From Rivularia sp. PCC 7116 (GTDB lineage Bacteria > Cyanobacteriota > Cyanobacteriia > Cyanobacteriales > Nostocaceae): a DNA stretch of 64,000 nucleotides. The stretch lies in assembly GCF_000316665.1 (NCBI RefSeq), contig NC_019678.1, forward strand, positions 7,845,001 to 7,909,000, in the 5' to 3' direction. The notes beneath the pieces were generated by a model. That model was not told the origin of the DNA. It searched no databases and saw only the letters and a list, made by a program, of their open reading frames with translations. The position numbers and the translations under genes were made by a program. Positions 1-64,000 of the stretch are shown here, in pieces; the first letter of the stretch is position 1; each line of letters starts with the position of its first letter.

Positions 1-255
1 TTCAACTGGAGAAGTTTCTTCAGGTTTTACCGATGGTTCTGAAGTCGGTGGTTTTTCTTGTTCTGGTTCGTCAATAACAATAATTTCAATCGGTTCATCT
101 GCTTCGACGAATTCTTTTTCCTTAAATAAATATGGTAAGAAAATAATACCGATTATATGAGCTACAATTGAAGCCGCAAAACAATAGACCAGAAATTTAT
201 TTAGTTTTTTCGATTCTTTTTCGTGCTGTTCTATACAAATTTGCGATATGCTCAT
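1..255 (-). CDS. TonB-like energy transducer, N-terminal part (cut by window edge)
   Basis: The gene reads leftward from an ATG at 255, with a good Shine-Dalgarno (AAGGAG) a few bases upstream, and runs off the window. A short cytoplasmic N-terminus is followed by one hydrophobic segment (about residues 20-43), then an acidic and proline/glutamate-rich stretch (EIIVIDEPEQEKPP). One inner-membrane anchor plus a Pro/Glu-rich periplasmic spacer is the usual start of a TonB-family protein, which couples the proton motive force to outer-membrane receptors. The diagnostic C-terminal domain is outside the window, so another single-anchor Pro-rich protein is possible. It would lie inside the first hupS element if that element extends left. 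Confidence 0.55.
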   Translation of the reverse strand, partial: MSISQICIEQHEKESKKLNKFLVYCFAASIVAHIIGIIFLPYLFKEKEFVEADEPIEIIVIDEPEQEKPPTSEPSVKPEETSPVE

Positions 256-1091
256 ATTTCACTCCTTATTCCATCTTAAGAACAACCACCATTACTTATT
301 TAATATTGTCTAAATAGTAATTATTGCAACTAAAATATAGATGATTCTAAAAAACTCGAATAAATAAACTCTCAGTAAATTAGTTACATATCTATTGCTA
401 ATAATTCTCAATATATCTTTTATGGATTGAAGTATCAATAGATATTTTTTCCTAGCTCTTTTAGTTTTTAAAGTATAAAATAAATTCAAAAAAGGACTGA
501 AATATTTTAAGTACCTCCGGCGCAACCTTGGGGTATGTGCTAAGCGTCTCAAAATATTATTTTTTTATTTAATGAGTTTTAAACTCAGGTGGTGAAGTTT
601 CAAAAAATACATTACCGCTCAAACCTTATTCCTCCGGTGGTACTTACTTCGTTTATAACAGAAGATAGATACGTTTAATTATTGGCTTGCACTTTTAGGT
701 AAACGGCTAAGAGCAAGCTTAATTAAGATTATGAAGTCAAAGATTTGATGGCAGATTAGCAGGATTGCTGTTGATAGTAATTCTCATAATTTTATTTATA
801 TATTTTCCGTAAGTGAAGAAATATACACTTTTGCTTAAAGTTGAGTTTTTGTCTTTGATAGTGAGTATTGATTCATTCAAGTTTTATATTCTAATACTGT
901 CCACTGCGATACAAACAATACTCATTTTCCAATCAAAAAATTACATAGTTCACTTTTAACAAAAAATTTCACATTTAGAGTTAATCTAATATTGAATTGA
1001 GAAAGCGCCAAGCCACATGCAAATAGAAACCGATAAAGAATTTTGGACAAGACAACTTAAAGAATGGCGCGAACTAGTTAAAAAAAGGGAA
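256..1091. other. Intergenic, no supported gene
   Basis: About 840 AT-rich bases between the TonB-like gene and the serine recombinase. An open frame on the minus strand (310-552) is low complexity and lacks a convincing ribosome binding site. I searched by eye for the missing hupS 5' exon (residues around GGACSGNT) and did not find it. Confidence 0.5.
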
Positions 1092-2627
1092 TTAGAGAAA
1101 CTCAATCCCTGCAACAACTCGTTTGTCAATAATAATGCGACGAACAAACCTGTTTAGTATCCGCTTCTTATCATCTGGTGTCCTAGTTTCCCAAAATTCG
1201 CGATCGCAAAACATTTGGGATAATTCTTCTCTTACTAATAAACTGCGTGTCGTTACCTTTTCGTCCAGGGTGAGAATACTAGCTATTTGTTCGCGAATGC
1301 CATCTTTCGCTTTTTCGACAAAGGGATTATTGGCTAATTTTTCCAATCCTGCTAAAGTCTCCCTCAATTCTTTAACTTCTGGGGGTTCTTCACGTTTCTC
1401 TGACTCTAAACTCACCATCCCAGCCAGTCTAGTAGCTTCTTTTACTAGTAAATCTGCAATTTGTTCGTCGAGATTATCGCTGCGAATCATTTCTTTCCGG
1501 TTGCATCTTCCCAAGGGAAAATAACTGCATTGATAATAGTGGATTAAGTTACCTCCCCTTTTAAGTTGTCCGGATGTCCGAGTCAATGCTCCCCCGCAGT
1601 TAGAGCATTTTAATAAATTGGCGAAAGCATTGACTCTTTTGCTACCAACCCAACGATTATTAGCATTAGAGCGAATAGTCTTTTTAACTTGTTCGTGCTG
1701 CTCGCGGCTAATAATCCCTTCATGGGTATCCCAATTACAATCCCATCGATCAAAATGATTTAATTGCTTTCCCGATGGACTTTTAGTTGTCACGTTAAAA
1801 GGAGTTCCCCCAGCGTTAACAGGATTAACCAAAAAATTCTTTAATCCAGATGCAGACCATTGTAGACTTCCCCAAGGATATCTTTTAAAAGTACTCTTCT
1901 TACTTGACGAAAAATCAGCGACTTCTAGATTTTCTCTATCGATTACGTGCTTGCTAGTTTTCTTACGGCTTCGAGCTTCTACTTTATTAAGAGTGCCAAA
2001 CATTTTATTCAGAGTGTCGCAGGTTTTACGGACGCTACCACATTGATTAAACACTTGAAAAATAAATAAAGCTAATTCCCAAACTCGAAAACATCGCTTT
2101 CCTTCCAACAAACAAACACACCAACTTTCATCTCTGACATAGCTATCGTTAACCACCTTCCATCCCAAAGGAGCAAACCTATGGCTTTTTCTTTGTGCCA
2201 TTCGATGCTTGCGTTCGGCACTGACGCGACTGGATAACATTTTTATCTCAAATTTGGATGCTGCGAGCAAAATATCCACAGTTAATTCCCCACCCAAACT
2301 TTCTGTATCAATAGTTTGGTCGAGAGCTATTAACTTTATATTTTTACTCCGTAATACTTCCATTAAGGCGTAAAATAATTTGGAAGAACTACCGATGCGG
2401 TCAATTCTCGTTACCACAAGTTCCCTAACCCTACCTTTAGTTGCTACTTTCAAATCATCGATCAGTTGTTGTAGCCCTTCGCGAACTTCAGTGGTACGAC
2501 TTTGAATATCCCAATAAAAACGCGCGCATCCGGAATTTTTGCCTCTTTCCAATTGTTTTCTTAACGCATCTCTGTCTTCTTGCTGCTCGATACTAGATAC
2601 TCGACCGTAAAACCATCTTTGATTCAT
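1092..2627 (-). CDS. Large serine recombinase, XisF-like, of the first hupS element
   Basis: A site-specific recombinase of 511 aa, close to the length I recall for XisF. The N-terminal resolvase domain carries the catalytic serine in GRVSS (Ser11), with the conserved arginines in RIDRIGSSS near residue 72 and the GGELTVDILLAASKFE helix. A recombinase domain follows, then a Cys4-type zinc ribbon (CSNCGG ... CSYFPLGRC) and a helical C-terminus. It is clearly homologous to the recombinase at 23904-25457 (same GGELT, FANLLKC and KEAERLAG landmarks). The gene is antiparallel to hupS with its start ~40 bp from the exon edge. By analogy with XisF it should excise the element from hupS in developing heterocysts; that role is inferred. 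Confidence 0.85.
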   Translation of the reverse strand: MNQRWFYGRVSSIEQQEDRDALRKQLERGKNSGCARFYWDIQSRTTEVREGLQQLIDDLKVATKGRVRELVVTRIDRIGSSSKLFYALMEVLRSKNIKLIALDQTIDTESLGGELTVDILLAASKFEIKMLSSRVSAERKHRMAQRKSHRFAPLGWKVVNDSYVRDESWCVCLLEGKRCFRVWELALFIFQVFNQCGSVRKTCDTLNKMFGTLNKVEARSRKKTSKHVIDRENLEVADFSSSKKSTFKRYPWGSLQWSASGLKNFLVNPVNAGGTPFNVTTKSPSGKQLNHFDRWDCNWDTHEGIISREQHEQVKKTIRSNANNRWVGSKRVNAFANLLKCSNCGGALTRTSGQLKRGGNLIHYYQCSYFPLGRCNRKEMIRSDNLDEQIADLLVKEATRLAGMVSLESEKREEPPEVKELRETLAGLEKLANNPFVEKAKDGIREQIASILTLDEKVTTRSLLVREELSQMFCDREFWETRTPDDKKRILNRFVRRIIIDKRVVAGIEFL

Positions 2628-2669
2628 GACAATTTAGTTTCTGTTTTTTTGTTTTATAGAGAATATACT

Positions 2670-3257
2670 ATGTCATTTCTAAACGCCGAAGAACCAACAG
2701 CGGTCGATTTAGTAACTGACTTTGGCGTTAATATGCTATGGCACCCATCTTTAGGCTTAGAGTTGGGTATCGAATTACAAACAATGTTGTGGGAATGTCT
2801 TTTAGGTAAAAAACCTCTGGACGTTCTAGTTTTTGAAGGTACTGTAATTAATGGTCCCAACGGTACTGGAGAATGGAATCGCTTCGCAGATCGTCCTATG
2901 AAAGATTGGTTGAGCGATTTGGCTCAAGTTGCCAATTTTGTTGTAGCGGTGGGTGACTGTGCTTGCTGGGGAGGAATTCCCTCAATGGCACCAAATCCCA
3001 CCGAATCAATGGGGTTGCAATATCTGAGGAGAGAAGAAGGGGGATTTTTAGGTAAAGACTTTCGAGCCAAGTCTGGTTTACCCGTGATAAATATTCCTGG
3101 TTGCCCAGCTCACCCGGACTGGATTACTCAAATTTTGGTCGCGATCGCAACTGGTAGAATCGGCGATATTGTTCTTGATGACCTGCATCGTCCCCAAACC
3201 TTCTTTAATACATTTACGCAGACTGGTTGTACAAGAATTATTCACTTACTAAGCTAA
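2670..3257 (+). CDS. hupS: hupS middle exon: uptake [NiFe]-hydrogenase small subunit, interrupted at both ends
   Basis: This encodes the electron-transfer small subunit, which holds the FeS clusters and passes electrons from HupL. Visible family motifs are VFEGTVINGPNGTG, GDCACWGG, INIPGCPAHPDWITQI and LDDLHRPQTFF, ending at QTGCTR (residue 188 counting from the ATG at 2670). Real homology stops at about 3247; the last codons before the TAA at 3257 come from the inserted element. The ATG at 2670 is an internal methionine of the family, so the native N-terminus is missing. Joined to 5059-5412 it gives 304 aa, and with the missing ~16 codons about 320 aa, the usual HupS length. Unrearranged DNA cannot make a functional subunit. 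Confidence 0.93.
   Translation: MSFLNAEEPTAVDLVTDFGVNMLWHPSLGLELGIELQTMLWECLLGKKPLDVLVFEGTVINGPNGTGEWNRFADRPMKDWLSDLAQVANFVVAVGDCACWGGIPSMAPNPTESMGLQYLRREEGGFLGKDFRAKSGLPVINIPGCPAHPDWITQILVAIATGRIGDIVLDDLHRPQTFFNTFTQTGCTRIIHLLS
3231..3247 (+). repeat. Left recombination site of second hupS element
   Basis: Sequence ACAAGAATTATTCACTT at the end of the hupS middle exon. It matches 5059-5075 at 15 of 17 positions (mismatches at positions 8 and 12), giving perfect blocks of 7, 3 and 5 bp. The crossover must fall in one of these blocks. Confidence 0.8.
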
Positions 3258-3552
3258 AGCTATTAATATATAAAGATTGCAGAGATTTAAGATAATCACT
3301 TGATTAATAGTTGGCTAAAAAAAGTCATGTTCAGAAAGTCAAATCAACTTTAAAAGCCGAATCTAATTAATATTTTTTTTACTCAATATTTACTAAATAT
3401 TTACTAAATACTCCTTCAAAAAAATAAATTAAATAATGGTAAGTATATGTACATAAAATTATCTATACTGTCTAATTTAAAAAATATAAGAATAAAAAAA
3501 ATGACCATTATACTAGGTCACTCTTATAGATTTAGTTATAATATATTCAATC

Positions 3553-4944
3553 TTACTTAAATGGAATACATAAGCGCAATCTACTATTTTCTAGCTCTAA
3601 CTCAGTTATTCTTTCTGTAGCTAATCGTAATTTATATTTTAACTGCTCTACCTCGCTTATTTCTTCAAATGCTTGGTTGAAAGCTTTTCTTCTATTTTCT
3701 AATCCAAACCATTTTTGATAAACTTTAGTATGCATTTCAACAGAATGACCTAAATTATCTGCTGCGGCTTTAATAGGTATTCCTTGTAAATGCGCTCTAA
3801 TTGCACAAGCATGACGTAAATCGTATGGTGTAAATGGAATACCTACTATTCTAAAATTTCTAGAAATTAAATCTATTTTTCTTCGCTGTTTTTCATTATC
3901 ACCATCACAGAAAAAATCTTTTTTAACCCAATCGAAAACTGATTGATTTTTTAACTCAAAAAGCTCAATCCACTCAGGTACAAAAGGGAAAACTTCCCTA
4001 TAACCTGTTTTATTATCACTTCCCACTTTGAAAGTGCTATTCTTATTGTCAGGAGATATTAACCAATACAAATTCGAGTCATTGATTATTTCTCTAGGTC
4101 TTAATCCGTATACAGCGATTAAACCATAGAAAAATTGATATATTTTCCATCTGTCTTTTCTGGCTTGCTCGATAAATTTAGCCGACTCGTAATGCTTTTT
4201 AAATTGCGAAGCATAAACTTGTATCTCATCATCAGATGGTATATATCTTTGCTTAACTTGCTTTTCTAGGAATAAATCAGAAAAATCAACAGATATATCT
4301 AATAGGTTGCAAACAATAGATGCTACAGAAATTGCCTTAATTCTTGTTGAGTAAGTATCGGCTTTCAAAATTAATTCTCTAAAGTTATTCTTAGTAATTG
4401 ATAAATCACTTAAAAATCTTTGTCTATATACTTTTTTATGTCCTTGTATAGTTCCTATACTTTTACGAGTTTTTTTTCGATTCTGAAAATAAAGTTTTTC
4501 AAACATTTCATAAAACTCTCTAAAAGTGATTCCTTGATTTCTTTTTGTATTAACCCCTAGATATTTATCAGTCCAGGTAAAAGTCTGACGAGCAATTAAC
4601 TTACCTAACTCATAAGCTTCTTCTTCAGCAGTTTTTAAACCATCAAAATTTGCTGGAATTCCCAAGCTTATGGTGTATTGTCTTCTACTCCTACCCTGTT
4701 TATGGGTATCACCAGGTTTTAAAGGTAGAGTAGCTCTAAGCTGTATACCTCCTCCAATAGAAACTAAGCTTACCTTAGTTTTACCAGACTTAAGCCTGGA
4801 ATTGATTTGGTCTAATTCTTGATTCAACTTCATCTCAAAGTGTTTCTGAGTAGCATCTGCTATTTTTTTCATTCCTCTATAAGAACCGTCGCAAGTAGTT
4901 GGAACTTCAAAATCAGCAAAAACTTTATCTTGTATATCTTCCAT
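3553..4944 (-). CDS. XisA/XisC-like tyrosine recombinase of the second hupS element
   Basis: 463 aa. The C-terminal half is a tyrosine recombinase catalytic domain: first arginine in YGLRPREI (~residue 300), YDLRHACAIRAH with the second arginine, LGHS, and the nucleophile tyrosine in TKVYQKWF. The first histidine of the usual H-x-x-R is a tyrosine (YDLR), a substitution I recall as typical of XisA and XisC, the nifD- and hupL-element excisases. The N-terminal region with GRSRRQYTISLGIP also resembles that family. The last ~35 residues look like a coiled coil. The gene is antiparallel to hupS and its start lies 115 bp from the downstream exon. Expected role: heterocyst-specific excision that restores hupS. 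Confidence 0.88.
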   Translation of the reverse strand: MEDIQDKVFADFEVPTTCDGSYRGMKKIADATQKHFEMKLNQELDQINSRLKSGKTKVSLVSIGGGIQLRATLPLKPGDTHKQGRSRRQYTISLGIPANFDGLKTAEEEAYELGKLIARQTFTWTDKYLGVNTKRNQGITFREFYEMFEKLYFQNRKKTRKSIGTIQGHKKVYRQRFLSDLSITKNNFRELILKADTYSTRIKAISVASIVCNLLDISVDFSDLFLEKQVKQRYIPSDDEIQVYASQFKKHYESAKFIEQARKDRWKIYQFFYGLIAVYGLRPREIINDSNLYWLISPDNKNSTFKVGSDNKTGYREVFPFVPEWIELFELKNQSVFDWVKKDFFCDGDNEKQRRKIDLISRNFRIVGIPFTPYDLRHACAIRAHLQGIPIKAAADNLGHSVEMHTKVYQKWFGLENRRKAFNQAFEEISEVEQLKYKLRLATERITELELENSRLRLCIPFK

Positions 4945-5058
4945 TATTTTACTAATTGTTTACTATTTTAATTAATGTTTTATTTGAACTATTAGTCCTT
5001 CAAACAAGTTCATAGTAAACATTTTACGGTAAAATAGCACCGTAGATTAAATGAATAA

Positions 5059-5075
5059 ACAAGAAATATCCACTT
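5059..5075 (+). repeat. Right recombination site of second hupS element
   Basis: Sequence ACAAGAAATATCCACTT at the start of the last hupS exon, the partner of 3231-3247. It encodes TRNIHF in the hupS frame. Confidence 0.8.
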
Positions 5076-5412
5076 TGCCTACAAAGCATCCAGCACAGAA
5101 TTCGCTCAACGTAAAGGATGCCTATTTTACGATATCGGGTGTCGCGGCCCGATGACACACTCTTCCTGCAATCGCATCTTGTGGAATAGAGTCTCATCAA
5201 AAACCCGCGCTGGAGTTCCATGTTTGGGATGTACCGAACCAGAATTTCCTTTCTATGATTTAAAACCAGGCACCGTATTTAAAACTCAGACAGTACTTGG
5301 CGTTCCTAAAGATTTACCAACAGGAGTCAACAAGAAAGATTATGCCGTTTTAACAATGGCGGCTAAAGATTCAATGCCAGCTTGGGCAGAAGAAGACTTT
5401 TTTACGGTCTAA
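5059..5412 (+). CDS. hupS: hupS last exon: C-terminal part of uptake hydrogenase small subunit
   Basis: In-frame sequence from ACA at 5059 to the TAA at 5410-5412 gives 117 residues. It carries the distal and medial cluster ligands of HupS: HFAYKASSTEFAQRKGC, LFYDIGCRGPMTH, SCNRILWNR and GVPCLGCTEPEFPFYD. No start codon or ribosome binding site precedes it, so it depends on excision of the 1.8-kb element to be joined to the middle exon. It lies 148 bp upstream of hupL, as expected for a hupSL operon. Confidence 0.93.
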   Translation, partial: TRNIHFAYKASSTEFAQRKGCLFYDIGCRGPMTHSSCNRILWNRVSSKTRAGVPCLGCTEPEFPFYDLKPGTVFKTQTVLGVPKDLPTGVNKKDYAVLTMAAKDSMPAWAEEDFFTV

Positions 5413-5558
5413 AATTTGGGAATTGGGGATCGGGAATAGGGCATGGGGCATTGGAAAGCAAAAAATAAGGGAGCAGGATGCTCCCACTACAAATATTTTT
5501 ATAATTCCCTACTCTCTACTCCCTACTAACAACTAACAACTAACAATTAACTACTAAC
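5413..5558. repeat. Short tandem repeats between hupS and hupL
   Basis: Degenerate heptamer-type repeats (GGGAATTGGGGAT, GGGCATGGGGCATTGG; then CCCTACT and AACTAACAACTAAC runs) fill the hupS-hupL spacer. Such STRR blocks are common in Nostocales and can form a hairpin in hupSL mRNA. No gene is present. Confidence 0.7.
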
Positions 5559-5560
5559 TT

Positions 5561-7156
5561 ATGGGAATACAAACATTAGACATTTCGCCTCTCGGTAGAG
5601 TTGAGGGGGATTTAGATGTAAGAGTTGATATTGATGATGGGCAAGTCGTCAACGCTTGGACTCATGCGGAATTATTTCGCGGATTTGAAGTTATCCTTAA
5701 AGGTAAAGATCCACAGGCTGGGTTAATTGTCACACCAAGAGTCTGCGGTATCTGCGGGGCTTCCCATTTAACTAGTGCGGCTTGGGCTTTAGATACCGCT
5801 TGGAAAACCGAAGTTCCCCGCAATGCGATTTTGGCGAGAAATATCGGTCAGATTGTCGAGACTATACAGAGTATTCCTCGCTATTTCTATGGACTGTTTG
5901 CGATTGATTTAACTAATAAAAAGTATCAGCACAGTCATTTCTATCAAGAAGCTTGTCGCCGTTTTGCTCCTTTTACGGGTAAGTCTTATGAAATTGGGGT
6001 AACTGTTTCTAGTAAGCCGGTGGAAATTTACGCTTTGTTTGGCGGACAATGGCCCCACAGCAGTTATATGGTGCCTGGTGGAGTAATGTGCGCTCCGACT
6101 TTAACCGACGTAACCCGCGCTTGGTCGATTTTGGAATATTTTCGGACTAATTGGCTCGAACCAGTTTGGTTGGGTTGCTCTTTAGAACGTTATGAAGAAA
6201 TCCAAACCTATGAGGATTTTATGAATTGGCTGGATGAAAATCCCAATCATGCAAATTCTGACTTGGGTTTTTATTGGCGCATGGGTTTGGATATCGGTTT
6301 ACATAAATATGGTCAGGGTTTGGGTAAATATGTTACCTGGGGATACTTACCTCACGAAGTAAAGTATCAACACCCTACGGTTGAAGGTCGAAATGCGGCT
6401 CTCATTATGAAAAGCGGAGTATACGACAGTTTTACGGATACTCATGTTCCGATGAATCATGGTTTTGTCCGCGAAAATACTTCTCACTCTTGGTATAACG
6501 AAGGTGCAGGGGACGTTCATCCTTACGACCGTAATACTCGACCTACTCAAAACAACGTTAAAGATTTTGAGAATGAATATTCTTGGGGAACTGCGGTAAC
6601 TCATGTAGATTACGGACGTTTGGAAGCAGGCCCGTTGGCTCGTCAATTGGTAGCGGGTGGTACTCACGGTGAAACTTGGCAACACTATGATGGATTTATC
6701 CTTGATGCTTTCAAGCAAATGGGTGGTGCTAGTATCCATGTACGTCAATTAGCCAGAGTCCACGAAGTTGTTAAGCTTTACCGTCAAGCGGAACGTTGTT
6801 TGCGAGAATTTCGTTTGAATGACCCCTGGTATATCAAGCCAAAAGAACAAGACGGACGCGGTTGGGGTGCTACCGAGGCATCAAGAGGAGCTTTATGTCA
6901 TTGGATAGATATTGAAGGTGGCAAGATTAAAAATTATCAAATTATGGCTCCTTCAACTTGGAATATTGGGCCTCGCGACAGTGAAGGAAAACGCGGTCCC
7001 ATTGAAGAAGCTTTAATCGGTACCCCTATCTTTGACTCAACAGATCCAGTCGAAGTTGGTCATGTAGCTCGTTCGTTCGATTCTTGTTTGGTATGTACCG
7101 TCCACGCTCACGATGCAAAAACGGGTGAAGAATTAGCGCGTTTTCGGACAGCTTAA
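5561..7156 (+). CDS. hupL: Uptake [NiFe]-hydrogenase large subunit
   Basis: 531 aa, full length. Carries the nickel-iron active site. The N-terminal ligand pair is in RVCGICGASH (~residue 64) and the C-terminal pair in DSCLVCTVH. The protein ends 16 residues after that histidine (AHDAKTGEELARFRTA), the extension normally cut off by the maturation protease after Ni insertion; the matching protease gene hupW lies at 12055. HupL recycles H2 made by nitrogenase in heterocysts. Unlike in Anabaena PCC 7120 the gene is uninterrupted, although the XisC core sequence is present (6056-6071). An antisense open frame at 6347-6748 is a shadow. Confidence 0.97.
   Translation: MGIQTLDISPLGRVEGDLDVRVDIDDGQVVNAWTHAELFRGFEVILKGKDPQAGLIVTPRVCGICGASHLTSAAWALDTAWKTEVPRNAILARNIGQIVETIQSIPRYFYGLFAIDLTNKKYQHSHFYQEACRRFAPFTGKSYEIGVTVSSKPVEIYALFGGQWPHSSYMVPGGVMCAPTLTDVTRAWSILEYFRTNWLEPVWLGCSLERYEEIQTYEDFMNWLDENPNHANSDLGFYWRMGLDIGLHKYGQGLGKYVTWGYLPHEVKYQHPTVEGRNAALIMKSGVYDSFTDTHVPMNHGFVRENTSHSWYNEGAGDVHPYDRNTRPTQNNVKDFENEYSWGTAVTHVDYGRLEAGPLARQLVAGGTHGETWQHYDGFILDAFKQMGGASIHVRQLARVHEVVKLYRQAERCLREFRLNDPWYIKPKEQDGRGWGATEASRGALCHWIDIEGGKIKNYQIMAPSTWNIGPRDSEGKRGPIEEALIGTPIFDSTDPVEVGHVARSFDSCLVCTVHAHDAKTGEELARFRTA
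6056..6071 (+). other. Unoccupied XisC core site in hupL
   Basis: CACAGCAGTTATATGG, encoding part of PHSSYM in HupL. From memory this is identical to the 16-bp direct repeat flanking the hupL element of Anabaena PCC 7120. Here it occurs once, uninterrupted, within an intact hupL, so it is an empty target site. Confidence 0.75.
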
Positions 7157-7360
7157 AAAGTTTTGGGCATGGGGCATTGGGCATTGATAAGAAAAATATG
7201 GAGACAAGGGGATAAAGAAAAGAAACTTTTAGGACGAGAAGATAACGGGATAAGAAAAATCGTCATTCTTAACTCGTCACTCCTAATTACTAACTATTTT
7301 CATTCCCCTATGCCCTACGCCCTATGCCCCATGCCCCATATCCTATTCCCAAATACTAAA
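7157..7360. repeat. Short tandem repeats downstream of hupL
   Basis: GGGCATGGGGCATTGGGCAT at the left and CCCTATGCCCCATGCCCCAT at the right form an inverted arrangement of heptamer repeats around ~120 bp, capable of a long imperfect hairpin. An open frame through it is repeat-derived and not called. Confidence 0.6.
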
Positions 7361-7362
7361 TT

Positions 7363-7791
7363 ATGTCGAACACAGCATTACACGAACATCTCCCCAATCT
7401 TCCAGAGAAAGTACTTCAAGAGTTTACTCAATGGTGCGTGACTCAACATGCAAGGGAAGCGGGATACGAATTTACTCCTAATGAAACAAAACTAGAAAAC
7501 TTGTCTACTGCGGATTATATTCCAGAAATTGTCGGTCAATTTATGGATATAACAAGGAAGGACATTAGAACTGGATTGGTAGCAACATTTGCAGGCAAGA
7601 AAGCTGATAATCATTCCTTATCTGGTTTAGCCGCAATGGTTGATTTTGTTTCGCTTTACGTTAAGCATTTGTTTCCTAGTGAAGGAAATAATGAAACACA
7701 AGCCGAAGAATTATTAAATAAAGCTTCCGAAGAGCAATTTAATAAACTTGTTCAAATTGCTCAAGAACATAACGTAAAATTATCGGTATAA
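7363..7791 (+). CDS. Small cyanobacterial protein of unknown function between hupL and susA
   Basis: 142 aa, soluble, mostly helical, acidic, no signal peptide and no membrane segment. The start ATG at 7363 follows the repeat block and no strong Shine-Dalgarno is seen. Visible features are a single Cys in FTQWCVTQHARE and a C-terminal region rich in E/Q (ETQAEELLNKASEEQFNKL). I do not recognise the family. A clear terminator follows at 7821. Position right after hupL suggests co-transcription with hydrogenase genes, which is inference only. Confidence 0.7.
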   Translation: MSNTALHEHLPNLPEKVLQEFTQWCVTQHAREAGYEFTPNETKLENLSTADYIPEIVGQFMDITRKDIRTGLVATFAGKKADNHSLSGLAAMVDFVSLYVKHLFPSEGNNETQAEELLNKASEEQFNKLVQIAQEHNVKLSV

Positions 7792-7820
7792 GTATACAAA
7801 TTCTCTACCAAAAGAATTAT

Positions 7821-7854
7821 AAACCTAGCTTTTACGAATAAAAGCTAGGTTTTC
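7821..7854 (+). terminator. Rho-independent-type terminator after the hupL-side operon
   Basis: Stem AAACCTAGCTTTTA / TAAAAGCTAGGTTTT with a 4-base loop, ending in a T-run on the plus strand, 30 bp after the stop at 7791. It probably ends the hupSL-orf transcript. Confidence 0.75.
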
Positions 7855-8429
7855 TGATTAAATCAGTATCTTTAACTAATTAATAAGAAAATATTAAATT
7901 TAGTTAGTTGTTTTCCACAGTTGTATGTATTGATAAATTCGTGTTAAAAAGAGCGATAATATTTGTTAATTGAATTAGCTCTCAAGCAATTAATTATAGT
8001 CAACAGCCTGCTCTCAAAGGATTACAGACTTTTTACCTGTAAGCTTTTTGTTCCTCTCTGAGGTAAATAAGACGGTGAATGCTGTTCGTATAACTACTAT
8101 AAGTGAATCTTTAAACTTTTATTAAAACGTTGACTATTTACACTTAAGTCAGTTAAAACCAATTAAGAAATCATCACATTGAATCTGTTCGGATTGAGTT
8201 TAATGCTGTCGGACAGTTTATTCTCTGGCGGCATAGAAAATTAACAGGTTTTCGCTTCTTGAAGCAAGAATAATTCCTTCAAAGAAGATAAATATAATCC
8301 TGCAAATGCTTGTTGTTAATAGCGTTTGTTCTGGGTGTAATGCTAGTGCTGCATTTACCTTAATTTTGGTATATCTACTTTTCAATTTTTGACCAACAAT
8401 TTCAGCAATTTATTGACGGAAAATTAAAA
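7855..8429. other. Long leader region upstream of sucrose synthase
   Basis: 575 bp without a coding frame. AT-rich, with no repeat family recognised. It probably holds the susA promoter and leader; I cannot identify a defined operator by eye. Confidence 0.4.
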
Positions 8430-10862
8430 ATGTCTAATTTAATTCAAAACGTAATAGATAGTCAGGAAAAACACAATTTACGTGAATTTGCTTTTTCTTT
8501 ACGTCAATCAGCAAAGCGTTATCTACTTCGTAACGATATTTTGATTGCGTTTTATAAATATTGCGATACTAACGAAGATAATAAGGATTTATATCGCGAT
8601 TCAGTGTTAGCTAGGTTAATTTACTCAACTCAAGAAATAATTTTAGACAAGGAAAATATTTACTTAGTCATTCGTCCAAAGATTGCTACTCAGGAAGCTT
8701 ATCGTTTGTTGGATGATATGACGGTAGAATGTATAAGTATTGATGAGTTATTAAATTTACGAGATAAACTGGTTGATTCTAGTTCCTCTCAAGATGAGGA
8801 GTTGTTGAAAATAGATTTTCAGCCTTTTTATGATTCCTCTATTAGCCTGCCTTCTGCAAAAAAAATCGGCAATGGTGTTGATTACCTCAATCGCTATTTA
8901 TCTAACAAATTATTTGATGATAATTGCGGCACTTGGCAAGAGTCTTTGTTTAACTTTCTGAGGCTGCACAAATACAAAGGTCAACAGTTATTAATCAACG
9001 AACGAATTAAAAGTAAATCTCAGCTATCTGAAAAGGTAAAACGAGTCATTGACCTTTTAGAAAAATATCCCAATCGCACTTCTTATGAAAACTTTCGCTT
9101 TGAATTACGAAGCTTTGGTTTTGAACCCGGTTGGGGAAATACAGCACAAAGAGCCAGGGAAACTTTAGAATTGCTAAACCAGTTGATTGACTCAGCTGAC
9201 CATGAAATACTAGAAAAATTCATGTCCCGAATTCCGTTAATTTTCAATGTTTTAGTAACTTCTCCCCACGGATGGTTCGGGCAAGAAGGTGTTTTAGGCA
9301 GACCTGATACTGGCGGACAAGTCGTTTATGTTCTCGATCAGGTAAAGGAATTAGAAAAACAGATCGAGGAAAATGCCAAGCTTGGTGGACTTGATGTAAT
9401 CGGTAAAATCGAACCTAAAATTATTGTACTTACACGTTTGATTCCGAATAGCGAAGATACCAACTGCAATCAACGCTTAGAAAAAATATACGGTTCTGAT
9501 AACTGCTGGATTTTACGAGTTCCCTTCCGCGAGTCTCAACCAGAAATTACCCAAAATTGGATTTCCCGTTTTGAAATTCATCCTTATTTAGAGAGCTTCG
9601 CTACTGATTCCGAACGCGAGCTTTTAGCAGAGTTTGAAGGCAAGCCAGATTTAATCATTGGTAACTATACTGACGGTAATTTAGTTGCATTTTTATTATC
9701 GCGACGGTTGAATGTCACTCAGTGCGTTATCGCTCATGCCTTAGAAAAATCAAAGTACGATAAGAGCGATTTGAATTGGCAAGACCTCGAACAACAGTAC
9801 CATTTTTCACTTCAGTTTACTGCCGATTTAATTGCCATGAATGCCGCTAATTTTGTTGTTAGCAGCACTTACCAAGAAATAATCGGTACCGAACATACCC
9901 CCGGACAGTACGAGTCTTACCAATCTTTCACGATGCCGAAACTCTACCATGTAGTTAGCGGCATCGATTTAACAAATCCCAAATTTAATGTAGTTCCCCC
10001 CGGTGTCAACGAAAACGTTTATTTTCCTTACACCAAAATTGAAGATAGATTGCTAGATAACCGGGAAAGATTGGAAGATTTATTATTTACTTTGGAAGAT
10101 TCAACTCAAGTTTTTGGTAAACTTTCCGACATCAGCAAGCGTCCTATCTTCTCGATGGCAAGGTTGGATAAAATCAAAAATCTTACAGGTTTAGCCGAGT
10201 GTTTTGGAAAAAGTAAACAACTTCAAGAACAGTGCAATTTGATTTTAGTCGCTGGAAAACTTCGTACAGAAGATTCCACAGACAGCGAAGAAATCAACGA
10301 GATTGAAAAACTTTACCAAATTATCGACAAGTACAGCTTACAAGGTAAAATCCGCTGGTTGGGTGTCCGGCTATCAAAAAGCGACTCCGGAGAAATCTAT
10401 CGGATAATCGGCGATCGCCAAGGTATTTTTGTTCAACCAGCGTTGTTTGAAGCTTTCGGTTTAACTGTACTCGAAGCGATGATTAGCGGACTTCCTACCT
10501 TTGCAACTCGCTTCGGGGGACCTTTAGAAATTATTCAAGACAAAGTAAATGGATTTTATATAAATCCCACCAATCACCAGGAAATGGCGCAAACAATTTT
10601 AGAATTTCTCAGCAAATGCGACTTTAACCCTAGTACCTGGAATGAATTTTCTCAAAAAGGTATCGAGCGAGTTTACGAAAACTATACTTGGAAGATTCAC
10701 AGCAACCGCTTGTTATCTCTAGCCAAAACTTACAGCTTGTACAATTATGCTTCTGGAGACAACCGCGAAGACATGCTACGTTATGTCGAATCACTATTCC
10801 ACCTACTTTACAAGCCCCGCGCTAAAGCTTTACTAGAAGAACATACCACCAGCGTTAGTTAA
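8430..10862 (+). CDS. susA: Sucrose synthase
   Basis: 810 aa, the usual length. Reversibly converts sucrose plus (U/A)DP to fructose and NDP-glucose; in heterocystous cyanobacteria it breaks down sucrose imported from vegetative cells and supports nitrogen fixation. An N-terminal regulatory region (~1-270) precedes the GT-B glycosyltransferase domains. Hallmarks are SPHGWFGQEGVLGRPDTGGQ near residue 275, FSMARLDKIKNLTGL, and the E-x7-E nucleotide-sugar motif in EAFGLTVLE near 674, followed by GGPLEII. It stands alone with a long leader and lies beside the hydrogenase genes, consistent with a heterocyst carbon/hydrogen neighbourhood. Confidence 0.96.
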   Translation: MSNLIQNVIDSQEKHNLREFAFSLRQSAKRYLLRNDILIAFYKYCDTNEDNKDLYRDSVLARLIYSTQEIILDKENIYLVIRPKIATQEAYRLLDDMTVECISIDELLNLRDKLVDSSSSQDEELLKIDFQPFYDSSISLPSAKKIGNGVDYLNRYLSNKLFDDNCGTWQESLFNFLRLHKYKGQQLLINERIKSKSQLSEKVKRVIDLLEKYPNRTSYENFRFELRSFGFEPGWGNTAQRARETLELLNQLIDSADHEILEKFMSRIPLIFNVLVTSPHGWFGQEGVLGRPDTGGQVVYVLDQVKELEKQIEENAKLGGLDVIGKIEPKIIVLTRLIPNSEDTNCNQRLEKIYGSDNCWILRVPFRESQPEITQNWISRFEIHPYLESFATDSERELLAEFEGKPDLIIGNYTDGNLVAFLLSRRLNVTQCVIAHALEKSKYDKSDLNWQDLEQQYHFSLQFTADLIAMNAANFVVSSTYQEIIGTEHTPGQYESYQSFTMPKLYHVVSGIDLTNPKFNVVPPGVNENVYFPYTKIEDRLLDNRERLEDLLFTLEDSTQVFGKLSDISKRPIFSMARLDKIKNLTGLAECFGKSKQLQEQCNLILVAGKLRTEDSTDSEEINEIEKLYQIIDKYSLQGKIRWLGVRLSKSDSGEIYRIIGDRQGIFVQPALFEAFGLTVLEAMISGLPTFATRFGGPLEIIQDKVNGFYINPTNHQEMAQTILEFLSKCDFNPSTWNEFSQKGIERVYENYTWKIHSNRLLSLAKTYSLYNYASGDNREDMLRYVESLFHLLYKPRAKALLEEHTTSVS

Positions 10863-10949
10863 TAATTCGGTTCATATCCATAATGTAGAGACGTAGCACT
10901 GCTATGTCTTTACTAATTTATACGAATAAACAAATTAATCGATAAAATC

Positions 10950-11552
10950 ATGGAAAATCCAGATTCTAGAGAAGAAATAACTGCAAAAGAATTGCTCGGA
11001 CGCTATCAGAAAGGAGAAAGAGATTTTCGCCGAATTAAGCTGAAAAATTCCGAGCATTTATCAAGTGTCAACCTCGAAGAGATTGATTTCCGCCATGCTT
11101 GTCTTTATATTGCTAATTTCAGAGCGGCTGATTCGGGAAATGCTAATTTCATTGAAGAATGCATTTTATATAGTTCTGATTTCACCGGTGCCGATTTTAG
11201 AGGTGCGAATCTACAAGGTACTGAATTCTCAGATGCTATTTTAAATGCTGCTAACTTTAGTGGTGCTGATTTACAAGGTGCTAAGTTTGATTGTGCTGAC
11301 GCAGAAGCAGCTAACTTTACCGGAGCTAATCTCGAAGGAGCTACTTTCTACGAATCAAATCTCGAAGGTGCCTTGATGGTAAATGCTAACTTGAAAAATG
11401 CTGAATTGCTGCAAACTCCTTTTGAGGGTGTGGATTTAAGCAATGTCGATTTAACCGGAGCGCTTAATGCTAGCCTCGAAGGAGCTATTCTTCACAACAC
11501 CATAATGCCAGACGGTAGTATTGCTAGCAATAATTCAACCAACAAACGATAG
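10950..11552 (+). CDS. Pentapeptide-repeat protein
   Basis: 200 aa. From about residue 55 on, A(D/N)FxG or A(N/D)LxG units repeat every five residues (GADFRGANLQGTEFSDA, GANLEGATF), predicting a right-handed quadrilateral beta-helix. There is no signal peptide, so it is probably cytosolic. The short N-terminal part (EEITAKELLGRYQKGERDF) is of a kind common in cyanobacterial pentapeptide proteins. The biochemical role is unknown. The stop codon overlaps the end of a MITE-like repeat (11552-11693), suggesting the element inserted at the gene end. Confidence 0.88.
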   Translation: MENPDSREEITAKELLGRYQKGERDFRRIKLKNSEHLSSVNLEEIDFRHACLYIANFRAADSGNANFIEECILYSSDFTGADFRGANLQGTEFSDAILNAANFSGADLQGAKFDCADAEAANFTGANLEGATFYESNLEGALMVNANLKNAELLQTPFEGVDLSNVDLTGALNASLEGAILHNTIMPDGSIASNNSTNKR

Positions 11553-11693
11553 GCGTTGCCCAATTGAGATATGAATTTATGATTACTCTTTAATAGCAGC
11601 CCCTAAATCCCCCAAGTATGTTCTACTTTAAAATATATTTCTCCCCAGAATTGGGGGTTTAGGGGGCTAGCCATACTTTTAATCAGCAACGCC
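11552..11693. repeat. MITE-like element, GGCGTTGC family, copy A
   Basis: Ends GGCGTTGC ... GCAACGCC as terminal inverted repeats around ~125 bp, with an inner CCCCTAAATCCCCC / GGGGGTTTAGGGGG inverted pair. A second copy with the same ends lies at 25475-25578. No coding capacity. From 11694 to 12054 only AT-rich sequence is seen. Confidence 0.65.
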
Positions 11694-12054
11694 GAACTAT
11701 AAATCATTCAATATTACCAATTACAAATTACAAATTACTGACTTATTTTTAATACATTTTTTTTGTAAATCTGCATACAAAAATAAAATATATGTATGCT
11801 AATAAAAATATTAATTTATTTTTTTCTTCTAAAACATAAAAATATTGCTTGAAAATATGTAGAATAGGAAAACACACAAAATCTATGAATTAGATAATCT
11901 GGTTTCTTAAGAATTCTTCGTAGAATTTTGTAGAAGTTAGGCTATATCTCTTTTAAATCTGTAGTTGTCAAAATATTTATCCATATCTGATGTAATCATC
12001 GTGTCACCACAATACTGACCTACCCTTCTGAGTGTAATTAAAGAATGATTGTAG

Positions 12055-12564
12055 ATGACCAATGACCAAAACAACCTAACAATTATTGGTTGCGGAAACC
12101 TTAACCGTAATGATGATGCCGTAGGCGTAATTGTAGCCCAACGCCTACAGCAATATCTCGCCACATATCCTCATCCCCATGTGAAAGTTTACGACTGCGG
12201 AACCGCAGGGATGGAAGTCATGTTTAAAGCCAGAGGTAGCAAGCACCTAATAATTATTGATGCGAGTTCGACAAATTCCGAACCAGGTGCTGTATTTAAA
12301 CTTCCAGGGACAGAATTAGAAGCTCTACCAGAACCTAGTTATAACTTGCATGATTTTCGCTGGGATAATGCAATAGCTGCTGGAAAAAAAATCTTTAAAG
12401 ATGATTTTCCTCCTCTCGTTACCGTTTATTTAATTGAAGCAGCAAATCTTGATTTCGGCTGGGAGCTAAGTCATGCCGTACAGCTCTCTGCTGCAAAGGT
12501 ATTTGAACAAATTAAGGCAGTCATCGGAAACAATACAGAATATGGCGAAACCGTTCTAAGCTGA
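12055..12564 (+). CDS. hupW: Hydrogenase maturation protease for HupL
   Basis: 169 aa, HycI/HoxW-type peptidase family. Removes the C-terminal extension of HupL after the NiFe site is assembled. Motifs: IIGCGNLNRNDDAVGV with the metal-binding aspartate region, YDCGTAGME, and IIIDAS with the second acidic ligand. Length and the GCGNLNR start fit HupW rather than the bidirectional-hydrogenase protease HoxW. It is about 5 kb from hupL, separated by susA. Its 3' end overlaps the convergent gene 12556-12930 by 9 bp. Confidence 0.9.
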   Translation: MTNDQNNLTIIGCGNLNRNDDAVGVIVAQRLQQYLATYPHPHVKVYDCGTAGMEVMFKARGSKHLIIIDASSTNSEPGAVFKLPGTELEALPEPSYNLHDFRWDNAIAAGKKIFKDDFPPLVTVYLIEAANLDFGWELSHAVQLSAAKVFEQIKAVIGNNTEYGETVLS

Positions 12565-12930
12565 ATCTTCCTGATAAACAGATAATTCATCCACTCTCAT
12601 TTCAAAAGGCATACCTTCACTACTAGGAGGGCAAACGCGAATCTTAGCATTACTAGCAACATTATTTAGTAATGATGCCATCGGCACCATTTTCTGCAAA
12701 ATCCGCCAGTTGGTTACTTGATCCGGACATTCAATTACCAAAGTCATTGCAGAGGTGTGGGTAGTAACATACCATCGACACGCAGATAACAAGTCTCTAA
12801 TTTTGCGATCGCAGTTTTCGTAGAAGAACTTGCTCAGAGACTTTTCTAACTGCTGACGCAATATAATATCAGCCGATGAAGGTTGAAACGGACCCAAATC
12901 ATCATTCTGAAAGAAATACTTATTGTTCAT
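12556..12930 (-). CDS. Conserved cyanobacterial hypothetical protein
   Basis: 124 aa, soluble, no signal peptide. Visible features include LSACRWYVTTHTSAMTLVIECPD and KIRVCPPSSEGMPFEMRVDELS. I do not know a characterised member. It is convergent with hupW and overlaps it by 9 bp at the 3' ends. The start ATG at 12930 has a weak purine-rich upstream region. Placement between hupW and the CBS-CP12 gene may point to a heterocyst link, but nothing in the protein shows it. Confidence 0.65.
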   Translation of the reverse strand: MNNKYFFQNDDLGPFQPSSADIILRQQLEKSLSKFFYENCDRKIRDLLSACRWYVTTHTSAMTLVIECPDQVTNWRILQKMVPMASLLNNVASNAKIRVCPPSSEGMPFEMRVDELSVYQEDSA

Positions 12931-13935
12931 TTGTAAGGGGTGTCTATTGATTCTTTCAAACTCAAATCACGATACCATAAACCAAATATCGAATTGTAGC
13001 TAAATATTCTATATTTTCTGTTTGCATAAAATACTGTCATACAGACAATAATAGAAAACCAAAAAATTAGCTAAATATATATTTAGCCAACGAATATTTA
13101 CTTACAACCGAATATTTATATACTGAATAGTTCCTCAACTATTATAATCATATACAATCAATAAAGTTAGTATATGATTTAAAAAAACATTTGTTTAACG
13201 AATAGATAACCTATCGTTTTTCTCTCAATTACCAATACTTAACTCAATCCTTACCTTTACATAAATAAAGATTCAATTTTAGACATAGTTGATGATATAA
13301 GCATTATTGATTGTTTTTTGTTCATCGGGTAAAAGACAGAAATCAATAGGTGTAATGGATAAACTATTGTCGGAACTTAGCTAACAAAAATTATGATTCT
13401 TCAGCAACCTGAGATGAAATGATTTAGGGTTGGCATATAGTCTGGTGATGAAAATATTACTAGCAAGGGCAAATTCTAAAATTTGAGTTGCCGCTAATCA
13501 TTCCTTAATGATGGAATTTGGGGTGATGTTACCTTTAGAAATTACTCGATAGCTCAAACAGATTTTACTATTTAAGCTCAGATCGACATCAAGACCGAAT
13601 CTGCCAAAATCGGAAATTAAATGTAAATCTATATTTTTGAGCATAAACTTCTGTTTGTAATCCTACTTAGATGGTGTTCGCTATCAAAAAGCAATTTCTT
13701 AGATCCGGGGAATCTACATTTTGAGCTAGAACTATGATATACACAATTAATATAAAAAAAGAAGCAACCGATACTATTCTTACCTAATATATAAATTATT
13801 TACTATTGGCAGGCTAATTAGTAATTTAATATACGAAAATTATTCGTAATATTTACAACATTAATCATGTTTTACTGTAATTTACTCTTTCAAAGTTGCA
13901 GTAACCGAACGCTATAAAAATTTGACAAAAGCTGA
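12931..13935. other. Long AT-rich intergenic region
   Basis: About 1 kb with no supported gene on either strand. Probably the promoter of the minus-strand gene 12556-12930 and possibly small RNAs, but I see no clear structure other than AT-rich tracts. Confidence 0.4.
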
Positions 13936-13968
13936 AAAACCCGGTTTCAGCAACAAACCGGGCTTTAA
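13936..13968 (-). terminator. Terminator of the CBS-CP12 gene
   Basis: Stem CCCGGTTT / AAACCGGG with a 7-base loop. On the minus strand it is followed by a run of five T, and it lies ~200 bp beyond the stop of the CBS-CP12 gene. Confidence 0.65.
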
Positions 13969-14039
13969 TTAATGACTAACTATCAAATATAAAGGGATTA
14001 ACCACAGACAGATAAACTTTCCTCAAGGGAGATCCAAGA

Positions 14040-14148
14040 AATAAAATGTCCTACCGTCTTAAGTGCTGCCTTGATAAATATTCTGGAAAAAACCAGGTAT
14101 ATAGAGGTGTAGCCCTATCGCACAGCAACGACGCTGGGACATTTTATT
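14040..14148. repeat. MITE-like element with AATAAAATGTCC ends
   Basis: AATAAAATGTCC at the left and GGACATTTTATT at the right are perfect 12-bp inverted ends, extended imperfectly for several more bases, around ~85 bp. The same end sequence occurs again at ~55108 upstream of psbA. It lies between the CBS-CP12 stop and its terminator. An open frame through it (14046-14279) is not a gene. Confidence 0.55.
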
Positions 14149-14165
14149 ATCTACAAGTGCAGCCG

Positions 14166-14771
14166 CTAACTGAAAGCAAAATCTTCAACTCTGCTCTCTT
14201 CAGCGAATTGATGTCTTGCAGATTTTTCAGGTACTGGTGCGCCGTTAGCAATGGCTTCGGCTTCAATTTTGTCTACTAGTTTCCAAGCGTCGGCAGCTTC
14301 TAAGGAATAAACACCGTAGGTACCGCAAATTGAGCGAGCATTGGATATTGCTTTGTGCAATTCTGCTTTGAGAAATATAAGTTTTTGCTTGGCAACAAAA
14401 TCACCCTTGTTGATAATATCGGTGACGGAGATAATTCCGACTAAATCATCTTTAATAACTGGAGCACGCCAAATATCTGTTTGAGCAAACAGCCGTGCTA
14501 CATTTTCTATAGTTAAATCGGGATCTATAACCACGCAGGGCTTGCTCATGATTTCTGAAACTAAAACGCTTTCAGGCTCGCGAGCTAAAGCAATTACTTT
14601 AATCGCAATATCGCTTTGGGTTACAATTCCATATGTATCTTCTGAAGTCGCAGGTTCGACGATTAATGCACGTAATTGTGTAAGTCTTAACAATCTTACT
14701 GCTTCTGCTACAGTAGCTGAACCAGGGATAGTTGCTACATTCAAGCTCATGATATCTCTTACTTTCATCAT
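14166..14771 (-). CDS. CBS-CP12 fusion protein
   Basis: Start chosen at the ATG at 14771 because GGAG lies just upstream; a further start at 14801 is possible. About 201 aa. Two CBS domains (MKVRDIMS... and VLVSEIMSKPCVV...) bind adenine nucleotides. The C-terminus, SICGTYGVYSLEAADAW followed by KLVDKIEAEA, resembles the CP12 tail (AWD-VEELQAEA), the intrinsically disordered regulator of Calvin-cycle enzymes; here the D of AWD is K. CBS-CP12 fusions are known in cyanobacteria, with some reported in diazotrophs. Its seat between hup and nif genes fits a heterocyst metabolic switch; the target enzyme is unknown. Confidence 0.82.
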   Translation of the reverse strand: MMKVRDIMSLNVATIPGSATVAEAVRLLRLTQLRALIVEPATSEDTYGIVTQSDIAIKVIALAREPESVLVSEIMSKPCVVIDPDLTIENVARLFAQTDIWRAPVIKDDLVGIISVTDIINKGDFVAKQKLIFLKAELHKAISNARSICGTYGVYSLEAADAWKLVDKIEAEAIANGAPVPEKSARHQFAEESRVEDFAFS

Positions 14772-14801
14772 GACTTTCTCTCCAATATATTTACTCAGCA
14801 A

Positions 14802-15124
14802 GCAAAGGAATTAACGTGCTTATTGCTGCTCCGGCTTTCTAATGTTGAAATCTACTTAATTGCTGTAATTAGAGAACAAGCATCCTGCCACAGTAACGAC
14901 TGCCCTTAATTATTTCTCAACAATATATAGATTTGCCAGACCTTTGTAAAAGACATTAATAATTTCTTGTGTAACAAGAATTAACCAGACTTTTGGAGAG
15001 GATTTACGCTTTTTCCCAATTTTTTTGTCGTTTAAGGAAACTCTTTAGTTTCTAGAAGATTCAAGCATAAAGTCTGAATATTTAATTGCCTTAATTAAAG
15101 GTATTGATTGTTTTTGATTAGCTA
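14802..15124. other. Promoter-side intergenic region of CBS-CP12 gene
   Basis: About 320 bp, AT-rich, no coding frame. It should contain the minus-strand promoter of the CBS-CP12 gene; no operator is recognised. Confidence 0.4.
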
Positions 15125-15240
15125 ATACCAATTCTGTATGAGGTTGCGCTGAATCGCTCTCAGCCTGGAAGGCTGGAGCTACCAATACAAAGCCAACCTA
15201 CGTTGGCTAAATATGGCGCATCTTTATAAAGAAATGGTAT
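15125..15240. repeat. MITE-like element, TACCA family, copy 1
   Basis: Ends TACCAATTCTGTATGAGG and CTTTATAAAGAAATGGTA are imperfect inverted repeats sharing TACCAnTTCTnTAT and GCGC inner blocks. Copies at 36501-36613, 53295-53435 and a partial one at 58141-58224 share these ends while the middle (small palindromes such as CCTGGAAGGCTGG) varies. Confidence 0.7.
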
Positions 15241-15491
15241 AAGCCGGTGTCTTCACAACAATTTAGCTTACATACATATTATCTTTCTCTTGAGTTGAAG
15301 CAAAGAACAATTAATAAAACTTCGTAGTTAATATCTATTTACTTAAAAGTAAATAAACATAAAATATTTTTTAAAATTAGTAATCTTTAGTTTATAAAAT
15401 ATAGTTCATTTAATCAATAAATAATAAAGAAAATATAAAATATAAAAGAAGGTATATTAGAAACAAAGCGAGTTCAATAAAATTAATTGAG

Positions 15492-15537
15492 AATAAAAAA
15501 AATGCCCTGCGAGGTAACGCTTTCCTCAAAGGGTATT
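15492..15537 (-). terminator. Terminator of the methyltransferase gene
   Basis: On the minus strand ATACCCTTTGAGG pairs with CCTCGCAGGGCAT and is followed by eight T. It lies 60 bp beyond the stop at 15597. Confidence 0.7.
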
Positions 15538-15596
15538 TGCTCAAAATCCATTTTCAATTAAGAAACACCAAGTAGCAGATATTTATGATTAACGAA

Positions 15597-16229
15597 TTAT
15601 TTTTTACGTGCCACAATGTGAAAAATATGCCAATGTTTTTCATGACCTAAAGCAGTTTTACCGGGATGATCTTCTTCCGAGAGCAATTCCACTTCAAAAG
15701 GTTGTAAAAGTGCTTCGATCTGCGACATAGTATGATTACTCATGGTTGAATCGGCTGCCCAAGAATCGCGATCGCCGAACAAATGACCGCTAAAACGACC
15801 CCCAGTAGTTAAACCAGAGACGATTTTATGCCACAACTCGGGAAAATTCTCCGGTTTGCAAAACGGCAGACTAAAACTAGCATTGATTAAATCAACATCC
15901 GACGGTAAATCAATATTTTCAAACTGAGCTATACGAGTTTCTATTACAGTTTTCTTATCGCAACGGTTTTTTAAACGCTCAATAGCCTCCTGTTGGCTAT
16001 CGATAGCGATAACCTTCCAACCCCGACGCAGCAATTCCACCGTATCTCTACCTTCTCCACACCCCAAATCTATAGCTGTTCTTGGTTCAGCCTCGTTTTC
16101 TGGCTCAAAGTTTGCTAAAGCAGTGAGTAAAGTTTCTCTGGGAGGGCGATTCGCCACAGCTTTGTAATAATCTGACCAGCTACGAGGAGCAGCTTTATTT
16201 ATAGATTGATTATCATTTAATTTCGACAT
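15597..16229 (-). CDS. Class I SAM-dependent methyltransferase
   Basis: 210 aa. Rossmann-type motif I IDLGCGEGRDTVELLRRG near residue 53 and motif II acidic end in VIAID bind S-adenosylmethionine; INASFSLPFC is the motif IV region. Overall closest in look to TehB-like or generic small-molecule methyltransferases, but the substrate cannot be told. Single gene with its own terminator, divergent from the Mop gene 137 bp away. Confidence 0.85.
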   Translation of the reverse strand: MSKLNDNQSINKAAPRSWSDYYKAVANRPPRETLLTALANFEPENEAEPRTAIDLGCGEGRDTVELLRRGWKVIAIDSQQEAIERLKNRCDKKTVIETRIAQFENIDLPSDVDLINASFSLPFCKPENFPELWHKIVSGLTTGGRFSGHLFGDRDSWAADSTMSNHTMSQIEALLQPFEVELLSEEDHPGKTALGHEKHWHIFHIVARKK

Positions 16230-16365
16230 ATTTAAAAAGTGAATATCCGTTAATTACAGTAAAGAATAATTGATTAATCGTGAATAAAAGATGAAAATTA
16301 TCATATCAATAATCTTCTAAACGGTAAGATTATTAAGTATAAAATTACTAAACAAAAATAACACC

Positions 16366-16575
16366 ATGAAAATTAGCGCTCGCAATAACATAAAAGGAAC
16401 TGTAAAAAAGATTATACCCGGAGTTGTTAGCACTGAGGTAACTTTAGAAATTGCACCAGGGGTAGAAGTAGTTTCAGTAATTACTAAATCATCAGCAGAC
16501 CAAATGCATCTTTCTTTAGGAAAAGAAGCTTATATGGTAGTCAAAGCAACAGATGTCATGGTCGGTACGGATTAA
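16366..16575 (+). CDS. Molbindin (single Mop/TOBE domain)
   Basis: 69 aa forming one Mop domain: MKISARNNIKGTV, then VSTEVTLEIAPG and VVSVITKSSADQMHLSLGK, ending VKATDVMVG. Such proteins oligomerise and bind molybdate. Next to a nif cluster this fits molybdenum storage or homeostasis for FeMo-cofactor supply. The assignment to the family is firm; the physiological role is by analogy. Confidence 0.9.
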   Translation: MKISARNNIKGTVKKIIPGVVSTEVTLEIAPGVEVVSVITKSSADQMHLSLGKEAYMVVKATDVMVGTD

Positions 16576-16582
16576 TTAAATT

Positions 16583-16692
16583 ACTAATATTGATGGGTAA
16601 TGGGTAATGGGTAATAGGTTAAAGGTTAAAGGTCAAAGGTAATTATACATAAATGCTAAAATTTAAGTTCCTAATTTATAACCTGGTTCCTT
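16583..16692. repeat. Short tandem repeats (GGGTAAT / AAAGGTC type)
   Basis: GGGTAATGGGTAATGGGTAAT followed by GGTTAAAGGTTAAAGGTCAAAGG. Heptamer-type STRR block between the convergent Mop and fdxH genes. Confidence 0.6.
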
Positions 16693-16733
16693 ATACTCAA
16701 TTAGCAATTACCGATTACCAATTAGCAATCAAT

Positions 16734-16767
16734 AAAAAAAGCCGTAGCTAATTAAAGCTACGACTTT
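16734..16767 (-). terminator. Terminator at the end of the nif/fdxH run
   Basis: GTCGTAGCTTT / TAGCTACGGC stem followed by seven T on the minus strand, 46 bp beyond the fdxH stop. It is placed to end the nifE-to-fdxH transcript. Confidence 0.75.
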
Positions 16768-16812
16768 GAATAAATTATAAGCGTGTAATGATTAAATTAT
16801 GAAGTCAAAAAA

Positions 16813-17112
16813 TTACACCAAATAAGGCTCTTGATGAGTTTTAATTGTGCAGTTGGAGCGGGGATAGGTGACGCAAAGTAAAGCAAATCCTTTGGAAATT
16901 TGCTCGTCATCTAAAAAGTTTTGGTCGGATTGGTCGATTTCACCTTCAGTGACTTTACCAACACAACTAGAGCAAGAGCCAGCAGAGCAACTGAAAGGTA
17001 GTTCAACTCCTGCTTCTTCTGCTGCTTCTAAAATAGTAGTTTCTTCATCAACTTCTATTGTGGTGTCTAAATCTTCCTTTTTGTTAATCAGTCTAACTTC
17101 GTAACTTGCCAT
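16813..17112 (-). CDS. fdxH: Heterocyst-type [2Fe-2S] ferredoxin
   Basis: 99 aa, plant-type ferredoxin. Cluster ligands are in [14 protein letters not shown] and LLCVTYP. The sequence closely follows FdxH of Anabaena (MASYxVRLINKK start, [23 protein letters not shown] end) rather than vegetative PetF. It delivers electrons to nitrogenase reductase NifH in heterocysts. Last gene of the minus-strand nif run, 193 bp after hesB, with a terminator beyond it. Confidence 0.96.
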
Positions 17113-17119
17113 GTTTCGA

Positions 17120-17305
17120 TTCTCCTCAAACGGCGTATAATTTGTGGTTGTTAGTTATTAGTTATTAGTTATTAGTTGTTAGTTTATGAAGGGCAACTTA
17201 TTTAAACAGCTTACGGTGAAGAAGTTGTAAGCAGATAAATACCTTACTAATCTCACGAGCTACTAACAACTAACTACTAGCTACTAACTACTAACTACTA
17301 ACTAT
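17120..17305. repeat. Short tandem repeats between hesB and fdxH
   Basis: TTAGTTATTAGTTATTAGTTATTAG at one side and ACTAACAACTAACTACTAGC at the other form an inverted pair of heptamer runs flanking ~80 bp. Confidence 0.6.
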
Positions 17306-17680
17306 TTATTGATCGCAAGGTGTACCCGATGGGGTACAGTCACCAGCTTCAAATGACTTGCCGCAACCGCAGGTGCTGGTTGCATTGGGATTAGTAAACT
17401 TAAAACCGCTTTCCATCATCCCTTCGATAAAATCGATTACCATTCCATCTAATAACGGCGCACTTTTTGCGTCAACATAAATTGTTATGCCATCTTGTTC
17501 AACTACCAAGTCATCAGCAGCAGGCTTACTGGTAGTATTCATTGCATATTCGTAGCCGTTACAACCACCATCTTTAGCGGAGACTCGGATACCTTTAGGT
17601 TTTGCGTTTTCACCTGTTGCAGTATCTTGTAAAAACGAATTTAGACGTTGTGCTGCTGTTTCTGTCAAACTAATGGTCAC
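17306..17680 (-). CDS. hesB: HesB/IscA-type iron-sulfur carrier of the nif cluster
   Basis: 124 aa, A-type Fe-S carrier. Conserved cysteines in KDGGCNGYEY (~residue 40) and in STCGCGKSF near the C-terminus bind the cluster or iron. A C-terminal tail with two more cysteines (GDCTPSGTPC) extends beyond the minimal IscA fold, as in nif-linked HesB. Supplies Fe-S clusters during nitrogenase maturation. Sits between hesA and fdxH as in other Nostocales. Confidence 0.94.
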   Translation of the reverse strand: MTISLTETAAQRLNSFLQDTATGENAKPKGIRVSAKDGGCNGYEYAMNTTSKPAADDLVVEQDGITIYVDAKSAPLLDGMVIDFIEGMMESGFKFTNPNATSTCGCGKSFEAGDCTPSGTPCDQ

Positions 17681-17818
17681 GGTTCTTCCTCCGTACTAAT
17701 AGATAATGGTTGTTTTGCTCAAGGAACGATAAATCAATCATCGAAGCGATATTGAAATTACCAAAACTTTAAACTATGTAAAATGCCACTTGCATCGACA
17801 TTGATGGGGTGTAGAAGC

Positions 17819-18619
17819 CTAGAATTTTATCTTACCCGTGGTTTCGAGGGGTTGAGACTGCGAATACCTCCAGGGGGCACTGTTTCCACATACCGGACAT
17901 TCGCGATCGCGATAAGAACGACGTTTTGCAAAGTCCATTCGGATAAAATCGATTGTAAGTAACTGCGATAGTAGAGGCTGACTAAATCCGGTGATTAACT
18001 TGATAGCTTCCAAAGCAGTGAGACAAGCTAAAGTACCGGAAACTACACCTAATACTGAAAATGCACGTCTATCCCAATCGGGTTTTTCCGGAAATAGACA
18101 TGATAGACAGGGAGTCACACCAGGTATAATGGTTGTTAGATAAGCCTCCATCGAATCCATTGCAGCTTCTACCATTGGCTTTCGCCAGCGAACGCAAGCT
18201 TCATTTAACAAATTACGCTCGGTAAAGTTATGAGCGCAGTCTAAAGCCATGTCGGCTTGCTGTACCAAAGAGTCTACGTTATCCGGATTGATGTAATCGT
18301 GAATCGTTTCTATCTCAATATCGGGATTAATAGCTTGCAGAGTTTCCTTAGCTTTAAAAACCCTTGGCTTCCCTACCCAGTCGTGAGTCATGAGAATTTG
18401 ACGATTCATATCATCAAGCCGCAAGTCACCTCCTCTAACCAGGATTAATCGTCCTACGCCTGCAACAGCAAGATAAAGTGCAGCCGTACCGCCTAATCCA
18501 CCAACACCAGTTACCAAAACCGTAGCTGACTTTAAACGCTTTTGTGCCAATTCACCAAAATTAGGTAGCGACATTTGGCGACTATAGCGTTCCAACTCGG
18601 TAGGTGTTAGGTTTACCAC
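17819..18619 (-). CDS. hesA: HesA, ThiF/MoeB-like adenylyltransferase of the nif cluster
   Basis: 266 aa E1-like fold. Nucleotide-binding glycine motif in VTGVGGLGGTAALYL (~residue 35), the conserved DLRLDDMNRQI segment with the catalytic arginine, and two CxxC pairs (CLSCLF, CPVCGN) for structural zinc. HesA is required for good nitrogenase activity in heterocystous cyanobacteria; its exact substrate is unsettled, and a role in molybdenum or sulfur handling has been proposed. It is 11 bp downstream of nifW, so translationally close. Confidence 0.94.
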   Translation of the reverse strand: MVNLTPTELERYSRQMSLPNFGELAQKRLKSATVLVTGVGGLGGTAALYLAVAGVGRLILVRGGDLRLDDMNRQILMTHDWVGKPRVFKAKETLQAINPDIEIETIHDYINPDNVDSLVQQADMALDCAHNFTERNLLNEACVRWRKPMVEAAMDSMEAYLTTIIPGVTPCLSCLFPEKPDWDRRAFSVLGVVSGTLACLTALEAIKLITGFSQPLLSQLLTIDFIRMDFAKRRSYRDRECPVCGNSAPWRYSQSQPLETTGKIKF

Positions 18620-18630
18620 TTTATTACCTC

Positions 18631-18948
18631 CTAATCCGAATCAATTTCTGTCAGCTTGACTACATTTTTTGGCTTCTGGTGAAACACTTTGAAAAGTTTT
18701 TCTTGTTGGGGTGTTGACTCTATAAATACCTGATAAGCACTCTCTAATGCTTCGCGATATTTACCTAATCTTTCCTCTTCATTAAGTTCTGAATTATTCT
18801 TATCAATTTCGTTAATAAATTCAGAAAATTTTTGCAGGATATGTAAACGATTTACATGTACGACTTTTTGGTCGTATTCTAAATCAAAAAATTGAAAATA
18901 GTCTTCTGTATTGACTAGTTTCTTGAAATCTTCCAAGCTTTTACTCAT
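18631..18948 (-). CDS. nifW: Nitrogenase stabilising/protective protein NifW
   Basis: 105 aa, typical NifW length. Family landmarks: LEDFKKLVNTEDYFQFFDLEYD and VVHVNRLHILQKFS. Protects or helps mature the MoFe protein. Its ATG overlaps the stop of the upstream DUF683 gene by one base (TAATG), so the pair is translationally coupled. Confidence 0.95.
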   Translation of the reverse strand: MSKSLEDFKKLVNTEDYFQFFDLEYDQKVVHVNRLHILQKFSEFINEIDKNNSELNEEERLGKYREALESAYQVFIESTPQQEKLFKVFHQKPKNVVKLTEIDSD

Positions 18949-19166
18949 TATGCTTGCTCCATATTTTTCAATTGCTGTTTAAGGTCATTTAATTCACAAT
19001 AAATTTTGTAAGTAGCCTCAGCTACTCCCATAAGATTTTCGTAATCGGTAGGTAAACCTTCCGCCAAATCATGCAAGTCCATTTTCATTTGACCTGCTTT
19101 ACTATTTAGACGCTTTATCTTTTTTTTTAAATCTTCAATATTTGTGATTTCTTCTGTTTGAGCCAT
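18948..19166 (-). CDS. DUF683 (CCE_0567-type) nif-associated small metalloprotein
   Basis: 72 aa from the ATG at 19166, chosen because AGGAG lies 6 bases upstream; an upstream frame extension to 19217 is only tandem-repeat sequence ([12 protein letters not shown]). Two long helices: [20 protein letters not shown] and [21 protein letters not shown] helical-hairpin metal- or FeS-binding protein of this family is found in nearly all Mo-nitrogenase clusters next to nifX and DUF269. Coupled to nifW by a TAATG overlap. Confidence 0.9.
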
Positions 19167-19169
19167 AGA

Positions 19170-19335
19170 CATCTCCTGATATTGGGAATTGGGAATTGGG
19201 AATTGGGCATTGGGCATTGGGCATTGGGGATGGGTAATTGGTAATTGGTAATTGGTAATGGGTAATTAATAATGTATTTTTACTAACTCATTACTCATTA
19301 CTCATTACTCATTACTCATTACTTATTAATCTCTC
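19170..19335. repeat. Short tandem repeats inside the nif run
   Basis: GGGAATTGGGAATTGGGCAT, then GGTAATTGGTAATTGGTAAT, then ACTCATTACTCATTACTCAT runs separate DUF269 from DUF683. They can form a weak hairpin in the nif transcript. Confidence 0.65.
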
Positions 19336-19338
19336 AAA

Positions 19339-19815
19339 TTAAAGTTCTCCTACTTCGCGAAAACGTGTCGCTAATTCAACGCCTTTCTGTACTAAACTGT
19401 CTCCCTCTTCGGCTAGTTTTTCCAAAGAATAAAAACCGAATCTATGGACATCGCGCATAGTCTTTTTAACTAGTAAAAGACGACCAGAAAATACTAATAC
19501 CCAGCCGAAACCTTCATGATTCAAATCGGCGACAACCTGCGATAGCAAACCAGTTTCCTGCTCGATACGAATTGCTATAGCACGGTAAAAAGCATTAATC
19601 CGCGATATCGTCATCGGATCTACATCACCCTCAACCGAAATTTCGCGTTTCTTTTGTTTGCTGACAACGTAGGGTTTAAGAATTAAATCATCCGACCATT
19701 TTTTATAAGTTCCGTAAGTATCTAAACCCCGGATTTGTTGTACTAAAGCCTGAATAAAAGCAGAACTTAATACATCGCTAGTTGCAGTTCCATTTACACT
19801 ATTGCTGGTATTCAT
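19339..19815 (-). CDS. NifX-associated protein (DUF269)
   Basis: 158 aa. Landmarks LVQQIRGLDTYGTYKKWSD, DPMTISRINAFYRAIAI and GFGWVLVFSGRLL identify the NifX-associated DUF269 family, a constant partner of nifX in Mo-nitrogenase clusters and thought to act in FeMo-cofactor assembly. Its start overlaps the stop of nifX by 4 bp (ATGA), so it is translationally coupled. Confidence 0.94.
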   Translation of the reverse strand: MNTSNSVNGTATSDVLSSAFIQALVQQIRGLDTYGTYKKWSDDLILKPYVVSKQKKREISVEGDVDPMTISRINAFYRAIAIRIEQETGLLSQVVADLNHEGFGWVLVFSGRLLLVKKTMRDVHRFGFYSLEKLAEEGDSLVQKGVELATRFREVGEL

Positions 19816-20225
19816 ACAGTTGCATCCTCTTCTAATTCATCTTCAAAGTTACGGTCTTTTTTCTGTAAAGCTTTACGCAACCAAGGTGGGGGGCTTCCTT
19901 TAAGAGTTTGCACCAATCTTTCTAAAACATCTTTAATTTCATCTTGCTCCGAACGTGCTTTAATTGGAGTCACACCCTTTTTAATTAAGCGAGCCGCAGC
20001 GCTACCTCCAATTGCACTAACGTATACAATCGTGCAATCTTCTAAAGCTTTTAGTTTAGGTACTAATTTATCTTCGTTACCATCTTCTTTGAGTTCGCCA
20101 CCGAAGGAAAGAGTCTCTAAAAACTTATAACCTTCATCTGAAATTTCGTAAACATCAATTTCTTTTGCCCACCCGAAATGAGCATTAATATGGCAGTTAT
20201 CGCTCGTAGTAAAAGCTATTTTCAT
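19812..20225 (-). CDS. nifX: Nitrogenase cofactor carrier NifX
   Basis: 137 aa of the NifX/NifB-C-terminal domain family: MKIAFTTSDNCHINAHFGWA start, CTIVYVSAIGGSAAARL and GVTPIKA. Binds FeMo-co precursors passing from NifB to NifEN. The C-terminus is acidic (EDELEEDATV). 89 bp downstream of nifN across a short AACTAAC repeat run, and overlapped by DUF269. Confidence 0.95.
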   Translation of the reverse strand: MKIAFTTSDNCHINAHFGWAKEIDVYEISDEGYKFLETLSFGGELKEDGNEDKLVPKLKALEDCTIVYVSAIGGSAAARLIKKGVTPIKARSEQDEIKDVLERLVQTLKGSPPPWLRKALQKKDRNFEDELEEDATV

Positions 20226-20314
20226 TACAAATAATTGCTCCTTTTAATTAGGTCAAAGGTCAAAGGTTAAATTACTAACAGCTAACAACTAACCACTAAC
20301 CACTAACAACTAAC

Positions 20315-21625
20315 TCAATGACCGTGTTTTACACTCATTTCCTCTTCTTCTAAAAAGATGTTGCCAATGTCAAATAAAATTTGCATAGTTCCCCGATAAC
20401 CAACTTTAGTATATTGACCTATACCTAAACGGTCATAAATAGGGATACCCTGGCGATAAAGAGGAATATTAAATTTTCTGGCAATTGTCGAAGTGTGAGA
20501 GTTACCAATTAATAAATCCGAACCTTCTACTACTTGTTCAAAATCTTCTAAGTCACCAATAATAACTTTTTCAAGATGAAGTTTTTCTAGTAAAGGAGAA
20601 CGTGTAGTAGTAACTGCGGCTTGAATTTCTGCTCCCATTGATTGCAAAAAATTAATAGTAGACCACAGCAAATCCGGTTCTAATGCTAAGGATACTCGCT
20701 TGCGACCAAAGAAAAAGTGAGTATCGAGCATAGCGTCTTGTAATTGACGACGTTGGCGACGATATTTATCTGGAACTCTAACGCCACTAACATCTGATAG
20801 TGCTTGTAAAAAGTTATCTACAGCATCTAGTCCAGTTAGCTCGCTAAACAATTCATAAGGAATAGCAAAGCGCTTATCTAAAATTTCAGCAGCACCCCGC
20901 ATACTCTCCCCGATCGCAATAGTAAAAGCCGAACTGCCCATTTTACGTAACTGCACCACAGTCGTACCACCGCCGGTTATCGGACTCCATGAATCATCTA
21001 GATGACCATCTAATGAAGCGGAAAGGTCTGGCGCAACAATAGGAACTAATCCGAAAGCACTAACAATATCTTTGATTTCCTGCAAATCTCCAGGAGTAAA
21101 AGCAGAACTAACTAAGATATTTACTTGATTGGGTTTAATTTCCCCCTTCTGGGGAAGCTGAGTAACCATGCTTTCTACAGCAGCAGCATATCCATCTTGC
21201 AATGCTCCTTTAAAATCTGGCGAGGAGACTAATAAAATTGGTAACTCGTTTAAATCAGGATGACTTTGACGAAACTCTCGGAGGATTTTTTCCATATCGT
21301 CCCCTCTAGTTTCCGTCAGCCCCGTAGTACAAAGACCAATAATTTCAGGGTTTACTTTCTCCACCAAAGTTAGAATTGCTTGCTCGACATTATCCTCTCC
21401 ACCCAAAATTGTAGAGACTTCCGTCATCGCCGTAGTGGAAAGAGGTATCACTTCTCGAAAATGCCTTACCAATATCACTTTAGCGAAAGCTGTACATCCT
21501 TGGGAACCGTGCAACAGTGGTATCATACCCTTCAACCCTAAAAAAGCTAAAGCTGCACCTAAAGCCTGACTTTGCTTGAGAGGATTTACTATAACTGGTT
21601 TATTTTGAGTCGCTACTATAGCCAT
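20315..21625 (-). CDS. nifN: FeMo-cofactor scaffold subunit NifN
   Basis: 436 aa, typical NifN length. NifK-like fold lacking catalytic cofactor. Conserved LLHGSQGCTAFAKV and GLCTTGLTETRGDD hold cluster-binding cysteines; DLLIGNSHTSTIARK and IPLYRQGIPIYDRLG match the NifK/NifN C-terminal signature. Forms the NifE2N2 scaffold on which NifB-co matures to FeMo-co. Follows nifE by ~140 bp of repeat-rich spacer. Confidence 0.96.
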   Translation of the reverse strand: MAIVATQNKPVIVNPLKQSQALGAALAFLGLKGMIPLLHGSQGCTAFAKVILVRHFREVIPLSTTAMTEVSTILGGEDNVEQAILTLVEKVNPEIIGLCTTGLTETRGDDMEKILREFRQSHPDLNELPILLVSSPDFKGALQDGYAAAVESMVTQLPQKGEIKPNQVNILVSSAFTPGDLQEIKDIVSAFGLVPIVAPDLSASLDGHLDDSWSPITGGGTTVVQLRKMGSSAFTIAIGESMRGAAEILDKRFAIPYELFSELTGLDAVDNFLQALSDVSGVRVPDKYRRQRRQLQDAMLDTHFFFGRKRVSLALEPDLLWSTINFLQSMGAEIQAAVTTTRSPLLEKLHLEKVIIGDLEDFEQVVEGSDLLIGNSHTSTIARKFNIPLYRQGIPIYDRLGIGQYTKVGYRGTMQILFDIGNIFLEEEEMSVKHGH

Positions 21626-21764
21626 TGGAATTAATAAATAGGTTAAAGATCAAAAGTCAAAGGTTTTAAATTGGAGTAGGGAATAGGGAATTCAAAGAGA
21701 CAGCAGGGAGCGAGATGCTCCCATTACTGAAATTTAAAGGTTAAACAAAATAGATAAATAACTC

Positions 21765-23171
21765 CTAACTGTTCACTGCTAACTGTTCGCTGTTCACTGC
21801 GAACTGTTCCCAAGGAGCAGGTTGACGTATTTGCTGCCAAACTGGACTGTAGAGGGCTTCGTCTAGTTCTCTTGCCATGTTTACCATACCGTCGTAACCT
21901 GCGTAAGCGTGATGGCGTTCTTGGTTAATATCTAAAAATGGAATTCTGGCTTTAAGAGCAGTGTATTGATTTCGACCACCAGCAATCAGCATATCTGCTT
22001 TGGTTTCGCCAATAACTCGTATCAATTCTTGAGGATTACCTTTAGGCATCATAATGCCGTCTTTACCAAGCAACTTTTGAATTTTGGCTTTGTCTTCTTC
22101 GGTACTCTTTTTAGTGCTAGTAGCAACAACATCCATTCCTAAATCTTTAGCAGCCGAAATAATAGACCAGCTTTTTACACCACCGGTATAAAGTACAACT
22201 CTTTTTCCTTTTAACCGGGCGCGATAGGGAGCTAATTTTTCATCTAATTTTGCAGTTTCTTCCGCAATTAGTTTTTCAGTCCGCTCTTGTAAATCAGCAT
22301 CTCCCAATTTTGCTGCTACAGTTCGCAGAAAGCGGTTGATGTCATCTACACCGTAAAAAGATTCTTCTATATAAGGAATGCCGTAGCGCTCCTCCATTTT
22401 TCTAGCCATGTTAATCAAGGCTTTGGAGCAAATCATTACGTTTAACTTGGCACGGTGAGCGTAAGATACTTCTTTGTAACGAGCGTCACCAGTAATTTTA
22501 CTTAATACCCGAATGCCTAATTTTTCTAATAGTGGCGTAACATTCCACATTTCGCCAGCAATATTATACTCACCAATCAGATTGATGTCGTAAGGAGTGG
22601 TGTATTCTGGTTCTCCCGTACCAACAACATATTCTAATAAAGTTTCTCCAGCCAGACGATTGCCAAGATTCTTACTACCAACAAATCCAGGTGCATTTAC
22701 AGGAATAACCGGAATACCAACTTTTTTCTCAGCTGCTTTACAGACAGCATCGATATCTTCACCAATTAAAGCTGTTACACAAGTGGAGTAAACAAATATT
22801 GCTTCAGGATTGTAATTTTCTTTTACGTGTTTGATAGCTTTATAGAGCTTTTTCTCACCACCGAAAATAACATCGTTTTCAGTTAAGTCGGTAGTAAAGC
22901 CTTTTTTGTACAGCATCGGACCGGAGGAAAGACTACCGCGACTACCCCAAGAATTACCGGAACAAGCAATGGGACCATGTACTAAATGAGCGGCATCGGT
23001 AATCGGAACTAGAGCAATCATTGCTCCATCAAAAGAACAACCTCCTTGGGCTGCTCCTGGTTGTGCTACTTGTTTACAAGCTTTATTTTTCTTCTCTCCA
23101 TTTTTTTGATGATTATGTTCGCATCCTGGTTCGGTTAACAGTTCGTTGATTTTACCTTGAGTGATTTTCAT
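21765..23171 (-). CDS. nifE: FeMo-cofactor scaffold subunit NifE
   Basis: 468 aa, NifD-like. Motifs: [15 protein letters not shown] and [18 protein letters not shown] with P-cluster-equivalent cysteines, [14 protein letters not shown], and [20 protein letters not shown]. The N-terminus carries a Cys/His stretch (PGCEHNHQ). The last ~12 residues ([14 protein letters not shown]) are encoded by the tandem repeat TTCACTGCGAACTGTTCGCTG type and are not part of the family core, so repeat growth has extended the C-terminus. Works with NifN. About 410 bp from the nifK fragment. Confidence 0.96.
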
Positions 23172-23581
23172 CTTTTTTGGTTGATATTGAAGTATTAATT
23201 ATTATTTTGAGAATGGGGCATGGGTATTGGAAATAGGCAAAATAAATTTAGTTTCAAAAATTAATTTAAAACTCAATTATTAAATAATTATGGATTATAA
23301 ATTGTTTATAATTCATTTGGGATAATCTTATAGAAAGCAATACATTTATTTATTGATGGAATTATTTTTATTTCTATTCCCAACGCCCAATTACCAATTA
23401 CCAATTACCAATTTTTCATGTCCACAATTAAAATAAAATGGTAAAAAAGGAGTTTAGAAGTATAAAGAATGAAGGATGAAAAAGATTAATAATTCATACT
23501 TGAGCCTTTATACTTCATCCTTAATTACCATTACCTTTTAGATAAAAGGCAGGCGACAGGAGCCTATCGTTAATTCAATTT
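23172..23581. other. nifK-nifE spacer
   Basis: 410 bp without a gene. It contains heptamer runs (CCAATTACCAATTACCAATT) near 23390-23415 and GGGCATGGG repeats at 23215. A hairpin AGGCAGGCGACAGGAGCCT near 23548 could attenuate nifK readthrough. Confidence 0.5.
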
Positions 23582-23881
23582 CTAACGAATTAAGTCGAAG
23601 GAGATATCTGTCTTAGAAGGAATATTGGTGTTGCGGTCAATTTCCTCAAAGATTGCGTTTACAACCCAGGTAATTAGGTTGATTGTACCTTCATAACCAA
23701 TGGTAGCGTAGCGGTGTAGATTGTGACGATCCATGATAGGATAACCAACTCTGATCAAAGGAGTCTTGGTATCGCGCTCTAAGTACTTACCGTAGGAGTT
23801 ACCAATCATGAAGTCAACTGGCTCGGTGAACAGTAAAGAACTAATATGCTGACTATCAGGTAAAATATAATGTAATATCAA
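23582..23881 (-). CDS. nifK: nifK 3' exon: nitrogenase MoFe protein beta subunit, C-terminal fragment
   Basis: Recognisable NifK from SLLFTEPVDF to the end: IGNSYGKYLERDTK, RVGYPIMDRHNLHRYATIGYEG and the family terminus KTDISFDLIR, about 90 of the usual ~510 residues. Homology fades upstream of about 23850, where the frame reads MILHYILPDSQ; a native boundary anywhere in 23835-23880 is possible. No NifK 5' portion occurs elsewhere in the window. The fragment sits in place upstream of nifE, so this is the normal nifK locus interrupted rather than a stray copy. Functional only after DNA rearrangement. Confidence 0.92.
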   Translation of the reverse strand: MILHYILPDSQHISSLLFTEPVDFMIGNSYGKYLERDTKTPLIRVGYPIMDRHNLHRYATIGYEGTINLITWVVNAIFEEIDRNTNIPSKTDISFDLIR

Positions 23882-23903
23882 ATATCGCTGTAAGGTTTAC
23901 TAT

Positions 23904-25457
23904 ATGGACGTTTGGGGATATGCTCGCGTTAGCACGGATGAGCAAGCAGACGATGAAGGAGCATTGATTAAACAAATGCGTCGTTTGCGGAGTGCGGGAG
24001 CGACGAAATTATATTATGACGTTGAAAGTCGTACCAGCGATAAGCGTAAAGGGCTTTTACGGTTAATTGAAGACATTAATGTATTGGCAAAAGGCAAAGT
24101 ATCTAAACTATTATTTATCAGAATTGACCGTTTAACATCATCATCAATGACTTTTTATCGGTTGATGGATGCTTTGAAAAAAAAAGGTATAGAGCCGACT
24201 GCAATTGATGAGCCTTTTGATATTTCAAGTATTGGTGGAGAATTGACAATTGATGTCAGATTAGCTGCGAGTAAATATGAAGTTAAAATGTTAGGAATGC
24301 GGGTAAAAAAAGAAAGAGATGCTCGAAAAGTAAATAAAAAGGCTCATTGGAATGCTCCTTTAGGATATAAAGTTGAAAACGATAAATATAAGAGGGATGA
24401 TAGTCCCTGTGTTTGCATTATTGAGGGACAAATTCAACTATCGCGATCGCAATTAATGAGATTAGTTTTTGACACATTTTTGGCAGTCGGTACCATTTCT
24501 CAAACGGTGAAAAAAATGCACGATATTTTGGGAATTCAAGCAAACGCTGTACCCAAATTCCGCGATGAGAAAGTTAATATTATAGGAGAAGAAGACAAAA
24601 TTATATTATCAAATATCAACAAATCTCGTGGCACTGGCTTAAATCTGCGTTATCCCCATACGGGTTTAAAATGGTCGGTTTCTGGCTTGCGTTCGATTCT
24701 TGTTAATCCCATATATGCAGGGGGAACCTTGTATAACACCATTGTTAGTTCCAAAAAACATCGCAAACCTTTTGACGAATGGGAAGTTACATGGGGAACT
24801 CATGATTCGGAAGCGATTATTAGTTATGAAGAACACGAGCGCATTAAAACTATGATTCGCGGTAATCGGAATAATCGATGGGCTAGCGCGCAAAAATATA
24901 CTAATCCTTTTGCAAATTTAGTAAAATGCCAGCGTTGCGGTGCAGCTTACAGTCGTCAGTGCAAAAAATTAGTTAAGAAAAAGAACTTTATCAGACATCA
25001 TTACCAATGCAGTTTTTATCGTACTGGTGCTTGTGATAACAAAAAAATGATTTCTTCCGATAGCCTAGAAAAACAAGTCATAGAACATTTAGTTAAAGAA
25101 GCCGAAAGATTAGCGGGATTGGTAGAAAAAGAAACGAAAGTTCTAGAAGAGCCAGCATCTGTAAAAACCCTGCGAGCATCTTTGAATACTCTAGAAGCGC
25201 TGCCATCAAATCCAGCTATTGAAAAAGCCAAAGAAGATATGAGGGTACAAATTGCTGATGCTTTAGCCACTGCGAGTAATGATTCGGTGCAATATTTGAT
25301 TGCTAAAGAGCGAATTATCCGGGCATTTTCTAATCCAGAATTTTGGCAAGGATTGCAGGTAGAGGATAAAAAAGCTTTATTGCAAGGATGCGTACAAAAA
25401 ATAATAGTTGATGGTAATAGGGTAACAAGACTTGAATTGATTCACCTTTCGTCTTAG
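23904..25457 (+). CDS. Large serine recombinase, XisF-like, at the nifK break
   Basis: 517 aa, paralogous to the protein at 1092-2627. Catalytic serine in ARVSTDEQ (Ser10), conserved IRIDRLTSSS and GGELTIDVRLAASKYE in the resolvase domain, then the recombinase domain (LKWSVSGLRSILVNPIYAGG) and zinc ribbon (CQRCGAAYSRQC ... CSFYRTGACDNKK). AAGG precedes the ATG. Antiparallel to nifK, with its start ~50 bp from the exon edge, exactly as the other recombinase stands to hupS. Expected to excise the nifK element during heterocyst differentiation. Confidence 0.88.
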   Translation: MDVWGYARVSTDEQADDEGALIKQMRRLRSAGATKLYYDVESRTSDKRKGLLRLIEDINVLAKGKVSKLLFIRIDRLTSSSMTFYRLMDALKKKGIEPTAIDEPFDISSIGGELTIDVRLAASKYEVKMLGMRVKKERDARKVNKKAHWNAPLGYKVENDKYKRDDSPCVCIIEGQIQLSRSQLMRLVFDTFLAVGTISQTVKKMHDILGIQANAVPKFRDEKVNIIGEEDKIILSNINKSRGTGLNLRYPHTGLKWSVSGLRSILVNPIYAGGTLYNTIVSSKKHRKPFDEWEVTWGTHDSEAIISYEEHERIKTMIRGNRNNRWASAQKYTNPFANLVKCQRCGAAYSRQCKKLVKKKNFIRHHYQCSFYRTGACDNKKMISSDSLEKQVIEHLVKEAERLAGLVEKETKVLEEPASVKTLRASLNTLEALPSNPAIEKAKEDMRVQIADALATASNDSVQYLIAKERIIRAFSNPEFWQGLQVEDKKALLQGCVQKIIVDGNRVTRLELIHLSS

Positions 25458-25474
25458 TTTGATTATGGAAATTG

Positions 25475-25578
25475 GGCGTTGCTGAATAAAAATATGAAAT
25501 CAAGATTTCACATTGTTCTAGAAACTGCATTGCTACATCTCTACGTAGATATAATTCATAGCTGAATTCGGCAACGCC
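25475..25578. repeat. MITE-like element, GGCGTTGC family, copy B
   Basis: GGCGTTGCTGAAT at the left and AATTCGGCAACGCC at the right are near-perfect inverted ends around ~75 bp. Shares ends with 11552-11693. Lies just after the recombinase stop. Confidence 0.65.
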
Positions 25579-25615
25579 AAAAATGCAATATCAATAACTA
25601 CAAATCTCAGTATGT

Positions 25616-25981
25616 TTACATTTCATCTCCTAAGGTGCCGGATTGATTTGGACAGGTGAATTTGTTTGGTATGGGAACTCTCCATCGATTATAAAAAAAT
25701 GGTCTGCTGTTGTTCTCGCTACTAGTTGATGAGACTGCATTAAGTATGGGTACTTCCCATTCACTATTAGAATTCGCTCTATTTTTGTAATCTTCAAATC
25801 TAACTGGTATATCGTCTGAAGATACAAGTATACTATCAGGTTCGTTTAAACCGCTCATCATCTCATCTATATTGGGAAGTTCGTCACCGAATGCTTTTGC
25901 TGTTGGTAAAGTTGCCAAAGAAACGGCAAACAGAAATATTAATCGAGCAAATACTTTAGGGGAAAATAGCATAATTACCAT
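25616..25981 (-). CDS. Small secreted protein of unknown function
   Basis: 121 aa. Residues ~10-30 form a signal peptide (LIFLFAVSLATLPTAKAFG) with cleavage likely after AKA. The mature part is short and acidic: ELPNIDEMMSGLNEPD, then DIPVRFEDYKN, and internal repeats of the type (S/R)W(E/R)VPI(L/P)N. One Cys only. I do not recognise the family. A second frame on the same strand is a shadow. Confidence 0.55.
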   Translation of the reverse strand: MVIMLFSPKVFARLIFLFAVSLATLPTAKAFGDELPNIDEMMSGLNEPDSILVSSDDIPVRFEDYKNRANSNSEWEVPILNAVSSTSSENNSRPFFYNRWRVPIPNKFTCPNQSGTLGDEM

Positions 25982-26490
25982 CCTATAGAAGATATCTTGA
26001 CAGATGCATAATGAACTGGAGGCATAATGAATGCTCCGTAAATCATTAGCAAATAACTGAACTATGAACTATCTATATATATTTCTGAGAAGCTAGAACT
26101 TACGCAACTAAGATAATTTTCTTGTTGGAGAGGCAAAACGCGGCATATATTTTCGAGGCAGTAACGGCTTTGTTGGGTTACGACACCATAGGGGAAGATA
26201 CTCGTAATAATCAAGATTGATTTTGGTGTCTAACCCAACCTACAAACTCAGATGCAAAACATAAATAGGGAAAATAGTACCCTTTTGTGTACCATAAACT
26301 TTTCGTAAACCAACCACCGAGGGTTGATGAATTAATTAGTAAACAAATTCAAAAGATTATCAACAGAAAGAATTAATACTAAGTATTAGAAAAGTGCATG
26401 AGTTAATTCTTTGAGCATCTATCACTAGTCAAACAAGCGTAGAAAAGACGATTACACCAACTAATTAATTACCAAAGGAGTAATTTCAAG
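25982..26490. other. Intergenic with one inverted repeat
   Basis: About 510 bp. At 26172-26253 a MITE-like pair TTGGGTTACGACACCA / TGGTGTCTAACCCAA flanks ~45 bp. The remainder should contain the promoter of the twin genes that follow; no gene is seen. Confidence 0.5.
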
Positions 26491-26751
26491 ATGACTTACA
26501 GCCAAAATCACACCAACCAAAATTACTGTGAATGTGAATTCACTATTCCCATCAAATTAAATATTCCAATCACTATCGATTCTCCGGTATACGTGAATCC
26601 AGTACCTATTACCAAGCAAAAATTACCCGTATTTATCGAACCCGACTTGGTATTGGAACCCGAAGTTAGAGCTAAGGCTCCCGTATGCTATCCCGACTCT
26701 CAACAGAAACTACCATATTCTAAGCAAGAAGTTTTACCAGCCAATAATTAA
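26491..26751 (+). CDS. Twin CECEF protein, copy 1
   Basis: 86 aa, preceded by an excellent Shine-Dalgarno (AAAGGAG, spacer ~10). Sequence runs MTYSQNHTNQNYCECEF, then a beta-rich Pro/Val/Ile stretch (IPIKLNIPITIDSPVY, VNPVPITKQKLPVFIEPD), then VRAKAPVCYP and a unique tail. No signal peptide. Three cysteines (CEC and CYP) could bind metal or crosslink. Almost identical to the next gene for the first ~69 residues, diverging only in the tail, and its leader is duplicated as well. I know no characterised homolog. The KLNIPI pattern recurs in the third gene (NLNIPLEFEI). Confidence 0.75.
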   Translation: MTYSQNHTNQNYCECEFTIPIKLNIPITIDSPVYVNPVPITKQKLPVFIEPDLVLEPEVRAKAPVCYPDSQQKLPYSKQEVLPANN

Positions 26752-26792
26752 TTCCACTCAAACCAATTTATTACCAAAGGAGTAATTTCAAG

Positions 26793-27059
26793 ATGACTTA
26801 CGCTCAAAATCACACCAACCAAAATTACTGTGAATGTGAATTCACTATTCCGATTAAATTAAATATTCCAATCACCATCGATTCTCCGGTATACGTGAAT
26901 CCAGTACCTATTACCAAGCAAAAATTACCCGTATTTATCGAACCCGACTTGGTATTGGAACCCGAAGTTAGAGCCAAGGCTCCCGTATGCTATCCCCAAC
27001 ATGATTGCGAAAATAAGAATGTACAACATGAGGATGTGATGCAGTCAGTAGAAATTTAG
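26793..27059 (+). CDS. Twin CECEF protein, copy 2
   Basis: 88 aa. The first ~69 residues differ from copy 1 in one position (A for S at residue 4). The tail is different (QHDCENKNVQHEDVMQSVEI, with an added Cys) and is followed by a normal stop. The 42-bp spacer and the duplicated ribosome binding region show a tandem duplication with replaced 3' ends. Probably co-transcribed with copy 1 and the following gene. Confidence 0.75.
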   Translation: MTYAQNHTNQNYCECEFTIPIKLNIPITIDSPVYVNPVPITKQKLPVFIEPDLVLEPEVRAKAPVCYPQHDCENKNVQHEDVMQSVEI

Positions 27060-27192
27060 TAGCTTGTACATAGCCTATTATTTATTTTTCAACTGTGCTT
27101 AATTCAAAATTCACACCATCAATCAATTCGGATGGTGTGGATTATGATTTAAAAAATCAAAATTAATCGGTAAAAAGCAAGGACTTATTCTC

Positions 27193-27678
27193 ATGTCTGC
27201 TACACCCAAATCAAATTACAGCTTGCAAGACAATAAGATAGTAGTGCGTCTCAACTTAAATATTCCTTTAGAGTTTGAGATAGATTTACAAACTATGAGC
27301 CATGCAGAATCTAATCAATTCAACCAAGGGAAAAGCTTAAATTCTGTTATAAATGCCAACTCCGATTTAATTATTGATAAAATAAAGAATGCTGACTTTG
27401 ACCAAAAAATAAAGGTTGTATCGAATGAAACCGCTACTGAAATATTAGATATCCAAAATCCAAAAGAAAAATCGATCGCGCAGATAGAGACAAATATTTT
27501 AAATACATCGATAAATTGTGAAAACCATTTAGGAAGCAATCAAGAAGTTATATACAACACTAGAAAAAGAATAAAAATTTCTATCGCTGACTCTTTGAAT
27601 GATAGTTTTACTATGGCAGTAAATTTAGTAGGAACTATGCTCTTTCTAGGTAAATTAGCTAACTACAGTTGGGAGTAA
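27193..27678 (+). CDS. Hypothetical protein related in part to the twin CECEF proteins
   Basis: 161 aa. The N-terminal part, DNKIVVRLNLNIPLEFEIDLQTM, has the same beta-strand pattern as the CECEF proteins. The middle is charged and probably disordered, and the C-terminal ~30 residues (KISIADSLNDSFTMAVNLVG) are hydrophobic enough for a single membrane association. Function unknown. Start ATG at 27193 follows AAGCAAGGA. It lies 160 bp upstream of the first sigma-like gene. Confidence 0.65.
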   Translation: MSATPKSNYSLQDNKIVVRLNLNIPLEFEIDLQTMSHAESNQFNQGKSLNSVINANSDLIIDKIKNADFDQKIKVVSNETATEILDIQNPKEKSIAQIETNILNTSINCENHLGSNQEVIYNTRKRIKISIADSLNDSFTMAVNLVGTMLFLGKLANYSWE

Positions 27679-27837
27679 TATATATAATAAATAAACTCTT
27701 GTCCTAGAAGTTGATTGTAAATTTTATACTTAATATATTGTAAACAAGAATGTGCGAATTATCTATCTATATCTTGCATAATCACTATATTCTAACATCC
27801 ACATACATAGTAAGACTGTTTGAAAAAGGTATTTTTA

Positions 27838-29298
27838 ATGGGTAATACAGTTACTATGAATGCTTCTTCGAGATATTGGAAAATCTGGCGCATCGATCCT
27901 GCTGCCCAAAGGTTAGGGTATAAACAAGTTCTAGTTACGGCTGCTGAAGATTTTGCACATAGCAAATTTTCTGAAACGAAAGAAGGTGACAAACAAAACA
28001 TTTTATTATCGTGTTTTAACGGTAAAGAAAATGACGTAGAAATAAGAGAAAGAGCTTTGGCAGGTCTTTGTCTTAGATGTTATGTTTCCGAAGTGATACT
28101 GAAAGCATGTAAGAAATTAGACTCTTTGTTTAGCGGTGAAAAGCAATTTACTTATCGAGAATTATTACCCTTTGTTCTTAATGATGACGGACAAAAATTA
28201 ATTGTCTTAGATAAAGATGGTAAAACTCAGCTAACGGTAGATGATAATTCTCAAACTAAAGTTTCACCATACAAGTATTTTTCAGTAACCGTATTGCAAA
28301 CCTTTGATGCCGAATTACAATCTCGCATGAGTTTGGAAAATTGGGTATATTTACAAACGAAACAAAATACCGAATTAAAGAAGTATTTATCCGAGTTTGG
28401 TTTCAAGAATTTAAGTGACTGGGCACTTTTAAATAAAATTAGAAAAAAACAGCTTAAAGATTTATCACAGCAGGAGCGCTACATTGTTGAAGCTTTTCAT
28501 GCAGTTTATCGCCGAGACAGGCAGCAACTAAAAAATAAAGGTAACAAAAAATGTCCCGATCCTAGTTCTGCTCAATTGCAGGAAATGATAATTTATTTGC
28601 AGCAAAAGCCGGTTCGGATTAACACTCCTGTAGAGTTGATGGAACAACTTCAACAAATTGGTTTACAGTTGAGAAGTTACGATATTTGGAGTACTAGAGA
28701 ATCTTTAGATATATACGATGCCGAAAGCGGTAGTTATGCAACAAGACGCGATTTACCGGCATTTTCTGTTGATGAGGTTGATTTAGAACAGCAAGAGTTT
28801 TTACAGTTTCTGCACCTGCACCTGCAAACAGTTTTAACTCAAACAATTGAGCAAGTTATAGAAGCTAATATTCAGAAATTACAGAAGAGTAAAAGATATT
28901 CGCCTTTTGCCCAAAAATATATTCAAGGGTTGTATTTTTATTACTCCGAGGCAATTTCTTTGAAAGAATTAGCGCCTAAATTGGGAATGAGTAGTTGGGA
29001 TCAAGCCAGACGAATTTTAAATCCCGGAGAACTTTTGTCAAAAGTGCGGGCTAAAACAGTAGAGCAGATGTTAGAGGGTATTCTCAAAAAAGCCGCAGAG
29101 AAAGGTTTAACTAAAATTCCACCAGAAGCAAATTATCTGCTGGCGTTAACCGAACAAATCGAATCTTATCTTGACGGGGAAATATTTCAACAAGCTGCTG
29201 AAGAAATTAGAGTTGGAACAAATCGCAAGATGAGTGGTGTATATGCAAACCAACTTCTTGCCTATATTCAACGGTTATTGCCAGAATCCCACGGATAA
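27838..29298 (+). CDS. Divergent sigma-70-like protein, module 1
   Basis: 486 aa from the ATG at 27838 (AAAAAGG upstream); an in-frame TTG at 27820 is less likely. The N-terminus (SSRYWKIWRIDPAAQRLGY) is followed by a helical region and a C-terminal helix-turn-helix typical of sigma region 4: YFYYSEAISLKELAPKLGMS then WDQARRILNPGELLSKVR. The long middle differs from standard group 3/4 sigma factors. Followed 590 bp later by a DUF1822 gene, repeating the order seen in module 2 (46-48 kb). I infer a transcription-factor role for the module; direct sigma activity is unproven. Confidence 0.6.
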   Translation: MGNTVTMNASSRYWKIWRIDPAAQRLGYKQVLVTAAEDFAHSKFSETKEGDKQNILLSCFNGKENDVEIRERALAGLCLRCYVSEVILKACKKLDSLFSGEKQFTYRELLPFVLNDDGQKLIVLDKDGKTQLTVDDNSQTKVSPYKYFSVTVLQTFDAELQSRMSLENWVYLQTKQNTELKKYLSEFGFKNLSDWALLNKIRKKQLKDLSQQERYIVEAFHAVYRRDRQQLKNKGNKKCPDPSSAQLQEMIIYLQQKPVRINTPVELMEQLQQIGLQLRSYDIWSTRESLDIYDAESGSYATRRDLPAFSVDEVDLEQQEFLQFLHLHLQTVLTQTIEQVIEANIQKLQKSKRYSPFAQKYIQGLYFYYSEAISLKELAPKLGMSSWDQARRILNPGELLSKVRAKTVEQMLEGILKKAAEKGLTKIPPEANYLLALTEQIESYLDGEIFQQAAEEIRVGTNRKMSGVYANQLLAYIQRLLPESHG

Positions 29299-29884
29299 AA
29301 TTCGTGGGATTATGGCGTAGATAGCACAGAAACCTATCTGACATCTTATATCCCACCAGAAAATGCGCTTTCTGGTAGGATTATAGTCGTTTTTACCTTT
29401 GATAGAATAATTTTTTTGAGATGGAGAGAAGTTGCCTTGCGGAGGCTCTCGCAGTACGAGCAAACTGAGGAGCATATCTGCTCGCGCAAATCTACTTCAC
29501 TCAAATCAAATATGCTATGAATAGAAATTTTCAGAATTTCGGCAACATATTAATAAAAATACACATAAATCTCTACTTTCAATTGCATATCTACAGTAGC
29601 TGCACGTCTATATAAAAAAGGATGCACTGCTTGCTTCCCCGTGGAAGATTACTGAAAAAATATATGAGATGTTTTCATGCTGTCTGGAGGTTAAAAGCAA
29701 CCGTTTATTTTAGCTCGCACTACAAATGTATAATCCTTAATATCTTGAGGGAAGCAATACTCTTTTGGAAATCTTTTCTTAAAGAAAGAAGGGGGAGCAG
29801 TCAGTGATTTCCTTGATACTATCTTATAAACTGCATAAGTTTTTTAAATTAAAATCTAGTTATCTTTGTACAAGAGGTAAAATC
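29299..29884. other. Intergenic, sigma-like to DUF1822
   Basis: 590 bp, no convincing gene. An imperfect inverted repeat (GAGGCTCTCGCAGTACGAG with GAGGAGCATATCTGCTCGCG) lies at ~29445-29490. A small open frame at 29622-29807 lacks a ribosome binding site. Confidence 0.4.
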
Positions 29885-30967
29885 ATGCCTAACTCAACTT
29901 ATTCTCAAGATTTAAGATTTTTTTTACCAGAAACTGTTTGGTTGGAAACCGAACATTTTGCCTTCGCGAAAGAAATCAGTTCTACCCAAGGCATTAACCA
30001 TAATGATTCTTGGCAAACTTATCTTAATGCATTAGCGATAATTACTTTTGAAGAATGGTTAAAAGAACGCTTACCGAATAAAGTAATTTCTAGAGATACG
30101 GATGTAATTGCTACTGCTGGTAATCTTAAAGTTGATGAGTTCAAATTTTGCGCGATCGCTACCGAGCATGTATTAGATGAAATTGTGAGAATACCGCAAG
30201 AAGTCATCGCAAATCCTGAATTGGCAGCCCATTTTTATGTATTGATTGAGGTATCGGAAGAAGAGGAAGAGGTTGTTATTAGAGGTTTTGTAACTCACAA
30301 GCAGTTGACAGAAATTAAAAGCAATTTAAGATTGTCAGCAGATGAAGGTTGTTATCATATTCCGCTGTCTTTGTTTGATATGGAACCGAGCCATTTGTTA
30401 TTCTATCAGCGTTACGTACAAGCATCGGAATTTGCCGTACCCGTTGTAGGTAATAAAGTTACTCAAATAAGCGAAAATATATCAGAACTTGTCAGCATAA
30501 CCACTACTAGATTAAGCCAATGGCTGCAAGGAGTAATCGATGAAGGTTGGCAAGCAATAGATTCTCTTTCTCAACCACAATTAAGTTTAGCTTTTAGCAC
30601 TAGGAATATTGATAAAAGTGTCAAGAAAGCAAAAATAATTGATTTAGGGATAGATTTAGGTAATAAAAAAGTTGCTTTGTTAGTTCATATATCTCCTGAA
30701 AATTCTATCAACAATCAAGCTTCTGAGTCCAGCCAGGATAAAATTCATGTTTTAGCCCAATTATATCCAATGAATGGAGAAAAATTTCTACCGCAAAATA
30801 CCAAATTACAATTGATTTCTAAAGCAGGCAAAGTTCTCCAAGAAGTCACTTCTAGAATTCAAGATAATTACATTCAGTTGAAACCTTTTAGAGGGGAAGC
30901 TGGGAAAAAATTTAGTATTCAGATAAGTTTGGAAGATGTAATTGTCAAAGAGAATTTTGAACTGTAA
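29885..30967 (+). CDS. DUF1822 family protein, module 1
   Basis: 360 aa from the ATG at 29885, preferred because AGAGG precedes it. Family features: a WLETEHFAFAKEIS N-terminus, IPQEVIANPELAAHFYVLIE, VRGFVTHKQL-like IRGFVTHKQL, and a C-terminal beta-rich part (DLGIDLGNKKVALLVHISPE ... LYPMNGEKFLP ... DNYIQLKPF ... FSIQISLEDVIVKENF). The C-terminal half aligns closely by eye with the protein at 45196-46440. DUF1822 genes occur next to sigma-like and CHAT genes in many cyanobacteria; the function is unknown. Confidence 0.85.
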   Translation: MPNSTYSQDLRFFLPETVWLETEHFAFAKEISSTQGINHNDSWQTYLNALAIITFEEWLKERLPNKVISRDTDVIATAGNLKVDEFKFCAIATEHVLDEIVRIPQEVIANPELAAHFYVLIEVSEEEEEVVIRGFVTHKQLTEIKSNLRLSADEGCYHIPLSLFDMEPSHLLFYQRYVQASEFAVPVVGNKVTQISENISELVSITTTRLSQWLQGVIDEGWQAIDSLSQPQLSLAFSTRNIDKSVKKAKIIDLGIDLGNKKVALLVHISPENSINNQASESSQDKIHVLAQLYPMNGEKFLPQNTKLQLISKAGKVLQEVTSRIQDNYIQLKPFRGEAGKKFSIQISLEDVIVKENFEL

Positions 30968-31153
30968 GTAATGATGCTAGTAATTAGGTATTTGATTGCA
31001 TCATCTCCTATTTTTTATTAATGTGGATGGGAAAAGCAATATTATAAGATGAAATTATAATAGTATGCTAATTTAAATAAGTACAAGATAGGTAAGATAG
31101 ATACAAAATAACTGATATTTAAAATCATTTTAAACAAAAGCAATATCAAATAT

Positions 31154-33994
31154 CTAAAGCCAATTTCCTATTAACACGTAAGGTGCCCAAATTAAAGGCA
31201 ATTCGTTGTTCCGTAAAATCTTAATTTGTGCTTGTTGTAGAGCTTTCGCTTTATTCAGTTTATTCTGTTGCAATTCTTGATAAAATTGATTCATTAATAG
31301 CGCGGTAGATTCATCTTCTACTGCCCATAAAGTAGCTAAAGTACTCCTAGTACCGGCACGAACTGCAATTCCTGAAAGCCCCAAACTTGCTCTTTTATCT
31401 CCATTTGCCGTGTCACAAGCGCTCAAAACCAATAATTCGATATTTTGAGCATCTGCGTTTGTATTAACTTGAAATAATTTATCAAAATCTTTGACTTTGA
31501 GCAGTTTGTTCCAAGTCAAAATATAGGTTTCGTCTGAGTTTGAACTAAAATTACCGTGGGTAGCAATATGAACTATCGTGTATTTCGCAGAATCAATTTG
31601 TTTCTCTAGGTTATTTTCGGTAAAAGATTGATTTAAAAGTTTTTTGCTGCTGGGTATTTGTGATTGAATTTTTTCTAATTCCATCCGTATATTTTGCAAA
31701 GGGCTGAATTGCCGATTGCCAATTAGCCGCTTTTCGCTAACTCCAGCCATAAGCATATTTAATTCTACCTTTTCTAAAGGTTTTGCTTCTAACATTTGTA
31801 AACCTGGAGTTAAAGCAATGGCATATTTTTCAATTAAATATTTTGGTTCTGTTTCCTGGGTTTGATTGTCGTAAAGTACAGCCATCGGTATATTTCTTAA
31901 ATTACCATCTAAGACAAATACCAATGTTTGTATATTGTTCGCTTGCAAGTCTGCTTCTAACGGTTTAATTAACCATTTATATAATTTTCCAGATAGTTCT
32001 TTGACTTTATTTATTTGTTCTGGCTGTCTGAGGCTATACTGTAATTGTTCGATTGTATTTTCAAGCTCCTCTGCTTTCACAAGAGTCGTGTAGTTATTTA
32101 ATTTATTTTTATTAGGTAATTTTAAAATTATTTCCAAACGATTTTGTAAAATAACTGGATAAATGACTGCTGCTGTGGCATCTAGTTTATCAACTACCCT
32201 ATCAACAATCTGTGGCTTAGCTTTCAAACAAACTTCCTGAAAATAATCTTCTATTTCCCTTAATTGTAAAGCTTCAATCACATGGCGAGCTTTATTTATA
32301 CTATTATAACTGATACTATTCTGTGATTTAGACTGAGTAATTTGAGAATTTGTAGGTTGTAAAAGTAAATCAACCAATTGTCTGTATGCTGGTTCAACAT
32401 TATCTCTAAAAGAAAACTGTATATCTGGATTAAGTACGAGTAAATCTCCGCGTAAATTGTTCAAATTATCAACTGCTTGCGAGTAAGAATCTATTGCTTG
32501 GGGGATATTTTTTTGAATTTTATATATATATCCCAACTGCCATTGCCAAAGATAAGCAATGTCCTTTGCTTCTATTCTTAAAGCTAAGTCAATTGCTTTG
32601 TTCGTAAGTTGTTGGGCATCCGCTAAATGATTAGTTTGTAAATATATGCTGCCCAGGGTACCTATTGCATAAGCTTGCAATCTTGTATCTTCTAAAACTT
32701 CCGCTTGTTTAATGGCAGTAGCTAAAATTTGAGCTATATTTTCCCATTCCGGTGCATTCCCAGCACTAGCTTGTTTTAAGAAAAATAAATTTTTCCCTAA
32801 CTTAATTTTAGCTTTAACTGATGTCTTTGATACTGGCAATTGATTGATAATTGATTCTAATTGAGAAGCTAATTTACCGGCTCGATCAAATTCTTTAAGC
32901 TCTATTAATACATTAACTAAATTTAATTGTGCTTTTGCTTGAATTGTGGGTGATGTTGATACTGCTGTAGCCCGCTCGTAAATTTTTGCTGCTTGTTGAT
33001 ATAATTTTATGACCTCTGGCAATATCGGTTTACTGACATAAACTAGCGGTGCTGTCTTTTCAAATAATATTGCGTTTTGTGAAGGCGAACGCAACTGATT
33101 TGCTTTGGCAAATTGAGCATTACCCAGGCTAAGTAAAGTTTCAGCTATTTGAGGAGCAGATTTAATTGTTACCGCGATGTTATAGCTTTGCTGTAAAGTG
33201 TTTAAAGAAGCATCTATTTCCCCAAGATATAGCTGAACATCACCAAAACTCCGCAATGCCGTTACTTTCAGAATCGAAGCTGGTTGTTTATTTACATCCG
33301 GAAGCAAGCCTCTTAAGATTTTAGAAGCTAGTCGATAGCGCCCTAATGCTTGTAAAGCAATGTTTTGATTAATCAAACTACGAATTTTTTCTGGCTGTAA
33401 ATTTTGCTGCTGGTAAATAGCAGCGGCTTGTTTCCAGTTTTCTACTGCTAAAGTTGCTTTTCCTAAAGTTAGTTGTAGATTCGCTTGAATATCTAAAACT
33501 TGAGCAAATATTTTTAGTCTTTGGCTATCATCTTTTCTAGTGGCTTGAATTTCTAATATTTCCCGGCTTTGGGTAATATATTTCAAAGCCATATCGTATT
33601 TCCCAAGCTGTCTATAAGTGCTAGCAATATTGCTAAGTGCAAGAGATTGTTGAAGAGAATTATTTTGTATCTTAAAATTTTCTGCTGCTCGCTTTAAAAC
33701 AGATATAGCTTCTAAATATTTTTCTTCGTCATAAAGTCTTTTCGCTTTTTCTAATAAACTTTGCGGTTTAATATTGTTTTCAGAAAGCCTTACAGGATTA
33801 TGTATATCCCGAGCATCAGCTTTCGGAAGTAAAATCGGAATTAAATTAAATTCCCAAATCGCAGTAAAAATAAAGGCTAAAACAAATAAAAGTATTTTTT
33901 GCAGCCATCTTTGATAAAGTTTAGCAACCCATCGATATATCTTGTTTTTCGCTATAGAATCATATTTTGGCAATTGCATTCCTGTTTTTCCCAC
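31154..33994 (-). CDS. TPR-CHAT protease-like protein
   Basis: 946 aa. A membrane anchor at ~residues 33-53 is followed by ~8 tetratricopeptide-type repeats (residues ~75-520; for example QSLLEKAKRLYDEEKYLEAI) and a C-terminal CHAT domain. The CHAT catalytic pair is visible: His813 in IVHIATHGNF and Cys860 in LVLSACDTANG. CHAT domains are caspase/separase-like peptidases; TPR-CHAT proteins include TPR-CHAT/Csx29 and the heterocyst regulator HetF family. Convergent with the DUF1822 gene. Likely exposed domain is periplasmic if the anchor is a signal anchor; topology is uncertain. Confidence 0.88.
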   Translation of the reverse strand: MGKTGMQLPKYDSIAKNKIYRWVAKLYQRWLQKILLFVLAFIFTAIWEFNLIPILLPKADARDIHNPVRLSENNIKPQSLLEKAKRLYDEEKYLEAISVLKRAAENFKIQNNSLQQSLALSNIASTYRQLGKYDMALKYITQSREILEIQATRKDDSQRLKIFAQVLDIQANLQLTLGKATLAVENWKQAAAIYQQQNLQPEKIRSLINQNIALQALGRYRLASKILRGLLPDVNKQPASILKVTALRSFGDVQLYLGEIDASLNTLQQSYNIAVTIKSAPQIAETLLSLGNAQFAKANQLRSPSQNAILFEKTAPLVYVSKPILPEVIKLYQQAAKIYERATAVSTSPTIQAKAQLNLVNVLIELKEFDRAGKLASQLESIINQLPVSKTSVKAKIKLGKNLFFLKQASAGNAPEWENIAQILATAIKQAEVLEDTRLQAYAIGTLGSIYLQTNHLADAQQLTNKAIDLALRIEAKDIAYLWQWQLGYIYKIQKNIPQAIDSYSQAVDNLNNLRGDLLVLNPDIQFSFRDNVEPAYRQLVDLLLQPTNSQITQSKSQNSISYNSINKARHVIEALQLREIEDYFQEVCLKAKPQIVDRVVDKLDATAAVIYPVILQNRLEIILKLPNKNKLNNYTTLVKAEELENTIEQLQYSLRQPEQINKVKELSGKLYKWLIKPLEADLQANNIQTLVFVLDGNLRNIPMAVLYDNQTQETEPKYLIEKYAIALTPGLQMLEAKPLEKVELNMLMAGVSEKRLIGNRQFSPLQNIRMELEKIQSQIPSSKKLLNQSFTENNLEKQIDSAKYTIVHIATHGNFSSNSDETYILTWNKLLKVKDFDKLFQVNTNADAQNIELLVLSACDTANGDKRASLGLSGIAVRAGTRSTLATLWAVEDESTALLMNQFYQELQQNKLNKAKALQQAQIKILRNNELPLIWAPYVLIGNWL

Positions 33995-34435
33995 TACATG
34001 CGATCGTATATAAAATACTTTGAAACGCTCTCTTATGCCATACCCCGTATTCTGCTGCTACGGATTGGGAGGTGGAAGAGGGGGAAGAGGAGCCACTTGC
34101 GTGCGGAGGCAAAGTGGCGCTTGCCTAGTCTGATTTATCAGACTTAGTTTTTGAGCCTGGGAATTTATTCCAAGGCGGTTTTCAGCGCTAATTAAGAATG
34201 CTGCTGCTCAGTTACCTATCAAAATTCCTTTTTTCTACCCCCTCACCAAGCAATTTTTTAAATTTCCATGGGAGTCGCCTTAAACCAATTATGCAGTCCA
34301 CTGTTTGTAACAATTGTTAAACTCCAAACCGCATAACTCTGCAAACACTTCACCTATAGAATAGATAAGCGACTCTTGCATTCAATTAATTTCTAGTTTG
34401 ACTGGTTTTTAGCGTAAATTGTCAATGATTAAATA
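33995..34435. other. Intergenic with a short dispersed repeat
   Basis: 440 bp. At 34154-34183 GCCTGGGAATTTATTCCAAG then GCGGTT is a small palindromic repeat also found at ~39938-39960 and 59491-59520. The rest has no recognised feature apart from GC-richer sequence with GATTTATCAGAC. Confidence 0.5.
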
Positions 34436-34861
34436 ATGAAAATTTTATTAATTGAACCAGAATTATCCGAATTATCTGATAAGAATAATTTTTTTCAATG
34501 GTTAGAAAATAACGGATTCACTGTATCCGTAGCAGAAAATACCTCCGCTGCTATCTATAAAGCAAAATCCGAACTACCCGATTTAATTATCTGCAATATT
34601 GTCGAGGTAGAACTTGATAATTATTACCTCCCTAAAGCTCTATGCGAATTTCCGACTACGGCAATCATACCTTTAATTTTTGCTATTGATAAAATGACTC
34701 AGGCTAATATTCGCAAAACAATGGAAATGGGCGCTGATGACTGTATTAGCCAATCCTGTACTGAGAAAGAATTATTAAACGCGATCGCAATTCGTTTGGA
34801 TAGACTCGCCTTTATTCGACAGTGGTGTACCATCCAAGCAAGCGAAAACCGATTTGGCTAG
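34436..34861 (+). CDS. Receiver-like domain protein lacking the phospho-acceptor
   Basis: 141 aa, single CheY-like fold: MKILLIEPE (strand 1), PDLIICNIVEVEL (strand 3), IIPLIFAIDKM (strand 4) and MGADDCISQSCTEKELLNAI (end of helix 4 to helix 5). The aspartate that is phosphorylated in receivers is Asn54 here, the Thr/Ser after strand 4 is Ala, and the Lys of strand 5 is missing (ISQS). It should therefore not take phosphate in the normal way; such pseudo-receivers act by protein binding. No output domain and no adjacent kinase. Confidence 0.85.
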   Translation: MKILLIEPELSELSDKNNFFQWLENNGFTVSVAENTSAAIYKAKSELPDLIICNIVEVELDNYYLPKALCEFPTTAIIPLIFAIDKMTQANIRKTMEMGADDCISQSCTEKELLNAIAIRLDRLAFIRQWCTIQASENRFG

Positions 34862-35008
34862 GGGCACAAAGCCTAAATGTAAATCTAGGTAAAAAAGTGT
34901 TACGAAACCAGAGATTTTTAACTATTTTTGCATAATTTAGAAAAATTCCTCCAATACAATAAATAGTATAGAGTCTCTGATAAATTCAGAGGTTTTGAGA
35001 AAAGTTCA

Positions 35009-35458
35009 ATGAAACATTTTGAACTAAATTGTTATGAAAATTATTGTATGTCCTTTGTAATTAAAGGTTTATTTATTATGCGAAACGTCAACAGAGAACA
35101 GCTAGACAATCAAGAAAATAGTTATAGATTCTACAAGTATAGCTCGGCATCTTCCCAATATAATATTTGGGAAAATGATATCGATACATTTTATATCATC
35201 GAAAAACCAAACAAGTTGATATTAGGAAGAAAAACCAATAACGCAAAGTTTTCGGGTAATGAAATATTTCTATGCATTTTAATTTTAGTCATGTTATTAG
35301 TTGGCTTCGGAGGTCAAAGTTGGATAAAAAATAGAACTAGACAAAAATTGATTTATAGCGTTTCCCAGTCTATTGAAGTACACACAAAACCTCACCCCCA
35401 ACCCCTCTCTTTGATAAGAAGAGGGGAGATAAAGCAAAGCTTTATCGGGGTGAGGTAA
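35009..35458 (+). CDS. Single-pass membrane protein, C-terminus made of repeat DNA
   Basis: 149 aa from the first ATG; a start at 35078 (MRNVNRE, preceded by AAAGG) gives 126 aa and may be the real one. One membrane segment (EIFLCILILVMLLVGFGG) follows a polar N-terminal part. The last ~25 residues (KPHPQPLSLIRRGEIKQSF) are encoded by an inverted-repeat element (35391-35457), so the original C-terminus was probably replaced. No homolog recognised. Confidence 0.5.
   Translation: MKHFELNCYENYCMSFVIKGLFIMRNVNREQLDNQENSYRFYKYSSASSQYNIWENDIDTFYIIEKPNKLILGRKTNNAKFSGNEIFLCILILVMLLVGFGGQSWIKNRTRQKLIYSVSQSIEVHTKPHPQPLSLIRRGEIKQSFIGVR
35391..35457. repeat. Hairpin repeat CCTCACCCC...GGGGTGAGG
   Basis: CCTCACCCCCAACCCCTCTC at the left and GGGGTGAGG at the right, with inner CCCTCT/AGAGGGG and AAAGC/GCTTT pairs. 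Related to the expanded copy at 42470-42793 and to 55130-55180. Supplies the 3' end of the preceding coding frame. Confidence 0.6.
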
Positions 35459-35632
35459 TCGCTGTACCTCAGTTGCTTAGGAAACGCTATATGATTTAAC
35501 CCCGCAAAATGAGATTTTGTACCATTCTGAATAAGCCCCCATAAATACGGTTTCTGACCGATTTCATCACTAATATAAGTCGGCGTAAATAAGGCAACTA
35601 TTAAAAATGCCTGAAAAGCCAAAAAAATCAAA

Positions 35633-35720
35633 CTTCTTACTTCTTACTTCTTACTTCTTACTTCTTACTTCTTACTTCTTACTTCTTACTTCTTACTTCT
35701 TACTTCTTACTTCTTACTTC
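35633..35720. repeat. Perfect heptamer tandem repeat (TTCTTAC)n
   Basis: About 12 uninterrupted copies of TTCTTAC, a classic cyanobacterial STRR microsatellite-like array; copy number is likely unstable. Confidence 0.9.
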
Positions 35721-35814
35721 CGCGAAGCGGTACTAGTAAAAGACTCATATTAAGCGATTGCCATCAATAAGCGTATAAATATTTTTTTAACTGACCTACA
35801 ACCATAATAATGTC

Positions 35815-36144
35815 ATGACAAAAACACATAAATCAAAGACAAACTCTAGTGACAATGTAGTTTACTTCATGAAAGATTATGAACACTTAAGAAAAAAATA
35901 TTTGCATCATAAATTTCGCCAACCTAAAAATAAAATTTATCCGCTGCAACAGAAATTTAGGCAGCATAACAATATAAATACTCCAGAAGATAAACCCTAT
36001 TCAACAATCAAACCATTTTTAGTATCTATGGTATTGATATGTACTTGGAGTTTTACCATATTGTTTTTAGCGAAAGTCAGCTATAAATTGCTGCAAGAAA
36101 TTTATCTTTATTCTGCCCAAGAAGTATATCTGCATCGTGAATAG
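35815..36144 (+). CDS. Small single-pass membrane protein
   Basis: 109 aa. A basic, polar N-terminal ~65 residues (KHKSKTNSSDNVVYFMKDYE, RKKYLHHKFRQPKNKIYPLQ) precede one hydrophobic segment (PFLVSMVLICTWSFTILFLA) and a short C-terminus. Similar layout to the gene at 35009. Function unknown and the start has a poor ribosome binding site, so confidence is moderate. Confidence 0.5.
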   Translation: MTKTHKSKTNSSDNVVYFMKDYEHLRKKYLHHKFRQPKNKIYPLQQKFRQHNNINTPEDKPYSTIKPFLVSMVLICTWSFTILFLAKVSYKLLQEIYLYSAQEVYLHRE

Positions 36145-36712
36145 TTTTTGCATCTGTGGGGCTTGGTAAGTATAATTCGTAATTCGTAATTCGTAATTCG
36201 TAATAGGTAATATCATGTCCGGTTAAACAGTTGTCATATCTGTGAGGGCTAAGTAATAAGTAATAAGTAGTAGATAATAACGGGAGCATCTCAATTTTAA
36301 AAATTTACCAAGATTTAGATTGTCATTGCGAGGGTCATGGAATGAAGCGAAGCAATCGCAATAACTATACTTTGCGATTGCTTCGCTTCGCTCGCAATGA
36401 CGAATGATGTTTTTAAACATTTGGGATGCTCCCATAATAACCGCCATCTTTTCATTAAGAGGATGTTTGGGAAGTCATAAATAAAACTCGTAAATCTTAA
36501 TACCATTTCTTTATAAAGATGCGCCGAATTCAGCCCCTGAAGAGGGGCTTCGTTTGTCTAGCCCCACTCTTCCAGAGTGAGGGCTTTTAGCGCAGCCTCA
36601 TACAGAATTGGTATAAGATCCCCCTAAATCCCCCTTTTTTAAGGGGGACTTTAACCCCAATTTTTAAGGGGGGAAGGGGGGATAATCCGAAAGCTGGGCT
36701 AAAAAACAAATA
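36145..36712. repeat. Repeat-filled intergenic region
   Basis: 570 bp of repeats: AATTCGTAATTCGTAATTCG heptamers (36175-36205); a hairpin MITE TCATTGCGAG ... CTCGCAATGA with inner GAAGCGAAGCAATCGC (36323-36400); the TACCA-family MITE copy 2 (36501-36613); and CCCCTAAATCCCCC ... AAGGGGGG (36618-36690). Open frames through it are not genes. Confidence 0.75.
36501..36613. repeat. MITE-like element, TACCA family, copy 2
   Basis: TACCATTTCTTTATAAAGAT and CATACAGAATTGGTA ends; inner palindromes CAGCCCCTGAAGAGGGGCT and CACTCTTCCAGAGTG. Opposite orientation to copy 1. Confidence 0.75.
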
Positions 36713-37486
36713 CTAATTAATATTTCCAACAATCGGCTTATTAGATATATCTTGCAAACCAACATTTCTCAATAGCTGCATCCAATCTTTAGCAAGATCC
36801 TTATTTTGAAAATTTGATAAACGAAGTTTAGCTGACTCAGTTAAAGCTGAATACCAAATTCCATTTTGAGCGTAGAAAGCAATCCGCTGACTTGGCGTAA
36901 ATCTATTTAATTGGGTTTGCTGTTGCGGCTGCAATGCGACTCTTTGCACCCACCCATGCACGTAAATAGGTATTGATGATTTATCGCGATCGCAATACAG
37001 TTTGAAATACCACTGATAGGTTTTATTAGTTTTTAAAGCATAACTATTATCCGAAGCAAGACTAACACCGACAATTCCTTTACCCTTCTCCATGGAAAAT
37101 TCAGTTTTATACACATTATTATCAGCTTCATCTTGCAAGATAAATTCTCCTCTGGGTATCTTGCTTGATTCATAAGGAACAAAAAACCAGAATGTGGGAT
37201 TTGCTTCCACAACTTTACCGACTTTGTTTTCTGGGATTAAAGCAGTCAGCGGCATATCTGTTGCAGGACAATCATTACGACTACCCATTGCTCTTCTTCG
37301 GGTAGGTCTTCCTCTTCCATCACCCCTTGGTTGCTTTTTCTTAACTTTTGCTGGCTTCTTGGGAGGGTTTTTACTAATTTGTGTTTCTGTGCGCGCAGTT
37401 ACTGGTCGATCTAAACTGACAAAACTGGCAAGCGTTAATAACAAAATCAAGCTAAATCTAATTTGGTTTGATATTTTACTTTTCAT
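36713..37486 (-). CDS. DUF928 family secreted protein
   Basis: 257 aa. Signal peptide at residues ~10-32 (FSLILLLTLASFVSLDRPVT-A). Then a very basic linker (PKKPAKVKKKQPRGDGRGRP, TRRR) and a conserved domain with CPATDMPLTALIPENKVGKV, NPTFWFFVPYE, TNKTYQWYFKLYCDRD and GWVQR. This pattern is the cyanobacterial DUF928 family, frequently found beside CHAT, DUF1822 and haemagglutinin-like genes. Role unknown; probably periplasmic. Fits the module around it. Confidence 0.85.
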   Translation of the reverse strand: MKSKISNQIRFSLILLLTLASFVSLDRPVTARTETQISKNPPKKPAKVKKKQPRGDGRGRPTRRRAMGSRNDCPATDMPLTALIPENKVGKVVEANPTFWFFVPYESSKIPRGEFILQDEADNNVYKTEFSMEKGKGIVGVSLASDNSYALKTNKTYQWYFKLYCDRDKSSIPIYVHGWVQRVALQPQQQTQLNRFTPSQRIAFYAQNGIWYSALTESAKLRLSNFQNKDLAKDWMQLLRNVGLQDISNKPIVGNIN

Positions 37487-38331
37487 ATAGATAATTATCC
37501 TTCCCTGGCGAGCAATATTTGCATTTATTAAAAAAACAATAATACATCAATTTATTTTTGTTTAATCATTTCAGGTCACAGGTCAAAGTGTTTGCAATAT
37601 TCATAGAATTTAATTATGTAAATAAATGTAATCTAAGTATAATCAAGCACGACGTATTAAAAGTTACGAGTTACCGTAATATTGAAGGGTTAAGTTAGGC
37701 TTACTAAGCCCACTTCCATGGACTATAAAGTTTTCTCATTTGCTTCGGCAGGTTCTATTTCCCTTCCTCAGTAAACCTTGCAAAAACATGAATTTTTAAA
37801 TCTTCAACTACAAAACTGCATAAGCTAAATTGAACGGCAACTAGTTAAAAGTGTAAGGAGGAAAGAGAACTTCTTCACCTTCTACAAATTGATTTTGATT
37901 TAACTGCTTGCTGTGAATCTCTTAACTCTCAGATTGAGAAATTTATTCAAGTTAGCTTCAGAGAATGGGTGGAAAAGTATTATGTTTTACCTCAAAATAC
38001 CGGCAACCTAATCCCCCTACCCTACAAGGAAATGGGGATTTTAAGCCTCTCTCCTCGTAGGAGAGAGGTATGGAGAGAGGTTTTTGGTATATTTGTAGAC
38101 TTTCCAAACATCCTTTAAGAGAATGTTTGGAAAGTTATAAATAAAACCACGAATCTTTAGATCCCCCTAAATCCCCCTTAAAAAGGGGGACTTTAACCCC
38201 CCTTTAAAAAGGGGGGAAGGGGGGATAATCCGAGACTTAGGATAAAAACTATACTTTTCAAACATCCTCTAAGAGAAAAAATCAAAAATTATTCTACCAA
38301 CCTAACAATCAACTAATTAGGAGAAATAATC
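37487..38331. other. Intergenic with degraded coding-like stretch and repeats
   Basis: 845 bp. 37849-37995 reads open in one frame without a start codon (LLQIDFDLTACCESLNSQIE then KFIQVSFREWVEKYYVLPQN) and looks like real protein, possibly a gene remnant, then runs into repeat DNA (CTCTCTCC/GGAGAGAG at 38055-38085). CCCCTAAATCCCCC ... AAGGGGGG repeats at 38160-38227 duplicate those at 36618-36690. The last 50 bp hold the ribosome binding site of the next gene. Confidence 0.5.
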
Positions 38332-38607
38332 ATGAGCGATGTAACATTAAAACAGTTACAAGATGAATTTACTTCGGTACTAAGCGAAGCATTGAATAGT
38401 CCTAAACTAAAGGAGTTTCTGGAAAAGTATGGTATCGAAGATGAAGCGTTACAGATTAACAGCAGTCTTGATATAAATAGAATGAAGAATATGCAAGTTC
38501 TAGATGCCAAATCGCAAGCTAACGATGATGCGGAAGCAGCTTTAGCAAATCAAATCACACTTACTTGTTGTACTTGTGGGTTCGGTGTCTGCTGTCCTTG
38601 TAGTTGA
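38332..38607 (+). CDS. Cys-tail protein A (putative peptide precursor)
   Basis: 91 aa with a good Shine-Dalgarno (TAGGAGAA). No signal peptide. A helical, acidic N-terminal part (DVTLKQLQDEFTSVLSEALN, SPKLKEFLEKYGI) and a conserved INSSLDINRMKN precede the tail TLTCCTCGFGVCCPCS. Six cysteines in 12 residues are arranged as CCxC-x4-CCxC and are the only cysteines in the protein. A leader-like helix plus short Cys-rich end resembles ribosomally made peptide precursors or small metal-binding proteins. No modification enzyme is recognised nearby. Paralog at 39258. Confidence 0.7.
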   Translation: MSDVTLKQLQDEFTSVLSEALNSPKLKEFLEKYGIEDEALQINSSLDINRMKNMQVLDAKSQANDDAEAALANQITLTCCTCGFGVCCPCS

Positions 38608-38775
38608 TAAAAATAAACTTATCTTAGAAATGGATAACTGATGGCTTAGCCTCATCTTATTTAAATAGTACAATAGCACTTACATCCTCGACTTTTGAAT
38701 AGAAGTCGGGGATATTATTTTTGATATAGAAGGTAGAAGGTAGGTTGGGTTGAGGAACGAAACCCAACACCCTGG
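38355..38775 (+). repeat. Segmental duplication, copy A (Cys-tail region and 3' flank)
   Basis: Matches 39490-39909. The ~250 bp of coding sequence differ at about 12% of positions by my count, while ~160 bp after the stop differ at about one position. The flank ends in the dispersed sequence GGTAGGTTGGGTTGAGGAAC. Confidence 0.8.
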
Positions 38776-39257
38776 AGGATTGGATACGCACCCCAATACT
38801 GCTCGGTTAAGAGGAGATCCTCCCTAACCCTCCTTAAAAAGGAGGGAACTTAGCCCCCAATTTAGAAGGTAGGTTGGGTTGAGGAACGAAACCCAACACC
38901 AGCGTTGAGTTATGTCCTATCGGACACGCTTCGCTAACACGACCTTCAACCCAACCTACGTCTGTAAATATTTTTGTCTAGCTACTTACACAGGAATGGC
39001 CGCAATTGTCACAATGCCCATTTGGTGCGTGACACTGAAAACATTGTTACTACGTTCACAGTTACTCAAAGTGTCACAGCACCCTACAAGAAAAATGTGC
39101 CGGTTGCGTAAGTCCTATTACATTTATTTGTGCTGAATTAATTACCAAAAATTAAGTTATATAAAGAATTGTAAAATAAAATTGCAATAAATAAGATTTA
39201 GGTAATTATTCATACTAAATTACCCCTGTTGGCAATCAAAGTTTAGGTAAATCACAA
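38608..39257. repeat. Repeat-rich spacer between the Cys-tail genes
   Basis: Holds the duplicated flank, several GTAGGTTGGGTTGAGGAACG units (38753, 38871 and around 38930-38960 inverted), CCCTAACCCTCCTT, and an inverted-repeat element at 38981-39116 (GTGCGTGACAC ... GTGTCACAGCACCCTAC) related to 52998-53122. An open frame at 38912-39136 lies within these repeats and is not called. Confidence 0.7.
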
Positions 39258-39743
39258 ATGAAAAGCAGTGTAAAGCCTAGAAATATCCTTAAACTATTGA
39301 CATTAGTAACAGTAATAGGAACTACTCTAGGAACCAGTTCATCACTTAATCGTAATGTATATGCTTTTGAAAAGAGTCCTATTGATTCAAGTAGCAAGCC
39401 TATCGCTGCAAATTCGGGGATAACTTCACAAGCAGAAACAGTTATGGCTAATGCAACTGCACAAAACCTAAAGAATCAAGCACGACAACAGTTGCAAAAT
39501 GAATGTACTTCGGTATCAAGTGAAGCATTGAATAGTCGTAAACTAACCGAGTTTCTGGCAAAGTATGCTCTGGGAGATGAAGCGTTACAAATTAACAGCA
39601 GTATTGATATAAATAGAATGAAGAATACGCAAATTCTAGATGCCAAATCGCTAGCTAACGATGATTCGGAAGCAGCTTTAACAGATAAAATCAAACTTAT
39701 TTGTTGTTTCTGTGGTTCAGGGGTCTGCTGTCCTTGTATTTGA
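39258..39743 (+). CDS. Cys-tail protein B, exported version
   Basis: 161 aa. Begins with a signal peptide (ILKLLTLVTVIGTTLGTSSS, probable cleavage near NVYA-FE), then a polar linker, then the same domain as protein A (SEALNSRKLTEFLAKYALGD, INSSIDINRMKN) and the tail IKLICCFCGSGVCCPCI. The six-cysteine pattern CCxCGxGVCCPC is exactly kept although neighbouring residues changed. Thus one paralog is cytosolic at birth and the other exported. It has one further Cys (NECTSV). Function unknown; the constant cysteines argue for disulfide, thioether or metal chemistry. Confidence 0.7.
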   Translation: MKSSVKPRNILKLLTLVTVIGTTLGTSSSLNRNVYAFEKSPIDSSSKPIAANSGITSQAETVMANATAQNLKNQARQQLQNECTSVSSEALNSRKLTEFLAKYALGDEALQINSSIDINRMKNTQILDAKSLANDDSEAALTDKIKLICCFCGSGVCCPCI

Positions 39744-39909
39744 TAAAAATATACTTATCTTAGAAATGGATAACTGATGGCTTAGCCTCATCTTATTTAA
39801 ATAGTACAATAGCACTTACATCCTCGACTTTTGAATAGAAGTCGGGGATATTATTTTTGATATAGAAGGTAGAAGGTAGGTTGGGTTGAGGAACGAAACC
39901 CAACAACCT
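39490..39909 (+). repeat. Segmental duplication, copy B
   Basis: Partner of 38355-38775. After it, 39910-40029 contains the dispersed ATTCCAAGGCGGTGTTGA repeat and the leader of the FHA-type gene. Confidence 0.8.
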
Positions 39910-40029
39910 GGCGGATTGGATACTCTTCGAGAAAACTCCGCTTACATTCCAAGGCGGTGTTGAAAATGATGCAAGATTTGAGTTAATAAATGGTATTTTT
40001 TTTACAGAGGTGGAGTTAAGGGTAAAGGC

Positions 40030-42324
40030 ATGAAGATTTCATGGGAAAAATTAAAAAAACTAGCAGTTGCAACAGTTACGATCGCAGCATTCTACCCAAA
40101 CTCTGCTAGTGCCCAAATTGTTAAAGATGCAACTCTACCTAATAATTCCAGCATCAAAACACGGGATAATATCAAAGTTATTACAGGTGGAACGGAAGCG
40201 GGAAGTAATCTATTCCATAGTTTTGAGCAGTTTTCCGTACCCACTAACACAACAGCATACTTTGACAACGCTGCAAATATTCAAAATATTATTACCCGCA
40301 TCACCGGCAAATCTATTTCTAATATTGATGGCATACTTCGCGCTAACGGTACTGCAAATTTATTTTTAATTAATCCCAATGGAATTGTTTTTGGTGAAAA
40401 TGCTGCTTTAGATATTGGTGGTTCGTTTTTAGCAACAACTGCAAGTAGCATCAACTTCGCCGATGGGACAAAGTTTAGCGCCACGCAACCCCAAACTGCA
40501 CCTTTATTAACTATAAACGTTCCTACAGGTTTACAATTCGGCCCAACAGCCGCACCTATCCGCAATCAATCCCAAGCTTCTCAAAATGATGCAACAAATT
40601 CATCTGTACGAACCGTTGGTTTACAAGTACCTACAGGTAAAACTTTAGCGTTAATCGGCGGCGATGTTAATTTAGAAGGTGGCAATTTAACCGCAGACTC
40701 AGGTCGAATTGAACTAGGAAGCGTTGCTAATAATAGTTTAGTCAGTCTCACCTCAATCGATAAAGGTTGGGCTTTGGGGTATGAAAGTGTGGAAAGTTTT
40801 CAAAATATTCAAATAATTGGGCGAAATATTGATGAAGATATCATTGTAGATGTAAGTGGCGAAGATGGTGGTGGTAGTATTCGAGTCCAAGGTAATTCAG
40901 TGAATTTAATTGGTGAAAGGGTACGTTTACGCAGTGTAACGAAAGGTGCAAAAAATGCTGGAGACTTAACGATTAATGCCAGAAAATTAATTGTTCGAGA
41001 TGGGGCACAAATAATTAGTTCTACTGATGGTAGCGGTGCGGGTGGAAATTTAATAATCAATGCTTCTGAATCAGTAGAAATCATTGGTGGCTTTAATACA
41101 ACAAGCGATAGAAATTTTCCTAGTGGCTTGTTTAGTTTTGCTGGCGGTTCTGGAACAGCAGGTAATATTATCATTAATACTCTTGCGTTCTCAATCAAAG
41201 ATGGAGCAGTGATATCCGCTGAATCTAGTGGTCTAAAACAAAACTCTCAATTCTTACGAGCTACTGGAGAAGGAGGAAATATAACAGTAAATGCCAATGA
41301 ATCAGTAGAATTAGTTGGTAGTTCTGCAAGTTTTCCAAGTAGTTTGAGAGCATCCACAACGGGTGTAGCTAATGCAGGAAAAATAACGATTTCAACAAAG
41401 CAACTAATTGTTAGGGATGGTGCTGAAATTAGCGTTAGTAGGCAACCTCCCCAAGTACCACCAACTTTTACAGTTATCGGTGACACAACTAATTTAGGAA
41501 ACGCAGGAGAACTCAAAATCACTGCCGATTCTATACTTTTAGATAACCAAGGCAAGCTAATTTCTGAAACCGAATCAGCAGACGGGGGAAATATCAACCT
41601 CCAGTTAAAGGATTTACTATTGCTACGTCGCAACAGTCAAATTTCTACAAATGCAGGAAAAGCTGGACTTGACGGCGATGGCGGTAATATAGATATTGAT
41701 ATTCCCAATGGTTTTATAGTTGCCGTACCCGAAGAAAACAGCGATATTACCGCGAATGCTTTTACTGGTGCTGGTGGTAGAGTCGATATCAATGCTACTG
41801 GTATTTTAGGCATTCAACCCCGCAGTCGCGATGAATTAATAGAAGTTTTAGCCACCAACGAAGCAAACGAATTAAATCCCCAAAAACTTTTAACCAGCGA
41901 TATCACCGCAATTTCTCAGCAAAACCCAAATTTAAACGGTGAATTAAATATTCTGGCTCAAGATGTGCAACCTACAAAAGAAGTAGTAGAGATGCCAGAA
42001 ATGCCAACAGATATAAAAGTCTCTCAGGTTTGCAGATTCCGTAGAGGCAATCAAAGCGAATTTGTTTTTACCAGACGCGGTGGTTTACCTCCTTTACCCA
42101 GTGAAGTATTGAAGAGTGATTCTGCTTTGGGTGTTGATTGGATTGAGGGGAGAGGGGGAGATGAGGAGAGGGGGAGAGGGGGAGAGGGGGAGAGGGGGAA
42201 GATGGTAAGACAAAATCCTATTGTTGAAGCTACTGGTTGGGTTGAAGATAAAAATGGTGATATCTATTTTGTGGCTGGGAAAGGGGATGTAAGGGGTAAT
42301 GGTTTTCGAGGAGTTGGTTGTTAG
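40030..42324 (+). CDS. Filamentous haemagglutinin-type exoprotein (TpsA)
   Basis: 764 aa. Signal peptide (VATVTIAAFYPNSASAQ) followed by the two-partner secretion domain, with the diagnostic NPNGIVFGENAALDIGGSFL near residue 118 and an ATTASSINFADG segment. A long repetitive beta-helix follows with GGNITVNANESVEL, LIVRDGAEI and GTAGNIIINT repeats, as in cyanobacterial haemagglutinin-like proteins. Near the C-terminus a low-complexity insert of G/R/E (RGGDEERGRGGEGERGK) from a GGGGGAGA repeat interrupts the conserved VEATGWVEDKNGDIYFVA. Exported to the surface, most likely by the FhaC-type protein at 48412. Confidence 0.92.
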   Translation: MKISWEKLKKLAVATVTIAAFYPNSASAQIVKDATLPNNSSIKTRDNIKVITGGTEAGSNLFHSFEQFSVPTNTTAYFDNAANIQNIITRITGKSISNIDGILRANGTANLFLINPNGIVFGENAALDIGGSFLATTASSINFADGTKFSATQPQTAPLLTINVPTGLQFGPTAAPIRNQSQASQNDATNSSVRTVGLQVPTGKTLALIGGDVNLEGGNLTADSGRIELGSVANNSLVSLTSIDKGWALGYESVESFQNIQIIGRNIDEDIIVDVSGEDGGGSIRVQGNSVNLIGERVRLRSVTKGAKNAGDLTINARKLIVRDGAQIISSTDGSGAGGNLIINASESVEIIGGFNTTSDRNFPSGLFSFAGGSGTAGNIIINTLAFSIKDGAVISAESSGLKQNSQFLRATGEGGNITVNANESVELVGSSASFPSSLRASTTGVANAGKITISTKQLIVRDGAEISVSRQPPQVPPTFTVIGDTTNLGNAGELKITADSILLDNQGKLISETESADGGNINLQLKDLLLLRRNSQISTNAGKAGLDGDGGNIDIDIPNGFIVAVPEENSDITANAFTGAGGRVDINATGILGIQPRSRDELIEVLATNEANELNPQKLLTSDITAISQQNPNLNGELNILAQDVQPTKEVVEMPEMPTDIKVSQVCRFRRGNQSEFVFTRRGGLPPLPSEVLKSDSALGVDWIEGRGGDEERGRGGEGERGKMVRQNPIVEATGWVEDKNGDIYFVAGKGDVRGNGFRGVGC

Positions 42325-42339
42325 GAGAGAGGGGGTAAG

Positions 42340-42469
42340 ACAATCATAGAAGGTAGGTTGGGTGAAACGGAGTGTAACCCAACACGAATGTTGGGTTGCG
42401 CTTCGCTTCACCCAACCTACGGAGCTTGGCTTGGAGTCTCCGTTTCTTGTTGAGATTGCTGCAATAACC
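42340..42469. repeat. GTAGGTTGGGTGAAACGGAG repeat pair
   Basis: GGTAGGTTGGGTGAAACG and CTTCACCCAACCTACGG form an inverted pair 42353-42421, another copy of the dispersed AGGTTGGGT family. Confidence 0.6.
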
Positions 42470-42793
42470 TCACCCCGCCCTACGGGCACCCCTCTCCTTG
42501 TTAAGGGAGAGGGGGAAGAGCACATTCATCCCTCTCCTTGTTAAGGGAGAGGGGGAAGAGCACATTCACCCCTCTCCTTGTTAAGGGAGAGGGGGAAGAG
42601 CACATTCACCCCCTCTCCTTGTTAAGGGAGGGAAGAGCACATTCACCCCTCTTCCTTGTTAAGGGAGGGAAGAGCACATTCATCCCTCTCCTTGTTAAGG
42701 GAGGGAAGAGCACATTCATCCCTCTCCTTGTTAAGGGAGGGAAGAGCACATTCACCCCTCTCCTTAACAAGGAGAGGGGAAGGGGGTGAGGTT
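42470..42793. repeat. Expanded tandem repeat inside a hairpin element
   Basis: About seven copies of a ~37-40 bp unit (CCCTCTCCTTGTTAAGGGAG then GGGGGAAGAGCACATTCA) lie between AACCTCACCCC at the left and GGGGTGAGGTT at the right. The final unit is inverted (CCTTAACAAGGAGAGG). This is the CCTCACCCC hairpin family seen at 35391 with its arm amplified. It is not CRISPR: there are no unique spacers. Open frames through it are artefacts. Confidence 0.85.
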
Positions 42794-42823
42794 TCCCCGA
42801 GTGTATTAAACTAAGCTTCCTCT

Positions 42824-45199
42824 CTATTTTTGTTTCCTTAATTTATAAGTCGCAACGCTACCGCTACCGGCTATCAAAGCAAAGACGGAGGGAATGAAGG
42901 GTATCCAACCACCTTGTATTAATATGCTGTAGCAAAGAAAATATAATACAGCTTGGCTTAAACCTAAAGTTAATGCTAGTTGTAATGATGATTTACAGCG
43001 CCAAGCTAGGATTCCTCCCACTATTGCCCAACAGTAAATCCAAAATGCTTCTGTCCATTTTGACCATACCCATAATAACGGTCTATTATCAAGGGCTGCG
43101 CTAATTATTTGACTGACCATATGTGCGTGTATAACTACGCCCGGTGTTTGGTGTTGTGGGGATTTCAAGCTATAAGGTGTTGACCAATAATTATTAAAGC
43201 TTTCGGCGGTGGTACCAATTATGACAATTTTATCTTTGACTAAATCGGGTGTAAGTTTATCTGCAAGCACGTCTTGAAGGGTAATTCGCTGTGCTATTTC
43301 GGGTGTGGAGCGCCAATTTAGCATTACTTGATAACCGAGACTATCAATATTGCTATAGCTGCCGCTGTTACTTTCTAAATATGGCAGTATAAGTTGATTG
43401 TTTAATTTATTCTTTGATTGGGCTGCTTCTGGATTTAATTCCAGGTGGATATTTTCCTGGGCTAAGTAAGCTGCTGCAAGTTGAAAGCTAAAGGATTTAT
43501 CGGTGTTGCAAGGTTGAGCGGGAGCCATTGCTAATAAATGACGGCGCAGGATAGCATCCGAATCTTCTACTATATCTGTAAACCCCAAGCTTTCTGAGGA
43601 AAGTTCTGGAGGTGGCGGTACGCCGGGATTTTCTTCTCCTTCGCTGCCTTGACAAACTCCAATAAATTTGGAAGTCGTTTGCATCCATCTGCTTAAATTT
43701 TCATATTGAGATTTTATCGGGCTATCTCGATAAATATTTAAACCGATAATCCGGGGGTTGTATTTTTCTAATTTATTTATCAATTCTGCTAATGCAGCAT
43801 CTGAAATTGAGGCAGCACCTCTTTCTTCTGGATTCTGTGCCTGTACGTCTGCTTCAGTAATTTCCACAATTAAAATGCGATTATCTTTACCCTCATAGGG
43901 ACGCGATCGCATCATCCGATCGAAGGCTGTTAATTCCCCTGCTTCTAATAATCCCAGACTTCGCACTCCGACAATGGCTGTGGCGATCGCTAAGCTAACG
44001 GCGAAGATTGCGGGTATAATTTTACGGTAATTTAATGGGGAAGAAGTCTTTAATTTGTGGGAATTTTGAGTGGAATTTGACCAGACTAAAGGCGCTTCGG
44101 TGGGATTTTGACAAATTACCGGCAACCAGCTTGCACAGGGGAATTCGGCTTCTAAACCTTGCAGTTTGTCCCCGGCTTCGCGTACTGCTAAGTTAAATGA
44201 TTTGAATTCGGAAAAGGATGATAAGAAAAATTTTAAAAATCTTTGAGCGACTAAATCCGCTACGGGTTCGCGCATAACAATCATCTGCGGTATCTGCAAT
44301 GAAGCTAGTTGCGTTGCTAAGCCCAAACCATCGCAGGAATTAAAAATTGCTAAGTGCAATCCCCGCGATATCGCCGCTCTCAAACTCTTTTTCAATTGCT
44401 CGATTGTTAAACTTTCTCGGGAGTTAAGATAAATTTTCCCGGTTTCTCCATTTTCTTGAGTGGAACTATGTCCGGCAAAAAATAGTATATCCCAACCTGT
44501 TTTATCCCAAAGCATTAAATCTATTTCTTGACGCTGGGCTTCTATCAAAAAAACTGTTTCTGCACCAGGTAAATTTTCTAAGATGATTTTATCTTCTTGA
44601 GTATCAATATTTTCACTACTACCTAAAATTGCTAAAATCCTAATTTTATCTCTATTAGGCTTGCGGATACTGTCTAATTTTTCAAAATCCGGTTTGCTCA
44701 AACATAAAACAGCATTGGGATAATCATCAAAAAAGTCCCATAAGTTCCAAGGTAATCGCCGCACTTCATCTAAATGTGTTTGGATAATTACCTGTATTTC
44801 TTCATTAGAATTTAATTTGGTACGTAATTTCTGCTCTAAATCAACGAAAGTCGGATTGTTAAGCCAAGCATTAATTTGATTTTTTAAATCATCGCATAAA
44901 TTGCTGAATTCAACCGATGAAATATTAGTTACATCTTCTGACTCTATTTCAATTTCCGCATCAGAATCAAATTTCTGTCGCCAAGTTAAATCGGGAATTA
45001 AGGAATCGTAAAGCAAATTGTAGAGAATTTGCCAGCGACGATAAAGTTGAATAAGTTGGGGTGCTGCTGGTAAACTTCCGGTAAATTGAACTGAGAAAAG
45101 ATGAACTTCTGCTTCGCACTCGTATATTTGAGCGATCGCATCGGCAAATCCCTCTTGTAAGCTACCTTTACCCAGATTTAACACTACTGACTTACTCAT
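42824..45199 (-). CDS. CHAT-CHASE2 membrane sensor-protease, module 2
   Basis: 791 aa. N-terminal ~390 residues form a CHAT peptidase-like domain with His in FFAGHSSTQE (~243) and Cys in LAIFNSCDGLG (~288). A membrane segment (IIPAIFAVSLAIATAIVG) leads into a CHASE2 sensor domain (AFDRMMRSRPYEG ... ILIVEITEADVQAQNPE ... VIIGTTAESFNNYWSTPY), presumably periplasmic, and three C-terminal membrane helices. CHASE2 is an extracytoplasmic sensor, so an outside signal may control a cytosolic caspase-like domain. Overlaps the DUF1822 stop by 4 bp: last gene of a three-gene operon. Confidence 0.9.
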   Translation of the reverse strand: MSKSVVLNLGKGSLQEGFADAIAQIYECEAEVHLFSVQFTGSLPAAPQLIQLYRRWQILYNLLYDSLIPDLTWRQKFDSDAEIEIESEDVTNISSVEFSNLCDDLKNQINAWLNNPTFVDLEQKLRTKLNSNEEIQVIIQTHLDEVRRLPWNLWDFFDDYPNAVLCLSKPDFEKLDSIRKPNRDKIRILAILGSSENIDTQEDKIILENLPGAETVFLIEAQRQEIDLMLWDKTGWDILFFAGHSSTQENGETGKIYLNSRESLTIEQLKKSLRAAISRGLHLAIFNSCDGLGLATQLASLQIPQMIVMREPVADLVAQRFLKFFLSSFSEFKSFNLAVREAGDKLQGLEAEFPCASWLPVICQNPTEAPLVWSNSTQNSHKLKTSSPLNYRKIIPAIFAVSLAIATAIVGVRSLGLLEAGELTAFDRMMRSRPYEGKDNRILIVEITEADVQAQNPEERGAASISDAALAELINKLEKYNPRIIGLNIYRDSPIKSQYENLSRWMQTTSKFIGVCQGSEGEENPGVPPPPELSSESLGFTDIVEDSDAILRRHLLAMAPAQPCNTDKSFSFQLAAAYLAQENIHLELNPEAAQSKNKLNNQLILPYLESNSGSYSNIDSLGYQVMLNWRSTPEIAQRITLQDVLADKLTPDLVKDKIVIIGTTAESFNNYWSTPYSLKSPQHQTPGVVIHAHMVSQIISAALDNRPLLWVWSKWTEAFWIYCWAIVGGILAWRCKSSLQLALTLGLSQAVLYFLCYSILIQGGWIPFIPSVFALIAGSGSVATYKLRKQK

Positions 45200-46440
45200 A
45201 TCTCCGAGTGGCTAAATCCTTCGAGTATAAAGTTCTCTTTTATCTTGACATCTTTACGAGCCACTTGAATACTGAAGTATTTTCCCAAGGGAAGTTTAAA
45301 TCTTTTCAACTGAATATAGTTGTCGTAGCTTCTTGATTTTACCGACTGTAAGGTAGTTCCCGATTCGGAAAGCAAAGTTAGCTGCACGCTGTCTGGTAAA
45401 TAAGTTTCTCCAGAAGCAGGATAGAGTTGCACTCGGATACCGACTTTGTTGTCAATTTGCGGTGATAAACCAATCAATAAAGCAACGGAATTACTTTCTA
45501 GCTGCATTCCTAAATCTATGAGTTTGGCACCTTTAACGCAAACTTCATTTAAAACAGAATCGCTTCTGAATTGGAATGCTGTTGTATTTGCCAAATTCAG
45601 CAAATCGTCTACAGAGCAGAAACCCCCATTAAAAACATTGTCAAACCAAGAACTCAATTCGAGTACTATTTCTGATTTGTTTTCCATGAGGTTAACCTGC
45701 GAATGATTTATTCTCTGGTTATACAACGCTTTTCTATATCTATCGGATGCTAAGATAGCTCCCCATTCTCGAAACCTCAGATGCAAGCGAGGATAACAAA
45801 CGCTTATCTGGCTTAACTGCTCTATAAATTGTTTTGCTTGAGACTCCGATAGAGTTGGTAAAACTTGAACCTGGGGTTTTTTGAGGGTACAAAGTTTCTG
45901 GGCAACCCACATAATATTGATATCGACAATTAACTCATCGTGGTTTACACAATAAGTTCTATCCATCGAATCGTATCGTGCTGTTTGGCGAAGTTGTTCG
46001 TGGCTAATAAAACCCGATACTTTTAACCAATTTTGTTCAAGATTAAGCTGTACTGCTAAATAATAATTGGCAGCCCAATTAGGAATATCAACCCATTCTT
46101 GAGGAATGCGAAACTCATCGGAATCGCTTTGCTCCGTTGGAACTAAAACCAATCGAGCTTGAGTAAAATTTAAATCAATCCCATTTACAAATTCCCATCG
46201 TTTATCTATATCCGGAGATGGCGCAGGTATGTGGAATGTTTCGAGTAAATCTGGTTCATCTTGCAACCATTTTACAAAAACATTTAAACATAAGCGATTT
46301 ATAAAAGCTCTGTGACTGGCAACATCAGTTTGATAACTATTTGTTGCAGTTTGCTTTAAAGCTGCAAAATTTTCTATAGATGAAAATTCCAGCCATAAAT
46401 TATCGGGATGAATTTCTATCAAATCATCAAATTTCAACAT
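45196..46440 (-). CDS. DUF1822 family protein, module 2
   Basis: 414 aa. Conserved segments: RIPQEWVDIPNWAANYYLAV, KVSGFISHEQLRQTARYDSM, and C-terminal DLGMQLESNSVALLIGLSP, VQLYPASGETYLPDSVQL, DNYIQLKRFKLP, FSIQVARKDVKIKENF. The last part aligns with the module 1 protein at 29885-30967. No signal or membrane segment. The middle gene of the operon: 27 bp after the sigma-like gene and 4 bp overlap with the CHAT-CHASE2 gene. Function unknown; tight linkage suggests it bridges regulator and protease. Confidence 0.88.
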   Translation of the reverse strand: MLKFDDLIEIHPDNLWLEFSSIENFAALKQTATNSYQTDVASHRAFINRLCLNVFVKWLQDEPDLLETFHIPAPSPDIDKRWEFVNGIDLNFTQARLVLVPTEQSDSDEFRIPQEWVDIPNWAANYYLAVQLNLEQNWLKVSGFISHEQLRQTARYDSMDRTYCVNHDELIVDINIMWVAQKLCTLKKPQVQVLPTLSESQAKQFIEQLSQISVCYPRLHLRFREWGAILASDRYRKALYNQRINHSQVNLMENKSEIVLELSSWFDNVFNGGFCSVDDLLNLANTTAFQFRSDSVLNEVCVKGAKLIDLGMQLESNSVALLIGLSPQIDNKVGIRVQLYPASGETYLPDSVQLTLLSESGTTLQSVKSRSYDNYIQLKRFKLPLGKYFSIQVARKDVKIKENFILEGFSHSEI

Positions 46441-46467
46441 TTTTGAGTACCGTTAATTGAGAAATTA

Positions 46468-47997
46468 TTATTGTTTTGACTGTATCCATTCATTGACTAC
46501 ATCAGCTATCTTATAATTAAATACAGACAGCGTACCTTTCTTTAAATACATAGTCGTTTCTATATCCTCCTTAAAGGTTTCTAGTAATTGATAATTTACT
46601 GCTTGCGAATCATTGTTTTTTTCTAAGCTATCTGCTTCTAATTCACCTAACAATCTATTTGTGTCATTAAAACTATTTAATATATTTTGTCGTTCATCAT
46701 AGCTAAATCTTTCCCAAATTTTATTTAAGATCGAGACAAATCTTGTTTGGCAGTATTGCTGCAAGCAATTGTCTAAAGCTGATTTGATTCTCTCGATATC
46801 TTTTTCGTCGTTAAGAGAGATTTCTGGATTAGTTTGATTCCATTCCAGGGCAAACTCCTCCAGCATTTTTCTGCTGTATTTTTTCAACTGACGAGCTACT
46901 TGATATTGTTTTTGTAACTGGGGATATTTGTGTTTTACTAAATTTGCTATTTCTGTTTGAGTTAAGTTTAATCCTTGCCATAAATTAAATAGTATTTGAC
47001 ATTGTTCTGGCATATTATTAAACATTTTGTCAAGAATAATTTCTATCCCTTGACATTCTTCTTGTTTTATCATTACATCCCATTCAGAAATCGTAGAGTC
47101 TGGTATCGCATAATAATTTTCTTCAAAATACAAATATTGTTTATGACGATAATTTTTAGCTGCCCTTATACAAGTTGAAAGCATTTTTACCATCTCGATA
47201 TCCGTTGCTAGCGGATTAGAAAGATGAAGTTGATTGCATCGTTGGTTGTAATAATTAGCAATTGCCAGCAATTCTGTTTGTGAAGGGCTACGCGTGCGAC
47301 TGTTTAAATGATTAACTTTTATTTGGAACATTTCACAAAAGCACTGCCAAGCTAAACGATGAGATACAACTTTTTGGGCTGTAAAACTTTGAGCTTGCAA
47401 AGCTTCAGTTAACTCCCGAGCGTTTAAATCCTTCAATAAACCGTAATTAGAAAACCTTGTTCTCCTCGCTTCTAAATCTTGTCGATAAATTTGATTGCGG
47501 ATAAATCTTTTGAAAGCGGTTATCGCATATGCTTCTATATTTATTTGATGACGTTCAAAGTTAAAACTCTTAAATAACTTACTGGGTGAACTTGCCGCGA
47601 TGTTAGCGATTTGAAAATATTCTTCTAGAGAATATTTATATTTAATATATTTAAATTCGCTGTGTATATCTTTTGCAGCTTTTAAACAAGCTTCTTGTAA
47701 ATACGCAGAAAAATGCTTTTTGGCTGTGTAAAAACTAGATTGTGAATTATTTTTAACTAAATTTTGATTATCGGTAGAAGATTGAACTAATAACATCTTT
47801 AAAAAATATTGTGCCCAAAAACTTTCCTTTGCTTCTGGATCTAATTTTACTTTTGATTGTATATTTTTCTCTAGTTTTGAATCAACCTTCCAATGCGACC
47901 TAATTTGATGGTTATCTATGGTAATGCAGATAAAGCTAGAAAATTTATCTATTATATTTTTACGTTTTTTTACAAGCATGTGTTCTTCCAAAAACAT
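46468..47997 (-). CDS. Divergent sigma-70-like protein, module 2
   Basis: 509 aa; a start at 47979 (GGAAG upstream of MLVKKRK) is the better-supported alternative. A helical region with AYAITAFKRFIRNQIYRQDL recalls sigma region 2, and MPEQCQILFNLWQGLNLTQT then EIANLVKHKYPQLQ recalls the region 4 helix-turn-helix. As in module 1, length and order differ from standard sigma factors, but the relation to that superfamily is the best reading. First gene of the operon with DUF1822 and CHAT-CHASE2. Confidence 0.65.
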   Translation of the reverse strand: MFLEEHMLVKKRKNIIDKFSSFICITIDNHQIRSHWKVDSKLEKNIQSKVKLDPEAKESFWAQYFLKMLLVQSSTDNQNLVKNNSQSSFYTAKKHFSAYLQEACLKAAKDIHSEFKYIKYKYSLEEYFQIANIAASSPSKLFKSFNFERHQINIEAYAITAFKRFIRNQIYRQDLEARRTRFSNYGLLKDLNARELTEALQAQSFTAQKVVSHRLAWQCFCEMFQIKVNHLNSRTRSPSQTELLAIANYYNQRCNQLHLSNPLATDIEMVKMLSTCIRAAKNYRHKQYLYFEENYYAIPDSTISEWDVMIKQEECQGIEIILDKMFNNMPEQCQILFNLWQGLNLTQTEIANLVKHKYPQLQKQYQVARQLKKYSRKMLEEFALEWNQTNPEISLNDEKDIERIKSALDNCLQQYCQTRFVSILNKIWERFSYDERQNILNSFNDTNRLLGELEADSLEKNNDSQAVNYQLLETFKEDIETTMYLKKGTLSVFNYKIADVVNEWIQSKQ

Positions 47998-48411
47998 AAA
48001 GCGTCATCATATATAGTTTTTGATACTGATTACTCCTATATTTTTTTTTGATACTTATGATGTTGAATTTTGATTCAATTCATAAAAGTTAACAACCGCC
48101 ATCTTGCATTTAGCATATTTACATGAGTTAGCGAACTGAAAACTTTAAGAATACCAATCCTATATATTTCTATGGGTACTCCTATGAGTTGATTATGCAG
48201 TTTTGAGAGGTTTTCTCACTAAGTAAATAAACTAAAGCTAAAATATCTATTCTTTGTTTTTACTTCCCCCTTCTCCCCCCACAATGGCTGCTCTCCCCTC
48301 TTCTGCGTCGAATCCAATCACCATAGGTAGATACAGAGTAAATTTTGTCACTAGAAAATTATGATAAAACGATAGTGTAAAAATAGACAATAAAATTCTC
48401 GAAAAGCTCAA
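47998..48411. other. Divergent promoter region between module 2 and TpsB
   Basis: 414 bp between divergently transcribed genes. AT-rich; no recognised operator. Would be the natural regulatory target if the sigma-like protein controls secretion genes. Confidence 0.4.
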
Positions 48412-50169
48412 GTGTCCAAAATCCCGTATTTTCTATATAAAGAACTAAGCTTCTTCTGGATTGCTTCAATTTTTGTCGGTAGCTTATATTTTTTTTGTAA
48501 CTCAGTTTTGGCTGTGGCACCCGAGTTAATAGCACAAGCACCAAACTCAGAAGGCGACTTAAATCAAGAACGTTTTCCTCAAGCAGCGCCAAATATTCAA
48601 CCTCTAAAACCTTTAATCAAGCCAGAATTGCAGCCATCGACAACAATTAAGGAACCATTCGCGGAAACATCCGGCGACAGAATTCAAGTTAATCAAATTA
48701 AAATTATCGGAAGTACTGTTTTTGACTCTAAAGATTTTGAGCCAATTATTCGCAAAGTAGAAGGAAAAAGCGTCACCTTAGAACAGTTAAGAAAAGTTGC
48801 CGACGCAATTACTGAGCTGTATTTGAAACGGGATTACATCACTTCCAGAGCAATTTTAGTCAATCAAAAAATTACCGATGGTATCGTCACAATTCGGGTT
48901 ATAGAAGGTTCTTTAGAAAAAATCGAAATTCAGGGAAACCAGCGCTTAAGGGAAAATTACTTGCGATCGCGTTTAGCAAATGCTGGAAAAAAGCCGTTAT
49001 CAAATAAAACTTTGGAAGAGCAGCTCAGATTGTTGCAATTCGATCCAAATATTCAGAATATAGAAGCTAGCTTACGTGCGGGCAGCGATTTTGGTAAAAG
49101 TATTTTAGCTGTGCGAGTTACCGAGAATAAACCATTTACCATCGGATTGGGAATTGATAATTATTCTCCGCCAAGCTTAGGCTCGGAAAGATTGAGGATA
49201 AATACGATATACCGCAATCTGATGGGAATTGGCGATGAAGTTGCAGCATCTTATTATCGTTCAACTAGGGGTGGTTCAAATATTTTCGATTTTAGCTATC
49301 GAGTACCGTTGAATCCTCAGAATGGGACTTTACAATTACGAACCGTTATTAATAATAATAAAGTTGTGCAGCCACCTTTCGATGATTTTGATATTCGAGG
49401 TGAATCCCAACTCTATGACATCAGCTATCGTCAACCATTAATTAGAACACCCCGCGAAGAATTTGCATTATCTCTAGGTTTTAGCTTACAAAATGGTCAA
49501 ACCTTTACCTTTGCCGGGGCTACCCCCTTTGGTTTTGGACCAGATGCAGAAGGAAACAGCCGCACCCGTGTTGTAAAATTTGGACAAGATTATGTCCGAC
49601 GAGATGTTAAAGGAGCATGGCAAATTAGGTCATTACTTAGTTTGGGAACTGGCTGGTTTGATGCCACAATTAATTCTAATCCCGTCCCCGATGCTCGTTT
49701 TTTCAGTTGGTTGGGACAATTGCAGCGAGTGCAGCGTCTGAATAAAAATAACTTGCTAATTACCCAGCTTGACTTACAGCTAACACCCAACGGTTTATTA
49801 CCATCCCAGCAATTCGTGATTGGCGGAGGGCAATCAATACGAGGTTATCGTCAAAACCTGCGAGCCGGAGACAACGGAGTTCGTTTTTCCATAGAAGATA
49901 GGATAACAGTAGGAAGAGACGCATCGGGAAACCCTTCCTTACAAGTAGCACCATTTTTTGATGCCGGTGTCGTTTGGAACGTCGATGACAACCCAAACCT
50001 CCAGCCAAAACAAACATTTTTAGCCGGTGCAGGCATAGGAATATTATGGCAACCAATACCCAAATTAAATTTAAAATTAGACTACGGTTTGCCTTTAGTT
50101 GACTTGGATGATAAAGGTAATAATGCTCAAGACGAAGGATTTTACTTTAGCGTCGGCTATCAGCTTTGA
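48412..50169 (+). CDS. FhaC/ShlB-type two-partner secretion transporter (TpsB)
   Basis: 585 aa from a GTG at 48412. Signal peptide (FFWIASIFVGSLYFFCNSVL-AVA), a Pro-rich linker, two POTRA-type domains (IQVNQIKIIGSTVFDSKDFE, ITDGIVTIRVIEGSLEKIEI) and a C-terminal 16-strand barrel with the family signature QFVIGGGQSIRGYRQN and ending in aromatic FYFSVGYQL. Translocates TpsA exoproteins such as the FHA-type protein at 40030 across the outer membrane. Confidence 0.94.
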   Translation: MSKIPYFLYKELSFFWIASIFVGSLYFFCNSVLAVAPELIAQAPNSEGDLNQERFPQAAPNIQPLKPLIKPELQPSTTIKEPFAETSGDRIQVNQIKIIGSTVFDSKDFEPIIRKVEGKSVTLEQLRKVADAITELYLKRDYITSRAILVNQKITDGIVTIRVIEGSLEKIEIQGNQRLRENYLRSRLANAGKKPLSNKTLEEQLRLLQFDPNIQNIEASLRAGSDFGKSILAVRVTENKPFTIGLGIDNYSPPSLGSERLRINTIYRNLMGIGDEVAASYYRSTRGGSNIFDFSYRVPLNPQNGTLQLRTVINNNKVVQPPFDDFDIRGESQLYDISYRQPLIRTPREEFALSLGFSLQNGQTFTFAGATPFGFGPDAEGNSRTRVVKFGQDYVRRDVKGAWQIRSLLSLGTGWFDATINSNPVPDARFFSWLGQLQRVQRLNKNNLLITQLDLQLTPNGLLPSQQFVIGGGQSIRGYRQNLRAGDNGVRFSIEDRITVGRDASGNPSLQVAPFFDAGVVWNVDDNPNLQPKQTFLAGAGIGILWQPIPKLNLKLDYGLPLVDLDDKGNNAQDEGFYFSVGYQL

Positions 50170-50172
50170 CAG

Positions 50173-50505
50173 TGAACAGTGAGCAGTGAACAGTGAGCAG
50201 TGAACAGTGAACACTCAGCAGTGAGCAGTGAACAGTGAACAGTGAGCAGTAGTGAACAGTGAGCAGTGAACAGTGAACACTTTCCCATTACCAATTACCA
50301 ATTACCAATTCCCAATTACCAATGCCCAATGCCCAATGCCCAATTCCCAATTCCCAATTCCCAATTACCAATTACCAATTACCAATGCCCAATTACCAAT
50401 GCCCAATTACCAATGCCCAATTACCAATGCCCAATGCCCAATCCCCAATTACCAATTACCAATCCCCAATCCCCAATTCCCAATTCCCAATTCCCAATTC
50501 CTAAT
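50173..50505. repeat. Large STRR block
   Basis: CAGTGAACAGTGAGCAGTGA units (50173-50277) followed by ~30 heptamers of CCAATTA, CCAATTC, CCAATGC and CCAATCC type (50285-50505). Open frames through it in all three phases (PNAQFPIPN...) are repeat artefacts. It separates TpsB from the BMP gene. Confidence 0.9.
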
Positions 50506-50516
50506 TAATTAAATAT

Positions 50517-51518
50517 ATGTCAATTAATTTTAGTCGTCGCAAATTTATTTGGTACAGTTCCGCAGTTTTTGGTACTAGTTTACTATTAAAAGCTTGTAGC
50601 AATGACCAAACTTCCACATCTACAGATGATGGTGAGGAAGCTTTTAAGGTTGCGATCGCGTTGCCGGGAGCGATTACAGATAAGACTTGGAATCAGTCTG
50701 GTTATGAGGGCGTGCAATTAGTAAGGGAAAAATTTGGTGCGAAAACTGCTTTTTTAGAACAAATTCCTCAGTCGGAACAAACAGAAGCATTAACCGATTT
50801 TGCTCGTAAGAAATATGATGTTATATTTGCCCACGGCGGACAATTTGATGCAGCAATTCAACAGGTAGCACCAAGATTTCCCGATTCGTTTTTTATTGCT
50901 GTTAATGGTGCGGTTAAAGGAGATAATATTGCGGCTTTACGGATTAATCATCAGCAAGCTAGTTATCTATGTGGAATTGTCGCCGCTTCGATGACAAAAT
51001 CAAATCAAATCGCTTATATTGCCGGACAAAAATTTGCTGCAACCGAGGAAGAATTGCGCGGTTTAGAGTTGGGAGCCAAGTCAGTTAATCCTAATATTAA
51101 AATTACTTCTACTTTTACCGGAGATTGGAATGATGCTGCGAAAGCAAAAGAAGCAACTCTAGCGTTGATTTCAACTGGTGCTGATGTCATTTTTCAGTGG
51201 TTAGATAATGCCTCAGCCGCCGTATTACAAACTGCTGCGGACAAAGGCGTGTATGCTTTTGGCAATACAAAAGACCAATTAGAAATTGCACCGAAAGCAG
51301 TATTAACTAGTGCTGTCAAAAGAATGGATTTGGCAATAGCTTATATAGCAGAATTGGCACAGAATAAACAATTAAAAGGCGATATTTACAAAATTGGTTT
51401 AGAAAAGTCAGATATTCTCAGTTTGGGAAAATTTGGTGATATGGTACCCGAAGATGTTCAAAAGAAGGTAATGGATGCAAAGCAGGGGATATTAAATAAT
51501 CAAATAAAAATTGGTTAA
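50517..51518 (+). CDS. BMP-family substrate-binding lipoprotein of a nucleoside-type ABC transporter
   Basis: 333 aa. N-terminus has a twin-arginine-like motif (SRRKFIW) and a lipobox (LLLKAC, Cys27), so it is an exported lipoprotein. The BMP/PnrA fold follows: KVAIALPGAITDKTWNQSGY, YDVIFAHGGQFDAAI, FIAVNGAVKGDNIAALRINH and QWLDNASAAVLQTAADKGVY. Homologs bind purine nucleosides. The cognate ATPase (56643) and permeases (60278, 61486) are on the same strand but separated by unrelated genes. The ATG begins right after the STRR block. Confidence 0.92.
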   Translation: MSINFSRRKFIWYSSAVFGTSLLLKACSNDQTSTSTDDGEEAFKVAIALPGAITDKTWNQSGYEGVQLVREKFGAKTAFLEQIPQSEQTEALTDFARKKYDVIFAHGGQFDAAIQQVAPRFPDSFFIAVNGAVKGDNIAALRINHQQASYLCGIVAASMTKSNQIAYIAGQKFAATEEELRGLELGAKSVNPNIKITSTFTGDWNDAAKAKEATLALISTGADVIFQWLDNASAAVLQTAADKGVYAFGNTKDQLEIAPKAVLTSAVKRMDLAIAYIAELAQNKQLKGDIYKIGLEKSDILSLGKFGDMVPEDVQKKVMDAKQGILNNQIKIG

Positions 51519-51762
51519 AAATGAGTGAGGGAGTGAGAGAGGGAGGGAGAGAGGGAGTGATACCAAGTCTGGTTAATTACTTACAATATAATTCTATTGA
51601 AAAGATGGCGAACCTTAACAACATAAACTTTTACTAATTACTCATTACTTATTACTTTGCCTCCACAGATATGATAACTGTTTAACCGGACATGATATGA
51701 GGGAGGGAGAGATTTTTATCGGAAATTTTAGAGTGCGATAAAAGTAATATAAAATCTCAAGG

Positions 51763-52695
51763 TTACTTGTTACACTGTCGTCTAAAAGAAGGCGGACTAA
51801 AAGAAAAATCAACTTCTCCGGCTTTGCGAATACGTCTAAATGCATATTCACCGCTATTAGGTACTATTTCTTTCTTAAGAATTGGGTTATCCAAGCTAGC
51901 TTCACCTTTGTAAGCAAGGATTAAATACATGATTACAGCAGCTTCGCCTCGACTAAGTGAATCTTCGGGGTAAAATTCAAGTGGCCAGTCAAATGCTACT
52001 AAATTAGCCAGCAATGCACCGTGGAGAGGCTTTGCAAACCACTTATCTTTCATTACACTGCCATTAATAAAATAGTCAGTACCAACGATTGATGGTTTTT
52101 CGCCGCTTTGCTTCTTGCGCTTATCAATTTGCGCTACTAGGTTTAGACTACCGTTTAGTGATGCGATCGCTTCGGCATAACTTAATGGCTGATTGGGTAG
52201 GAAAGTACCATTTTTATAGCCGGATATCATTCCGGTTCTCCAGGCATGAAAGGTAGGTTGATAATACTCAAAGAGTTCTGGTGGATTGGAACTCTCAGTT
52301 GCTTTTATATCAGAAAACGGACAGCGCCAAGAAGGAATATCTGGACATCTGGGAACGTTAGCAGCTTGCTTTCCTGGTGCGGAGGGGCGGCTTTTTAAAT
52401 CGAGTATGTTCGCTGACATCGCAACCCACTCCCCTCGCGTAATTGGACACCCCGGTCGAAAATTATTCTCAGAAACTTTTAAGTAAGAAGTCTTCTGCGG
52501 ATTATTTCCAGCCAACCAGTTGATGACATAGCGGCTCCAGTGATTTGCAATATCATTAAAGGCATCGGGCTTTTCTATAGTTATGCCTGTCTCCTCTACA
52601 GGCTCATCCGCATATACACGAGGTATGAGATGCGACCATAGCATCAAACTCAACACTGTCAAAACAGAACTCAATTTCAACAAATAATTCGACAT
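51763..52695 (-). CDS. SLH-domain-like secreted protein
   Basis: 310 aa. Signal peptide (LSSVLTVLSLMLWSHLIPRV-YA). Three S-layer-homology-like units are visible: FNDIANHWSRYVINWLAG with ITRGEWVAM; FSDIKA... with FLPNQPLSYAEAIASL; and the last with FYPEDSLSRGEAAVIMYLIL. SLH domains anchor proteins to the cell wall. Two Cys pairs (CPDIPSWRCPF) could form disulfides. A monocistronic gene on the opposite strand to the transporter. Confidence 0.85.
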   Translation of the reverse strand: MSNYLLKLSSVLTVLSLMLWSHLIPRVYADEPVEETGITIEKPDAFNDIANHWSRYVINWLAGNNPQKTSYLKVSENNFRPGCPITRGEWVAMSANILDLKSRPSAPGKQAANVPRCPDIPSWRCPFSDIKATESSNPPELFEYYQPTFHAWRTGMISGYKNGTFLPNQPLSYAEAIASLNGSLNLVAQIDKRKKQSGEKPSIVGTDYFINGSVMKDKWFAKPLHGALLANLVAFDWPLEFYPEDSLSRGEAAVIMYLILAYKGEASLDNPILKKEIVPNSGEYAFRRIRKAGEVDFSFSPPSFRRQCNK

Positions 52696-53481
52696 CTTAC
52701 TCCGTATAGTTCAATACCAACTAACTTTTTCCCAACCGCGCGATCGCCTTTTTAAAACGAAACTTCAGCAATTTGCTTTTTCTATATCGTCACTTCAGTA
52801 ATTACTGCATGACTGAATTAATCATCCACTTCTTCAAGGGCTTAATCCAGCAAAAACCTAATAATTTTAGCAGCCAGCACGGACAACTTACGATACATTG
52901 ATTGGAGAAAATCAACAGTTAAACTTACAGTTAGTTCTTTTTCAATCATTAATTCATTACTTACTTAATGCGTTACAGTAGTACATTGCTTAAATACAGG
53001 ACTTACGAAATTGTCACAAGATTCGGATGGTGCGTGACACCACAACCCTTATTGGTGGGTTAAAAATTCAATTCAGTGTCACAGCACCCTACGAGAAAAA
53101 TATGCCAGTTGCGGCCATTCCTAAAATACAAAAAGCAGCACCACATAAAATTTGGATGCTGCTGATGTTTAATTTAGGCTACTTTGTTCGCGCAACTTCG
53201 TTCAGAAAAATAAGAAAGTAAAGATAAATTTGACCTATAGATTTGTCTCGGGAGTACAATTTCCTATACTTATATTTTGGATCTCTAACTTCTTATACCA
53301 TTTCTTTATAAAGATGCGCCTAATTTAGCCCGCGCAGGCGAGCTTAGTTGCAGTAGCCCTAGCCTTCTAGGCTGTTAGCGGAGCGTGTCCGTAAGGACAT
53401 GGGCGATTAAGCGCAACCTCATACAAAATTGGTATTACTACTTCAATCAATATTCTTCTGTTTTAATTTGTAATAGTTTTA
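52696..53481. repeat. Repeat-containing intergenic region
   Basis: Two inverted-repeat elements: 52998-53122, with GTGCGTGACAC and GTGTCACAGCACCCTAC, related to 38981-39116; and 53295-53435, TACCA-family copy 3. An open frame at 53027-53221 overlaps the first and is not called. No gene seen. Confidence 0.7.
53295..53435. repeat. MITE-like element, TACCA family, copy 3
   Basis: ATACCATTTCTTTATAAAGA and CTCATACAAAATTGGTAT ends, same orientation as copy 2, with an interior carrying GAGCGTGTCCGTAAGGACAT, which is longer than in the other copies. Confidence 0.75.
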
Positions 53482-54123
53482 CTACCTTCTTGTTTGGATG
53501 GGCTTGAATTTCCAAAGCTGTCCGGAAACATTTTGGCAGTTATCCATAAATGCTGCTCCTTTCAAAGTCGAACTAGGAGCAAACTTGTTACCTTCAAGAC
53601 ACTTGTTTTCCTTTTCTAGAAACATTGTTGTCAAACGAAAATATCCATTTCTTGCCGGTATTAGTTTCCAAAGCTGTCCGGTAACGTTTTGGCAGTTGTC
53701 CATAAATGCTGCTCCCTTCAAAGTGGAATTAGGAGCAAACCTATTACCTTCAAGGCACTTGTTTTCCTTCTCTAGAAATTGTGTCTTCATACGGAAGTAA
53801 CCATTTCCAGCCGGTACCAACTTCCAAGACTGCCCTGAAACGTTTTGGCAGTTATCCATAAATGCTGCTCCACCGAGAGTCGAACCACGAGCTACCTTGT
53901 TACCTTCGAGGCACTTGTTTTCCTTCTCTAAAAACATGGTTGTGAGCTTATAGAAGCGATTAGGTTTTGGCTTAGAGGCTATAACTTTCTTAGCGGAAGC
54001 AACATTAACTTTTATCGCCTCGGCTGAACTAGGAGTCAATATCATTCCTCCTAACATTGAAACTAAAGCTGCACTACTAAACAAAGCACGGCGTAGATTG
54101 ATTGTTAATTTATCGTTTTTCAT
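53482..54123 (-). CDS. Secreted ricin-type beta-trefoil lectin-like protein, three repeats
   Basis: 213 aa from the ATG at 54123 (AAAGGA upstream); an in-frame extension to 54282 is unsupported. Signal peptide (ALFSSAALVSMLGGMILTPS-SAEA). The mature part is three nearly identical ~48-residue units, each with FLEKENKCLEGN, GAAFMDNCQNV and GQ(S/L)WK. One Cys pair per unit and the QxW motif are typical of RICIN/beta-trefoil carbohydrate-binding folds. The repeats are so alike that recent internal amplification is likely. Ligand unknown. Confidence 0.88.
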   Translation of the reverse strand: MKNDKLTINLRRALFSSAALVSMLGGMILTPSSAEAIKVNVASAKKVIASKPKPNRFYKLTTMFLEKENKCLEGNKVARGSTLGGAAFMDNCQNVSGQSWKLVPAGNGYFRMKTQFLEKENKCLEGNRFAPNSTLKGAAFMDNCQNVTGQLWKLIPARNGYFRLTTMFLEKENKCLEGNKFAPSSTLKGAAFMDNCQNVSGQLWKFKPIQTRR

Positions 54124-54438
54124 GTCAATAATTCCTTTAAATTCCAAAAAATGAGGTTTTTGTGTCTCACATCTTTTAATCGGGTCAGCTTCTGTAAGCT
54201 TATGCAGTATTTCTAAATTTTTCTCGAAAAAGGTACAAGTGAATAATAAGAGTGCGCCTACGACATAAAAAATCAGCAGCATCCGGCTTTGTCCGGAAAA
54301 CTGCTGATGGAATAGTGTGTGTGGTTTTAGAGCAATAAGAAAATAAAGATAAATTTTACATATAAAGGTGAATTTTAAATCGGTGAAGCAAGAGCAGTTG
54401 TCAGGCGCGAATAACTTTTTACTGACAACTGTTAAAGA

Positions 54439-54918
54439 CTAAGCACCTTGCAATCTAGCAAAACCAAAGGTGACGTTAAACTCTTCACACCAAATCGCTA
54501 CAGATTTAAAGTCATCTAAATCAAAGTTGGCAGGAATTTCGTAACGTTGAGCGCCATCGAAGCGTTGTAAGTTAGCCAAGGTTACATAATTTTTTTCTTG
54601 TAAGTTAACGGGTACGGTGCTTTTGCGGTGTAAAACAACTCTTACTTTTGGTCCCCGTGCTGTGGTGAATCCTTTACTGAATTCCAGATAACGCTTACCG
54701 TTTTTCTCCACAATCTTAACCGTACCGTTGGTGGGGTGATCTTGTTCTGTGGTTACGAAGCTACCGGATGCAATTAGTGATTGGGATTTCGCTGCAACTG
54801 TAATACTTTGTCTTGCTTTGAGTGCTTCGGCTGGTTGTGCGTTGAGTGCTAATTGTCCGACGCTGCCGAATAATACGATTGATGCGATTCCGAATCCAGC
54901 TAGTTTGTTAAGTTTCAT
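54439..54918 (-). CDS. Secreted DM13-domain protein
   Basis: 159 aa. Signal peptide (LAGFGIASIVLFGSVGQLAL-NAQPAEA). Then a DM13 domain: SGSFVTTEQDHPTNGTVKIV, KRYLEFSKGFTTARGPKVRV, VTLANLQRFDGAQRYEIPAN, and the hallmark near the end VAIWCEEFNVTFGFARL with its single conserved Cys. DM13 domains are proposed to be electron-transfer or redox modules at cell surfaces. Monocistronic, divergent from psbA. Confidence 0.9.
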   Translation of the reverse strand: MKLNKLAGFGIASIVLFGSVGQLALNAQPAEALKARQSITVAAKSQSLIASGSFVTTEQDHPTNGTVKIVEKNGKRYLEFSKGFTTARGPKVRVVLHRKSTVPVNLQEKNYVTLANLQRFDGAQRYEIPANFDLDDFKSVAIWCEEFNVTFGFARLQGA

Positions 54919-55332
54919 TTGTTGTTACCTCTTGTTGGGGTTTAGTGTTTTCTCTTCGTTACTTATTACTATGAGCGATGAAGCTGAGGCAGTAGTGAAT
55001 GAGAAATGAGGTAACCCTAAGAGTTATATGAGAAAACTGAGAATCAAAAGAAACGTAGTTTGGGTTTGGTTTCAGAACCTTTAGTAGATAAGGCGCTTAC
55101 AGATAATAAAATGTCCCACCACCTGGCTCCACTTCTCTTTGATAAGGAGAGGGTGCGCGACAGCGCGGGGTGAGGTAGCGTTATATATCGATTGATATGC
55201 CCAACATATGAGTCCTATAAAACAAACTTTATTAAAAAAACTTTACAAAACGTAAAATACACGTTAATGTATAAATGTAGGTAAGCAAAAACGCTTACCG
55301 ATATATATAAGACAAACGCAATTATCTGAACC
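54919..55332. promoter_or_regulatory. psbA upstream region
   Basis: 414 bp between divergent genes. At ~55105 a lone MITE end (AATAAAATGTCCC) and at 55130-55180 a CCTCACC-family hairpin copy (TTGATAAGGAGAGGGTGCGC ... GGGGTGAGG). The psbA promoter and leader should be in 55190-55332; TTTACA at 55245 and TATAAA near 55270 are candidate hexamers but the spacing is not ideal. Confidence 0.45.
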
Positions 55333-56415
55333 ATGACAACCACATTACAAAGACGCGAAAGCGCATCTGCGTGGGAGCAGTTCTGTGGATGGATTACCAG
55401 CACCAATAACCGTTTATACATCGGTTGGTTTGGTGTCTTGATGATTCCTACACTACTCTCTGCAATCACCTGTTTCATCATCGCCTTCGTAGCAGCACCT
55501 CCTGTTGACATCGATGGTATCCGCGAGCCTGTTGCAGGTTCCTTGATTTACGGAAACAACATCATCTCTGGTGCAGTTGTTCCTTCTTCTAACGCTATCG
55601 GTTTACACTTCTACCCAATCTGGGAAGCAGCTTCTCTAGATGAGTGGTTGTATAACGGTGGTCCTTACCAATTGGTATGTTTCCACTTCCTAATTGGCGT
55701 ATTTTGCTACTTAGGTCGTGAGTGGGAATTATCTTACCGCTTGGGTATGCGTCCTTGGATCTGTGTTGCTTTCTCTGCTCCAGTAGCAGCAGCAACCGCA
55801 GTATTCTTGATCTACCCCATCGGACAAGGTTCTTTCTCTGACGGTATGCCTTTAGGTATTTCTGGTACCTTCAACTTCATGTTCGTGTTCCAAGCTGAGC
55901 ACAACATTTTGATGCACCCCTTCCACCAATTAGGTGTAGCTGGTGTATTTGGTGGTTCTTTGTTCAGTGCTATGCACGGTTCTTTGGTAACCTCCTCTTT
56001 GGTACGTGAAACAACCGAAACCGAATCTCAGAACTACGGTTATAAATTCGGTCAAGAAGAAGAAACCTACAACATCGTAGCTGCTCACGGTTACTTTGGT
56101 CGTTTAATCTTCCAATACGCTTCCTTCAACAACAGCCGTAGCTTGCACTTCTTCTTAGCTGCTTGGCCTGTAGTCGGAATCTGGTTCACCGCTTTGGGAA
56201 TCAGCACCATGGCGTTCAACTTGAACGGTTTCAACTTCAACCAGTCTGTAATCGATTCTAGCGGTAGAGTTGTAAATACCTGGGCTGATGTATTGAACAG
56301 AGCTAACTTGGGTATGGAAGTAATGCACGAAAGAAATGCACACAACTTCCCCTTAGACTTGGCTGCTGGTGAAACTGCACCTGTTGCAGTAAGCGCTCCC
56401 GCAATCAACGGTTAA
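55333..56415 (+). CDS. psbA: Photosystem II reaction-centre protein D1, high-light (Glu130) form
   Basis: 360 aa, full length. Binds pigments, QB and the Mn4CaO5 cluster. Key residues by count: Tyr161 (TyrZ), Asp170, His190, His198, His215, Ser264 and the C-terminal processing point after Ala344, leaving a 16-residue extension. Residue 130 is Glu, the form associated with high light; low-light D1 has Gln. Codon choice is biased toward strongly expressed codons (TTC, AAC, CGT), unlike neighbours. A strong terminator follows. Likely one of several psbA copies. If the nifK element spans this region, this copy leaves the heterocyst chromosome. Confidence 0.99.
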
Positions 56416-56461
56416 TAATTGAATAATTTTGAGACGTGATATTTTACGTCTCTACATAAAA

Positions 56462-56494
56462 AATGCCTTCCGAGCAATCGGGAGGCATTTTTTT
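56462..56494 (+). terminator. psbA terminator
   Basis: ATGCCTTCCGA / TCGGGAGGCAT perfect-looking stem, 4-base loop, followed by eight T; 47 bp after the psbA stop. Confidence 0.9.
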
Positions 56495-56642
56495 TGGTTC
56501 GTAGTTGCGCTTCAGCGCTTTAACGCCGACTTGATAACGAAATAAAAGGGAACTGATAAAATTTTCTTGCTTGAGAGGCTTATATCCTAGCGCAAAAGGA
56601 TTTAGAGCAAGGTTAAAATAATTTTTAACTATAAATAAAAAA

Positions 56643-58118
56643 ATGTCATTTTTACGTTTAGAAAATATTACAAAATCCTTTGGCTCTTTTGTTGCTAACG
56701 ATAATATCAACTTTGAAATAGAACCTGGAAAAATTCACGCTATCTTAGGAGAAAATGGTGCCGGTAAAAGCACTTTAATGAATATCGTTAGCGGTGTTTT
56801 TCAACCAGATAGCGGTCAAATTTATTTAGAAGATAAACCCGTCAAAATTACATCCGCACACACAGCGATAAAACTTGGTATCGGTACGATTTATCAACAT
56901 TTCATGCTCGTACCGCAATTAAGCGTTACCGAAAATATTATTCTTGGAATTGATAAAAATTTACGGTTAAATCTTAAAAAAAAATATCAACAAATAGCTG
57001 ATTTATCTAACTCTTATGGATTAGAAGTTAATCCGAAAGCAAAAGTTGAAGATTTACCAGTAGGCACCCAACAAAGAGTAGAAATTCTCAAAATACTTTA
57101 CCGTCAAGCTAAATTATTGATTCTTGATGAACCAACCGCAGTTTTAACACCCATAGAAGTTAAATCCTTAATTGAAATTCTGCGTCAACTTGCTGCTGCT
57201 GGCAATACGATTATTTTTATCAGCCATAAACTCGAAGAAGTAATAGCTCTTTGCGATACAGTTACCGTTTTACGAAAGGGGAAAGTAGTAGCTAATAGAA
57301 AAATATTAGAAACTACCGCTTCCGAATTAGCTGCATTAATGGTTGGTAGGGAAATTGATTTTCAGTTGACTAAATCCCCCGTTACTCCTGGAAAAGTGGT
57401 TTTATCGGTAAATAATTTGCAAGTAGCAGACGATAGAGGTGTAATTGCCGTCAATAATATATCTTTTCAACTACGAGAAGGAGAGATTTTAGGAATCGCT
57501 GGAGTTGATGGAAACGGGCAGCGAGAATTAGCCGATGCTTTAGCAAAAATCCGCAAAATCAAAGCCGGGGAACTCAAATTTCATCAAAATTCAAATACAG
57601 CTTACATTCCCGAAGATAGGCAAAAAATGGGTTTGATATTACAGTTTAATATTGCTCAAAACTTAATTTTGAAAGCTTTTAGAAAATTACCGTTTTGTCG
57701 TCACTTTTTATTACAACCCCAAACAATTCAAAATCGGGCAACCTCAGCAATTGAAGAATTTGATATTCGGGGTGCGGAAACTCAGATAAAAGTCAGCCAG
57801 CTTTCCGGAGGCAACCAACAAAAGGTAGTTTTAGCAAGAGAATTAGCCAATAACCCCGTACTAATTGTAGCCATGCAGCCCACCAGAGGTTTAGATGTCG
57901 GAGCCACCGAAACAGTACAGCAAAGGTTATTGCAAGAAAGAACCAGAGGAGCCGCCATTGTATATATTTCTACAGAGTTGGAAGAAGTCATGGCAATTAG
58001 CGATCGCATTGCAGTCATGTATCGTGGTGAATTTGTTGGTGTATTAGATGCCCAGACAGCAACATTGGAAGAAGTTGGTTTGTTGATGGGAGGGGGAAGG
58101 GATGGGGTGATGGAGTGA
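56643..58118 (+). CDS. BMP-type ABC transporter ATPase with two nucleotide-binding domains
   Basis: 491 aa, RbsA/YufO-like double ATPase. First domain: Walker A ILGENGAGKSTLMN (~residue 33), signature-like LPVGTQQRVEIL, Walker B LLILDEPTAVLTP. Second domain: degenerate Walker A GIAGVDGNGQRELA, signature VSQLSGGNQQKVVLAREL, and a Walker B in which the usual DEP is replaced (LIVAMQPTRGLDVG), as normal in this subfamily. Energises nucleoside-type uptake with the BMP protein and the two permeases. The C-terminus runs into GGGGAGAGA-rich sequence. Confidence 0.93.
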   Translation: MSFLRLENITKSFGSFVANDNINFEIEPGKIHAILGENGAGKSTLMNIVSGVFQPDSGQIYLEDKPVKITSAHTAIKLGIGTIYQHFMLVPQLSVTENIILGIDKNLRLNLKKKYQQIADLSNSYGLEVNPKAKVEDLPVGTQQRVEILKILYRQAKLLILDEPTAVLTPIEVKSLIEILRQLAAAGNTIIFISHKLEEVIALCDTVTVLRKGKVVANRKILETTASELAALMVGREIDFQLTKSPVTPGKVVLSVNNLQVADDRGVIAVNNISFQLREGEILGIAGVDGNGQRELADALAKIRKIKAGELKFHQNSNTAYIPEDRQKMGLILQFNIAQNLILKAFRKLPFCRHFLLQPQTIQNRATSAIEEFDIRGAETQIKVSQLSGGNQQKVVLARELANNPVLIVAMQPTRGLDVGATETVQQRLLQERTRGAAIVYISTELEEVMAISDRIAVMYRGEFVGVLDAQTATLEEVGLLMGGGRDGVME

Positions 58119-58140
58119 TGGGGAGAGAAAGCCAAATCGC

Positions 58141-58224
58141 CCTCACTCTGGAAGAGTGGGGCTACACAAATAAAGCCCACCTGTGTGGGCTACATTCGGT
58201 GCATCTTTATAAAGAAATGGTATA
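58141..58224. repeat. MITE-like element, TACCA family, partial copy 4
   Basis: CACTCTGGAAGAGTGGGGCT, AAAGCCCACCTGTGTGGGCT and CTTTATAAAGAAATGGTAT. Only the right terminal repeat is intact; the left end is missing, apparently truncated at the ATPase gene end. Confidence 0.65.
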
Positions 58225-58313
58225 AGCAATAAAATATGACGAGTAATAGTATAATTTAAACTTTATAATCTTAATACAGTATTTTTGTATTGTATCTTTT
58301 TATATTATTAATT

Positions 58314-59240
58314 ATGCCTATCGAAAATTTTTCAAAACGTCAAAAAAGGCTTCGGGGAGAAGTACCTGATATTTATCAATATGATAATATCCCTGAAGGG
58401 TTGAGAGTGCAGATTATTCATATTATGAATGATGCACTAGGAGACAATAAACATTCGGAAACTCAAGCAAGCTATAAGGCAATTCATGAAATTTTATGTC
58501 GTGAATACGGCAAACTTTTTCTTGTAGATAAACCGTTTTTCAACGATATCAACTATTATATGAACGATGTGAGGAATTTTGTGTTAAATATTAGTAATAC
58601 AGAAGAAGTCCTGGATGTCGTAGAATTAGGTTTTCAGTTGATTGATAGATATTATAGGGAAGATAAATTAATATATATTGTTCAACCGAAAATTACACCC
58701 GATCAAGCAATAAAAGAATTAAACGCTAGGTTTAAAGAACATGGAGTAGGCTATCAGTATGAATCTGGGCAAATTATTAGAGTAGATTCTCAAATTATTC
58801 ATGATAATGCGATTAAACCAGCTTTGCACTTACTCAACGATGCGAGATTTAAAGGTGCAAACGAAGAATTTTTACAAGCGCACGAACACTACAGACATAA
58901 GCGTTATAAAGAATGTCTCAACGACTGTCTCAAAGCTTTAGAAAGCACTATGAAAACTATTTGTGATAATCAAGGTTGGGCATACGAATCTAGAGATACA
59001 GCTAAAAAATTGATTGGTATTTGCTTCAATAATAATCTCATACCTATCTTTTTAGAAACTCAATTATCATCTCTCAGACAAAACCTTGAAAGTGGTATTC
59101 CCACTGTCAGAAATAAACTTGGAGGGCATGGTCAAGGTTCTCAGCAAATTACAGTACCAGAATATTTTGCATCTTACCAGCTTAATATGACTGCAAGTAC
59201 AATTTTGTTGTTAGTACAAGCTGAAAATTCATTATCTTAA
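58314..59240 (+). CDS. HEPN/AbiJ-type protein (STM4504/CBY_0614-like)
   Basis: 308 aa from the ATG at 58314; the TTG at 58290 is less likely. N-terminal domain (QKRLRGEVPDIYQYDNIPEG, LRVQIIHIMNDALGD) is of the AbiJ-N/STM4504 kind. The C-terminal ~110 residues are helical with YKECLNDCLKALESTMKTIC and the HEPN nuclease motif R-x5-H in TVRNKLGGHGQG. HEPN proteins of this architecture act in phage defence or toxin systems as RNases. It stands alone without a visible antitoxin. Family name from memory, so treated as probable. Confidence 0.7.
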   Translation: MPIENFSKRQKRLRGEVPDIYQYDNIPEGLRVQIIHIMNDALGDNKHSETQASYKAIHEILCREYGKLFLVDKPFFNDINYYMNDVRNFVLNISNTEEVLDVVELGFQLIDRYYREDKLIYIVQPKITPDQAIKELNARFKEHGVGYQYESGQIIRVDSQIIHDNAIKPALHLLNDARFKGANEEFLQAHEHYRHKRYKECLNDCLKALESTMKTICDNQGWAYESRDTAKKLIGICFNNNLIPIFLETQLSSLRQNLESGIPTVRNKLGGHGQGSQQITVPEYFASYQLNMTASTILLLVQAENSLS

Positions 59241-59749
59241 AGATTTTTATATTTTCATCTTCTTTCGAGACAAAGTATTAAGTTTGATAGCCTTTTGTTA
59301 CTTTAGCAGAATCAAAGTCTTGTCCAGTCGTATTTGTCTGACATCTTTCGCCATTGTCATTATGCCCAAATACCCGCCTAGAAATCAATTTCAAGGCTGA
59401 TATGCGTTAGCGAAGCGTGGCGGAACGCCATAGTACGTTGAAACGCACTAAAAGTATTATCTAGTCGTCTTTAGACGACTTTATGTATTAGCCTGGGAAT
59501 TCATTCCAAGGCGGTGTTGAGAATGTTGCAAGAAGAATCAACTTCAGTAAAATCAAATCGTTATACATTCGGAAAATAACCAAATATTTAGAGATTCAAA
59601 AAAGACACTTATACCTAATGTTTAATTAATCATAAGTAGTCAAGCAAATATGTTTTTAAGTATTTTTAAGTCGAAGATAAAATAATACCGGACAATATTA
59701 TATTGATGAAGGTTTTATTTAACTAAAATCATTGATGTTGTTCGTTTAA
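59241..59749. other. Intergenic with dispersed repeat
   Basis: 510 bp. Contains GCCTGGGAATTCATTCCAAG repeat (59491) and a nearby AGTCGTCTTTAGACGACT palindrome (59464). No gene. Confidence 0.5.
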
Positions 59750-60274
59750 GTACATTTTAATATTCGTTTATCTACTGTTGCTATTGGTTCTGCTCTACTG
59801 TTTTCTATAGGCTTTACCTTGCCAGCAATATCTCAAGCTCCCGAGCGAATAGAAGAATCACAACTGGGCGGTAATACTAAGTCTTTGAGATTGGAGATAC
59901 GAAAATTAAGATTTAATCGAAGATTGTGGAGGAAACAAAAAATTACCAACTATCGCTATACTCTCAGTAACAGTTGCTTTTGTGTACCTGAAGCTAGAGG
60001 TCCTGTTATTATTGAAGTACGTAACGGTAAAACAGTTTCTGTCACTTCTGAAGCTACCGGTGAAGAAGCTAATCCCGATTTTTTCCAAAATTTCGATACA
60101 ATACCCAAGCTTTTCAACGTAATTCGAGATGCAATCAATCGTAGAGCAGATCGCTTAGACGTGGAATATGATGCTAAATTTGGTTATCCAACCAATATTA
60201 GTATTGACTACAAATTTCAGTTAGCTGACGAAGAACTATTTCTTTCAGTTACGAATTTTGAAGTCATTGAATAA
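59750..60274 (+). CDS. DUF6174 family protein, start codon unclear
   Basis: The conserved part reads LWRKQKITNYRYTLSNSCFC, VPEARGPVIIEVRNGKTVSV, NPDFFQNFDTIPKLFNVI and DAKFGYPTNISIDYKFQLAD, the DUF6174 pattern. In the same frame upstream, 59762-59830 encodes what looks like a signal peptide (IRLSTVAIGSALLFSIGFTL-PAISQA), but no ATG, GTG or in-frame TTG precedes it after the TAA at 59747. The first usual start is TTG at 59819, after most of the signal. Either a rare start (ATT at 59762) is used or the start was lost and the gene is inactive. Ends 2 bp before the permease gene. Confidence 0.75.
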   Translation, partial: VHFNIRLSTVAIGSALLFSIGFTLPAISQAPERIEESQLGGNTKSLRLEIRKLRFNRRLWRKQKITNYRYTLSNSCFCVPEARGPVIIEVRNGKTVSVTSEATGEEANPDFFQNFDTIPKLFNVIRDAINRRADRLDVEYDAKFGYPTNISIDYKFQLADEELFLSVTNFEVIE

Positions 60275-60277
60275 AAA

Positions 60278-61312
60278 ATGACCTCTCGGACAAAAACCAA
60301 CCCCTATAAATCCTTACTACCAATCCTCTCACCAATAATTGCCATTGCATCGGCTTTACTAGTTGGTGCAATTCTGATTTTAATGGCTGGTGCAAATCCT
60401 ATCGCGGCATATACGGCGCTTTTCCAAGAATCGCTGTTTGATTATTTCGGGTTTGGCAATACTTTGACTAGGATGACTCCTTTATTATTTACTAGTTTGG
60501 GAGTATTGATAGCGTTAAAAGCCGGACAATTTAACATTGGTGGAGAAGGGCAAATCTATCTCGGTGCTTTGGGAAGTACTTTGGTAGGTTTGTACGTCAA
60601 AGTACCGGCATTTATTCATATGCCTTTGGGATTATTGGTAGGATTTTTATTTGGTGCGGTTTGGGGTTGGATTCCAGGTTATTTAAAAGCAATTCGCGGT
60701 GTTAATGAAGTAATTACAACTTTGTTGTTGAATTATATTGCGGTTAATTTAATCAGTTATTTGGTGCAGAATCCCCTAAAAGCAGAAAATGCCCCCAGCC
60801 CTTATTCAGAATTGATTGCAAAATCTGCTCAACTACCGATGTTGCCGGGAGGTTTGGCAAGTGCAGGAATTATTTTAGCTTTGTTAGTAGCTGTAATTTT
60901 GTGGATATTATTGCAGCGTACTCCTTTTGGTTATCAGATAACAGCGGTGGGATTTAATCCGATAGCTTCTAATTATGCGGGAATTTCTGTAAAAAGTACC
61001 GTAATTTTAGTGATGACTTTGGCGGGAGGATTGGCTGGTTTAGCTGGTAGTTGTGAAGTCATGGGTTTGAAATATCGGTTATTTGAGGAAGTTTCACCGG
61101 GCTATGGATTTGACGCGATCGCGATAGCATTTCTCAGTCGTGGTAACGTGTTGGGTGTGGTTTTAGCTTCTTTGTTTTTCGCAGCATTGCGGAGTGGTGC
61201 TAATGTTATGCAGCGTAGTGCGGGAGTACCGGTAACGGTAGTGTTGGCAATTCAAGGATTAACGGTATTGTTTATTGCCATTGGTTTAGCATTGGAATCG
61301 AAAGAATGGTAA
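60278..61312 (+). CDS. BMP-type ABC transporter permease 1
   Basis: 344 aa, about 9-10 membrane segments, BPD_transp_2 family (YufP-like). Conserved ALKAGQFNIGGEGQIYLGAL, VNEVITTLLLNYIAVNLISY, TAVGFNPIASNYAGISV and the cytoplasmic coupling segment GFDAIAIAFLSRGNVLGVVL. Partner of the ATPase at 56643 and permease 2. Starts 3 bp after the DUF6174 stop. Confidence 0.93.
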   Translation: MTSRTKTNPYKSLLPILSPIIAIASALLVGAILILMAGANPIAAYTALFQESLFDYFGFGNTLTRMTPLLFTSLGVLIALKAGQFNIGGEGQIYLGALGSTLVGLYVKVPAFIHMPLGLLVGFLFGAVWGWIPGYLKAIRGVNEVITTLLLNYIAVNLISYLVQNPLKAENAPSPYSELIAKSAQLPMLPGGLASAGIILALLVAVILWILLQRTPFGYQITAVGFNPIASNYAGISVKSTVILVMTLAGGLAGLAGSCEVMGLKYRLFEEVSPGYGFDAIAIAFLSRGNVLGVVLASLFFAALRSGANVMQRSAGVPVTVVLAIQGLTVLFIAIGLALESKEW

Positions 61313-61484
61313 TTGGGTATGGGGCATGGGGCATGGGGCATGGGGCATGGGAAAATGAAAATTATATGAAAATGAAAATTATATTAGTATTCGTAGTGGG
61401 AGCATCTTGCTCCCTTTTAATTTTCTAAACTAAAAAAAACCCAATTACCAATTACCAATTACCCATTACCAATTCCCAATTACC
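61313..61484. repeat. STRR block between the two permeases
   Basis: GGGCATGGGGCATGGGGCAT at the left and CCAATTACCAATTACCAATT at the right. The right-hand run supplies the ATG of the next gene (CAATGCCCAAT). Confidence 0.8.
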
Positions 61485-61485
61485 A

Positions 61486-62391
61486 ATGCCCAATCCCCAA
61501 TTCCCAATATCCGATTACCTAGCATCCAGTATCCGTTTAGCTGTGCCTTTGGCGTTTGCGGCTTTGGGTGGAATGTATTCGGAGCGTGGGGGTATATTAA
61601 ATATTGCTTTGGAAGGAATGTTATTGACTGGGGCTTTTTCCAGTGCGGTGGCTGCTTTTTACACTGGTAATCCTTGGCTGGGAGTATTGGCTGCTGTTGT
61701 TGCTGGGGGAATGGTGGGTTTACTTCATGCTTTTTTGTGCGTGAGTTTGGGGGTTAATCAGTTGGTGTCTGGATTGGCAATTAATTTAGTAGCGGGTGGA
61801 TTAACATCATTTTTGGCGCGGTTGGTGTTTGATGGTGGTAGCGCTCAAAGATTAGCGGGAATTGAAGCAATTAATATTCCCTGGCTGGCAAGCATACCTG
61901 TTATCGGCATTTTGTTTCAACAAGATATTTTTGTATATTCGTTGATAATTTTAATTATTTTTAGTACATATTTCTTGTTTCATACCAGCCCCGGTTTGAG
62001 TTTACGCGCCATCGGAGAATATCCCCAAGCTGCCGATACTGCGGGAATTTCAGTTTCTAAGGTACGTTATTTAGCAGTAATAGCAAGTGGCTGTATTGCT
62101 AGTTTGGGAGGAGCTTATTTGAGTTTGGTACAGATAAAATATTTTGCTGAAGGAATGACATCAGGAAAAGGATTTATTGCTATAGCTGCTTTAATTTTTG
62201 GTAGATGGCATCCTATAGGAACTAGTTTCGCAAGCTTATTATTTGGAGCAACCGAAGCTTTACAGTTAAGAATACAGGCTTTAGGAGTGAACGTACCATA
62301 TCAATTTTTAATTATGCTTCCCTACGTAGTTGCATTACTAGCTTTAATTGGTTTAGTTAGAAAATCTTCACCTCCGGCAGCTTTAAAATAA
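61486..62391 (+). CDS. BMP-type ABC transporter permease 2
   Basis: 301 aa, about 8-9 membrane segments, YufQ-like. Conserved LGGMYSERGGILNIALEGML, VNQLVSGLAINLVAGGLTSF, IGEYPQAADTAGISV, and GKGFIAIAALIFGRWHP. The first eight residues (MPNPQFPI) are translated from the heptamer repeat CCCAATCCCCAATTCCCAAT, so the start codon and N-terminus have been taken over by the repeat array; no alternative start is evident. Fourth component of the scattered transporter. Confidence 0.92.
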   Translation: MPNPQFPISDYLASSIRLAVPLAFAALGGMYSERGGILNIALEGMLLTGAFSSAVAAFYTGNPWLGVLAAVVAGGMVGLLHAFLCVSLGVNQLVSGLAINLVAGGLTSFLARLVFDGGSAQRLAGIEAINIPWLASIPVIGILFQQDIFVYSLIILIIFSTYFLFHTSPGLSLRAIGEYPQAADTAGISVSKVRYLAVIASGCIASLGGAYLSLVQIKYFAEGMTSGKGFIAIAALIFGRWHPIGTSFASLLFGATEALQLRIQALGVNVPYQFLIMLPYVVALLALIGLVRKSSPPAALK

Positions 62392-62518
62392 AATATTGGG
62401 AATAGGGCATTGGGAATTGGAAATATAGCACTATCAAAATATCTTGGGACGTGAGAACCCCTGGTTTATAACCAGGGGATGAAACGGACAGGTAAAGTTT
62501 TAACTTTCCGTGTTTCTT

Positions 62519-62932
62519 TTATTTACTAGTTTGGTTCTCAATATACTTACGAATAACGTCGGTACTTACTTGTCCTGTAGTAGCTACAAAGTAACTAGGA
62601 CTCCACAAAGTAGGTAATTTTTTTAACTGTGGATATTCCTTCCTTAGAATATTAGATGCTCTACCCTTAACCCACTTTGCAATTTGAGAAGCTGACTCAT
62701 GTGGCGGTGAGTTGATAAACATATGTACATGATCTGGCATCACTTCAAGAGCGATTAATCTCCAGCCATGTTCTTTTACTAACTCAAAAATAATTTCCTG
62801 TAGCCGCATAGCGATTTCATTAACTAATACTGCTTTACGTCTTTTTGGGACAAACACAAAGTGATAATTTATCGATGACACGGATTTTTCAGCCCTTCTG
62901 TATTCATAATCTGACGCTGACAACTTAGCCAT
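62519..62932 (-). CDS. tnpA: IS200-type Y1 transposase TnpA
   Basis: 137 aa. HUH motif in VMPDHVHMFINSPP and the catalytic tyrosine in a C-terminal helix (TDVIRKYIENQ) after LWSPSYFVATTGQ. The N-terminal INYHFVFVPKRRK is standard. Catalyses single-strand excision and insertion of the element. Appears intact. Confidence 0.95.
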   Translation of the reverse strand: MAKLSASDYEYRRAEKSVSSINYHFVFVPKRRKAVLVNEIAMRLQEIIFELVKEHGWRLIALEVMPDHVHMFINSPPHESASQIAKWVKGRASNILRKEYPQLKKLPTLWSPSYFVATTGQVSTDVIRKYIENQTSK

Positions 62933-63001
62933 TTTATATCAGGGTTTTTTGTTGATTATTTATGTTGAATCAACTATATTAATAAACAAGGAGGTGGTCA
63001 A

Positions 63002-64000
63002 GTGTACAAAACAGTTCCAATAAAAGCAAAATTTACGGATGAAGAAAAAGCTTTCTGGGTAGATCAGTGTGAGCATTCAAACAGTTTATATAACTCTGCT
63101 ATTTATCTGGCACGCCAGAATCATTATGCAATGCTACTTGAAAGAAAGGCTAATACAACTTACTGGTGTGGAGATGAACTTAGAAGTGGTTGGAAAACTT
63201 ACAGATTAGAAACTAATTATTATCATTTAGATAAACAGCTTAAAACTTGCATTCACTACTTTTCATTGGCTGCACAAGCTGCACAACAAACATTAAAGTT
63301 AGTAGGAGAATCAATAACTAGTTACAATAAATTAGTGGATAAGTATTACTTAGGAGATGGCAGTAGGCCATCAATTCCCAAGTACAGAAAGTCTGGTGGT
63401 TTATTCGCAGTTACGTTCCCAAAACAAGCCTTGGCTTGTCATAATGGTTATATTTATCCCTCAATCAGTAAAGCAACAAAGCCTGAATTAATAACATCAA
63501 TTAAGCTTATTTTGCCCGAATTTATTAGCTTTGATTGGATTAAAGAAGTAATTATTCGTCCTAGTCGTGGAGAGTTTTGGGTTGATTGGGTGATAGACGA
63601 TGGTAAACAGCCAATTATAAATAATAAGAGTCTTAACTACAATCATGCAATTAGCATTGATCACGGTGTAAAGTTTTGGTTGTCAGCAGTTACTACCCTT
63701 GGTAAAAGTTTTATTGTTGAATCTCCACAGCTAAAAACTGCACTCCATAAATATCGAAATCAAGTACAGCAACATAAGAAAAACAAACCTAGTAGATACT
63801 GGGACAATTACCTTGATAGAATCACAGCAAAACGCAATTTACAAGTCAGAGATGCAGTAAATAAAGCCGCTAGGTTTATCATCAATAAATGCTTAAAAGA
63901 CGGTATCGGGAATTTAGTAATTGGTTGGAATGAGGGAAATAAAACCAACATTAATATTGGTAGAAACAATAATTATGAAGTTGTTTCAATGCCAACCAAA
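63002..64000 (+). CDS. tnpB: TnpB/OrfB-like IS605 protein, cut by window edge
   Basis: Starts at GTG 63002 with a strong AAGGAGG, and is open to the window end (333 codons). N-terminal VYKTVPIKAKFTDEEKAFW, then an RNA-binding helical region, then a RuvC-like part: AISIDHGVKFWLSAVTTLGK (first catalytic Asp) and LVIGWNEGNKTNINIGRNNN. In the second motif the position of the usual catalytic Glu is not occupied as in standard TnpB (GWNEG instead of x-E-D), so it may be the variant TnpB-related class or be altered. Zinc finger and final Asp are outside the window. Confidence 0.85.
   Translation, partial: MYKTVPIKAKFTDEEKAFWVDQCEHSNSLYNSAIYLARQNHYAMLLERKANTTYWCGDELRSGWKTYRLETNYYHLDKQLKTCIHYFSLAAQAAQQTLKLVGESITSYNKLVDKYYLGDGSRPSIPKYRKSGGLFAVTFPKQALACHNGYIYPSISKATKPELITSIKLILPEFISFDWIKEVIIRPSRGEFWVDWVIDDGKQPIINNKSLNYNHAISIDHGVKFWLSAVTTLGKSFIVESPQLKTALHKYRNQVQQHKKNKPSRYWDNYLDRITAKRNLQVRDAVNKAARFIINKCLKDGIGNLVIGWNEGNKTNINIGRNNNYEVVSMPTK

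What the first reader, a model, noticed from the sequence alone, without database searches (positions are those of the whole stretch)
1..5412. hupS interrupted twice, by elements of two different recombinase classes
The hupS reading frame is split into three. The first ~15 codons are missing at an XisF-like serine recombinase edge (2627/2667), and the rest is split by an XisC-like tyrosine-recombinase element (3231-5058). Both must be excised, by chemically unrelated enzymes, before the hydrogenase small subunit can be made. Two nested requirements in one ~1-kb gene would be a strict AND gate on H2 uptake. Interruptions of hupS are known from surveys of heterocyst formers; a double, two-class interruption is at least unusual.
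Basis: partly seen in the sequence, partly recalled or inferred. Interest (0 to 1): 0.88.

Follow-up and report, generated by a model that had tools for sequence, protein, structure and literature searches.

The report
Hydrogenase gene split by two elements
In this filamentous cyanobacterium a hydrogenase gene lies in three pieces separated by two probably removable DNA elements, a kind already known from nitrogen-fixing cyanobacteria; the larger, 91-kb element carries what looks like a siderophore (iron-gathering) gene island.

Summary
hupS lies in three in-order pieces on one strand. The first break is at codon 17/18, flanked by ATGTCAT copies, beside a serine recombinase that NCBIfam calls XisF. 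The second is a 1,828-bp XisC-like tyrosine-recombinase element. Joining at the repeats gives a normal 320-residue HupS, and the exons are under strong purifying selection (dN/dS about 0.02-0.07), so this is not decay. The elements are consecutive, not nested. The kind is known: Hilton et al. 2016 catalogue hupS elements, name Rivularia sp. PCC 7116 (almost certainly this genome) for a tyrosine hupS element, and report a nifD with four elements there. Among 217 family genomes, 20 have the codon-18 break, 3 have two breaks in one hupS, and only this genome and one congener combine serine and tyrosine classes. Unexpected: element 1 carries a beta-hydroxyaspartate-lipopeptide-type siderophore cluster with uptake genes, including both TonB-siderophore receptors scored above cut-off in this genome. 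If element 1 is excised in heterocysts, as inferred, that island leaves their chromosome. No excision was observed.

The parts
1..2669 (.). Right end of hupS element 1 (91,034 bp in all; left end and exon 1 lie outside the window, exon 1 at G000:C1:7756588-7756638)
1..255 (-). 5' part of a 284-aa ORF inside element 1 (whole ORF C1:7844401-7845255), TonB-like by eye only; no Pfam hit on the 85-aa piece, whole ORF not scanned
1092..2627 (-). xisF-like large serine recombinase, 511 aa; its start codon lies about 40 bp from the hupS junction
   Evidence: NCBIfam recomb_XisF 519.9 bits (cut-off 375), Pfam Resolvase + Recombinase + Zn_ribbon_recom
2649..2676 (+). Right att site of element 1: inner inverted-repeat arm plus core ATGTCAT (2670-2676); predicted crossover dinucleotide TC at 2673-2674
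2670..3237 (+). hupS exon 2 (codons 17-205 and the first base of 206; codons 17-18 lie in the element 1 core, 3231-3237 in the element 2 repeat)
   Evidence: Pfam Oxidored_q6
3231..5058 (.). hupS element 2, 1,828 bp, tyrosine-recombinase type
   Evidence: repeats; 1,840 bp in G005
3231..3247 (+). Left direct repeat ACAAGAATTATTCACTT
3553..4944 (-). xisC-like tyrosine recombinase, 463 aa
   Evidence: Pfam Phage_integrase 20.5 bits, below its cut-off of 27.1; 90% to the G005 copy; 57% to two recombinases lying among frames read by eye as nifB pieces
5059..5075 (+). Right direct repeat ACAAGAAATATCCACTT
5059..5412 (+). hupS exon 3
   Evidence: Pfam NiFe_hyd_SSU_C
5561..7156 (+). hupL, uninterrupted 531-aa frame
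   Evidence: hydrogenase large-subunit hits, all below those families' cut-offs

Best explanation
hupS carries two heterocyst-type interruption elements in series. Element 1 (91 kb) sits at codon 17/18 and is excised by its own XisF-type serine recombinase, with exchange at a central TC inside ATGTCAT; the excised circle would regain a roughly palindromic recombinase site. Element 2 (1.8 kb) sits at codons 204-209 and is excised by its own XisC-like tyrosine recombinase between 17-bp imperfect direct repeats. After both excisions hupS reads MANLLWLQGGACSGN-TMSFLNAEEP...TGCTR(N or I)IHFAYK... as a 320-residue protein. Shown by sequence: exon order, repeats, recombinase classes, intact joined frame, purifying selection, and the same architecture in a congener. 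Inferred: that excision happens, that it happens in heterocysts, and which enzyme acts at which site. Element 1 also holds a siderophore biosynthesis and uptake island, so its excision would take those genes out of the heterocyst chromosome.
For: 5' exon found, no other hupS found. In 8 of 8 junction pairs aligned (of 20 genomes with this break) both borders keep TC at the predicted centre although neighbouring bases vary, and joining at TC restores ...GACSGNTMSFLNAEEPT; in G026 and G029 the right border alone would not encode TMS. The inner arms pair at 18-23 of 30 positions in the circle, against 10-17 of 30 across the joined gene. XisF equivalog 519.9 bits. XisF proteins of 7 other hupS elements are 64-91% identical to this one, against 42% for the other XisF-like protein in the window. 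dN/dS: exon 2 0.017-0.064, exon 3 0.018-0.071, xisF 0.077-0.097, xisC-like 0.128. Uninterrupted relatives show the empty site. Kind described in PMC4874684.
Against: No excision, expression or heterocyst data. The XisC-like protein is below Pfam's cut-off and no XisC or XisA model is among its NCBIfam hits. The element 2 repeats differ at 2 of 17 positions, so the exact crossover is uncertain. The TC centre is partly expected, because the right-hand copy is the start of a conserved codon (18, Ser). In G026 the circle site is hardly more palindromic than the joined gene (18 against 17 of 30), and no shuffled control was made for the arms.
Confidence: 0.93

Rival explanations
1. hupS is a decaying pseudogene hit by two insertions; the elements no longer leave.
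For: No transcript or excision data are available.
Against: All three exons are open and in frame, dN/dS is as low as between intact relatives, both recombinases are intact and constrained, and matched borders are kept.
Confidence: 0.03
2. The double break is an assembly or rearrangement artefact.
For: Hilton et al. flag seven 'odd assembly' cases; G207 here has exon 1 and the body in opposite orientation.
Against: G000 is in 3 contigs and rated 100% complete; G005 shows both the same junctions (its element 1 borders lie on contigs C126 and C125) and G006 the first.
Confidence: 0.02
3. The pair works as an evolved logic gate: two differently regulated recombinases make hydrogenase expression conditional on two signals.
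For: Two unrelated recombinases; element 1 carries three AraC-type regulators among iron-uptake genes.
Against: Multiple elements per gene are known without shown logic; the combination occurs in 2 of 217 genomes of the family; a review already reports the hup operon as expressed only in mature heterocysts (PMC6616624, passages).
Confidence: 0.08

Closest known systems
Interruption elements of heterocyst-forming cyanobacteria, hupS variants (Hilton, Meeks & Zehr 2016, PMC4874684)
   Same: hupS with 4 elements in 2 variants; serine and tyrosine xis genes near element ends; Rivularia sp. PCC 7116 named for a tyrosine hupS element; genes with several elements, nifD with four in that strain; variable gene content between elements of one variant
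   Different: The main text (Results and Discussion read) does not say that this hupS holds both classes or what element 1 carries; Table B (supplement) could not be opened
fdxN element and XisF of Nostoc sp. PCC 7120
   Same: XisF-type serine recombinase at the element edge (position and orientation in Nostoc recalled)
   Different: Other gene, core and cargo; xisH and xisI were not specifically searched for
hupL element and XisC / nifD element and XisA of Nostoc sp. PCC 7120
   Same: Tyrosine recombinase, direct repeats, hup operon
   Different: Breaks hupS rather than hupL; only 1.8 kb with the recombinase as the only long frame; no direct comparison with XisC or XisA sequences was made
Cyanochelin-type beta-hydroxyaspartate lipopeptide siderophore clusters (cyanochelin B, PMC12628792, passages)
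   Same: Acyl-AMP-ligase-like starter, PKS, NRPS, NRPS-fused and free-standing TauD-type hydroxylases, a reductase domain
   Different: Lies inside a hupS excision element; product unknown; cyanochelin B's cluster is on a Leptolyngbya plasmid

Membership tests
Heterocyst-type interruption element (element 1) | Splits a conserved gene whose two halves remain in order on one strand | tested here: met
Heterocyst-type interruption element (element 1) | Direct repeats at both borders, in-frame gene when joined | tested here: met
   ATGTCAT; 8 of 8 aligned junction pairs join in frame
Heterocyst-type interruption element (element 1) | Own recombinase gene near one end | tested here: met
   XisF relatives beside exon 2 in the genomes
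Heterocyst-type interruption element (elements 1 and 2) | Excised during heterocyst development | not testable with these tools
   Needs DNA or RNA from N-starved filaments
XisF serine recombinases | NCBIfam recomb_XisF above cut-off | tested here: met
   519.9 vs 375 bits
XisC/XisA tyrosine recombinases | Curated family model above cut-off | tested here: inconclusive
   No XisC or XisA family among the NCBIfam hits; Phage_integrase 20.5 vs 27.1 bits; 57% to two recombinases beside nifB-like pieces in this genome
Heterocyst-type interruption element (element 2) | Direct repeats bracket the element and joining restores the gene | tested here: met
   joined frame read by eye and in the typed query
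Cyanochelin-type siderophore cluster | Acyl ligase, PKS, NRPS, beta-hydroxylase(s), reductase domain, siderophore transport genes | tested here: met
   Domain level only; that the AMP-binding/carrier protein is a fatty-acyl ligase is inferred, A-domain specificities not tested
Cyanochelin-type siderophore cluster | Produces a beta-hydroxyaspartate lipopeptide | not testable with these tools
   Needs mass spectrometry of iron-starved cultures

The most novel reading that the evidence does not exclude
The hupS codon-18 element is a developmentally deleted iron-acquisition island: vegetative cells keep the siderophore genes while each heterocyst removes them from its chromosome in the same step that helps switch on hydrogen uptake, so iron gathering is left to the photosynthetic cells. 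Elements at the same site carry TonB-siderophore receptors in three genera.
Probability: 0.35. Interest if true: 0.75.

Novelty: new member of a known kind. Interest (0 to 1): 0.52.

Why it matters
It gives an anchored example (both ends, core, recombinase, empty sites) of a gene that appears to need two chemically different site-specific recombinations before it can work, and the codon-18 site, aligned here in 8 genomes, is a ready comparative set for XisF-type recombination. More important, the large element is not obviously junk: it holds both TonB-siderophore receptors that score above cut-off in this genome and a siderophore-type NRPS/PKS cluster. Hilton et al. call it an open question whether such elements benefit the host or are selfish DNA (passage); this makes one form of it testable: do heterocysts lose siderophore synthesis by excision?

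Tried and rejected
A stricter degenerate search for exon 1 found nothing, because the start MANLLW differs from the MTNVLW that I recalled; allowing mismatches found it. Decay and artefact were tested and rejected (see rivals). A fold of the element 2 left border gave nothing (z +1.83). ARAGORN found no tRNA gene in the 100 kb fetched around element 1. Plasmid searches with both recombinases gave only distant relatives: at best 29% identity in 3 records, and at best 26% for the listed rows of 736 records. The siderophore cargo is not universal: of 11 contiguous codon-18 elements, 6 (G029, G070, G071, G107, G123, G171) hold no TIGR01783 receptor above cut-off, though G070 and G071 hold ExbB/ExbD relatives. 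The G005 element is known only at its ends (1 kb and 8.6 kb), where nothing but xisF and one left-end frame resembles the cargo here and the two other long frames are caspase-like and CHAT/TPR. Eight cargo proteins sampled from G107, G123 and G171 gave a Wzt-type ABC protein, a glycosyltransferase, two OprB porins, two flavoproteins and two without a hit. In G000 itself element 1 also carries frames unrelated to iron, such as CHAT/TPR, CHASE2-cyclase and VTT proteins.

Full report
What is there. The window is G000:C1:7845001-7909000 of a genome of 8,728,773 bases in 3 contigs, rated 100% complete. hupS lies in three pieces. Exon 1 is at C1:7756588-7756638 (+), outside the window. Exon 2 is window 2670-3237 and exon 3 is 5059-5412. 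hupL follows at 5561-7156 as one frame. No other hupS copy was found in the genome.

Element 1. Exon 1 reads ATG GCT AAT TTA TTA TGG TTA CAA GGT GGC GCT TGT AGT GGC AAC ACC ATG TCA and then runs into a stop. Exon 2 begins in ...TATACTATGTCATTT. Both borders carry ATGTCAT; the core-to-core distance is 91,034 bp. The 511-aa protein at 1092-2627 (-) is an XisF by NCBIfam (519.9 bits, cut-off 375) and has Resolvase, Recombinase and zinc-ribbon domains. I aligned 8 junction pairs out of 20 genomes with this break (G000, G005, G006, G009, G010 second copy, G019, G026, G029). In 8 of 8 both borders have TC at the predicted centre, and joining there restores the conserved start of HupS, including G026 and G029, whose right border alone would not encode TMS. 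The inner arms are inverted repeats: the circle junction pairs 18-23 of 30 positions, the joined gene 10-17 of 30; the margin is only 18 to 17 in G026, and no shuffled control was made. Exon 1 holds Cys12 and Asn15. [quoted passage not shown] that these two residues are among them is my inference. If so, exon 2 alone cannot make a working subunit.

Element 2. ACAAGAATTATTCACTT (3231) and ACAAGAAATATCCACTT (5059) bracket 1,828 bp holding one long frame, a 463-aa tyrosine recombinase (3553-4944, -). Pfam Phage_integrase scores only 20.5 bits against a cut-off of 27.1. Its relatives in the genome (8 other matches) include two 57%-identical proteins that lie among frames I read by eye as pieces of nifB. 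G005 has the same element (1,840 bp, recombinase 90% identical).

Not decay. Nei-Gojobori dN/dS is 0.017-0.064 for exon 2 (7 genomes) and 0.018-0.071 for exon 3 (6 genomes) over all pairs with a finite dS, 0.077-0.097 for xisF (3 genomes) and 0.128 for the xisC-like gene (2 genomes). Pairs with saturated dS gave no ratio.

Survey. Of 217 genomes of the family (own included), 214 have a hupS match. Its match list was cut off, so 48 genomes were listed again and 26; one search lists others. A hupS copy whose body starts at codon 13-17, with a separate exon 1, occurs in 20 of 217: G000, G005, G006, G009, G010, G019, G026, G029, G070, G071, G072, G073, G107, G122, G123, G146, G153, G171, G207, G214. 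G010, G070, G072 and G073 also have an intact copy. G207 has exon 1 and body in opposite orientation, G153 shows two exon-1 matches, and in several draft genomes the two parts lie on different contigs. A break near codon 280 occurs in G001, G006, G069 and G110; the break near codon 205 in G000 and G005; G082 has a second copy split near codon 90. Two breaks in one gene: 3 of 217 (G000, G005, G006), all in one genus.

Cargo of element 1. Protein families found in its frames: TonB, ExbB, ExbD, two scanned TonB-dependent receptors (TIGR01783 236 and 444 bits, cut-off 223.5), three periplasmic iron-siderophore-type binding proteins, two FecCD-type permeases and a FecE-like ATPase, three AraC regulators, two MFS exporters (the NCBIfam equivalog hits of the transporters are all below cut-off). 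Between them is a block of about 44 kb (7774832-7819129) with an AMP-ligase/carrier protein, three PKS frames, four NRPS frames, one of them with a fused TauD hydroxylase and one ending in a reductase domain, and a free-standing TauD. This is the layout of beta-hydroxyaspartate lipopeptide siderophores such as cyanochelin B (PMC12628792, passages). A 930-aa frame that I took for a third receptor was not scanned. TIGR01783 receptors above cut-off inside the element (searched at E up to 1e-30): G000 2 of 2, G006 3 of 5, G010 1 of 1, G072 1 of 1, G019 1 of 5, and none in G029 (0 of 4), G070 (0 of 4), G071 (0 of 6), G107 (0 of 2), G123 (0 of 2), G171 (0 of 7). Together that is 8 of 39, while these 11 elements are 0.6% of the DNA (rounded genome sizes; the G171 element was fetched short of its right end). 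The genomes are related, so this is not 8 independent events: it is 3 genera of 7, and within genus g4 only 2 of 4 genomes. NRPS identity to the elements of G010, G072 and G019 is only 32-50%, so the cargo was either replaced or is old. An excised circle may persist and still be expressed: Hilton et al. themselves suggest a role for a paralogue in making proteins from excised elements. Loss of siderophore synthesis in heterocysts is therefore a prediction.

Compared with what is known. The kind is established. Hilton et al. 2016 (PMC4874684; abstract, Results and Discussion read) list hupS with 4 elements in 2 variants, 10 of 87 interrupted genes with several elements, nifD of Rivularia sp. 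PCC 7116 with four, and say that the tyrosine xis genes of that strain's nifB and hupS elements cluster together. Whether their Table B lists both hupS elements could not be checked. For a siderophore cluster inside a heterocyst interruption element I searched the open-access library and found no report in the listings; of their hits I opened PMC5987646, PMC6616624, PMC3610870 and PMC2821919, passages only, none of which describes one there. Most subscription papers are not held, and Galica et al. 2021 on cyanochelins was not held.

Verdict. The part most worth following is the siderophore island in the DNA that excision would remove.

Noticed in passing
window 23590-25457: A frame that reads like the nifK C-terminus (minus strand, by eye) stops near 23860, next to another XisF-like recombinase (23904-25457, +; 42-43% identical to the hupS one): probably a nifK element.
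   Followed up: partly
L220 (G000:C1:8056001-8072000): Frames that read like nifB are in pieces with two XisC-like recombinases of 464 aa beside them, and the nifH-like frame ends in an unusual tail, suggesting further elements (read by eye).
   Followed up: partly
L052:1833-3239 and window 1-255: A protein starting MSISQICI(D/E)QHEKE lies beside hupS in G001 and inside element 1 here: the same cargo family near two different hupS break sites.
   Followed up: no
G207:C3:485038-485952 (-) and 589930-589998 (+): hupS exon 1 and body face opposite ways: inversion instead of excision, or misassembly.
   Followed up: no
G082:C1:3899572-3899853 and 3925139-3925849: A second hupS copy looks split near codon 90 with about 25 kb between the parts: a further break site not examined.
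   Followed up: no
L006 (G007): HupS of G007 has an 8-residue insertion (about PPGRVPNA) in a stretch conserved in the other copies.
   Followed up: no
G000:C1:8075894-8079547: Two TonB-siderophore receptor matches below cut-off lie near the nif region, outside element 1.
   Followed up: no
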